A stretch of 39,299 bases of DNA. Source: Deinococci bacterium (GTDB taxonomy: Bacteria > Deinococcota > Deinococci > Deinococcales > Trueperaceae). The number at the start of each line of letters is the position of its first letter. Within the stretch, counting starts at the first letter, position 1. The notes under the pieces were generated by a model. The model was not told the origin of the DNA and did not search any database. It saw only the letters and a program-made list of their open reading frames with translations. Both the position numbers and the translations under genes were made by a program. The DNA lies in NCBI GenBank assembly GCA_030149325.1, contig JASBRS010000072.1, positions 1 through 39,299 on the forward strand, written 5' to 3'. Positions 1-39,299 of this stretch are shown one piece after another.

Positions 1-609
1 GATCCCACCCGGGTAGGTGCCGTCCGCCACCGCCACCACATCCCCGGGCCGCGCCACGCTCGCCGCCTTGCCGATGGTCGCGAACGCATCCGACCACGAC
101 CCCCCACCGTTCCCATCCGACCCCGACGGAGACACGAAGAGCGTTGCCTTGCTCACCAGGTCGGTGAGCATGGAGGCGGCACCGCCGTTCTGGACGAAGA
201 ACGAAGCCGTGAAGGTAGCTGTGGGAGCGCCACCCCCCGCATCCGCGACCACCGCGGTCAGGGTGTGGGGGCCGTCGGCGAGGGCCCGAGTGTCGATGGT
301 CTGACACCAGGGCTGCTTGGTCAAGGTGACGACGGGGCTGCTGGCGGTGGGATCGGTGTCGAGGTAGAGCTTCGCGCTCGAGCCCGACGTCGCTCCCACG
401 ACGATCGAGATGTCCCCCAGCACCGTGCTTCCGTCGAGCACCTGGAGCGAGGACGCCGCCGCCGTGCACGACTGCGGCGACGCCGTGAAATGGATGCCCG
501 CTTGCGTGGTCCCGGGCGTCGCGGGGACGGCCGGCGCCCCGCAACCCGCCAGGGCAACGAGCACCACGGCCAGCGCCGCTCCCAAGGAGGCTCGGTCTCC
601 CGCAGCCAT
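1..609 (-). CDS. Secreted lipoprotein with parallel beta-helix domain, partial
   Basis: The open frame runs off the left edge, so only the first 203 residues are visible. The N-terminus has a hydrophobic stretch ending in the lipobox LAGC (Cys23), so it should be lipid-anchored after signal peptidase II processing. An Ig-like segment follows (about residues 30-150), and at about residue 157 the typical opening of right-handed beta-helix proteins appears: FVSPSGSDGNGGG, then FATIGKAA and GDVVAVADGTY. That family includes polysaccharide lyases, epimerases and surface adhesins, and the catalytic part lies outside the window. The ATG at 609 has a purine-rich stretch (GAGGCGAAGG) upstream; a GTG at 645 is an alternative. 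Its place beside polysaccharide genes suggests a role in binding or trimming the exported polymer. The fold is fairly sure, the function is not. Confidence 0.7.
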   Translation of the reverse strand, partial: MAAGDRASLGAALAVVLVALAGCGAPAVPATPGTTQAGIHFTASPQSCTAAASSLQVLDGSTVLGDISIVVGATSGSSAKLYLDTDPTASSPVVTLTKQPWCQTIDTRALADGPHTLTAVVADAGGGAPTATFTASFFVQNGGAASMLTDLVSKATLFVSPSGSDGNGGGSWSDAFATIGKAASVARPGDVVAVADGTYPGGI

Positions 610-1108
610 CCGCAGCCTTCGCCTCGAACCGCTTGCCACGTCCACCTTCTTCCCGTCGGCATGGCCGACCAGCACCCTCCGGCACGGGGCCGGCCCCCGG
701 ACGTTGCATCGAACCCGGGTCAGAGCGCGTCGGTTGGAAGATGGAATGACCCTCGGTCGGTTGCGCCACTGGCTCCGCCCGTCCCAGGCGCCCAAATCGA
801 GAACGGGCCTCACAGCCACCGAGAGGTGTGAACCCCTCAGACCGCTACAAACCTATGTTCCCGGCCGATGAGTTCAATTAGAGGGCCGGACCCTCCCATC
901 ACGAACCGGGACCACCGCGGCCGCCGGGCGAAGTGACTCCCTCCCGCCGGCGATGCCCCAGTCTGATCGGCATGGCTCATCCCACGACGTAGCGGATTCC
1001 ACATCCGCTGAGAGGGCTGCGAATGCGCCGGGCACGGCAACAATCACTGCACAGCCACCTGAAGGAACCGTAAACTTCAGCCGTCTCGCGAAGCGGCAAG
1101 GGGAAGCG
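610..1108. other. Divergent intergenic region, no gene seen
   Basis: About 500 bases separate the minus-strand lipoprotein from the plus-strand deacetylase, so both promoters should lie here. I see a 12-base palindrome GGGGCCGGCCCC at 686-697 and a short GAGG...CCTC hairpin near 822-838, but no convincing -35/-10 pair, tRNA or conserved small gene. Frames that extend the deacetylase upstream to 953 have no family-like sequence. Confidence 0.5.
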
Positions 1109-2044
1109 ATGCACGATGTGAGACCGTTGCTGTGGCCCGACGGGAAGGCCTTCGCGTTCACCATCTTCGACGACACCGACCTCCAGACGCGAGACAACGG
1201 ACCCCCCGTCTACGAGTTCCTGCGCGACATCGGCCTGCGAACGACCAAGTCGGTGTGGACCTTGGCGGGTACGGAGTCCGCTCCCCTCGCCGGCACCACC
1301 TGCGCCGACGCCGAGTACGCCGGCTGGGTGCAGGCCCTCCAGGATCAGGGCTTCGAGATCGCCTCGCATGGGGCGACCTACCACACGTCGACACGTGAGC
1401 GGACCATCGCCGGCATCGAGCGCTTCGTCGAGCTGTTCGGGCACCCCCCACGGTCCCACGCCAACCACTCGACGAACCGCGAGGGCATCTACTGGGGAGC
1501 CGCCCGTCTCACCGGCCTGCGCAGGCGGGCGTACGCCCTCGTCAACCGCGCGCGCGGCAGGCCGACCTTCGCCGGCCACACCCCCGGCAGCGAGCTGTTC
1601 TGGGGCGACGTCTGCCGCGATCGGATCACCTACGTCCGCAACTTCGTGTTCCCCGACATCGACACGCTCGCAGCCTGCCCCTACATGCCCTACCACGACC
1701 CGCGACGGCCGTTCGTGAACCGCTGGTTCGCCGCCTCGAACGGCCCCGACGTGGACACCTTCGTCGCGACGATCGACGAGTCGAGCCAGGATCGGCTGGC
1801 GCACGAGGGAGGGGCGTGCATCATGTACACCCACCTGGCGTGCGGCTTCACCGATGGCGGCATTCTCCACCCTCGCTTCCGAAGCCTGATGGAACGGCTG
1901 AGCGGCAAGAACGGCTGGTTCGTGCCCGTCGGAACCCTCCTCGATCACCTCGAGGCGCGTCGCGGCCCCCATCACCTCAGCGGCGCGGAACGCCGGGAGC
2001 TCGAGGTGCGTTGGCTACGCCAGAAGGTCGGGACTCCATCGTGA
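1109..2044 (+). CDS. NodB-like polysaccharide deacetylase
   Basis: This 311-residue protein looks like a divergent member of the NodB/carbohydrate esterase 4 fold, which removes acetyl groups from amino sugars in polysaccharides using a metal held by Asp and two His. The first motif is TIFDDTD (Asp21/Asp22, normally TFDDG) and the second is SHGATYH (His87 and His92); the spacing of the His pair is wider than in the classical HxxxH. No signal peptide is visible, so it may act inside the cell or belong to the atypical deacetylases that accompany exopolysaccharide loci. The ATG at 1109 is chosen because AAGGGGAAGCG lies directly upstream and because similarity to the family begins there; the frame is open back to 953. 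It heads a plus-strand run of polysaccharide genes. Family assignment is good, substrate unknown. Confidence 0.75.
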   Translation: MHDVRPLLWPDGKAFAFTIFDDTDLQTRDNGPPVYEFLRDIGLRTTKSVWTLAGTESAPLAGTTCADAEYAGWVQALQDQGFEIASHGATYHTSTRERTIAGIERFVELFGHPPRSHANHSTNREGIYWGAARLTGLRRRAYALVNRARGRPTFAGHTPGSELFWGDVCRDRITYVRNFVFPDIDTLAACPYMPYHDPRRPFVNRWFAASNGPDVDTFVATIDESSQDRLAHEGGACIMYTHLACGFTDGGILHPRFRSLMERLSGKNGWFVPVGTLLDHLEARRGPHHLSGAERRELEVRWLRQKVGTPS

Positions 2045-2254
2045 GCGCGCCCGCCGTCCGCGCCGAGCCAGATCCGATCGACGCCGCAGTGACCGAACCT
2101 CTTGGATCGGGCAGGTGGCGTGCTAGATTCCCTGTACCATGCCTGCGCAGCAAGGCCTTGGGGGGGACGACGGTATGAGCCATGCGCCTGCCGCCGGTGC
2201 CGGTGCTCATGGAGACGGCCGACACGCATCCGGGGGATTCGGGACCGGTCCGTC

Positions 2255-3079
2255 ATGACCGACCACGGCAGCGGTGTCCTGGAGGTCATCCGGTTCCTGG
2301 CGCGCGGGGCCCTGTTCGCCATCATCACCGGCCTCGCCTGTGGGGTGGCGGCCTACACGGTCGCACTCCGGGTGCGTCCGACCTACGAAGCCAACAGCAC
2401 GGTCTTCGCGGCCAAGGCGGCCGTCGACGCGCGCGCCCTCGGTGTGCTGTTGCCGATGCCGGCACCCCTCGATGCGAACGCCTACGCCTTCGCTGCAACC
2501 AGCGATGAGGTCGTGTCCAAGGCCCTGGAGATCCTGGGCTACCCGTCGGTCCATGCCTCCGACATCCAGGCGTTCCGCGACTCGATCCGGACGAGCGTGG
2601 AGGACACACAGAGCGCCAGCTTCGTGGTGTTCCGCGTGCGTGCGGGTTCGCCGGAGGCTGCGGCGAAGGGTGCCGATGCCATCGCCTCCGCGCTGGTGGC
2701 CTGGGACACGGCACGGAGCCGCAAGAGCCTGACGCGCGTCGCAGACTCCATCGCGGCTCAGATCAACGCCCTCAAGGAGCAGGCCCAGGCCCTGACCGGC
2801 ACCGAAGGCAACGTCGCGGCGCAGTTGCTGCGCGAGAACGTCAACCTTCAGCTCCAGCAGGAGGGGAACCTGGTCGTGGCCAAGGCGCTCGCGAACCTGA
2901 ACACCGGCTCCCTCGAGGTGCTCCAGCCGGCGGCGCCGCCTTCCAGCCCGGCCTCGCCACGCCCTCTCGTCGACACGATCGTGGGGTTCGGTGTGGGGCT
3001 GATCCTGACCTACGGCGTGATCGCCCTGTTCGAGGCGTTCTCCCGGTCACGTCGGCAAGCGGTGACCCCGGCTCGCTAG
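2255..3079 (+). CDS. Wzz-like chain-length/tyrosine-kinase-adaptor membrane protein
   Basis: The 274-residue protein has the two-membrane-segment layout of polysaccharide co-polymerases (Wzz, or the CapA/YveK adaptor type). One hydrophobic helix lies at about residues 15-40 (FAIITGLACGVAAYTVAL), then a mostly helical outer domain with a coiled stretch at about 155-220, then a second helix at about 240-262 (IVGFGVGLILTYGVIALF). A proline-rich segment (PAAPPSSPASPRP) directly before the second helix is a family hallmark. It would set polymer chain length together with the polymerase encoded next. The ATG at 2255 is preferred because the first membrane helix follows normally; the ribosome binding site is poor (GGGGGATT). 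About 210 bases separate it from the deacetylase gene. No kinase domain is fused and no Wzc-like kinase is seen in the window. Confidence 0.75.
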   Translation: MTDHGSGVLEVIRFLARGALFAIITGLACGVAAYTVALRVRPTYEANSTVFAAKAAVDARALGVLLPMPAPLDANAYAFAATSDEVVSKALEILGYPSVHASDIQAFRDSIRTSVEDTQSASFVVFRVRAGSPEAAAKGADAIASALVAWDTARSRKSLTRVADSIAAQINALKEQAQALTGTEGNVAAQLLRENVNLQLQQEGNLVVAKALANLNTGSLEVLQPAAPPSSPASPRPLVDTIVGFGVGLILTYGVIALFEAFSRSRRQAVTPAR

Positions 3080-3143
3080 GCGCGGCCAGGCACCGTCGTC
3101 GCGTCGACCTCGGCCGAGCCCCCGCGCGACAAGGAGGTCCCGG

Positions 3144-4535
3144 TTGACCGAACGCCCCAGCCAGCGTCTCCTGTTCCGCATCGTCTGGGTGACGACGACG
3201 ATGCTGTTCAGCCTGGCGGTGGTCGCGCTCGTGCAACGGGCCCTGCTGCTCGACGCCCAGCTCGCCGTGGCGGGGGTCGCCTTCGTGGTGGTGCTCCTGG
3301 CACGCCCCTATCTCGCCCTGGCGGTCGCCGCCTTCTCGATCCCGTTCGCGGACTTCCTTGCGGTCGGTCCGGTCGGCACCATCGGCCGGGTGGCGGGGAT
3401 CGTGCTCGCCGCGAGCTACGCCTACAACGTCATCCGCGGCCATGTGCGTTGGCGGCCGAACGCGCTCACGATCTTCGGCTGGCTGTGGCTGCTGTGGGCC
3501 TTCGCCAGCCTCGCTTGGTCGGAGCGGCCCCAACCGGGCGACCTATTCACGCTCGTCCAGCTGATGCTTCTCGCCTTCATCACCGCGTCGCTCATCGCCG
3601 ATCGACCGCGCGCTCTCGTGACCACCTTGTGGGCCTACAGCATCGGCGCCGGCGCCATCGCGACACAGGCCCTCGTGCGGGTCATCCGAGGGCTCGACGT
3701 GGTCGACACCGAACGCCTGTCGGCGGGCGCGCAGCAGGCGGCCCCCCACTTCGCGGCGCTCCTGGTGCCGGCGCTGCTCTTCATCCTCCTCCAGGGATTG
3801 ATGGTCCGGCGATCGTGGGTGATGCGCGCCGCGGCCCTCGCCGTGAGCGCGCTCCTGGCGCTCGGCATCCTGTTCTCCGGTACGCGCAGCGCCTGGGTCG
3901 GGGTCCTGAGCGCGCTCGCCCTCCTGATCGTCCCGCGCCTGAGGCGGCTCCAGTTCGTTCTGCTGGTGGCGTTGGCGGCGGTCGGCGTCGGCATCGTCGT
4001 GGCCACCCCCCAGGCCTCTCGCCTCGTGATCGAGCGCACGAGCACCGCCCTGGAGACGGGGGGCGCGGGGCGGGTCGGGATCTGGCAGGTCGGAACGGGC
4101 ATCTTCCTGCACCACCCCGTGCTCGGGACGGGCTTCCGGAACTTCTCGGAGGCGTTCGATCTCAATTCGATCCGGCGATCACCGGTCCCTCCGCGAAACC
4201 TCGGCATCGGCACCGGCTTCGGGCCCCACAACATCTACCTCGGCACCGCGGCGGAGCTCGGACTGGTCGGGCTCGCGTTGCTGCTGGCGTGGCTGGGTAC
4301 CATCCTGCGCCACCTCCGGCCCCGCGATCTCGCCTTCCTGGCCGTGAGCGCCGCGTTCATCGCCTTCCTCGTGCAAGGAGCCTTCCTCGACATCCTGAAC
4401 CGGAAGTACTTCTGGCTCCTCCTGGGCCTGGCGGAAGCGTCTCGCCTCGTGGGACTGGAACGGAGGGTCGGGGATGACGGCGAGCGATCAACTGCGCGCG
4501 CTGTGGGTGACCCGGAACTACCCGCACCCGGCTGA
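3144..4535 (+). CDS. O-antigen polymerase/ligase family membrane protein (Wzy/WaaL-like)
   Basis: This 463-residue protein has about a dozen hydrophobic segments and the Wzy_C signature: an Arg-containing GTRSAWVG segment in a membrane helix, then a large loop with GTGFRNF and later GPHNIYLGTAAELG, the H-N-x-x-L...E-x-G pattern shared by O-antigen ligases and polymerases. It should join lipid-linked repeat units, or transfer the finished chain, on the outer face of the cytoplasmic membrane. The start is TTG at 3144 because a perfect AAGGAGGT lies at 3131-3138. Its end overlaps the next gene by 62 bases, which implies coupled expression with the glycosyltransferase. Polymerase and ligase activities cannot be told apart from sequence; the neighbouring Wzz-like gene favours polymerase. 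Confidence 0.8.
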   Translation: MTERPSQRLLFRIVWVTTTMLFSLAVVALVQRALLLDAQLAVAGVAFVVVLLARPYLALAVAAFSIPFADFLAVGPVGTIGRVAGIVLAASYAYNVIRGHVRWRPNALTIFGWLWLLWAFASLAWSERPQPGDLFTLVQLMLLAFITASLIADRPRALVTTLWAYSIGAGAIATQALVRVIRGLDVVDTERLSAGAQQAAPHFAALLVPALLFILLQGLMVRRSWVMRAAALAVSALLALGILFSGTRSAWVGVLSALALLIVPRLRRLQFVLLVALAAVGVGIVVATPQASRLVIERTSTALETGGAGRVGIWQVGTGIFLHHPVLGTGFRNFSEAFDLNSIRRSPVPPRNLGIGTGFGPHNIYLGTAAELGLVGLALLLAWLGTILRHLRPRDLAFLAVSAAFIAFLVQGAFLDILNRKYFWLLLGLAEASRLVGLERRVGDDGERSTARAVGDPELPAPG

Positions 4536-5670
4536 TCCCGTGTCCGGCGTCTTCTTCCGGACCCAGGCCCGGGCACTGGCACGGGCCTCCGTTCAGGTCG
4601 ACATCGTCGCTCCCGTACCGTACTCGCCTCCCGTGCTGTGGCCCATTTCGAAGCGCTGGCGAGGCTACGGTGGGACGCCCCGCTCCGATCTCGACGAGGG
4701 CGTGAGCGTGATGCGCCCCCGCTATCTGGCGATGCCCAACCAGCTCGTGTCGGGCGTGCCCCACGTGTTCATGGCGAACGCCGTGAGGGGCGCCGTCAGG
4801 TCTCGAACGATGGACGTCGTGCACGGCCACTACGCCTACCCCGAGGGCATCGTCGCCTGCCGCATCGCCTGGGAGCGTGGGGTCCCGGCGGTGATCACCC
4901 TCCATGGCAGCGACGTCAACGTGTTCCCGGACGTCCATCCCAGGGCTCGGCGCCGCTTCGAGCGAGCCGTTCGTGGAGCCGACGCGGTCCTCGCCGTGAG
5001 CGAGGCGCTCGCCGCCCGGACCGAGGTGCTCACCGGCGTGCGGCCCACGGTGGCGCCCATCGGTGTCGACCTGCGGCCCTTCGAGCAACTCCCGGACCGT
5101 GAGGCGGCGCGAGCACGCGTCGGCCTTCCGAACGACCGCTTCCTCGTGCTGTTCGTCGGTCATCTCCAGGAGCCCAAAGGCGTTCGGGAGCTTCTCGAAG
5201 CGCTCGCCAGCGAGGGCCTCGACGACGTGTGGGCGGTGTTCGTGGGGGACGGGCCCCTGGCCCCGCAGGTCCGTGCTGCGCCTCGGACCTTGCTGGCGGG
5301 CGTGGTGCCCAACGAGCGCGTACCCGCCTACCTCGCGGCCGCGGACGTGCTGGCCCTCCCCAGTCATCGCGAGGGGACGCCGACCGTGGTCGTGGAGGCC
5401 GGCGCCGCAGGCACGCCCGTGGTGGCCACCGACGTCGGCGGGACCCACGCCCTCCTGAAGGACGGCCGCGGCACCCTGGTGCCGCCCCACGACGTCCCGG
5501 CCCTGGCCGCAGCCCTGCGGCACGCCCGTCACGACTCGGCTGCAGGCCGCGCCCGAGGGGCGGCCCTCAAGCGCTACGTGTGGGAGCACCACAGCGCGGA
5601 CGTGGGAGCCCGGCACCTGCGCGAGCTGTATCGGCAGCTCCGCGCATCGGCGCCGTCGACCTCGCGCTGA
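4474..5670 (+). CDS. GT4-family glycosyltransferase
   Basis: This 398-residue GT-B enzyme transfers a sugar from a nucleotide donor to a growing lipid-linked glycan. The N-terminal acceptor domain contains HGHYAYPEG and HGSDVNVFPDV; the C-terminal donor domain contains FVGHLQEPKGV and the retaining EX7E motif in SHREGTPTVVVEAGAAGTP, followed by ATDVGG, which contacts the nucleotide sugar. The length is usual for the family. The ATG at 4474 has GGAGGG six bases upstream and lies inside the end of the polymerase gene. It is the only ordinary glycosyltransferase in the visible part of the locus. The stop is eight bases from the converging flippase gene. Donor and acceptor cannot be read from sequence. 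Confidence 0.88.
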   Translation: MTASDQLRALWVTRNYPHPADPVSGVFFRTQARALARASVQVDIVAPVPYSPPVLWPISKRWRGYGGTPRSDLDEGVSVMRPRYLAMPNQLVSGVPHVFMANAVRGAVRSRTMDVVHGHYAYPEGIVACRIAWERGVPAVITLHGSDVNVFPDVHPRARRRFERAVRGADAVLAVSEALAARTEVLTGVRPTVAPIGVDLRPFEQLPDREAARARVGLPNDRFLVLFVGHLQEPKGVRELLEALASEGLDDVWAVFVGDGPLAPQVRAAPRTLLAGVVPNERVPAYLAAADVLALPSHREGTPTVVVEAGAAGTPVVATDVGGTHALLKDGRGTLVPPHDVPALAAALRHARHDSAAGRARGAALKRYVWEHHSADVGARHLRELYRQLRASAPSTSR

Positions 5671-5678
5671 AGGCGGGC

Positions 5679-7136
5679 TCAGCCCTCGAACGACAGCCTG
5701 GCGGCCCGACGCCCGTGCCAGACCACCACGGCCGCGCCGACCACCAGGGCGAGCGCGGCGTACCCGACGCCATCGATGAGCCTGCCGGTCGCCCACAGCG
5801 CCACGAACAGCGGACTCCACAGCACCCCGGTCCGGATCATGCCGCCGAACACCTCGCGCCGCGAGGCACCCACGAAGCCCAGCATCCGGAACACGCTCAC
5901 GATCGATACGCCGACCCCCGCCACCGACACCAGGAGCACCATGCCGACCGCCGACTTGAGCACCAGGATGCCGACCGCGACGGCAAGGGCGCGGCTCGCG
6001 ACCTCGGCCAAGGCAACGTAGAAGGCGAACGCCTGTTGTGCCTTGACCAGCGCGATGGTGCTGATGGGGCTCGACACCAGCGCCATGAGGAACCAGGGCG
6101 TCAACAGGCTCGCGTAGAGCCCCGCTTCGTGCCAGCGATCCCCGAACACCACCGCGAACAGGGTGGGCCCGGCCGCCGCTACGACGCCGAAGATCCCCAG
6201 TCCGATGCGGAACAGAGCGAGCGCCAGCGCCGAGGTGTACCCCGCCAGCGCGTCCTCCTCGGCGTTGCGTGCGGCCAGCGGGTAGAACACATGCGACACC
6301 GCCTGTCCGATCAAGGAGGCCGGCAACGCCAGCACGCGCGTCGTCAGCGCGTAGTAGCCGACGCCCTCGACGGAGAACCAGCTCAACGCGAACACCGGCA
6401 ACTGGATGCCGAGAGCGTTCGCCACCGAACCCCACAGGATGTAGCGCGGGAAGCGGATGTGCCGGCGGCCGATCGCACGCAGGATGCGCCAGCTCTGCCG
6501 CCGGAGCCATGCGAAGCCGAGCAGCGGCGAGCGGGTGAGGAGCACGAGGCTCCCGACGGCCTGCGTCGCGACCTGGGCCACCACCAGCCCGACCCCGCCG
6601 AGACCTGCGACGCCCAAGGGGATGCCGACGCCGAACTGGCCGACGACCTGCTGCGCGACCTTGGCTCGAGCCAGACGAGGGAACTCGTCGCGCCAGGTGG
6701 CCCAGAACCGGAGGATGTTGAACAGCCCCGTCGCGAGCAAGCCCACCGGGAGCCAGTAGAGGAGGCCCACCGGCATCGCGCCGGCCAGCCAGATGTCGAT
6801 CCGTCCCCGCAGGACCACCACGGCGACGGCCGTCGCCGCGCTCATCCCGAGCAGGATCACGAGGCACAGCGCCACCAGGCCCTCCCCTTCTCGGAGCGTC
6901 TTCGAGAGGGGGATGGCGGAGTCGTACTTCCAGACGGCGGCGATCGACAGCACCCCGAGGATCGCCGCGTACGTCCCGAACGTGCCGAAGCTGGTCGGAC
7001 CGTAGACCCTGCTCAGCACCGGCGTCGCCAGGATGGCGACGCCTTGTGCCAGCCCCGTGCCGCCCGCCAGCATGACCACGTCGCGGACGAAGCCTCTAGC
7101 AGGCTTCTCGCGTCCCTGCGGCCGTGGCCCTCCCAC
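5679..7136 (-). CDS. Wzx-like oligosaccharide flippase
   Basis: The 485-residue protein has about 12-14 membrane segments and the layout of the MOP superfamily flippases that move undecaprenyl-linked repeat units across the membrane. The N-terminus is typical: a basic start, then VMLAGGTGLAQGVAILATPVLSRVYGP cut by Gly and Pro, with FGTFGTYAAI following. It is the last gene of the minus-strand operon that starts at 13133. The start is GTG at 7136; TAGGCT six bases upstream (7143-7148) and no ribosome binding site suggest that this gene also has its own leaderless transcript. Its partners are the polymerase and chain-length genes on the other strand, so this is a Wzx/Wzy-type pathway. Confidence 0.85.
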   Translation of the reverse strand: MGGPRPQGREKPARGFVRDVVMLAGGTGLAQGVAILATPVLSRVYGPTSFGTFGTYAAILGVLSIAAVWKYDSAIPLSKTLREGEGLVALCLVILLGMSAATAVAVVVLRGRIDIWLAGAMPVGLLYWLPVGLLATGLFNILRFWATWRDEFPRLARAKVAQQVVGQFGVGIPLGVAGLGGVGLVVAQVATQAVGSLVLLTRSPLLGFAWLRRQSWRILRAIGRRHIRFPRYILWGSVANALGIQLPVFALSWFSVEGVGYYALTTRVLALPASLIGQAVSHVFYPLAARNAEEDALAGYTSALALALFRIGLGIFGVVAAAGPTLFAVVFGDRWHEAGLYASLLTPWFLMALVSSPISTIALVKAQQAFAFYVALAEVASRALAVAVGILVLKSAVGMVLLVSVAGVGVSIVSVFRMLGFVGASRREVFGGMIRTGVLWSPLFVALWATGRLIDGVGYAALALVVGAAVVVWHGRRAARLSFEG

Positions 7137-7142
7137 GTTCGC

Positions 7143-7148
7143 AGCCTA
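7143..7148 (-). promoter_or_regulatory. Leaderless-type -10 box of the flippase gene
   Basis: TAGGCT on the minus strand lies exactly six bases before the GTG start at 7136, with no Shine-Dalgarno between. The same TAnnnT-N6-start arrangement precedes the potassium transporter (17563) and the terpene synthase fusion (37071). No clear -35 is seen. Confidence 0.4.
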
Positions 7149-7297
7149 GCAGCCGGGACAGGCGGTGGCCGTGCGTGCCGGAGCCGGCGTTCCTGCCGAC
7201 GAGGCCGTCCCAGGCCCGCACGGGCGGGGCGCGCGCCACCCCCGCCGGGGCCGGCGGGCCCGGAGAGGGCGATCCGGTCGATCGGAGGGGCGTTCGG

Positions 7298-8878
7298 TCA
7301 GTTCCACATCGCGATCTTCATCGACAGCGCCCCCTTCGTCGGCGCCGTGGGCGCCTGGACGAGGATCCGGATGTCCGTCGGGATGCGCTGCCCGAGGATC
7401 GGCAGGTCGGCCTCCGTGATCAGCGTCGGCCGGTACTCGTTGGAGGGGGGCAACGTCAGCGCGCTACCGGAAGGCTCGCCGCCGTTGTACAGGTCGATGA
7501 GGTCGTATCCGGAGACGAGCCCGTCCTCGCCGCGGAGGTTGCTGACGACCTGCAGCCTCAGGGGCTGGTCGTGCGAATTGTAGTAGAGCAAGGCACGGTG
7601 CTGGTAGTCGTTCCAGTCCGGGAACCACTCCTGCTTGTGCGTGTCGTTGGAGAAGGCGAAGCGGGGAGCGGTGTCGGTGATGGCGGTGGCCATGAAGAGG
7701 GGGAAGACCAGCACGCCCCCCGCCGCCTGCCAGGGGTCGAACGCCAGGCGCGCGTCGAAGTACCCCACATGCCAGCTGGCGTCGGCGTCGAGCGCGCTGT
7801 AGTAGACGCGGTAGAAGTCGCCGACGTTGCACATGCTGCTGCGGTAGATGCTCAGGCCGCGCTCGACGCCGAGGCTCCGGCCCAGCACCGGCTGCGCGAA
7901 GGTGCGCCAGTTGAAGCCGTCGCGGCTGTGCCCGTAGACCAGGTCCGAGTCGGCGTAGTAGCGGTTCCTCGGCGACGACTGCAGCAGCATGTGCCAGCCG
8001 TTGCCATCGAGCCCCACCCACAGGTGACCGTAGGCACCGAGCGTCGGCGCCCGCAGGCGCTGCGGGTTCGAGAACGTCACTCCGTCGTCTATGCTCTCGA
8101 GCCGGTAGGGCCGCTCGTTGGCCGAGAAGTTGATCCATTGCGGCTTCCGGTAGTCCGGCTTCACGAAGCTGCTGCTGGTCCCGATCATGCCCACCAGGTC
8201 CTGGGTCGGACTCCACCGGACGCCGTCCTTGCTGTCCTTCCGATGCCACCGTCCGTCCCCGTTGGTCTGCCAGAACAGCACCAGCTGGTCGTTCTGGTAG
8301 TCGTACTCCAGGTGGGGATCGCTGTTGTTGCTGACCAGCGGCGCCGGCACCACGGGGTTGACGAGCCCCGGAGGAACCTCCCAGCTCACCCCGTCGTTGC
8401 TGGCCACGATGCTGGGGTTCTCGTAACGGGCGTCCCCGTGCGGGTACGGTGTGAACGCCATCCAGAACTTGTAGCCGTTCCAGCCGTTCGCGAACCCCTT
8501 GACCCCACTGATGTGCACCACGCTCGTGTGGACCGCCTGTCCACTTCCGTCGTAGGTAGGGATGGTGAGGCGCACCGGCTCCGAGATCCGCACCAGGCCG
8601 CGGGTGTCGGCCACCACGGCGTTGCCGCCGACCACGCTCACCGGGAGGTCGGCGTCGCTCCCCTGCAGACGCACGTGCCCCGGATCCTCGTTCGTGAAGG
8701 TGGGCAGCGGGCGACCGTCCGGACCGAAGAGCTCGACGGCTTGCCTGCCGCCGCTCGGCCCGGTCTGGGCGGTGCTGCCGTTGGACGCCGCACCGACACC
8801 GAGGAGCGCGCCCACCGTCGTAGCGCCCAGGACTCGCACGAGCGCGCGCCGGTCCATGCCCTCGCGATCGTCAGCCAT
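7298..8878 (-). CDS. Exported beta-propeller protein with Asp-box repeats
   Basis: This 526-residue protein starts with a twin-arginine-like signal (GMDRRALVRVLG, then a hydrophobic run to about residue 36). The body carries repeated Asp-box-type motifs: SNDGVSWE, SKDGVRWS, SIDDGVTFS and SRDGFNWR, spaced one per blade, as in sialidase-like and GH43-like beta-propellers. Such proteins cleave or bind glycans outside the cytoplasm, and a role in processing the polymer made by this locus is likely by position. I cannot identify a complete catalytic set, so it may be a binding protein. The ATG at 8878 is only a few bases downstream of the WlbC-like gene stop (8885), so they form one operon. The C-terminus (about residues 420-526) looks like an extra beta domain. 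Confidence 0.65.
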   Translation of the reverse strand: MADDREGMDRRALVRVLGATTVGALLGVGAASNGSTAQTGPSGGRQAVELFGPDGRPLPTFTNEDPGHVRLQGSDADLPVSVVGGNAVVADTRGLVRISEPVRLTIPTYDGSGQAVHTSVVHISGVKGFANGWNGYKFWMAFTPYPHGDARYENPSIVASNDGVSWEVPPGLVNPVVPAPLVSNNSDPHLEYDYQNDQLVLFWQTNGDGRWHRKDSKDGVRWSPTQDLVGMIGTSSSFVKPDYRKPQWINFSANERPYRLESIDDGVTFSNPQRLRAPTLGAYGHLWVGLDGNGWHMLLQSSPRNRYYADSDLVYGHSRDGFNWRTFAQPVLGRSLGVERGLSIYRSSMCNVGDFYRVYYSALDADASWHVGYFDARLAFDPWQAAGGVLVFPLFMATAITDTAPRFAFSNDTHKQEWFPDWNDYQHRALLYYNSHDQPLRLQVVSNLRGEDGLVSGYDLIDLYNGGEPSGSALTLPPSNEYRPTLITEADLPILGQRIPTDIRILVQAPTAPTKGALSMKIAMWN

Positions 8879-8884
8879 GGTGGC

Positions 8885-9997
8885 TCACGGGAGCGACGCC
8901 ATCAGCGTGTGCGCCACCTGTTCCTGGACTTCGACGGCCATCTCCGGCCAGATCGGGAGACTGAGAACCTGCGCGGATGCCGCGTCGCTGTTGGGGTTCG
9001 GCGCGTGCCGGCCCGCGTAGGCCGGGAGCCGGTCCTGTGGGACCGGGTAGTACACCATGGTCCCGACCCCCCGCTCCTTCATCGCCCGCTGGACCGCGTC
9101 GCGATCGACGTCGAGCAGGCGCACGGTGTACTGGTGGAACACGTGCCCCTCGGTGACGTCAGGAAGGGCCACCGATGGGACCGCCCCCAACAGGTCGTTG
9201 TAGCGCTCGGCCACGGCCCGGCGTTGCCCGTTCCTGCGGTCGACGTGGGGTAGCTTGACGCGGAGCACGGCTGCCTGGAGCGAGTCGAGCCGCGAGTTGT
9301 AGCCGATCATCTCGTTGTGGTACTTCTTCTTGGCTCCGTGAACGCGCAACATCCGCGCATGATCGGCGAGCTCGTCGTCGTCCGTGACGACGAGTCCGGC
9401 ATCCCCGAAGGCGCCGAGGTTCTTCGACGGGAAGAACGAGAAGGCCCCGACATCGCCCAGCGTCCCCGTCCTCCGGCCTTCCGACCAGCCGCCGAACGCT
9501 TGCGCACAGTCCTCCACGATCCTGAGGCCGTGCCGTTCGGCGATCTCGGCGATCCGCCGCATGTCGGCGGGGCGGCCGAACAGATGGACGGGAAGGATGG
9601 CCTTGGTGCGCGGACCGACGGCGGCCTCGATGGCCGCCGGATCGATGTTGAGACTCCCCAGCTCGATATCGGCGAAGACGGGCGTCGCCCCGACGGCGCT
9701 GATCGATTCCGCCGTCGCGAAGAAGCTGAAGGGCGTGGTGATGACCTCGTCCCCAGGACCGACGCCGCAGGCCCGGAGCGCGATCACGATGGCGTCGGTG
9801 CCGGAGTTGACGCCGATGGCGTTCCGGACGCCCAGGAACTGGGCGACCTCCTTCTCGAAAGCGGCCACGTCGGGCCCCATGATGAACTTGCCGGATCGCA
9901 CGACCTCGGTGATGGCCGCCTCGAGTTCGGGGAACAACGCTTCGATCTCGGGGGAGAGATCGAGCACGGGGACGGTTGGGAACGGTGTCGTCTGCAT
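8885..9997 (-). CDS. wlbC: PLP-dependent sugar aminotransferase (DegT/WlbC-type)
   Basis: This 370-residue enzyme belongs to the DegT/DnrJ/EryC1/StrS aminotransferases, which put an amino group on a keto sugar nucleotide using glutamate and PLP. Visible landmarks are GVNSGTDAI, the HLFGRPADM segment, VEDCAQAFGG (the PLP-ring Asp) and FFPSKNLGAFGDAG, where the Lys binds PLP. With the WlbA-like and WlbB-like genes upstream it fits WbpE/WlbC, which aminates C3 of the 3-keto form of UDP-GlcNAcA. The ATG at 9997 overlaps the upstream stop as TGATG; a GTG three bases earlier is equally close to the GGAGG site. The family is sure; the exact sugar is inferred from neighbours. Confidence 0.88.
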   Translation of the reverse strand: MQTTPFPTVPVLDLSPEIEALFPELEAAITEVVRSGKFIMGPDVAAFEKEVAQFLGVRNAIGVNSGTDAIVIALRACGVGPGDEVITTPFSFFATAESISAVGATPVFADIELGSLNIDPAAIEAAVGPRTKAILPVHLFGRPADMRRIAEIAERHGLRIVEDCAQAFGGWSEGRRTGTLGDVGAFSFFPSKNLGAFGDAGLVVTDDDELADHARMLRVHGAKKKYHNEMIGYNSRLDSLQAAVLRVKLPHVDRRNGQRRAVAERYNDLLGAVPSVALPDVTEGHVFHQYTVRLLDVDRDAVQRAMKERGVGTMVYYPVPQDRLPAYAGRHAPNPNSDAASAQVLSLPIWPEMAVEVQEQVAHTLMASLP

Positions 9998-10578
9998 CAC
10001 TGGATCCTCCGGACGGTGTCGTCGTCGATTCTCTCGTACACGTGACCCTGACTGTCCACGGCCCTGCCTTGCTCATCGAAGGTGAGCATGTCGCCGTAGG
10101 CGCTCATCCAGCCGATCCGCCTCGCCGGAACGCCGGCGACCACGGCGTACGGCGCGACGTCGCGCGTCACGACCGCACCCGCCGCCACGAACGCGTTCTC
10201 CCCGAGGGTGACGCCGCACACGATGGTGGCGTTGGCGCCGATGCTCGCCCCACGCTTTACCAGGGTGGCGGCGTAGTCCGCCGAGGTGTTCCGAGGGAAG
10301 GCGCTCCTCGGGGTCAGAACGTTCGTGAAGACCATGCTCGGCCCACAGAACACGTGATCCTCGAGAATGACTCCCTCGTAGACGCTCACGTTGTTCTGGA
10401 TCTTCACGCCGTTGCCGATGCGGACCGAGTCGCCGACGAACACGTTCTGCCCCAGCGAACACCGCTCCCCGATCACGGCCCCCGCCATCACGTGGGAGAA
10501 GTGCCAGATCCTGGTGTCGTCGCCGATGCTGGCGCCGTCGTCGACAACGGCGGTCGGATGCACGAAGGCTTCGCTCAT
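9997..10578 (-). CDS. wlbB: Left-handed beta-helix sugar N-acetyltransferase (WlbB/WbpD-type)
   Basis: The 193-residue protein is a hexapeptide-repeat acyltransferase. It matches the WlbB/WbpD pattern closely: [11 protein letters not shown] near the start, [12 protein letters not shown] (the active-site Asn region), [18 protein letters not shown], and a C-terminal [14 protein letters not shown]. WlbB acetylates the 3-amino group of UDP-2-acetamido-3-amino-glucuronate to give UDP-2,3-diacetamido-glucuronate in the cytoplasm. The ATG at 10578 overlaps the upstream stop as ATGA and is the family start; the frame stays open further upstream but without family-like sequence. The stop overlaps the aminotransferase start, so the three enzymes are translationally coupled. 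Confidence 0.9.
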
Positions 10579-11606
10579 GACGGCGCAACGCCGACCAGGG
10601 AGTCGACGCCGACCTCCGGCAGGACCACGGGCTCGCCGTTGGTGATGAGCGACCGTTGGGCCGCCTGGAGGACCTGGAGGACCCGGAGGCCGCTGGTCCC
10701 ATCGGTCAGCGCCGGCCGTCGCGAGGCCATGGCTTCCAGGAAGGCCTGGCACTCCAGCAACAGCGGCTCCGCATCCGGGTAGGGGATCCTCTCCCCGTCG
10801 CGCTTCACGGCCAGGAGCTCACGCCCGGTGCGGTCGACGTCGACGTGCTGGTCGTACAGGAGGAGCTGCTTCTGGACGTCGTCGAAGCTCGCCATCCGGC
10901 GATCCCCGATCACGACGAAGCGCTGTTCCTTGAACGGATGCAACCAGGAGACGTGGATGTGGGCGCGAACGCCGTTGTTGAACAGCAGGTTGGTGACGGT
11001 CACGTCCGCCACGTTGGGCTGCAGGTAGGAGCCCCCCGCCGCCGCAACCTGGAAGGGGAGCTCCCCCATCATCCGCAGCACCACCGCAATGTCGTGCGGC
11101 GCGAAGCTCCACAGGATGTTCTCCTCCCGCCGCACCTTGCCGAAGCTCAGCCGGTTGGAGTAGATGTACTGGATCCGGCCCAGCTCACCTTCGTTGACCA
11201 TGCGGAGGAGCTCCACGACACCTGGGTGGTACTCCAGCACGTGTCCCACCATGAGGACGCGTCCCATGCGGTCGGCGAGCTTGACCAGCTCGGCGCCGTC
11301 GCCATAGCTCAGGGCCAGTGGCTTCTCGACGAAGACGTCCTTCGAACCCCCCAACGCCCAGCGCGCGAGCGCGTGGTGGCTCGCTGCCGGCGTGGCCAAC
11401 ACCACCCCCGCGACGTCGGACCTCATGACGCTCTCGAAGTCCGCCACCACGGGTACGTCCGGCGCCAGCTCGCGCGCCTTGGCGCGCCCTTCCTCCGTGA
11501 CGTCGCACACCATCCCGAGCGCCTCGAGGCGAGCGAGGTTGCGTACCAGGTTCTTGCCCCAGTACCCGCAACCGACGACGGCCACCTTGATCTCCGTGCT
11601 GTTCAT
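10575..11606 (-). CDS. wlbA: Gfo/Idh/MocA oxidoreductase (WlbA/WbpB-type)
   Basis: This 343-residue NAD(P)-dependent enzyme has an N-terminal Rossmann fold ([16 protein letters not shown]), [11 protein letters not shown], and the family EKPLAL motif with the catalytic Lys, followed by the GHVLEYHPG segment. In WlbA/WbpB enzymes this domain oxidises C3 of UDP-GlcNAc-uronate to the 3-keto sugar; the downstream aminotransferase and acetyltransferase complete a UDP-2,3-diacetamido-glucuronate route. The start at 11606 (MNSTEIKV) is preferred over one nine codons earlier because GAAGGGGG lies upstream and the Rossmann strand follows directly. The dehydrogenase WbpA, which makes the substrate, and the epimerase WbpI are not in this window. 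Confidence 0.87.
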
Positions 11607-11669
11607 GGACGCCCCCTTCGACGTGCGTCGCATCGAACCGACAGCGCTCCTGCCTTGGGTGTCACCCCT

Positions 11670-13133
11670 TCAGCGCGAACCGAAACCCGTGAACACGATC
11701 CCCACCGTCCTCATCAGGATCTCGAGGTCGAGCCCGAAGGAGCGATGGCGGACGTAGTAGAGGTCGTAGCGAAGCTTCTCCGAGGTGGAGGCTTCGTCTG
11801 CCGTGTATCCCTGCATCACCTGAGCCCAGCCGCTGATGCCGGGGCGCACGAGTTGGCGCAATCGGTAGTGCGCGAGACGGGCTTCGAAGTCCGTCGAGAA
11901 CCCGACCTGCTCCGGCCGGGGACCGATGATGCTCATGTCTCCCTTGAGGACGTTCCAGAACTGGGGGAGCTCGTCCAGCCGCATCTTGCGCAGGACGCGG
12001 CCGACCCTGGTGACGCGGGGATCGGACTCGCCAGCGAACGACGGCCCGAGGCTCTCGGCGTCGGCCCGCATGGAGCGGAACTTGTACATCGTGAAGGGCA
12101 CGCCCCCCTTGCCGGCCCGTCGCTGCACGAACAGTACGGGACTCCCGCTCGACGCCAGCACGACCAAACACACCGCCCCGCAGAGCACCAGCAGGAAGGG
12201 CGAGATGAGGACGACGAAGACGATGTCCAGCAGGCGCTTCCAGGTCGGATAGCTCGTCTGCCTCAACAGGACGCCCTCGGCCCACCGGCCTTCCAGCGCC
12301 TCGACCGGTGCCCGCCCCGTCAGGTGTTCCAACACCAGGGGAGCGGCCAACAGTCGAACGCCGGCCAGATCGGCGTGGACGAACCACTGGATCCACTCCC
12401 GCGAGTAGTGCTCCATGGGTTCGGTGACGACGACGTCGATCCCCCCGAACTGATCGGGCGGGGTGTCCGACCTCCGCACGGTGACGTCGGCGAGGCTCCT
12501 GAGATCGCGGAGGTAGGGCGGCGAGCCCGGCACCAGCATCGTCAGGGCCGGCCTCCTGCGGATCCCGAGGGACCGCACCATCGCCATCCACAGCAGCCAC
12601 GCCCCGGCGAACAACGCCAGCGAGGCGATCGAGTAGTACTCGTGGGTCGCCGCTTCGAGCACGACCACGGCGAGGGACGCCGAGACGGGCGCCAGCAGGA
12701 GGCGAGGATTGCGTTCCGTCAGGACCGTGGCCACCGAACGATGCTGTGCGGCCACGATCCAGGCCGCGACCCCCGTGAGGAACAGCAGCCCCACGAAGTG
12801 GAGATGATCCGTTCCTTCGGTCCACACCAGCAAGAGGAACACGGCCAGCAGCAGGCCGATGCCGTCCAGCAGAACGCCCTCGATCCTCGCCGAGAGGCGG
12901 TGCCGGGAGCGGCGACGGCCGACCCTGGGCCCGACCCTGGCAGCGGCGCCACCGCCGGGCAACGCAGCACCACGATCCCCGCTCCACCCGGCCGCCGGGG
13001 GGCCGCGGCTCACGGCACCCTCGTTGGGTCCAGCCCTGGCAAGCCCGTCGTAGCCTGAGCGGCCGAAGTCCTGGCCCACCGCTCCCACGTCCGGATGACC
13101 TTCGACCGCATCGGATGGCGCGCCCTCTCGCAT
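11670..13133 (-). CDS. Polyprenyl-phosphate sugar-1-phosphate transferase (initiating enzyme)
   Basis: The 487-residue membrane protein starts polysaccharide synthesis by moving a sugar-1-phosphate onto undecaprenyl phosphate. After a disordered, Gly/Pro-rich first 80 residues there are about four membrane segments (85-190), a soluble region, then the catalytic bacterial sugar transferase domain from about 290. It has the re-entrant helix KRLLDIVFVVLISPFLLVL and the motifs YKFRSM, DELPQFWNVLKGDMS, IGPRPE and RPGISGWAQV. This is the EpsL/WbaP/CpsE arrangement. It is the first gene of the minus-strand operon; the ATG at 13133 follows GGGGGACGAG. The long low-complexity N-terminus is unusual, and a shorter protein starting further in is possible. 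Confidence 0.88.
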   Translation of the reverse strand: MREGAPSDAVEGHPDVGAVGQDFGRSGYDGLARAGPNEGAVSRGPPAAGWSGDRGAALPGGGAAARVGPRVGRRRSRHRLSARIEGVLLDGIGLLLAVFLLLVWTEGTDHLHFVGLLFLTGVAAWIVAAQHRSVATVLTERNPRLLLAPVSASLAVVVLEAATHEYYSIASLALFAGAWLLWMAMVRSLGIRRRPALTMLVPGSPPYLRDLRSLADVTVRRSDTPPDQFGGIDVVVTEPMEHYSREWIQWFVHADLAGVRLLAAPLVLEHLTGRAPVEALEGRWAEGVLLRQTSYPTWKRLLDIVFVVLISPFLLVLCGAVCLVVLASSGSPVLFVQRRAGKGGVPFTMYKFRSMRADAESLGPSFAGESDPRVTRVGRVLRKMRLDELPQFWNVLKGDMSIIGPRPEQVGFSTDFEARLAHYRLRQLVRPGISGWAQVMQGYTADEASTSEKLRYDLYYVRHRSFGLDLEILMRTVGIVFTGFGSR

Positions 13134-13557
13134 CTCGTCCCCCCTGCTTCCCCTCCGTCGGGGCTAGGTCCTCCTCTTCACCTCCTCGGCCGTCGGACCT
13201 GCCGAGCGACCGTGACGCCCCCGCCCGCCAAGGCGGGTTGCCCCTGGTGAGATGCGTAGGATGTCCGGACGCTCGCGAGTAGCGACACCACCACCGTCCG
13301 GTGGTCCCCGCTGGGCGAGTTCATCTGGGGAGAAGACGTAGGCGACGAATTCCACTACCGCCACCCCATCCAAGGAGGCTGCCGATTCACGCGAACTGGT
13401 GCGGGATGCCTCAGAGCGTCGGGGACTACGCGAGTAGCTGATTCACGCGATAGTCAAGTCTACGGACGCGAGCGACCGCGACGCCGTGACCGCTGACAGC
13501 CGCGATCCCCGATGGCTGAGTACGTTGAGTGGTGTCGGGCCGGCCGGAAGGAGTGTC
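13134..13557. other. Divergent leader region with hairpins and short repeats
   Basis: This 424-base gap lies between the minus-strand initiating transferase and the plus-strand GNAT-like gene. It has a palindrome CCCGCCAAGGCGGG (13224-13237), a 6-bp hairpin ACCACC-GTCC-GGTGGT (13290-13305), two copies of GATTCACGCGA (13384-13394 and 13440-13450) and two copies of CGCGAGTAGC (13274-13283 and 13429-13438). The paired short repeats could be regulator sites. I see no protein-coding gene in it. A long structured 5' leader for the polysaccharide operon is possible. Confidence 0.4.
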
Positions 13558-14733
13558 GTGCGTCTCGACATCGTCCCGTACGAGACGGAGCACATCGATG
13601 CGGTCAAGGCGTTCAACCGCCGGCTGACGGCGGGAGGGAGCCCATGGCGGTTCCCCGAGTCGCCGCGGGCCCCCTGGCTCCCCCGCGCCTGCGAGGCCCC
13701 CGCATGGCAGGAGCTCTTCGTCGCGCTGGAAGACCGGGAGGTGCGGGGCGCCTACATGGTCAAGCCGCAGCACTTCGCGCTCGCCGGGGACCGTGCGGAG
13801 ATCGCCGCCTTCCAGCTGCCGGTGTCCGAAGGCATCGTCGACCCCCGCTTCGCCTTCGTCGGACCCCGCCTGTTGCGCCACGCGCTGAGGCACCATCCGT
13901 TGCTGTTCGGGCTTGGCATCGGAAGCCTGGACGCGCCCCTGGCGAAGCTCTACCGCGTGTCCCACTTCCAGTTCGCCACCTGTCCGTTCTTCTTCCGCGT
14001 CCTGCACCCGAACCGCTTCCTGAAGGAGATCTCCGTGCTCCGGACCAGCCCTTGGCGGGGTCGCTGGTTGGACCTGCTCGCCGCCTCCGGCGCCGGCTGG
14101 CTGGCGTTGAAGTCGCTCGACGCGGTCAAGCGATCGCGATCCCACGGTCGCGGCCATGCCCTCGTCACCGAAGTGACCGCCTTCGATGACGAGGTCGACA
14201 CCGTGTGGCAGGCCGCAAGATCGGAGTACAACCTGATCGCGGAACGCACGTCGAAGGCGCTCAACGTCCTCTTCCCGCCAGGCGATGACCGCTTCGTGCG
14301 CCTCCAGGTGAGGGACGAGGGACCCGTGGGGTGGGCCGTGGTGGCCGATACCCGGATGACGGCTCACCAACAGCTCGGTGACATGCGCGTCGGGTCGATC
14401 ATCGATCAGCTCGCCCGGCCCGGGCACGAGCAGGCCGTGGTGGCAGCGGCGGAGCACCTGCTGGCCGACCGGGGGGTGGACATCATCGTCAGCAACCAGC
14501 TCGGCGAGAGGTGGCGCCACGCGTTCGCCCGACAGGGGTTCCTCGGCGGTCCGTCGAACTTCTTCCTGGCGGTCTCCGCCCCCCTCGCGCAGCGACTGGG
14601 TTCGCTGGCGTCCGTGGCCGGGACCATCCACATGACACGCGGCGACGGCGACGGCCCCGTGCACCTGGTACCGGGGTTCGCACTCACGGACCCGGAGCGT
14701 TACGAGCGAGAGTCGTCATCGGTCGCCACGTAG
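13558..14733 (+). CDS. GNAT-fold acyltransferase-like protein
   Basis: This 391-residue protein looks like two GNAT-type halves. The first (about 1-190) opens like an acetyltransferase (RLDIVPYETEHIDAVKAFNRR), and the second (about 210-370) contains RTSKALNVLF, GWAVVADTR, GSIIDQLARPG and a terminal GFLGGPSNFFLAVS. Proteins of this type, related to FemAB/GNAT transferases, are common in exopolysaccharide loci, where they may modify a sugar or a peptide. I cannot find a firm acetyl-CoA loop, so activity is open. The GTG start at 13558 follows GGAAGGAG; the frame is open 24 codons further. It stands alone on the plus strand at the right border of the polysaccharide locus. Confidence 0.55.
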   Translation: MRLDIVPYETEHIDAVKAFNRRLTAGGSPWRFPESPRAPWLPRACEAPAWQELFVALEDREVRGAYMVKPQHFALAGDRAEIAAFQLPVSEGIVDPRFAFVGPRLLRHALRHHPLLFGLGIGSLDAPLAKLYRVSHFQFATCPFFFRVLHPNRFLKEISVLRTSPWRGRWLDLLAASGAGWLALKSLDAVKRSRSHGRGHALVTEVTAFDDEVDTVWQAARSEYNLIAERTSKALNVLFPPGDDRFVRLQVRDEGPVGWAVVADTRMTAHQQLGDMRVGSIIDQLARPGHEQAVVAAAEHLLADRGVDIIVSNQLGERWRHAFARQGFLGGPSNFFLAVSAPLAQRLGSLASVAGTIHMTRGDGDGPVHLVPGFALTDPERYERESSSVAT

Positions 14734-14825
14734 CCCGGTCGCCCGCCCGATCTCGCGCCGCCAGCTGCAGGGGCCGGGGACGATCCGGGGGCGCCCGGCA
14801 CGCGACGCGTGCCCCTCGAACGGAA

Positions 14826-14844
14826 CGTCAAGTACGACGTGACG
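14826..14844. promoter_or_regulatory. Imperfect inverted repeat related to the site at 24271
   Basis: CGTCAAGT-ACG-ACGTGACG is a near-perfect inverted repeat. On the minus strand its core GTCGTACTTGAC is identical to the core of the site upstream of the ornithine cyclodeaminase fusion, and flanking bases (CGTTC, AGGGGC, CGCG) are also partly shared. Confidence 0.45.
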
Positions 14845-14998
14845 ACGGTGTCGAGGCGGTGCCCGTAGCCCTCGACCGCCTCGGATCCGCCGCGCCAGGC
14901 GTAGACCCGGCGCTCGAGGCGGTAGGGGGCGCGGCGGGTGGGGTCGGCGAAGGCCCGGAACACCTCGTCCTCGGGGTGCGGACCAGCTCGGGGGGCAT
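14834..14998 (-). pseudogene. Degraded ArsR-family regulator fragment
   Basis: Read on the minus strand, the segment near 14930-14975 encodes EDEVFRAFADPTRR, the hallmark N-terminus of ArsR-type regulators. What should follow (helix-turn-helix and dimer helices) is missing; after a dozen codons the sequence no longer resembles the family. A natural start, ATG at 14998 (MPPELVRTP), is one base out of frame with the motif; restoring one C in a short C run would join them. It therefore looks like a decayed regulator gene. An inverted repeat related to the one at 24271-24297 lies directly next to it, which fits a lost regulator and its operator. Confidence 0.35.
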
Positions 14999-15118
14999 CT
15001 CGATGCCAGTTGGGAGCGTTCCCTCCTGTCTCGTCAAGCCACCCCGAGGACGTTCGCCTCTACCCCCGCTGCCCCCCGCCTGCTAGCCATGGACGGGGGA
15101 GGAACCGAGGCGACGCCC

Positions 15119-15607
15119 ATGTCGAACCCCGTGACCGTCCGCGAGGAGCCCGCCACGACCGTCGTCTACCTGCGCCGCCAGGGCGCCTACCGCCACATCC
15201 CCGAGGCGCTGCAGACCCTGTACGCCCATCTCGAGCGCGAGAAGCTCACGCCCGCAGGGCCGCCGATCGGCGCCTTCTTCGACGACCCGCGCAGCGTGCC
15301 CGAGGAGCGCGCCCGCTGGGAGGTGGTCTGGGCCGTGGCCGAAGGTCCGGCCGAGGCCGAACCCGGCGACGACGGCGTGGGCGTGCGGGTCCTGCCGACG
15401 CGGCACCTGGCGGTGCTCATGCACGTGGGCCCCTACGATCAGGTGGGCGCCGTCTACCAGCAGCTCGCGAGCTGGATCGAGGAGCACCGCTACCGCATCG
15501 TCGGTCCCCCCGAGGAGGCCTACCTCAGCCCGCCCGACGTCCCGCCCGACCAGATCCGCACCGAGGTGCGCTTCCCGGTCGAGCGCGCGGCCGTGGCGCG
15601 CGCCTAG
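15119..15607 (+). CDS. GyrI-like/AraC effector-binding domain protein
   Basis: The 162-residue protein is a stand-alone GyrI-like (effector-binding, SOUL/BmrR-C type) domain with no DNA-binding part. Family features are the opening VTVREEPATTVVYLRRQGAY, then IGAFFDDPRSV in the middle, LAVLMHVGPYDQVGAVYQQL, and EEAYLSPPDVPPDQIRTEVRFPV at the C-terminus. Such domains bind small hydrophobic or cationic ligands; some hydrolyse toxins. The ATG at 15119 is chosen because homology starts there; an ATG at 15089 has no ribosome binding site. Its stop overlaps the true stop of the converging potassium transporter gene by two bases. Ligand unknown. Confidence 0.8.
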   Translation: MSNPVTVREEPATTVVYLRRQGAYRHIPEALQTLYAHLEREKLTPAGPPIGAFFDDPRSVPEERARWEVVWAVAEGPAEAEPGDDGVGVRVLPTRHLAVLMHVGPYDQVGAVYQQLASWIEEHRYRIVGPPEEAYLSPPDVPPDQIRTEVRFPVERAAVARA

Positions 15608-17563
15608 AGCTCGATCTGGATCCCCAGCTCGACCACCCGCTCGGGGGGGGATGTGGAAGAACGAGGTCGCGCTGCGGGCGTTGCGCGACATCAGCGCGAA
15701 CAGCCGCTCGCGCCACAGCGCCATGCCCGGCAAGGGGGTGGCGAGCAGGGTCTCGCGCCCCAGGAAGTAGCTGGTCTCGTCGGGGTCGATGCCGCGGCCG
15801 CCGATCTCCAGGACCGCCAGGTCGCGCGGCACGCGCGCGGTCTGCATGAAGCCGTAGCGCAACACCACCCGGTAGAAGCCGCGCCCCAGGTCGGTGATGG
15901 TGGGGCGCTCGTCGGAGGGCACGCGCGGCACGTCGTCGGTGCGCACCGACAGGAACAGCACGCGGTCGTGCAGCACGCGGTTGTGCCGGAGGTTGTGGAC
16001 GAACGCCGGCGGCGTGGTCTCGGGGTCGCCGGCCATGTACACCGCCGTGCCCTTGACGCGCGCGTACGTGGCGGTGTCGACCTGCTGCAGCAGCAGCTCG
16101 AGCGGCCGCGCGGCCGAGCGCAGCCGCTCCCCCACGATCTGGCGTCCGCGCCGCCACGTCGTCATCAGCGTGAACACGCCTGCCGCCACCGCCAGCGGGA
16201 ACCAGCCGCCGTCGGGGATCTTGAACAGGTTGGCGACGAAGAACGCCAGGTCGAGGACCAGCAGGCCGCCCGACAGCAGGCCGGCGCGCCACGCCGGCCA
16301 GCCCCAGCGGCGCGTCGCCACCACGTACAGCAGCGCGGTGGTGATGACCATCGTCATCGTCACCGCCACCCCGTACGCCGACGCCAGGTGGCCGGAGGTG
16401 CGGAAGCCGAGCACCAGCCCCACGCACGCCACCATCAGCAGGCCGTTGATGAAGCCGACGTAGACCTGCCCCATCTCGGTGGCCGAGGTGTGGCGGATGT
16501 CGAGCCGCGGCAGGTAGCCGAGCTGCACGCTCTGCATCGCCAGCGAGAAGGCGCCGGAGATGAGCGCCTGCGAGGCGATCACGGTGGCGACGGTGGCCAG
16601 CGCCACCAGCGGGTAGAGCGCCCACGCCGGGGCCATGCGGTAGAAGGGGTCGGCGACGGCGGCGGGGTCGCGCAGCACCAGCGCCCCCTGGCCGAAGTAG
16701 TTGAGCAGCAGCCCCGGCAGCACCACCGTGAACCACGCCAGCCGGATGGGCCGCCGCCCGAAGTGCCCCATGTCGGCGTAGAGCGCCTCGCCCCCGGTCA
16801 CCACCAGGAACACCGAGCCCAGCACCAGGAAGCCCTCGCCGCCGTTGCGCAGGAAGAAGGCCAGCGCCTCCAACGGGTCGAGCGCCAGCAGCACCCGCGG
16901 CGCCCGAGCGATCTGCGCGACCCCGAGCGCCGCCAGGGTGGCGAACCACACCACCATGGCCGGGCCGAACACCCGCCCCACCCGCGCGGTGCCGCCGCGC
17001 TGCACCAGGAACAGCGCGATCAGGATGGCGATGGTGATGGGCAGCACGAAGGCGTCGAGCGACGGCGCCGCCACCCGCAGCCCCTCCACCGCCGACAGCA
17101 CCGAGATGGCGGGGGTGATCATGCCGTCGCCGTAGAGCAGCGCCGTCCCGAACAGCCCCAGCGTCAGCAGCACCCCGAGCCTGGCGGCGCGGCCGCCGCG
17201 GCCGCCGCGCGGCGCCACCAGCGCCGTCAGCGCCAGGATGCCGCCCTCGCCGTGGTTGTCGGCGCGCATCACGAACACCAGGTACTTCAGCGTGATCACG
17301 ATGGCCAGCGACCAGAAGATCAGCGACAGCACCCCCAGCACGTTGTCGGGGGTGGGGGGCACGCGGTGACGGAACGACTCGCGCAGGGCGTACAGCGGGC
17401 TGGTGCCGATGTCGCCGTAGACCACGCCGAGCGCCACCAGCGACAGCGTCGCCAGGCGGCGGCCGTTGGGCTGCGGTGCGGCCTCGCGCGCGGCGCCATG
17501 CGCGGCCCCGCGCGGGGCGTCGGGGCGCGGCTCGGCAGCGGCTTCTTCGGCGGCGTCCGGCAT
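15604..17563 (-). CDS. kup: Kup-family potassium transporter, apparent -1/+1 frameshift near the end
   Basis: Kup is a K+/H+ symporter of the cytoplasmic membrane. Near the N-terminus is the signature VVYGDIGTSPLYA, then YGDGMITPAISVLSAVEG, about 12 membrane segments, and a cytoplasmic C-terminal domain with VLHDRVLFLSVRT. As written, the frame passes FFHIPP and then leaves the family, staying open to 15083 antisense to the GyrI-like gene. A run of eight G on the plus strand (15643-15650) is the cause: with seven, the protein would end ERVVELGIQIEL at 15604, which is the classic Kup terminus, giving about 652 residues. Either a sequencing error or a real slippery tract explains this. The ATG at 17563 has TAGGAT six bases upstream and no ribosome binding site, so it is probably leaderless. 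Confidence 0.9.
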
Positions 17564-17569
17564 CGGCCC

Positions 17570-17575
17570 ATCCTA
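17570..17575 (-). promoter_or_regulatory. Leaderless-type -10 box of kup
   Basis: TAGGAT on the minus strand is followed by six bases and then the ATG at 17563. No Shine-Dalgarno is present, so transcription probably begins at the start codon. Confidence 0.45.
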
Positions 17576-17718
17576 CGGGCCGGCCCGGCGCCGTCCTGGA
17601 CCACGGACGACGTCAGGGAGGGGCCGGATGTGGCATGGGACTCGACCCGGGGGGCCGCGGGGCAGTAGCATGATCGGACGCCGGCGCGGACCCAGGCCCG
17701 CGCCTCCCGGAGGACGCC

Positions 17719-18021
17719 ATGCGTGCATCGAGCGTGGGCAACGCGGACCGCCTGCAAGCGGCCCTGAACGTCGTCGGCGGCGCCGCCTTCGCGGTCGGCA
17801 GCCTGCTCTTCCTCGACAGCGCGCTGGCGCGGCTGGGGATCGTGCTGTTCGTGATCGGCAGCTTCGCGATGCTGATCGGGGCGCTGGTGGTGTGGCTCGA
17901 GCGCTACGCCCCCAGCCGCGCGCACCCCGTCCCCGCCGACTCCGCGGCCCCTGCCGCGGCGGCCGCCCTCACTTCACCAGCAGCACCGGGCAGTTCGCCA
18001 GGATCCCCACGCGGTGACTGA
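17719..18021 (+). CDS. Small YrhK-like membrane protein
   Basis: The 100-residue protein has two hydrophobic helices (about 16-37, ALNVVGGAAFAVGSLLFL, and about 42-62, IVLFVIGSFAMLIGALVVWL), with the pattern of the YrhK domain, whose function is unknown. The last 35 residues are Ala/Pro/Ser-rich and probably disordered. GGAGGACGCC precedes the ATG. It is transcribed away from kup, with both promoters in the 155 bases between them. The last 53 bases overlap the converging stress-protein gene, so the extreme C-terminus is uncertain, although no earlier stop exists. Confidence 0.65.
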   Translation: MRASSVGNADRLQAALNVVGGAAFAVGSLLFLDSALARLGIVLFVIGSFAMLIGALVVWLERYAPSRAHPVPADSAAPAAAAALTSPAAPGSSPGSPRGD

Positions 18022-18385
18022 TCGTCCCCCAGCCGCGGGTGGGCTCCTCGGGGTCGATGCGGTGCGACTGCAGCACGATCAGGTCGAAGCCCCGCTCGTG
18101 CGCGACGCGTAGGATCTCCGCCACGCGGCGGCCGAACGCCACCTCCACCTCGGCCTGCGCCGCGGCCTCGGCGTGCGCCCCGAGCAGGGCGTCCATCTCG
18201 CTGCGAGCCTGGGCGGCCAGCGAGTCGTAGAAGTCGCGGTAGTCCTCGTAGCTGGTGTCCTTGATGATCTCGACGACGTGCAGCAGCGTGATGCGGCCGC
18301 CGGCGGCCGCCAGGCCGAAGGCCGCCTGCACGGCGCCCGCCGCCCGCTGCGAGCGGTCGACGGGGACCAGGATCGAGCGGTACAT
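17969..18385 (-). CDS. Universal stress protein (UspA family)
   Basis: The 138-residue single-domain protein opens with MYRSILVPVDRS, the UspA first strand with its conserved Asp, and continues with ITLLHVVEI. Near the end is GWGTISHRVGILANCPVLLV, which corresponds to the ATP-binding Gly-rich loop (G2xG9xG[ST]) in a somewhat altered form. USP proteins bind ATP or act in stress and adhesion control in the cytoplasm. The ATG at 18385 has GGGAGGT upstream. The frame continues upstream to 18595 without family-like sequence. It is followed at close range by the YrhK-like gene on the other strand. Confidence 0.85.
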   Translation of the reverse strand: MYRSILVPVDRSQRAAGAVQAAFGLAAAGGRITLLHVVEIIKDTSYEDYRDFYDSLAAQARSEMDALLGAHAEAAAQAEVEVAFGRRVAEILRVAHERGFDLIVLQSHRIDPEEPTRGWGTISHRVGILANCPVLLVK

Positions 18386-18480
18386 GGCACCTCCCGTGAC
18401 GACGGGCGCGACCCGCCCCTCGCCCCAGTATGGACCGCGGCGCCGCTCGCTCGGCGAGCGGCCCTCACGCCGCGCCCGCC

Positions 18481-20409
18481 TCAGGCGCGGTCGGGCGCCT
18501 TCGCGATCAGCTCCAGGAACACCTCGGTGAGCTCGGGGTCGAACTGCTTCCCCGCCTGCGACCGGATCTCCTCCACCGCCGCCGGGTGCGTCCACGCCTG
18601 CTTGTACGGGCGGTCGCTCACGAGCGCGTCGTAGACGTCGACCAGGGAGAACATGCGGGCCATGAGCGGGATGGCCTCACCACGGAGGCCGTCGGGGTAG
18701 CCCTCGCCGTTCCACCGTTCGTGATGGTTGCGGACCAGCGAGCGGGTGGCGTCGGGCAGGAAGGGGATGCCCCGCGTCATCTCGAAGCCGTACACGGTGT
18801 GGTTGCGGATGACCGCGAACTCCTCGGGGGTGAGCCGCCCCGGTTTCAGCAGGATGTCGTCGGGGATGGCGATCTTGCCGAGGTCGTGGAGGTAGGCCCC
18901 CCACTGCAGCGCCTGCAGCTCCGAGCGCTCCAGGGCCACCGCCCGCCCGAAGGCGAGCGCCCGCTCGACCACGCGATCGGTGTGCCCCTTGGTCTCGTAG
19001 TCGCGGTACTCGAGCGCCACCCCCAGCGCGCGGAAGGTCTGCTCGCGGGTGATGGTGAGCTCGTGGATGGTCTCGACGCGCTCGAGGGCGTTCTCGAGGC
19101 GCGTCACGAAGCTGCGCGCCACCATGCGGTCGCTCTCGTCGAGCTCGATGAGGTGCCCGAAGGTGCCGAGGCTGATCACGCCCACCGTGGCTCCGTGGCG
19201 CCGCACGGGAAGCGAGAGCTGCGTCCGCAGTCCGGCCGCCACGTAGCCCGGTAGCGCCCCCGGCCACTGGCGGTAGTCGGGGATCATGCGCCCCTCGCCG
19301 GTGGCCGCCACCGTACCCACCAGCCCCTGCCCGACGCGCATCTCCTGGTGGTGCAGCGCCTGCAGCTTGAGCGGGATCTCGCCCCAGTGCCGCGTGACGT
19401 GGCAGATGTCGTCCTGGATGACGTAGTAGACGCCCAGGTCGAAGCGCAGCTGACGCACCAGGTCCTGCAAGCCGGCATCGATGAGGGCGTCGATGTCGTG
19501 GATCTGCTCGATGCGGGCGCTGAAGTTGGCGAGCTGCCGGTAGGCGGCCGCCGTCGCCTCCAGCTCGACGTTCAGCTCGCGGACGCTTTGCAGGGCCCGG
19601 CGCCGGTCGGTGACGTCGACGATGCCGGCGATGGTGCCCACCACGCGCCCCTCGGAGTCGAGCGAGGGGGCGGCGTTGATCTGCACCCAACGGCGCTCGC
19701 CGTCGGCCCGCAGGAACTCGGTCTCGTACTGCTCGGCACGGCCCAGCGCACGGTCGCGGTTGCGCGCGCGCTGCTCGTGCCAGCGATCGGGCGGCACCAG
19801 CACCTCGTAGGCGACCCGGCCCTGCAGCTCGTCGAGCGCCCGGCCCACCATCTCCGCCAGGCGCGGGTTGGCGTAGACCACCAGGTCGCCGAGATCGGTG
19901 ATGATCAGCCCCCCGCCCATGTTCTCGACCACCTGGCGGAAGCGCAACTCGGAACGCTCCAGGCTGGCGCGCTGCTCGCGGCGGTGCCGGGCCTCGGCGA
20001 CCTCGCGCGCCACGGCCGGCCCCAGCCGGGCCCACCGCCCCTTCACCACGAAGTCCTGGGCGTCCGCCCGCATCGCCTCGACAGCGGCGTCCTCCCCCAC
20101 CGCGCCGGAGACCACGATGCATGGCGTGTCCGGAGCGAGCTCCCGCAGCACCGCCAGGCCGTCGAGGACGTCGAGGCCGGGGACCTGGTCGTCGGCGATG
20201 ACGATGTCCCACACGCGCGATCTCAGAACGTCTTCGAGGGCCTCGCGATCCGCCACGCGCCGGCTGTCGACGGCGTAGCCCTCCCCTGCCAGCCGCTCCT
20301 CCAGGCTCGCGGCCTGCGTAGGGTCGGCATCGACGATCAGTACGTGCAGCGGTCCCCCCGGAGCGCTCACGTGCGGTTCGGTGCCCGACGCACCGTCCCC
20401 AGGAAGCAT
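18481..20409 (-). CDS. Receiver-PAS-GAF-HD-GYP protein (c-di-GMP phosphodiesterase type)
   Basis: This 642-residue cytoplasmic signalling protein has four parts. A receiver (about 20-140) has VLIVDADP, IADDQVPGLD and a conserved Lys in FVVKG. A PAS domain follows (about 165-290; RFRQVVENMGGGLIITD, with a PAC-like REDGERRWVQ equivalent). A GAF domain (about 310-455) comes next, then an HD-GYP output domain (about 460-642). The output has YLHDLGKIAIPDDILLKPG, IRNHTVYGFEM, and NHHERWNGEGYPDGL, so the metal ligands and GYP motif are intact and it should hydrolyse c-di-GMP. The ATG at 20409 follows GGAGAGGGGCAGG; the frame is open 40 codons further. No partner kinase is adjacent. It could oppose the GGDEF protein at the right end of this window. 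Confidence 0.9.
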   Translation of the reverse strand: MLPGDGASGTEPHVSAPGGPLHVLIVDADPTQAASLEERLAGEGYAVDSRRVADREALEDVLRSRVWDIVIADDQVPGLDVLDGLAVLRELAPDTPCIVVSGAVGEDAAVEAMRADAQDFVVKGRWARLGPAVAREVAEARHRREQRASLERSELRFRQVVENMGGGLIITDLGDLVVYANPRLAEMVGRALDELQGRVAYEVLVPPDRWHEQRARNRDRALGRAEQYETEFLRADGERRWVQINAAPSLDSEGRVVGTIAGIVDVTDRRRALQSVRELNVELEATAAAYRQLANFSARIEQIHDIDALIDAGLQDLVRQLRFDLGVYYVIQDDICHVTRHWGEIPLKLQALHHQEMRVGQGLVGTVAATGEGRMIPDYRQWPGALPGYVAAGLRTQLSLPVRRHGATVGVISLGTFGHLIELDESDRMVARSFVTRLENALERVETIHELTITREQTFRALGVALEYRDYETKGHTDRVVERALAFGRAVALERSELQALQWGAYLHDLGKIAIPDDILLKPGRLTPEEFAVIRNHTVYGFEMTRGIPFLPDATRSLVRNHHERWNGEGYPDGLRGEAIPLMARMFSLVDVYDALVSDRPYKQAWTHPAAVEEIRSQAGKQFDPELTEVFLELIAKAPDRA

Positions 20410-20563
20410 CCTGCCCCTCTCCGATCGCCGCCCGACGGCTCGCCCCCCAACGCCCTCGTGCTGCTGGCACAGTCTAGGCCATTCCGCCGGCTCGCGCCCC
20501 GTCCCGGCCCCTCGGGGGCTGCCACCCACGAGCCTCGGGCGACGTCGTGGACGGACGGGGTCG

Positions 20564-20569
20564 TATCAT
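20564..20569 (+). promoter_or_regulatory. Candidate -10 box upstream of the membrane protein at 20617
   Basis: TATCAT matches the -10 consensus at five of six bases and lies about 48 bases before the start. The hexamer 17 bases upstream (GACGTC) is a poor -35, so this is only a candidate. Confidence 0.3.
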
Positions 20570-20616
20570 GGTGCGGAGATCTCGTACCACGTCCGCACGC
20601 TCACGGAGGGGGACCC

Positions 20617-21288
20617 ATGACCGAACCCTGGCAGTGGTGGACGACGCTCGAACCCCAGAGCCGCCTGCTGGCCGGCCTGGCGCAACTGGGCGTGGGCCTC
20701 GCCGTCACCTTCTTCGGCTTCCGACTGTTCCGCTGGTTGCTGGCCGTCACCGGCTTCGCCGCCGGCGCCGCCTACGGGCTGCAGCTCGGCGGGGCCGGCA
20801 GCGGCAGCGCGCCGCAGAGCGCCTGGCTGCTGGCGCTGGCGCTGGGCCTGGCCGGCGCCCTGCTGCTGTGGCTGCTGTTCCGGGTGGGCGCACTGGTGGC
20901 GGGCGCGGCGCTGGGGGCGGCGGTCGCCACCGCCGTGACCGCCTCGCTGCCGGCCGGCACCGACCCGCAGTGGGCGTGGCTGCTACTGCTCGTCGGCATC
21001 GTGCTGGGCGCCTTCCTCGGCGCGCGCCTGCAGCGCCCGTTGGTCATCGTGGCGACCGCCCTGCTGGGGGCCTGGACGGCGGTGGTGGCCTTCGCCATGC
21101 TGCTGGGGCTGCCCGCGCCCGACACCGCCGTGCCGCCCGCGCTCGGATCGGAGCTGTGGACCCTCGGCGTGCCGCACGCCTGGCGAAGCGGCGGACAGCT
21201 GTGGCTGGTGGGGACGCTGGGTCTGGCGCTGCTGGGGCTGGCCTTCCAGCTCCGCGACACCCTGAAGCTGCGCAACCGCCGCGTCTAG
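20617..21288 (+). CDS. Multi-pass membrane protein (DUF4203/TMEM198-like)
   Basis: The 223-residue protein has about seven hydrophobic helices rich in Gly and Ala, with repeated small-residue patterns (GFAAGAAYGLQLGG, GALVAGAALGAAVATAV, GIVLGAFLGARLQRP, then LLGAWTAVVAFAMLLG). This matches the DUF4203/TMEM198-like membrane domain, of unknown function, in which such patterns repeat. The C-terminus is basic (KLRNRRV), probably cytoplasmic. The ATG at 20617 follows GGAGGGGGACCC, a good ribosome binding site. It is divergent from the HD-GYP gene, with both promoters in about 200 bases. The frame stays open far upstream antisense to the HD-GYP gene, which I treat as chance. Confidence 0.6.
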   Translation: MTEPWQWWTTLEPQSRLLAGLAQLGVGLAVTFFGFRLFRWLLAVTGFAAGAAYGLQLGGAGSGSAPQSAWLLALALGLAGALLLWLLFRVGALVAGAALGAAVATAVTASLPAGTDPQWAWLLLLVGIVLGAFLGARLQRPLVIVATALLGAWTAVVAFAMLLGLPAPDTAVPPALGSELWTLGVPHAWRSGGQLWLVGTLGLALLGLAFQLRDTLKLRNRRV

Positions 21289-21369
21289 GCGAGCGGTCGC
21301 GCGGCGCCGGTACGGGCGTCAGATTCGCTTCAGAGCGGGGCGCTAGCCTCGGGGTCGGAGGCGTCCATC

Positions 21370-21897
21370 TTGCTGACGACCGCGCCCACCGCTTCCGAAG
21401 CCCCCCTCGCGCGCCCCGGATGCTCCGCCCCGGAGGACACCGACGCGACCGTGCTGCTGGTGCTCTCCCGCGACGCGGCCCTGCCGGCGGCGTTGTTGGA
21501 GGCGACCTTCCCGCGGCCGGTACGGTTGCACCTGGTGCGCTCGCCCGCCGCCGCCCTCGCCTTCCTGGATCGCCACTCCCCCGACGTCCTCGTGCTCGAC
21601 GCCGCCGAACTGCGGGACGGGGCCGGCGTTGAACGATCCGCTCCCGAGCTGGCCTTCCGGCTGCACTTGCGCGGCGTCCCGCTGGTGCTACTGAACCCGG
21701 TGGGGCGCTCGGCGCGCGGCTTCCTCGAGCTCTGCCGCGCCCGCAGGGTCGACACCTACCGTTGCGACGTTCGCGCCGCCACGCCGTTGGCGACCGCCGT
21801 CCACGCCAGCATCGAGCGTCGCAGCCGACGCCTGCGGTTCGCCTTCGTGCTGAGCCCGCTGGCGGGGACCGCGGGGGCGACGGCGACCGCCGCCTAG
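21370..21897 (+). CDS. Receiver-like domain protein of unknown function
   Basis: The 175-residue protein resembles a degenerate response-regulator receiver. A first strand DATVLLVLSRD, a helix, then RLHLVRSPAAALAFLDRHSPDVLVLDAAE, where an Asp sits where the phosphoacceptor would be, and VPLVLLNPVG as the next strand. The acidic pocket pair and the late Lys are not clear, so phosphorylation is doubtful. The C-terminus has one hydrophobic stretch (FAFVLSPLAGTAGATATA). The start is TTG at 21370, with GGAGG about eight bases before it; TAGCCT at 21344 could be a -10. Its stop overlaps that of the converging GNAT fragment. The call is tentative. Confidence 0.45.
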   Translation: MLTTAPTASEAPLARPGCSAPEDTDATVLLVLSRDAALPAALLEATFPRPVRLHLVRSPAAALAFLDRHSPDVLVLDAAELRDGAGVERSAPELAFRLHLRGVPLVLLNPVGRSARGFLELCRARRVDTYRCDVRAATPLATAVHASIERRSRRLRFAFVLSPLAGTAGATATAA

Positions 21898-22106
21898 CTC
21901 GAGGGCTCGAACGCCAACTCGACGGCGACCAGCAGCGGGGGGTTCGCGAAGCGCCGGCCCGCCTGCAAGCCGGTGAGGATCCCCAGCCGCAGGGCGTGCT
22001 CGGCCTCGCGTGCGCGGAGGAAGGGGTCGACGCGCGCCCGAAAGGCGTGGGCGTCGTCGAAGGTGCGGAGGTCCAGGCGCCGCTGCGCGGCGTCAGCGCT
22101 CGCCAT
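21894..22106 (-). CDS. Truncated GNAT-type N-terminal fragment
   Basis: These 70 residues read like the first segment of a GNAT acetyltransferase: RTFDDAHAFRARVDPFLRAREAEHALRLGIL, then FANPPLLVAVE. In full-length relatives this is followed by about 200 more residues holding the acetyl-CoA loop, which are absent; the frame stops at 21894. It is probably a gene remnant, though it may still be translated, since its ATG at 22106 lies inside the end of the DUF190 gene (14-base overlap). No activity is expected without the missing domain. Confidence 0.5.
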   Translation of the reverse strand: MASADAAQRRLDLRTFDDAHAFRARVDPFLRAREAEHALRLGILTGLQAGRRFANPPLLVAVELAFEPSS

Positions 22107-22470
22107 GCGCGGCGCTCCCCCCGTCGTAGCGCAGCACCCTCACGGTCTCGACGGTGATCAGCCCGCCGCCCACCAGCAGCTCCTCGAGGCGCGCCACGAA
22201 GGCGTCGATGCGGTCCTCGCGGTCGACCACCTCGATCACCACCGGCAGGTCCCTCGACAGGCGCCACGGTTCCGGCCGGTGGACGACGCTGTTGGCGCCG
22301 TAGCCCATGGAGCCGTGCAGCACGGTGGCGCCGGCCAGCCCCATGGCACGCGCCGCCTCGACCACCGCGCGCGCCGCGCTCTCGCCGGCGATGCGGTCGT
22401 CCTCCCCCAGGAACACGCGCAGGAGCCGCCCGCTGGCGGCGTCGTCACCGAGCTTCACGGGGCCGGTCAT
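22093..22470 (-). CDS. DUF190 (PII-like) protein
   Basis: The 125-residue protein belongs to the DUF190 family, small PII-like trimers often encoded with CrcB or stress proteins. Visible family features are LLRVFLGEDDR near the start, AVVEAARAMGLAGATVLHG, GYGANSVVH, then LPVVIEVVDREDRIDAF and a terminal GLITVETVRVLRY. A ligand is not known for most members. The ATG at 22470 lacks a clear ribosome binding site but has TAGCCT nine bases upstream (22480-22485), so the transcript may be nearly leaderless. The GNAT fragment overlaps its end; no crcB gene is in the window. Confidence 0.85.
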   Translation of the reverse strand: MTGPVKLGDDAASGRLLRVFLGEDDRIAGESAARAVVEAARAMGLAGATVLHGSMGYGANSVVHRPEPWRLSRDLPVVIEVVDREDRIDAFVARLEELLVGGGLITVETVRVLRYDGGSAAHGER

Positions 22471-22519
22471 GACAGGCCCAGGCTAGCACCGGGCGCGGCT
22501 CGCGGCGCGAGCCGCGACG

Positions 22520-22996
22520 TCACGCCTGCGACGGCCGCCCCCGTACCGCGCGACCGGAGAAGCGCGTCGCCCAGGCGGCCGCGCGCTCCAGCTCGCCGCG
22601 CAGGATGGTGTCGCCGTCGCTGGCCATGAAGCTCGTCGGGGGGCTGACGACGTGGGCGCCCTTGGCGCGCAGCCGCCGGCTGAGACCGTTGGCGGCGGAC
22701 CCCATCATCCACTTGTCGCTCGGCCGCCAGGTGTCGAAGGCGGCCGCCTGCTTGCCCCGCAACGAACCCTCGGGCAGCCGGTCGATGAGGTGCTGCAGGT
22801 GGTGGGTCGCCTCCAGATGGCCGTGCGTCGGGGCCCCCACCACGATCAGGTCGGCCTCCAGCAGGGCGTCCCACTGGACGCGGTAGGGCGCGGCCACCAG
22901 CCGTACCGGCCCGAACGCACGGAGCGAGCTGCTCACCGCCTTCGCCACGTGCTCCGAGGTCGCACAGGTCGCGTCGTACAGAACCGCCGTTTTCAT
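22520..22996 (-). CDS. Flavodoxin-like protein
   Basis: The 158-residue protein has a flavodoxin fold: first strand KTAVLYDATCATSEHVAKAV, where the T/S-rich loop would hold FMN phosphate; LIVVGAPTHGH, and KQAAAFDTWRPSD for the loops near the flavin. It would serve as an electron carrier or NAD(P)H:quinone-type reductase in the cytoplasm. The ATG at 22996 has CAGGAGGAGG upstream. Its ribosome binding site and first four codons are duplicated about 65 bases upstream, producing a 22-codon leader whose TGA overlaps this ATG. Residues after 145 are basic and probably disordered. Confidence 0.75.
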   Translation of the reverse strand: MKTAVLYDATCATSEHVAKAVSSSLRAFGPVRLVAAPYRVQWDALLEADLIVVGAPTHGHLEATHHLQHLIDRLPEGSLRGKQAAAFDTWRPSDKWMMGSAANGLSRRLRAKGAHVVSPPTSFMASDGDTILRGELERAAAWATRFSGRAVRGRPSQA

Positions 22997-23134
22997 GGCC
23001 TCCTCCTGGGGTCGGTGCCGCGCGGGGCTCGAGCGAGGGGTCTACGGCGCGCCGTCTTCATGGCCTCCTCCTGGGGTCCGCTCCGCCTGGGCTCCGGGCC
23101 CGAAGCGGAAGGTCTACGGCGTGAGGTCTACGGC
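22986..23134. repeat. Imperfect tandem duplication at the flavodoxin 5' end
   Basis: TTCATGGCCTCCTCCTGGGG occurs at 22992-23011 and again at 23057-23076, a 65-base shift, with GCCGT before each copy. GGTCTACGGC occurs at 23039, 23111 and 23125. The two units are about 65 and 72 bases long and have diverged in their centres. On the minus strand each copy carries a ribosome binding site, ATG and the codons for MKTA. Confidence 0.75.
22993..23061 (-). CDS. Possible 22-residue leader peptide of the flavodoxin gene
   Basis: The upstream repeat copy has its own AGGAGGAGG and ATG and reads MKTARRRPLARAPRGTDPRR plus two residues. Its TGA overlaps the flavodoxin ATG as ATGA, so the two would be translationally coupled. 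It is probably a by-product of the duplication, and nothing shows a function beyond coupling; its strongly basic content is notable. Confidence 0.3.
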   Translation of the reverse strand: MKTARRRPLARAPRGTDPRRRP

Positions 23135-23291
23135 TACGACTCCCGCGCGGGTGCGGGGCCGGCTAGCGAGACGATGCACAGGTTTCGAAAGAGTCTAGGG
23201 AGCCGGGACGGATGTCCACAAGGGCGCATTGTCCCGCAGGCGGCGCGCCGCGCCGACGCCCGCGCCGAGGCGGCGTGGTAGGACGTTCGGC

Positions 23292-23321
23292 ATGGCACCT
23301 CGCTCCGGGGTCCTCCCGTGA
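23292..23321 (+). CDS. Nine-codon mini-ORF overlapping the AEC carrier start
   Basis: An ATG at 23292 opens MAPRSGVLP and stops with TGA at 23319-23321, which overlaps the GTG start of the carrier as GTGA. TAGGAC lies seven bases before the ATG, close to the leaderless spacing seen elsewhere. Since the carrier GTG has no ribosome binding site, coupling from this mini-ORF could explain how it is translated. Speculative. Confidence 0.25.
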   Translation: MAPRSGVLP

Positions 23322-24226
23322 CCGACGCCCTGCTGCAGGTGGGCTCGCTCATCGTGCTGGGCTTCCTGCTCAGGCGCTCGGGGTTCCTCGAGGCCGGCTT
23401 CTGGCGCAGCTTCGAACGCATGGTCTACTTCGTGCTGCTGCCCAGCCTGATGTTCCAGGTGCTGGCCGACGCCAGCGTCGACGGCTCGGTGGCCGCGCGG
23501 CTGTCGGCAGCGGTGGCGCTGGCCATTCTTCTGCTGGGCCTGGCGCTGGTGCTGGCGCGCCGGCGGCTGCGTCTCGACGGGCCCGCCTTCACCTCGGTGT
23601 TCCAGGGCAGCGTGCGCTTCAACAGCTACGTGGCGCTGGCGGTGATCCCGGCGGTGTTCGGCAAGGGCGGACTCGAGCTGCTGGCGCTGTTGATCGCCGT
23701 GGTGGTACCCCTCGTCAACGTGCTCAGCGTGCTGATGCTGGCGCTGTTCGCCGGCGGCCCGCGGCCCACCCCCTGGCGGGTGGCGCGCTCGGTCGCCGGC
23801 AACCCCCTCATCGTGGCCAGCGCCCTCGGCATCCTCGCCAACCTGACCCTGCACGGCCTTCCCGGCACCCTCGACGGGGCGCTGTCGGTGCTGTCGCGCG
23901 CGGCGCTGCCGTCGGGGCTGATGGCGGTGGGGGCGGCGCTGGCGCCGGGGGCGTTCCGCGCGCACGCGCGCGGCCTGGCGGTTTCGCTGGTGGCGCGCTT
24001 CGCCCTGCTGCCGCTGGTGTCGTACCTGATCGGCCGGGCCCTGCACCTGCCGCTCGAGGCGCTCGGCGTGCTGGTCCTGTTCCAGGCGCAACCCACCGCG
24101 ACCTCGGCCTACCTGCTGGCCCGCCAGTTGGGCGGCGATGCCGAGCTGATGGCCAGCATCATCACCGGCCAGACGGTGCTCGCCTTCGCGGTGCTGCCGG
24201 TGGTGGTGGCGCTGTTGCCGACCTGA
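23318..24226 (+). CDS. AEC-family transporter
   Basis: The 302-residue protein has about ten membrane helices in two halves of five, as in the auxin efflux carrier (AEC) family, which in bacteria exports or imports malate, malonate and other organic acids. Family landmarks are GFLLRRSGFLEAGFWRSFERMVYFVLLPSLMF cut at the first two helices, the Asn in RFNSYVALA, NPLIVASALGILANL, and QPTATSAYLLARQLGGD at the C-terminal half, with the conserved PTA segment. The GTG at 23318 lacks a ribosome binding site; it overlaps a mini-ORF stop. The gene upstream diverges; about 145 bases separate it from the cyclodeaminase fusion gene. Substrate not determinable. Confidence 0.85.
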   Translation: MTDALLQVGSLIVLGFLLRRSGFLEAGFWRSFERMVYFVLLPSLMFQVLADASVDGSVAARLSAAVALAILLLGLALVLARRRLRLDGPAFTSVFQGSVRFNSYVALAVIPAVFGKGGLELLALLIAVVVPLVNVLSVLMLALFAGGPRPTPWRVARSVAGNPLIVASALGILANLTLHGLPGTLDGALSVLSRAALPSGLMAVGAALAPGAFRAHARGLAVSLVARFALLPLVSYLIGRALHLPLEALGVLVLFQAQPTATSAYLLARQLGGDAELMASIITGQTVLAFAVLPVVVALLPT

Positions 24227-24270
24227 CGCCGCTCGGAGAGGGCTGGGGTCCTTCTCCGGGGCCCTACGAT

Positions 24271-24297
24271 GCGATGTCAAGTCGTACTTGACATCGC
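24271..24297. promoter_or_regulatory. Perfect 12-bp inverted repeat operator with embedded -35
   Basis: GCGATGTCAAGT and its exact reverse complement ACTTGACATCGC flank a CGT centre. The right arm contains TTGACA (24288-24293), a consensus -35, 78 bases before the cyclodeaminase start, but the -10 at normal spacing (GCGAAG) is poor. A bound dimer would block the promoter. A diverged copy lies at 14826-14844. Confidence 0.65.
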
Positions 24298-24370
24298 GTT
24301 CCAGGGGCCCGCGAAGGTACCGTCACCCCCTCGACCTACGGAACCCAGGCTCGCGCCCACGGAGGTAGCT

Positions 24371-25804
24371 ATGCGGCTCCTGACCGACGACGACGTTCGC
24401 CACCTGCTCACGCCCGCCACCGCGGCGGCCGTCATGGCCGGCGCCCTGCGGCTGCACGCCGCCGGCGGTCTGGCGGCGCCCCCGCGCTGGTCGGTGCCCT
24501 CGCACGGCGGCCGCCTGGTGTTCACGGTCGGCGGCGCCACCAGCGAGCCCGGGCCGGTGGGGTTCCGCGCCTACCACACCGCCCCCGATGCCGGCGACCA
24601 GCTGGTGGCGGTGTTCGACGGCGACTCGGGCGCGCTGCGCGGCCTGGTGGCGGGGACGCTGCTCGGGGCGATGCGCACGGCCGCCATCAACGCCGTGGCG
24701 CTCGAGCACATGGCCCGCCGCGACGCGAGCGTGCTGGGGGTGCTGGGCAGCGGGCGGCAGGCCCATGCGCACGCCCGCGCCGCGCTGGCGGTGCGCACCT
24801 TCGAGCAGGTCCTGGTGTTCGGCCGCGACCCCGGCCGCCGTCGCGCCTTCGCCGCGTCCCTCGCCGAGGACACCGGCGTACCGTGCCGGGCCGCCGACGA
24901 CCCCGAGCTGGTGGTGCGCGCCGCCGACGTCCTGATCACGGCCACCACCAGCCGCCGGCCGGTGCTGGAGGCGGGGTGGCTGCGGCCCGGCACGCACGTC
25001 AACACCATCGGCCCGAAGGCCCGCGGCGCCAGCGAGCTGCCGCCGGCGGTGGGGACGCTGGCCGCCTGCATCGCCACCGACGCGCCAGCGCAGATCGACG
25101 CCTACCCCGAGCCGTTCTTCCTCGCCGACGAGGACCGGGCGCGCATGGTGAGCCTGGGGCACATCGTGGCCGGAGAGCTGCCGGGGCGCGGCACCGACGA
25201 CGAGCTGACACTGTTCTGTTCGGCCGGCCTGGCCGGCACCGAGGTGTTGCTGGCCGATGCGCTGCTCGACCTGGCGGAGGGCGCCCCAGCGGCGGCCGCG
25301 GTGGCCGCCGGGGCCGCGAGGTCCGCCGTGGAGGTGAGGCTAGCCCCCGTCGCGCCCGCCGAGCTCGAGCCCTACCTCGAACGCTTGGTCCCCGAGTACG
25401 CCGCCGACCACGTGCGCGTGGGCAACTGGCCGGCCGAGGGAGCCGAGGCGCGCGCCCGCGCTCAGGTGGCCGAGCTGCTCCCGCAGGGTGTCGCCACCCC
25501 CGGCCACGCCCTCTTCCACGTGCAGGACGCCTCGGGGGTCACGGTCGGCACACTGTGGCTCGCCACCCACAGTTCGCGGACGGGCGCCGTCGAGGCCTTC
25601 GTGTACGACCTGGAGATCGATCCGGCCCACCGCCGGAAGGGGTTCGCCTCGGCCGCCCTGCGCGAGGCGGCGGCGTGGGCACGCCGGCAGGGCGCGCGCC
25701 AGCTGGCCCTCCACGTCTTCGGCGACAACGCGGCAGCGCGCCGCCTCTACCGCTCGCTCGGCTTCGAGGAGGCGGGCGTGCACATGGTCATGGCGCTGGA
25801 CTAG
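24371..25804 (+). CDS. Ornithine cyclodeaminase/mu-crystallin fused to GNAT acetyltransferase
   Basis: The 478-residue protein has two domains in one frame. Residues 1-315 belong to the ornithine cyclodeaminase/mu-crystallin family, NAD(P)-linked enzymes that act on amino or imino acids: LLTDDDVRHLL at the start, the conserved LGAMRTAAINAVALEHMA, Rossmann loop VLGVLGSGRQAHAHARA, ATTSRRPVLEAGWLRPGTHVN. Residues about 330-478 are a GNAT acetyltransferase with VYDLEIDPAHRRKGFASAAL (acetyl-CoA loop RRKGFA) and FGDNAAARRLYRSLGF. The linker is Ala-rich. The ATG at 24371 follows GGAGGT. The domain pair suggests that an amino acid made or used by the first domain is acetylated by the second. No stop or frame change separates them. 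Substrate unknown. Confidence 0.85.
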   Translation: MRLLTDDDVRHLLTPATAAAVMAGALRLHAAGGLAAPPRWSVPSHGGRLVFTVGGATSEPGPVGFRAYHTAPDAGDQLVAVFDGDSGALRGLVAGTLLGAMRTAAINAVALEHMARRDASVLGVLGSGRQAHAHARAALAVRTFEQVLVFGRDPGRRRAFAASLAEDTGVPCRAADDPELVVRAADVLITATTSRRPVLEAGWLRPGTHVNTIGPKARGASELPPAVGTLAACIATDAPAQIDAYPEPFFLADEDRARMVSLGHIVAGELPGRGTDDELTLFCSAGLAGTEVLLADALLDLAEGAPAAAAVAAGAARSAVEVRLAPVAPAELEPYLERLVPEYAADHVRVGNWPAEGAEARARAQVAELLPQGVATPGHALFHVQDASGVTVGTLWLATHSSRTGAVEAFVYDLEIDPAHRRKGFASAALREAAAWARRQGARQLALHVFGDNAAARRLYRSLGFEEAGVHMVMALD

Positions 25805-25831
25805 CCGCGGCCGCCGTGCCCGGAACCCGGC

Positions 25832-26344
25832 TCAGAGCCACTCCCCGGCGTAGTCGAGGCGCAACGGCTGGACCTCGCGAGCCCAGTAGTCGTAGTGCAG
25901 CTTGGCGATCTGGCGGACGTGCAGCAGGTCGTGGGCGACCCAGGCGGCCAGCATCTCGCCGGCGCTGCGGCCGGAGTGTGGCGACGTACGGTCCAGGTCG
26001 GGGGCATCGAGCCCCGCCAGCCAGGCCAGCGAGGCGTCGCGCTCGCGGCGGAACGCCTCGATCGACGGCGCCAGCGCTCGCTCGTTGTAGCGGCGCTCGA
26101 TCGCCCAGCTCGGCGGGTCGATGGGCGGGGCGGGCTCGTCGGGCCGCTCCAGGAGGTGTCGGAAGCGGAAGCGGAAGTCCTCGCGCTCCTCGTCGACCAG
26201 GTGGTTCACGACCTCCAGGATCGACCAGCGCTCGGGGCCGGGCTTCCAGCGCGCCTCATCCTCGTGCAGGCCCGCTACCAGGGCCTCGAGAACGCGGGCG
26301 CTGGCTTCCAGACGGGCTGCGGCTTCGTTCACGGTGAGGGGCAT
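25832..26344 (-). CDS. DinB-family metal-dependent protein
   Basis: The 170-residue protein is a DinB/YfiT-like four-helix bundle. The metal-binding His are placed as in the family: one in ILEVVNHLVDEE, and two in AHDLLHVRQIAKLHYDYW. In this superfamily the members act as thiol transferases with bacillithiol or mycothiol, or in stress responses; function here is unknown. The ATG at 26344 is preferred over a start 39 codons upstream because the family begins there. No ribosome binding site is visible; TACACT (26354-26359) lies nine bases upstream, so the transcript may be nearly leaderless. It converges with the cyclodeaminase fusion gene. Confidence 0.8.
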   Translation of the reverse strand: MPLTVNEAAARLEASARVLEALVAGLHEDEARWKPGPERWSILEVVNHLVDEEREDFRFRFRHLLERPDEPAPPIDPPSWAIERRYNERALAPSIEAFRRERDASLAWLAGLDAPDLDRTSPHSGRSAGEMLAAWVAHDLLHVRQIAKLHYDYWAREVQPLRLDYAGEWL

Positions 26345-26517
26345 CGTGGCAGCAGTGTAGCCCACTTCCGTACCAGCTACCCTTGTGCCCTGGCGCGGCC
26401 TCCCATCGCTCGCCACGCCCGCAACTTTTCTGGATGGAACCGGTATGCCGCACGCCTGCACCGTCCATAACGAGCGGAACTCAGGTCGAACTCAGATGGT
26501 GGTATGGGCCTGAGTAC

Positions 26518-26535
26518 TCGTACCGACGGGTACGA
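26518..26535. promoter_or_regulatory. Inverted repeat upstream of the acs promoter
   Basis: TCGTACC-GACG-GGTACGA is a perfect 7-bp inverted repeat ending three bases before the -35 of acs. The place fits an activator site, for example a CRP-type regulator, but the sequence is not a standard CRP site. Confidence 0.4.
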
Positions 26536-26537
26536 CC

Positions 26538-26566
26538 TTGCATAGGGGCATTCGTCCCCCTATGGT
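26538..26566 (+). promoter_or_regulatory. acs promoter with overlapping palindrome
   Basis: TTGCAT (26538-26543), a 17-base spacer and TATGGT (26561-26566) form a good sigma-70-type promoter ending about 50 bases before the acs start. CATAGGGG (26541-26548) and CCCCTATG (26557-26564), a perfect 8-bp inverted repeat, cover the -35, spacer and -10, so a repressor bound here would block transcription. Confidence 0.55.
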
Positions 26567-26618
26567 ACGGGGGTATTCAAAATAGGAGACTTCGCGAAGC
26601 GCGAACGGGAGGCAAGGC

Positions 26619-28643
<2,025 letters not shown>

Positions 28644-28719
28644 CCGACGCCCGCAACCGAACCTCGGCGATGGAGGCGACCGCCGCCCGACGCGACGGCG
28701 CCGTTAGGAGGCGGAACGG

Positions 28720-29286
28720 ATGAACGGCAAGCTCGCCAACCCCGCACCACTCGGTCTCGCTGGTTTCGCGTTCACCACCTGGATGCTCAGCATGATCAAC
28801 GCCGGCTGGTTCGACGGCAAGGACATGGGGCTCGTCCTGGCCCTGGCTCTGGCCTACGGCGGCACCGCGCAGATGGTGGCCGGGGTGCTGGAGTTCCCCC
28901 GCGGCAACACCTTCGGCACCGTGGCCTTCTTCTCCTACGGCGCTTTCTGGTGGTCGTTCGCGCTGTTCGTGTACTTCTTCGGCACCGGCGTCGCCGGCGG
29001 CTTCGTGGGCTGGTACCTGTTCGTGTGGGGGATCTTCACCTTCTACATGTGGATCGCCACGCTGCGCTCCAACACCGCCCTGATGCTGGTGTTCCTGGCG
29101 TTGTGGATCACCTTCGTGCTGCTGGCGCTCGGCGAGTGGGGCATGGGCAGCTTCTTCCACACGCTGGGCGGCTACGTGGGGCTGGTCACCGCCGTCCTCG
29201 CCTTCTACCTGTCGGCCGCCGAGGTCATCAACGAGGCCTTCGGGCGGTCGGTGCTCCCGATCGGAGCCCCGCAGGCCGGCAGCTGA
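28720..29286 (+). CDS. satP: Acetate uptake transporter (GPR1/FUN34/SatP family)
   Basis: The 188-residue protein has six membrane helices and the signature NPAPLGLAGFAFTT of the AceTr (YaaH/SatP) family, which moves acetate and succinate across the cytoplasmic membrane, working as a hexamer. Further family features are GGTAQMVAGVLEFPRGNTFGT cut across helix three, and FYLSAAEVINEAFGR near the end. The ATG at 28720 follows AGGAGGCGGAACGG. It sits 76 bases after acs and is followed by a strong terminator, so the two form a compact acetate-use operon. Family and role are secure. Confidence 0.92.
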   Translation: MNGKLANPAPLGLAGFAFTTWMLSMINAGWFDGKDMGLVLALALAYGGTAQMVAGVLEFPRGNTFGTVAFFSYGAFWWSFALFVYFFGTGVAGGFVGWYLFVWGIFTFYMWIATLRSNTALMLVFLALWITFVLLALGEWGMGSFFHTLGGYVGLVTAVLAFYLSAAEVINEAFGRSVLPIGAPQAGS

Positions 29287-29300
29287 ACCCTCGGGCGTTG

Positions 29301-29326
29301 TCGTAGGCGCGCTCGCGCGCCTGCGA
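29301..29326. repeat. Hairpin after the acetate operon
   Basis: TCGTAGGCGCGC and GCGCGCCTGCGA form a near-perfect stem with a single mismatch, seven bases before a second, longer hairpin. It may protect the transcript end. Confidence 0.4.
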
Positions 29327-29332
29327 TATGCC

Positions 29333-29370
29333 GGCCGGGAGCGCGCTGGGGGGCGCGCTCCCGGCCTTTG
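29333..29370 (+). terminator. Intrinsic terminator between converging operons
   Basis: A perfect 14-bp stem (GGCCGGGAGCGCGC at 29333-29346, six-base loop, complement at 29353-29366) is followed by TTTG. It ends the acs-satP operon. The stem is also placed to stop the converging galactosidase operon, although no T run follows on that strand. Confidence 0.75.
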
Positions 29371-29385
29371 CGTGGTCCGGCGAGG

Positions 29386-30828
29386 TCAGCTCCCGACGTC
29401 GAAGCGGACGCTCCGGCCGTCCACCCGGAAGTGTCGGGGGCCCAGCCGCTTCACCTCCGGCGTCGCCTCCAGCCAGGCGCGCAGCGCCTCGACCTCGTGG
29501 GCATCGAGCCACGCCGGCGGGTCGGAGCAGCCGCGGAACCCCGCCACGCTCCCCAGGTCCTGGAGGAGCCGGCGCTGCTCCGGGCTCAGCAGGTCGTAGC
29601 GGCGCCGGAAGAACGCCACGTCCGGGTCGACGTCGACCAGCCCGCGCAGCCACAGCCGCTCGACGCTGGTGGCGACGGCGTTGCGGGCCGCGGGGCCGGT
29701 GGGATCGTGCAGGTAGCGTCGGCGGTCCTCGTTGTCCCAGTACGGCGCCGTGTCCGGACCGACGCGGAGGCCGTCGACGAGGCCGAGCGAGGGGAGGATG
29801 GGCGCGCCGCACGCCAGCAGGTAGGTGGCCTCGCCGCAGATCGCGCGCACCTTCGCCAGCGCGTCGCGGTAGGCGTCCTCCCGTGCGATGCCGCGGTGCC
29901 GTACGCCCGGCAGTGCCGCCGCGTAGAGGAAGTCGAGCTTGAGCAGCTCGTAGCCCCACGCCCGCACGCGGCGGAACGTCGTCTCCAGCCAGGCCGCCAC
30001 CTCGGGGTGCGTGGTGTCGAGCGCGTAGAAGGTCCCGCCCCAGTTGTCGCCCGCCGGCACTGCCCGGCCCTCGGCGTCGTGCAGCAGCCAGTCGGGGTGA
30101 TCGCGCGCCAGGCGGCTCCCGGGCGTGGCGATGAAGGGCGCCAGCCACAGCCCGGGCGTGAAGCCGGCCGCCCGGATGGCGTCGGCCATGGCGGCCATCC
30201 CCGAGGGGAAGGCGTCGTTGGCCTCCCAGTCGCCGATGGCGCGCTGCCAGCCGTCGTCGATCTGGAAGGCGTCGAAGGGGAGGCCGGCGAGCCCCGCCAG
30301 CACCTCACGCAGCCCGGCCTCGCTGACGTCGCGGTAGAAGCCATACCAGCTCGACCACAGCCGCGGCGCCGGGCGCTCGCCCCGGCGCCCCAGGCGCTCG
30401 CCGAGCGCGTCGGCGTAGGCCTCGAACACCCGCTCCTGCGGGCCGAAGGCGAGGAACCACGGGCCCGGCTCGCCGCTCTCGAAGGCGCCCTCGAGGCCGT
30501 CGCCGGTGCACTCCACGCGCGCTCCGGGCGCGAGCGCCCCGAGCAGCAGCACGCCCTCGTCGGTCGCCAGGGCGCCCACGCCGCTGCCGCCGGGACGGGC
30601 GGCCAGGGCGTAGCGGGGGTCGTCGGCCTGCGGTCGCCGCTGCGGCGGCTCGATCGCTTCGGGCCGCTCGCCGGGCCCCAACCAGCGCACCTCGCTCCAG
30701 CTCTGCCAGCCGTGGCGGTAGAAGCGTCCCGCGCCCGCGCCGGCGAGGGCGACGTCCGCCGCCCGGACCCGGAAGCCCCCCTCGACGGCCTCGGCGCCGG
30801 CGGGGAGCTCGCAGCGGCCCAGCCTCAC
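29386..30828 (-). CDS. GH36 alpha-galactosidase
   Basis: The 480-residue enzyme hydrolyses terminal alpha-galactosides such as melibiose or raffinose. It has the family pattern: [13 protein letters not shown] in the N-terminal beta domain, [20 protein letters not shown] at the barrel start, [31 protein letters not shown] (catalytic nucleophile Asp), and [12 protein letters not shown] (acid/base Asp region). It is on the short side for GH36, with reduced N- and C-terminal domains. No signal peptide is present, so it acts in the cytoplasm after uptake. The GTG at 30828 overlaps the GH42 stop as GTGA, so it is translated by coupling. The same frame stays open antisense-like upstream through the GH42 gene, which is chance. 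Confidence 0.88.
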
Positions 30829-32777
30829 CGAGATGCGTCCCAGATGGCGAGCCCGTAGGGGGGCAGGTCGGCTCCGCCCAGCACGGCGCGGGCACCGGCC
30901 GGCGGCTCGAGCCGCCGCGGCTCGGGGCCGTGGTTGAAGGCGAACGTCCAGGGGCCGCGCCGGCGCAGCCGCACGTCCGGGGGCAGCGCCCGCACCTCGA
31001 GTCCCGCCACCTCGGCGATGTGCGCCAGGAACCGGCCCAGGAAGGCGGGTCCCGGCCAGAAGGCCAGGTAGCGGACCTCGCGGTGGCGCCACACCGCTCC
31101 CCCGCCGTCGTCGAAGCGGCCCTTGGCCGCGGCGCCGCCGTCGCCGACGGGCTCGAGCCACTCGCGCCAGGTGCCCGCCGCGAAGCGCTCGCCCTCCCAG
31201 GTGAAGGCGTCCTCGAGGCCGGGGCGCAGGCTCTCGACCCGCGTCACCCGCACCGGCATGAGCTCCTGCAGACGGCCCGGCGGAAGCTCCGGCGGGATGC
31301 CGAAGGAGGCGGTCTTGCTGCCCGAGCGCGGGCCCAGCACCAGCGGACCGGGGAAGGCGCGCAGCGCCGCCAGCGCCGCGTCGGACACCGTCGGCAGGCT
31401 CGGCACCACCACCGCGGCGTAGCCGGTCAGGTCGGCGCCCGCCGGCACCACGTCGACGTCCAGCCCCAGCGCGCGCAGGGTGCTGTAGAAGGCGAACTCC
31501 AGCGCCGCGACGCTCCACTCCGCGCCCTGGGGCTGGATGGCGCCGATCCAGGCGGCCTCGACGTCGTGCACCAGGGCGATGCGGGCGGGCGTCGCGGCCG
31601 GCAGCTCGAGCCCCGCCAGCTCGCGCGCCACCGCGCGCGCCTCGTCGGCCCCCACGTCGTCGCTGGCGTCGGGGCGCAGCAGGCCGGCGTGCATCTGCTC
31701 CTGCGCGAAGGGCGCCTGCCGCCAGCGGAAGTACGACACCACCTCGGCACCGTGCGCCAGCGCCTCCCAGGTCCACAGCCGCACCACGCCGGGCGCCGGC
31801 GAGGGGTTGTGGGGCGCCCAGTTCACGGGGCCCGGCTGCTGCTCCATCACCCAGAAGCGCCCGCGCCCGACCCCCCGGTAGAGGTCGTGGTGGAACGCCG
31901 CCACGTCGGGGTGGCCGGAGCGCGCGTAGCGCGCCTTGGTGGCGTCGTCGAGGGGCATCAGGTCGGTGAAGCCCAGGGGGTAGCTGTCCCAACTGGCCAG
32001 GTCGAGGTCGGCGGCGACGCCGTAGGGATCGAACTGGTCGAAGAAGCCCATGAAGTTGTGCACCACGAACCGCCCCGGCGACAGCACGCGGAGGATGTCG
32101 ACCTGCGCGCGGTTGAAGGCCGCCACCTGATCCGAGGAGAAGCGGTAGAAGTCGAGCACGCGCGCCGGGTTGGGCTCGGTGACCGTGAGGTTCGGGAGAT
32201 CGACCTCGTCGAACGAGCGCACCTCCATGCTCCAGAACACCGCGCCCCACGCCTCGTTGAGCGCCGCCACGGTGCCGTAGCGCCGCTCCAGCCAGGCGCG
32301 GAAGGCGCGCGCGTCCTCGGGGCCGTAGCTGCGGACGGTGTCGTGGCAGCCGTACTCGTTGTCGGTCTGCCAGCCCGCCAGCGCCGGGTGCCGGCCGAAG
32401 CGCTCGGCCAGGGCCGTCACGATGCGGCGGCTCTCCTCGAGGTAGCGGCGGCTGCTGAAGCTGTAGTGCCGGCGCGAGCCGAAGGTGCGCACGCGCCCGG
32501 CCTCGTCCACCGCCAGGACGTCGGGGTAGCGGTCCACCAGCCACTTGGGCGGGGTGGCGGTGGGGGTGCCGAGGACGACGCGCAGGTCCTCGGCGGCGAG
32601 GGTGTCGAGGGCGCGCCCCAGCCAGTCGAGGTCGAGCCTTCCCGGTTCGGGCTCGAGCCGGCTCCAGGCGAACTCGCCGATGCGGACGTAGCGCAGCCCG
32701 AGCTCGCGCATCCGCCGCGCGTCCTCGCGCCAGCGCGCCTCGGGCCAGTGTTCAGGGTAGTAACAGACGCCGAGCAT
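30825..32777 (-). CDS. GH42 beta-galactosidase
   Basis: The 650-residue enzyme hydrolyses beta-galactosides in the cytoplasm. The GH42 barrel is clear: [19 protein letters not shown] at the start, [26 protein letters not shown] with the acid/base Glu after Asn, WDSYPLG, and [16 protein letters not shown] with the nucleophile Glu. A trimerisation domain (about 380-590) and a small beta C-terminus follow. The ATG at 32777 lies a few bases after the permease stop (32784). The length is usual for the family. Its neighbours make it a partner of the alpha-galactosidase for mixed galacto-oligosaccharides or plant galactans. Confidence 0.94.
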
Positions 32778-32783
32778 ACGACC

Positions 32784-33629
32784 TCACTTGACGCTGCCGG
32801 CGGTGAGGCCGGCCTGCCAGTAGCGTTGGAGTGTGAAGAACGCGACGATCAGCGGCAGCACCGAGACCAGCGCGCCGACCAGGATGGCCGGGTAATCGAC
32901 CGAGGCCCCGGTCTGGGCGGTGGAGTTCCAGATGGCCAGCCCCACCGTCACGGGGTAGAGCGAGCCCTTGGAGAGCACCACCAGGGGCAGGAAGAAGTTG
33001 TTCCAGGTGCTCACGAAGCTGAACAGCCCGACCGTCACCAGGCCGTTGCGGACCAGCGGCAGGCCCACCTGCCAGAACACCCGCCACTCGCTGGCGCCGT
33101 CGAGGTAGGCGGCGTCCTGCAGCGCCTTGGGGAAGCCCTGGTCCCAGAAGATGAGCATCAGGTAGACGCCCAGCGGGTTCACCAGCAGCGGCAGCACCAC
33201 CGCCCAGTAGGTGTTGATGAGGCCCAGGTCGTGGAGGATCAGGAAGATCGGCAGCACCAGCGCCGTGATCGGCACCAGCACGCTGGCCAGGATCATCAGG
33301 TTGAGGACGGTCTTGAACGGGAACTCGAACTTGGAGAAGGCGTAGCCGGCCATGGCCGAGAACAGCGTCGAGGCCAGGGCCACGCCGCCCGAGTACAGCG
33401 CGGTGTTGAGCATCCAGCGGCCCATCACGCCGTCCTGGAAGGCGAGCATGCCGCGGATGTTGTCGAGCAGGTGCCACGGGCTCGCGAACCCGAGCCCGAA
33501 GCTGGTGAAGAGCTGGCCCGTGCTCTTGGTGGCGGAGATCACCAGCCAGAAGAAGGGCAGCAGGAAGTACAGCGCCAGGATCAGCACCAGCACGCGCCAA
33601 CTGACGGCGGCGATGCCGCCGCGCCTCAC
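32784..33629 (-). CDS. ABC sugar transporter permease (MalG-type)
   Basis: The 281-residue inner membrane protein has six membrane helices; the first begins at WRVLVLILALYFLLPFFWLV. The EAA loop that contacts the ATPase is present as AAYLDGASEWRVFWQVGLPL. It is one half of a CUT1-type oligosaccharide importer. The GTG at 33629 overlaps the stop of the MalF-type permease as GTGA, giving a coupled pair, and residues before it in the longer open frame belong to the upstream gene. No ATPase is encoded in this operon, so an MsmX-like shared subunit is likely. Confidence 0.93.
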   Translation of the reverse strand: MRRGGIAAVSWRVLVLILALYFLLPFFWLVISATKSTGQLFTSFGLGFASPWHLLDNIRGMLAFQDGVMGRWMLNTALYSGGVALASTLFSAMAGYAFSKFEFPFKTVLNLMILASVLVPITALVLPIFLILHDLGLINTYWAVVLPLLVNPLGVYLMLIFWDQGFPKALQDAAYLDGASEWRVFWQVGLPLVRNGLVTVGLFSFVSTWNNFFLPLVVLSKGSLYPVTVGLAIWNSTAQTGASVDYPAILVGALVSVLPLIVAFFTLQRYWQAGLTAGSVK

Positions 33630-34492
33630 AGCCGGCTCCTCTGGCGGTTCAGCAGCGCCAGCATGCCGATGGACAGCACGAAGGTGATGACGGCCAGCAC
33701 CACCGCGAGGGCGGCGGCGTAGTTGAAGTTGCCGTAGTTGAAGGCCGTGAAGTAGATGTAGAGGTTGGGCATGAGGTTGGTCGGGACGAAGGCGAGCGAG
33801 CGCAGCACGAACGGCTCGGCGAAGATCTGCAGCGTCCCGATGATCGAGAACAGCGCCGCCAGCGCCAGCGCCGGCGCCACCATCGGCAGCTTGATGAAGC
33901 GCACCACCTGGGCGTTGCTGGCCCCGTCGATGCGGGCGGCCTCGTAGAGCTCGGCCGGTACGCCCCGCAGGGCCGAGTACAGGATGACCATGTTGTAGCC
34001 CGTCCAGGTCCAGGTGATGATGTTGCCGAGCGACCACAGCAGCCCGCGCGCCCCGAGGAAGTCGATCTTGAGCCCGAGCGGCGCCAGCGCCTGGTTGAAC
34101 GGCGACAGCCCCTTCGAGTACAGGTAGCCCCACAGCAGCCCGCCGATGACGGTGGGCATGGCGTAGGGGAGGAAGAAGCTGAGGCTGAAGAAGGTCCGCC
34201 AGCGGGCGTTGCGCAGCCCGTCGAGGTAGAGCGCCAGGGCCAGCGCGATCAGCAGCATGATGGGGATCTGGATGATCCCGAAGCGTGCGATGGTCCCGAG
34301 CGAGGACAGGAACTGATCGTCGTGGAGCACGCGCGCGTAGTTGGCGAGGCCGGTGAAGATCTTGGGTCGGATGCCGCGCTGGACGAACAGGCTCAGGTAG
34401 ACGGCGTACCCGATCGAGACCAGATAGAAGAGCAAGAACAGCGACAGGAACGGCGCCAGGAAGAGATACGGTACGAACCACCTACGTCGCAT
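33626..34492 (-). CDS. ABC sugar transporter permease (MalF-type)
   Basis: The 288-residue protein has six membrane helices and begins RRRWFVPYLFLAPFLSLFLLF, the usual opening of CUT1 permeases. The EAA loop is AARIDGASNAQVVRFIKLPM. It lacks the extra periplasmic domain of enteric MalF. Together with the MalG-type permease it forms the membrane channel of a galactoside importer fed by the binding protein encoded upstream. The ATG is at 34492; the 72-base gap to the binding protein gene holds a strong hairpin that probably raises binding-protein mRNA levels over the permeases. Confidence 0.93.
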   Translation of the reverse strand: MRRRWFVPYLFLAPFLSLFLLFYLVSIGYAVYLSLFVQRGIRPKIFTGLANYARVLHDDQFLSSLGTIARFGIIQIPIMLLIALALALYLDGLRNARWRTFFSLSFFLPYAMPTVIGGLLWGYLYSKGLSPFNQALAPLGLKIDFLGARGLLWSLGNIITWTWTGYNMVILYSALRGVPAELYEAARIDGASNAQVVRFIKLPMVAPALALAALFSIIGTLQIFAEPFVLRSLAFVPTNLMPNLYIYFTAFNYGNFNYAAALAVVLAVITFVLSIGMLALLNRQRSRL

Positions 34493-34505
34493 CGTGCACC
34501 CATCC

Positions 34506-34537
34506 GGCGGAGCGGGGCCGTCGGGCCCCGCTCCGCC
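34506..34537 (-). promoter_or_regulatory. Intercistronic hairpin after the binding-protein gene
   Basis: A perfect 14-bp stem, GGCGGAGCGGGGCC with a four-base loop, lies between the binding-protein gene and the permease genes. There is no T run, so it probably stabilises the upstream mRNA or slows transcription rather than ending it; such hairpins commonly give more binding protein than permease. Confidence 0.6.
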
Positions 34538-34564
34538 TCCTTCGGACCTGGTTCCGAGCCTACG

Positions 34565-35878
34565 TCACTGCCCGGAGACCTGGTACCCCTGACCCTTGGC
34601 GTAGTTCAGCACGTCCTGCTGCCAGGCGTCCAGCGCGGCGCTCCAGGTGGTCTTCCCGGCGACCGCGTCGGCGATGTACTTGTTGAAGTTGTCGTTGGCG
34701 TAGAGGAACCACGGCGCCCACTGGAAGTCGGTGGGCACCCCGGCCGACGCCTCGGCGTAGACCTGGGCGACGTCCTGACCGCCGAAGAACTTGCTGGGGT
34801 TCTTGCTGGTGTCGTGCAGCGCGGGCATGGTGAGGCCGGCCTTGGCGGCCGGGAACAGCCCGCCGTTCTCCCAGTTCAGCGCCAGCGCCGTCGGGCTGGT
34901 GTTGAGCCACAGGGAGAAGATGGTGGCGGCCTCGGCGTGCTTGCTCTGGGACGTGACGACGTCGGACGAGCCGCCCCAGTTGCCGCTCGCGAAGGTCCCG
35001 CCGGTGCCCCACTGCGGCAGCGGCGCGGCGCGCCAGGTGCCGGCGCTCTCGGCGCCGAGGCGGCTCGCCAGGCTGCCGGGGCCCCAGGCGGCCTCGATCA
35101 AGGTGGTGATCTGCCCCTTGGCGAGGGCGCTGTTCAGCTCGCTGGTGAAGTCGGGGAGGGTGGCGGCGTACTTCTTGTCCACCAGGTTGCCCCAGAAGTC
35201 GATGACCTTCTTGGCCGAGGCGCTGTTGAGCGACTGCGTCCAGCCGTTGCCGGAGTGCGTCCACAGCTTGCCGCCGTCGGCCCACACCAGGCCCATGAAC
35301 CAGGGCGCGAAGGTCGAGTAGAAGTCGGTGTACTGGACGCTACCGTTCGTCGCCTGCGCGAGCTTCTGGGCGTTGGCTTCGAACTCGGCCCAGGTCTTCG
35401 GCACGCTCAGGCCGTACTTCTTGTAGAGGTCCTCGCGGTAGACCAGCGCGAAGGGGCCGGTGTCCTGCGGGATGGCGTAGACGGCCTTGCCGTCGGGCGA
35501 GACCTGCCCCCACGTCCACGGCACGAACGCCGACTCGTACGGAGCGGCGTACTTCGAGATGTCGGCCAGCCCCCCGAAGTCGATGAAGTTGGGCAGGAAG
35601 TCGTATTCGATCTGGGCGACGTCCGGCGCGCCCGTTCCCGCCTTGAGGGCCGTCAGCAGCTTGGTGTACTCGTTGGGGCCCGAGCCGACGTTGCTGACGT
35701 CGACCTTGATGTTGGGGTAGGCCTGCTCGAAGGCGGCCACCGCCTTGTCGAGACCGGGGACCCACGACCACACGGTGATGGTGACGGCCGGACCGTTGTA
35801 CGCGGGGAGGGCCGGAACCGTTTGCGAAAACGCCACCGACGCGACGACGGCTGCCAGGATGAGCCAGAGCTTCCTCAT
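34565..35878 (-). CDS. ABC transporter sugar-binding protein
   Basis: The 437-residue protein is a family 1 extracellular solute-binding protein. It has a signal peptide ([19 protein letters not shown]) without a lipobox Cys, so it should be released to the periplasm, which suits a cell with an outer membrane. The mature part shows [66 protein letters not shown] and [15 protein letters not shown], all typical of oligosaccharide binders. The ATG at 35878 follows AAAGGAGCGAT; an upstream 50-codon extension of the frame has no family-like sequence. The 97 bases before it, after the regulator gene, hold a likely operator. Confidence 0.93.
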
Positions 35879-35917
35879 ATCGCTCCTTTCGAGTGCTGGT
35901 TCAAGGCTACTCGCAGT

Positions 35918-35938
35918 TACGCTATCTTGTAAAGTCTT
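35918..35938 (-). promoter_or_regulatory. Candidate promoter and DeoR-type site of the galactoside operon
   Basis: On the minus strand AAGACTTTACA carries a -35-like TTTACA, with TAGCCT 18 bases downstream as a weak -10. The core AAGACTTT (35931-35938) recurs next to the regulator's own start at 36777-36784, so both may be bound by it. Confidence 0.4.
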
Positions 35939-35975
35939 TTGAATCGAGAGGCGGTGCGATCGGGCCGGGTCGGCC

Positions 35976-36770
35976 TCAGCCTCGACCGTCGGCCACCAGA
36001 ACGCGCAAGCCGGCCTCGCCGAGCGCACGCACGGCCTCCGGGTCGGCGCGGTCGTCGGTCACCAGCACGTGCACCGCGTCGAGGCTCGCGATGCGTGCCG
36101 TGGCCACCGCCAGGAGCTTGCTGTGGTCGGCCAGCACCACGGTCTCGCGTGCCGCGCGGAGCATCTGCGCCTTGATCTCCGCCTCCTGCAGGTTGGTGTT
36201 GGTGAGCCCCTTGGCCGGATCGACGCCGTTGCAGCCGACGAACGCCCGGTCGGCGTTGATCTCCTGGAGCAGGAGCCCCCCGAAGGGGTTGACCAGCGAG
36301 TGCTGCAAAGGCCGCAACGATCCCCCCGTCACCACCACCGAGACCCCGGGGTGCGACTCCAGGAGCAGCGCGAGGTTCAGTGCGTTGGTCACGACCACCA
36401 CGTCGCGCAGCGTCGGCGCCAGGGCCTTGGCCATCTCGGTGGTGGTGCTGCCGACGTCGAGGATGACCGTCTCCCCGCTGCGAACGAGGCCCGCCGCCCG
36501 GCGCCCGATCTTGCGCTTCTCCGAGATCCTCACCCGGCTCGTCTCCTCGAGCGGCAGCTCGGGGCTGGCCAAGTCGGTGGGGACCGCGCCCCCGCGGGTG
36601 CGCCGGAGGGCGCCGTTGGCCTCGAGCTGGTCGAGGTCGGAGCGGATCGTCACGGTCGAGACGCCGAGCTCCTTGGCCAGCGCCTTGACGCGCACCACGC
36701 CGGACCGCGACAGCAGGTCGACGATCGCCTTCTGGCGGAGCACGGCGTCGAGGGAGGGCATCGGTTCCAT
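35976..36770 (-). CDS. DeoR-family transcriptional regulator
   Basis: The 264-residue protein begins with the DeoR helix-turn-helix ([24 protein letters not shown], then [13 protein letters not shown] and RTRGGAV). The effector domain has [37 protein letters not shown] and [11 protein letters not shown], the sugar-phosphate-binding pattern of the family. It most likely represses the operon that follows it on the same strand and is released by a sugar phosphate. Two ATGs, 36770 and 36761, are possible; neither has a clear ribosome binding site. A site with the core AAGACTTT just upstream suggests autoregulation. Confidence 0.9.
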
Positions 36771-36776
36771 CTTACG

Positions 36777-36787
36777 AAGACTTTCGG
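36777..36787. promoter_or_regulatory. Candidate DeoR-type site upstream of the regulator gene
   Basis: AAGACTTTCGG begins seven bases before the regulator's first ATG and shares AAGACTTT with the site before the binding-protein gene. The larger CGAAGACTTTCG is partly palindromic. Confidence 0.4.
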
Positions 36788-36870
36788 AATCTTGCCACCA
36801 GGCAGCCGCGCCGCGCTCCGCCCCTGTGGCCCCTGGGGTCCGCGCACCCACCGCACCCCGGCCGGAAATG

Positions 36871-37010
36871 GTGTAGGTTGTGCTCTGCCTCCGTTGAGGA
36901 GGCCCCCCAATCGATGGCCGCGGAGCTTCCGCCCCGCACCATCAACCCGTCCCAGTTCCTGGGACCGGAGCGCGCAGCGGCCCCCCACGCTGCGCGCTCC
37001 ACTTCTTTCT
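36871..37010 (+). ncRNA. Candidate structured small RNA or terminated leader
   Basis: In the 300-base gap between the regulator and the terpene synthase fusion, three hairpins follow one another on the plus strand: GCCTCC-GTTGA-GGAGGC (36887-36903), GTCCCAG-TTC-CTGGGAC (36949-36965, perfect 7 bp) and a 13-bp terminator stem (36967-37000). A further GCGG-AGCTT-CCGC stem lies between the first two, and GGTTGTGC near 36877 can pair with GCACC...CAACC near 36936-36947, closing a multi-branched fold. It matches no RNA family I recognise. It may be a separate small RNA, or a riboswitch-like leader controlling the fusion gene by termination. A clear promoter is not visible. Confidence 0.4.
36967..37010 (+). 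terminator. Intrinsic terminator upstream of the terpene synthase fusion
   Basis: GGAGCGCGCAGCG (36967-36979) pairs perfectly with 36988-37000 across an eight-base loop and is followed by ACTTCTTTCT. It lies 70 bases before the next start codon, so it ends a transcript that begins in the intergenic region. Confidence 0.6.
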
Positions 37011-37058
37011 GCCACCGACATGTTGAAGAAACCGCGTCGGCCAGGAGCGGCGGGAAGG

Positions 37059-37064
37059 TACAGT
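37059..37064 (+). promoter_or_regulatory. Leaderless-type -10 box of the terpene synthase fusion
   Basis: TACAGT is followed by six bases and the ATG at 37071. No Shine-Dalgarno lies at a useful distance. This promoter would act downstream of the terminator at 36967-37010, so the gene need not depend on read-through. Confidence 0.45.
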
Positions 37065-37070
37065 ACACGC

Positions 37071-39155
37071 ATGCCCGCGGGAGTCGAACACACCGAGGTG
37101 GCCTGGGACGCCTCGACGGCCTCCGCGGTCGAGGGCATCGGCTCCGAGGCGCCTGCCATCGCGAGGTTGCGGCGGGCGCTCTACCTGGGACTGCTGCCGC
37201 TCCTGGCCGTCGCCACCCTCGTCACCGGCCTCCTCGGCGCCCCCGGCTCCTACGACCGCATGGTGCTGCCGATGGTGAGCGCCGTGATGCTCGTCATCAT
37301 GCTGGCGGTCTACCAGCGCTGGATCTCCTACGCCCACCTCGAGAAGACGCTGTTCGTCCTCTTCACCCTGGTCTACCTCGGCAAGCTCGCGACCGGCCTG
37401 GCCCCGGGCCCGACCCTCGACCAGGTCTTCGTGTGGACGCCCCTGCTCTACGTGCTGGCCTTCCTGCTGTTCGAGCCGCGCCAGGCCCTTGCCGCCTCGG
37501 TGGTGGCCCTGGGCCTGTCGATCGGCATCACCGCGGTCCGCATCGGGGGGTCGGGCGTGCCGGTCCGCAGCATGTTCGAGTTCTACCTGGCCATCAGCCT
37601 GCTGATCGCCATGGTCTACGGGTTGTCGCGCCTGCGCCGCGACGTCGCTGCCCTGCAGACCCAACTCGTAGGCATGCGACGGCTGGCGAACCAGGACGTG
37701 CTCACGGTGCTGCCCAACCGCCGGGCGCTGGAGTCGGCGCTCGAGCGCATCCTCGCGCTCGGGGAGCGCACCGGCCAGCCCGCCGCGGTCATCCTCTTCG
37801 ACCTCGACGACTTCAAGCGCGTCAACGACGTCTTCGGCCACGACGCCGGCGACGAGGTGCTCAAGGGGGTGGCCGAGCGCGGCGAGGAGGTGCTTCGGCG
37901 CCCCGACACCTTCGGGCGCTGGGGCGGCGAGGAGTTCCTCGTCATCACGCCGGGCATCGACCTGCCGGGCGCCATGCGGGTGGCCGAGCGCATGCGCACG
38001 GCCATCGGCGGCGCCTCGTTCGGCCGCATGGGGCGCGTCACGGCCAGCTTCGGGGTCACCGCGTTCCGCCCCGGCGACACCGTCGAGGCCATGGTCAAGC
38101 GCGCCGACGACGCCCTCTACCTCGCCAAGCAAGCAGGCAAGGACCGCGTCGAGGCGTTGGTGCGGGAGATCGTGCAGCACGTCACCCTGCCCAGCCTGCT
38201 GCGCCCCTACCTGCCGCCGGTGCGGAGCGTGGAGACGGTGCAGCGCGGCACGCTCGAGTGGCTCAAGGACCACCGCGTGGCCCCACCCGAGACGCTCTAC
38301 CGCTGGGTCGACGCGGTCGAGCCCGGCTGGCTCGCCGCCCACATCCACATCGACCTGGAGCCCCAGGCCCTGCAGATCGTCTCCGACTGGGCGTTCTGGA
38401 TGTTCCTCCACGACGACCACTGCGACACCAGCGAGGCCGGCAGCCACCCCCGCTACCTGATCGACCTGCATCAGCGCCTGCTGTCGGTGCTGGCCGGCGC
38501 CGCGCCGGACGCGCGCGACGGCGCCCTGGCGGAGCTGCTGGCCGATCTGCGCCGGCGTCTCTCGATCTACGTCGACGACGCCGGGCTGCAGCGCTTCATG
38601 GAGGCCACCGACCGCTACTTCGCGGCCACCCGCTGGGAGGCGGCCAACCGCGCCAGCGGTACCACGCCCGACCTCGAGACCTACGAGCGCATGCGGCTGC
38701 TCACCAGCGGGCTGCACATCGACACGGTGCTGTCGCAACTGCTCGACGGCGTCCCGCGCTGCGGCATCCCCCTGGCCCAGAGCCTCTACGCCGCGGCCGA
38801 CCGCGCCGTGTGCTGGGCCAACGACATCTTCTCGCTCAACAAGGAGGTGCAGGAGCAGGACGTCCACAACCTCGTCCTCGCCCTCCAGGCCGCCGATCGG
38901 CTGGGGCTCGATGCCGCCCTCGCCAAGGCCGCCCGCATGCACGACGATCAGGTCGAGCGCTTCCGCGCCCTGCGCGCCACGATCGAGTCCCACGAGGGGA
39001 CCGAACGCGCGTCCCTGGAAGCGATCGCCGCGGCCCTCGAGGCGCGCATCGCCGCCAACGTGGCGTGGTCGGAGCGCTGCAGCCGCTACCGCTCGATGGT
39101 GACGGTGCACGTCGGCAGCGCGCCGCAGCGCGTGACGGTGGCCCAGCCCACCTGA
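37071..39155 (+). CDS. Membrane GGDEF diguanylate cyclase fused to class I terpene synthase
   Basis: One unbroken frame of 694 residues joins three modules. Residues 36-184 hold six membrane helices. Residues about 200-365 are a GGDEF domain: VLTVLPNRRALE, FDLDDFK (Asp244 onward), the I-site RRPD (276-279) and GGEEF at 285-289, so GTP cyclisation to c-di-GMP and product inhibition both look intact. Residues about 371-694 are a complete bacterial class I terpene cyclase: DDHCD (448-452, the DDxxD Mg site after FLH), a sensor-type Arg in YERMRLLTSG (538-547), NDIFSLNKE (584-592, the NDxxSxxxE triad) and a C-terminal RY (672-673). It could cyclise a prenyl diphosphate at the membrane. The ATG at 37071 has a leaderless -10; ATG 37020 is an alternative. 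No prenyl synthase is adjacent. Confidence 0.93.
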   Translation: MPAGVEHTEVAWDASTASAVEGIGSEAPAIARLRRALYLGLLPLLAVATLVTGLLGAPGSYDRMVLPMVSAVMLVIMLAVYQRWISYAHLEKTLFVLFTLVYLGKLATGLAPGPTLDQVFVWTPLLYVLAFLLFEPRQALAASVVALGLSIGITAVRIGGSGVPVRSMFEFYLAISLLIAMVYGLSRLRRDVAALQTQLVGMRRLANQDVLTVLPNRRALESALERILALGERTGQPAAVILFDLDDFKRVNDVFGHDAGDEVLKGVAERGEEVLRRPDTFGRWGGEEFLVITPGIDLPGAMRVAERMRTAIGGASFGRMGRVTASFGVTAFRPGDTVEAMVKRADDALYLAKQAGKDRVEALVREIVQHVTLPSLLRPYLPPVRSVETVQRGTLEWLKDHRVAPPETLYRWVDAVEPGWLAAHIHIDLEPQALQIVSDWAFWMFLHDDHCDTSEAGSHPRYLIDLHQRLLSVLAGAAPDARDGALAELLADLRRRLSIYVDDAGLQRFMEATDRYFAATRWEAANRASGTTPDLETYERMRLLTSGLHIDTVLSQLLDGVPRCGIPLAQSLYAAADRAVCWANDIFSLNKEVQEQDVHNLVLALQAADRLGLDAALAKAARMHDDQVERFRALRATIESHEGTERASLEAIAAALEARIAANVAWSERCSRYRSMVTVHVGSAPQRVTVAQPT

Positions 39156-39299
39156 GGCCCGTTACCGCCATTCGCCGTGGGCAGGGCGGCCGCGTACCGT
39201 TGCTGATACCGCCCCAAACACAGAAGTTGGCCCACGCGGAGGTTGGCGTGGGGGAACTTGATGAGGAGGTACCCGGTCGACACGGTCACCAACAAATGG
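39156..39299. other. Right-end sequence, nothing assigned
   Basis: The last 144 bases contain a hairpin CCCACGC...GCGTGGG (39231-39252). A short minus-strand frame reads GYLLIKFPHANLRVGQLL but does not match any family I know, and the edge cuts it. No feature is supported. Confidence 0.3.

Follow-up and report, generated by a model that had tools for sequence, protein, structure and literature searches.

Introduction

Each half of the protein described here is an ordinary member of a known family, and the pairing of the two is what is new. The first half resembles the MASE-GGDEF membrane diguanylate cyclases (DGCs), which act as dimers. Such enzymes are numerous and, as exemplified by a paralogue in the same genome (G000:C49), display the same six helices, GGDEF domain, GGEEF motif, and I-site, with 35-39% identity over residues 25-360 of the fused protein. 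They terminate 1-30 residues past the GGDEF domain, whereas the protein under study continues into an entire terpene synthase (TS). The second half can be compared with (+)-T-muurolol synthase from Roseiflexus castenholzii (9hqd, 9hqm) and with 10-epi-cubebol synthase (7zrn), which share 36% and 29% identity with it, respectively, over the TS domain, as well as the same fold and catalytic motifs. Both of these enzymes stand alone, whereas the TS considered here is tethered to a membrane DGC. It further differs from them by a shorter loop after the diphosphate-sensor arginine and by an arginine replacing an invariant tryptophan.

A terpene cyclase is also associated with a nucleotide-second-messenger domain in the family 2B encapsulins, where a cNMP-binding shell accompanies a terpene cyclase cargo and cNMP-dependent regulation was suggested by the authors (PMC8346489). 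In the encapsulin system a cyclic mononucleotide is bound on the protein shell, whereas the fused protein carries a predicted c-di-GMP-making domain on the same chain. No encapsulin shell gene lies in the neighborhood read, which upstream consists of a sugar ABC operon and a regulator gene and downstream ends with the contig 144 nt after the stop codon. The NCBIfam cargo model NF041168 gives 77.7 bits against a cut-off of 1200 bits, which places the TS outside the encapsulin cargo family. No fused or paired system of a c-di-GMP enzyme and a TS is described in the open-access literature searched, consistent with the statement in the original prediction that none was known. Titles and abstracts from the literature that treats both diguanylate cyclases and sesquiterpenes, including that on Streptomyces development, mention no pair of this kind.

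Results

Overall architecture of the fused protein

The window analyzed is a stretch of 39,299 nucleotides, namely contig JASBRS010000072.1 from the draft genome (102 contigs) of a Deinococci bacterium belonging to the Trueperaceae (GCA_030149325.1). Positions 37071-39155 of the forward strand form a single open reading frame of 694 amino acid residues with three parts, MASE6, GGDEF, and a class I TS. The relevant features are as follows.

36967-37000, + strand: hairpin of 13 bp followed by a weak T tail, in the region that separates the fused gene from the divergently oriented regulator gene
37071-39155, + strand: fused gene MASE6-GGDEF-class I TS (open frame, Pfam, GC3 and codon use)
37164-37619, + strand: MASE6-type membrane sensor region, residues 32-183, six hydrophobic helices (Pfam PF20966, E = 7.3e-7; hydropathy)
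37686-38147, + strand: GGDEF diguanylate cyclase domain, residues 206-359 (Pfam PF00990, E = 1.6e-40)
37896-37907, + strand: I-site RRPD (RxxD), residues 276-279, five residues ahead of GGEEF (motif)
37923-37937, + strand: active-site GGEEF, residues 285-289 (motif)
38181-39089, + strand: TS domain, residues 371-673 (pLDDT; match to T-muurolol synthase 9hqm)
38412-38426, + strand: Asp-rich metal motif DDHCD, residues 448-452 (motif, alignment)
38694-38696, + strand: diphosphate-sensor Arg 542 (aligned to the invariant Arg of the family)
38820-38846, + strand: NSE metal motif NDIFSLNKE, residues 584-592 (motif, alignment)
39084-39089, + strand: RY pair, residues 672-673 (motif, alignment)

The MASE6 region scores 29.8 bits against a Pfam cut-off of 27.4, and the hydropathy profile displays six peaks at residues 37-55, 64-82, 93-111, 116-134, 140-158, and 167-185, such that all six membrane helices precede the GGDEF domain, as is characteristic of MASE6 proteins. 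The closest solved chains to the GGDEF domain are 5llw and PleD (PDB). Residues 244-253 read DLDDFKRVND, with the metal-binding aspartate within DLDDFK (residues 244-249). Along with the GG(D/E)EF site and the RxxD inhibitory site, this aspartate completes the set of residues by which a diguanylate cyclase is recognized, and the GGDEF half appears to be a sequence-intact DGC that would synthesize c-di-GMP from GTP.

The TS half is matched by Pfam Terpene_syn_C_2 at residues 439-630 with an E-value of 4.5e-37, above the cut-off, and contains all four signatures of a class I TS, namely the DDxx(x)D motif, the NSE triad, the sensor arginine, and the RY pair. Arg 542 is positioned 42 residues before the NSE asparagine, a spacing explained by a short loop deletion, yet it aligns with the invariant arginine of the family. 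Among 33 stand-alone TSs, 43 alignment columns are conserved, and the fused TS keeps 36 of these, every catalytic one among them. Taken together, the Pfam and motif support puts both halves far beyond chance. The original prediction of six membrane helices, a GGDEF domain with GGEEF and an I-site, and TS motifs within one frame is thus borne out by Pfam, hydropathy, and the motifs.

A structural model of the fused protein was built on an alignment of the 33 stand-alone TSs. Across residues 371-670 the pLDDT is mostly above 88, and the model displays a complete α-helical class I fold that superimposes on T-muurolol synthase 9hqm with a TM-score of 0.91, normalized by target length. The GGDEF and membrane parts, built without an alignment of their own, are poor and were used only with respect to the helix at residues 338-370. 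This predicted single helix, of low confidence on the GGDEF side, spans from the end of the GGDEF domain to the TS. The possibility of a degenerate TS domain was rejected on the basis of the motifs, the conserved columns, and the fold. The enzyme probably ionizes and cyclizes a prenyl diphosphate, of which farnesyl diphosphate is the best candidate, to yield a sesquiterpene.

At residue 659 (39045-39047) the fused TS has an arginine where tryptophan is invariant across the 33 stand-alone TSs, and this substitution may alter the product or the helix packing. The long branch of the fused TS in phylogenetic trees, the replacement of Trp 659 by arginine, and the loop deletion make an altered product or function conceivable.

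Reading frame and genomic context

GC3 is 0.97 in both halves of the fused gene, and its codon use matches that of the neighboring genes. Upstream, the frame continues without a stop to position 36069, an openness that represents the GC-rich shadow of a gene on the opposite strand, and for this reason a start at the ATG of position 37071 is likely rather than proven. The hairpin at 36967-37000, the 13-bp arms of which pair without a mismatch and the T-rich tail of which is weak, is positioned ∼70 nt ahead of the fused gene and might be a terminator, an attenuator, or an operator; one hairpin of such kind was found versus 0.7 expected. No Rfam match exists upstream of the fused gene, the hairpin included, and a c-di-GMP riboswitch was rejected on these grounds.

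Divergent from the fused gene is a sugar operon (29386-36851, - strand). As read from the translations, it encodes α- and β-galactosidase-like enzymes, ABC permeases, a binding protein, and a DeoR-type regulator, and no terpenoid genes were recognized within it. At the other side, no repeat or IS element occurs at the contig end, and the final 160 nt are unique within the genome. The host genome contains 19 GGDEF matches and two polyprenyl-synthase genes, the products of which would supply the TS substrate.

The junction between the two halves

The features of the junction are given below.

38154-38180, + strand: junction, residues 362-370, where related DGCs end and stand-alone TSs begin; sequence at the joint, GKDRVEALVREIVQHVTLPS
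38160-38174, + strand: possible internal starts, GTG at 38160 (GAGG five bases ahead) and GTG at 38172 (column of the stand-alone TS methionine)

In 14 MASE6-GGDEF relatives and the paralogue from the same genome, the C-terminal tail extends 1-30 residues past the close of the GGDEF domain, with a median of 9. The starting methionines of stand-alone TSs align with residues 366-368 of the fused protein. Since the DGC ends and the TS starts coincide at the junction, two whole proteins have been joined almost without a linker. In the column of residue 368, methionine is present in 91% of the stand-alone TSs, and valine (GTG) in the fused protein. The GTG codons at 38160 and 38172 could be what is left of a former start, or one of them might still serve as an internal start from which free TS is also produced.

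The original prediction would have been overturned by a stop or frameshift between residues 365 and 371. None is present in the given sequence: there are zero stops between 38101 and 38320 in all three forward frames, and the sole stop in the other two forward frames between 37900 and 38500 is at 38458. Homopolymers of at least four bases are absent at the joint, the nearest being CCCC at 38204. A frameshift that merged two genes was therefore rejected, because with no stop in the alternative frames from 37900 to 38457 a single-base error could not have brought them together. In the given sequence, the fusion is real and not the product of a frameshift.

Distribution of the fusion and its halves

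Within the phylum, a TS domain is present in one of 111 genomes, that of the fused gene itself. MASE6-GGDEF proteins are common in the family and the order, and GGDEF matches occur in 60 of 60 relatives. Given this distribution, the TS half was probably acquired, and the cyclase half appears to be native. A second fused copy was found neither among 80 TS relatives (one genome each of 84,980 species) nor in the 111 phylum genomes, 301 genomes of the Methylococcales order, 158 and 400 of the Chloroflexota, 398 of the Pseudomonadota, or the plasmids and viral contigs searched. In the Methylococcales, Chloroflexota, and Pseudomonadota, the matches with frames above ∼600 residues are only tandem TS pairs of 747-804 residues that look like geosmin synthases. 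The earlier statement that class I TSs are normally stand-alone soluble enzymes holds for all 80 of the relatives fetched, none of which is fused to a GGDEF domain. The fusion occurs in one genome only, too few to demonstrate selection for the fused form.

In four actinobacterial loci (L088, L090, L091, and L092), the TS frames are open for 339-532 residues upstream of the match (upstream of 6001). This openness could be a GC-rich shadow or an N-terminal extension.

Terpene synthases paired with GGDEF genes

The gene neighbors of the TS were examined in relatives from the 84,980-species set and in the Methylococcales and Chloroflexota. Pairing was counted for the 114 TSs flanked on either side by 1.5 kb of sequence or more, and those with a blastp score of at least 170 bits to the fused TS were regarded as nearest. 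A GGDEF gene lies on the same strand within 400 nt of 16 of the 17 nearest TSs and within 2 kb of 4 of the remaining 97, counts that are non-independent trials inasmuch as linked TSs within a group are related. On the basis of the 16 pairs, the fusion appears to represent, in one polypeptide, a module that otherwise recurs as two genes; the fused gene itself contains a TS of this subfamily joined to a GGDEF protein of the same strand.

The unfused pairs (L014, L016-L018, L015, L147, L149, L150, L161-L164, and L212-L216) are of the same TS subfamily and have the same strand and short gaps. They differ from the fusion in being two proteins and in that the DGC partner mostly carries an EAL domain and other sensors. 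In the Methylococcales, the GGDEF(-EAL) gene is upstream of the TS with gaps of -4 to 397 nt, and the partner is of the dCache_3-PAS-GGDEF(-EAL) type. In the Chloroflexota, the GGDEF-EAL gene is downstream with gaps of 60-170 nt, and the partner displays PAS-GGDEF-EAL behind a membrane part. In one Methylococcales pair (L101/L214), the stop and start codons overlap by 4 nt. Three methanotroph partners (L018, L162, and L164) lack EAL, and their order of sensor-GGDEF followed by TS would make them the unfused counterpart of the fused protein. In Methylocaldum (L014:1428-6969), the unit comprises genes for a PBP-like binding protein (SBP), a porin-like protein, and a dCache_3-PAS-GGDEF-EAL protein, with the TS last. 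A Chloroflexota MAG (G112) with 11 GGDEF matches has two TS copies, both of which are paired (L015 and L150).

Every Methylococcales TS of the paired clade with enough flank accompanies a dCache-type cyclase; in L160 the distance is 1.9 kb within the same unit. The dCache-type cyclase family is also present in genomes without a TS match. The dependence is thus one-sided: the TS goes with the cyclase, and the cyclase occurs also without the TS.

Other arrangements were observed as well. In L160 (5433-11194, genome G144) the order is TS-SBP-porin-DGC, with the TS first and the other three genes next on the same strand, so that the order is shuffled and the membership kept. In L158 (5110-9211), a distant TS (∼32% identity to the others) follows the same dCache-type GGDEF-EAL gene by 34 nt, as if the TS had been swapped and the signaling partner retained. 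In L159 (4131-6573, Chloroflexota), a distant TS is followed on the same strand by a membrane GGEEF cyclase, the reverse of the order in the fusion. In L152 (4941-7105), the TS and a PAS-GGDEF gene, with SGDEF in place of GGDEF, are convergent with a 4-nt overlap; its genome, G467, holds a second, normally paired TS (L149).

No adjacent GGDEF gene was found for the Nostocales and Chitinophaga TSs, most of which have 6 kb flanks; at two Nostocales loci a GGDEF gene lies ∼4-5 kb from the TS. The Nitrosomonas TS (L023), which falls inside the Methylococcales clade, has no GGDEF neighbor, and many Chloroflexota TSs likewise have none.

Age of the linkage and activity of the paired enzymes

In the eight genomes counted, there are 8-32 GGDEF matches per 3-6.5 Mb, and hence ∼0.4-1.3% of genes would be expected to touch one. 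The linked TSs diverge to 47% identity in the Methylococcales and 35% in the Chloroflexota, which suggests that the linkage is old. Parsimony on the trees requires 5-6 changes of the linked state, and the linked TSs fall into about five groups, namely the fusion, one clade each from the Chloroflexota and the Methylococcales, L159, and L158. The fused TS lies on a very long branch (1.44-2.57) with no supported placement in the tree; the closest sequence by path is the paired L147.

Among four methanotrophs, Methylobacter luteus was reported to be the sole emitter of germacrene, and the study points to a terpene gene cluster, the enzyme being unnamed (PMC11964084). The M. luteus genome examined here (L016/G113), the strain of which may differ from that in the report, has a single TS match, which is paired with a GGDEF-EAL gene. 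Accordingly, the paired TSs are likely, although not proven, to be working sesquiterpene synthases.

Discussion

The reading favored here, with somewhat better than even confidence, is that of a bifunctional, membrane-anchored enzyme that couples its output of c-di-GMP to that of a sesquiterpene and constitutes the single-chain form of a recurring module. It builds on the intact fusion, on the catalytic residues retained in each half, on a joint that falls where the domains meet, and on the recurrent co-linear pairing of the unfused genes. Both halves are presumed to be active on the substrates named above, and the two outputs would influence one another beyond shared expression. A signal received by the MASE6 helices would control the dimerization of the GGDEF domain, and this domain would in turn make c-di-GMP with feedback through the I-site. 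The TS domain, held at the membrane by the short helical joint, would convert a prenyl diphosphate, with farnesyl diphosphate again the best candidate, to a sesquiterpene. In this manner the module would connect c-di-GMP, as the signal deciding between sessile and motile life, with a terpenoid that is volatile or dissolves in membranes. Coupling might proceed through the dimer state, through local c-di-GMP, or simply through co-localization, that is, the placing of a hydrophobic product at the membrane. As the sensors differ by lineage and the GGDEF-TS pairing stays, the link would be between the two outputs rather than with one particular input. A more specific proposal, which we regard as possible and advance only tentatively, is that the c-di-GMP enzyme and the TS are one allosteric unit, fused here and an operon pair elsewhere. 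The local c-di-GMP event that sets surface life would then also switch a volatile sesquiterpene on or off or, alternatively, the state of the TS would feed back on c-di-GMP synthesis.

The strongest rival is co-expression without allostery, in which both activities are called for under a shared condition such as a surface, starvation, or a given envelope state, and the operon or chain secures dosage and timing with no mutual effect. Shared operons alone could explain the pairing: in the relatives the genes are separate but lie -4 to 397 nt apart in what resembles a single transcription unit, the partner sensors differ between lineages, and the dCache-type DGC family occurs also in genomes without a TS. 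A fusion nearly devoid of a linker, however, adds little to co-expression, and the shuffled order with kept membership in L160 and the swapped TS in L158 suggest a tighter need; we consider this explanation rather less probable, albeit a serious one. It is unlikely that the TS domain has turned into a sensor that binds prenyl diphosphate and controls the cyclase by its open-closed movement. The long TS branch, the Trp 659 to Arg replacement, the loop deletion, and the predicted helix connecting the domains would suit such a role, but the metal- and diphosphate-binding residues are all kept, most DGC sensors are N-terminal, a place already filled by MASE6, and the paired stand-alone TSs are separate chains. 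The original prediction had offered both a tie between terpene output and c-di-GMP and a TS domain acting as a prenyl-diphosphate sensor. The functional tie has gained from the finding that unfused TS relatives adjoin GGDEF(-EAL) genes. The mere-sensor variant has become the less likely of the two, given that the catalytic residues are all kept and that the relatives come from a family of active sesquiterpene synthases.

It is also conceivable that a laterally acquired TS came to lie behind a MASE6-GGDEF gene, the separating stop was lost, and the association is passive and without function. The presence of a TS in one of 111 phylum genomes, the restriction of the fusion to one genome, and the occurrence of MASE6-GGDEF relatives throughout the family would all agree with such an event. 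Nevertheless, out of all the sites available in a genome that has 19 GGDEF matches, the TS is attached to a DGC, and its nearest relatives likewise adjoin one. Both halves also retain their catalytic residues and the codon use of the region (GC3 0.97), and a functionless accident is very improbable. An artefact of assembly or sequencing is scarcely credible. The genome is admittedly a draft of 102 contigs, and this contig ends 144 nt after the stop, but GC3 and codon use are uniform, the in-frame joint coincides exactly with the domain boundary, the genome contains no other copy of the 3' end, and with no hidden stop in the other frames near the joint a single indel is excluded as the cause of a merger.

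With the fused gene and the recurring pair in two other phyla, the control of bacterial TSs and the purpose of bacterial sesquiterpenes, both still largely open, become testable in culturable methanotrophs, among them the reported germacrene emitter. If the coupling of the bifunctional enzyme holds true, it would constitute a new class of output for c-di-GMP signaling, and if the allosteric unit holds true, it would directly connect terpenoid synthesis to a nucleotide second messenger at the protein level.
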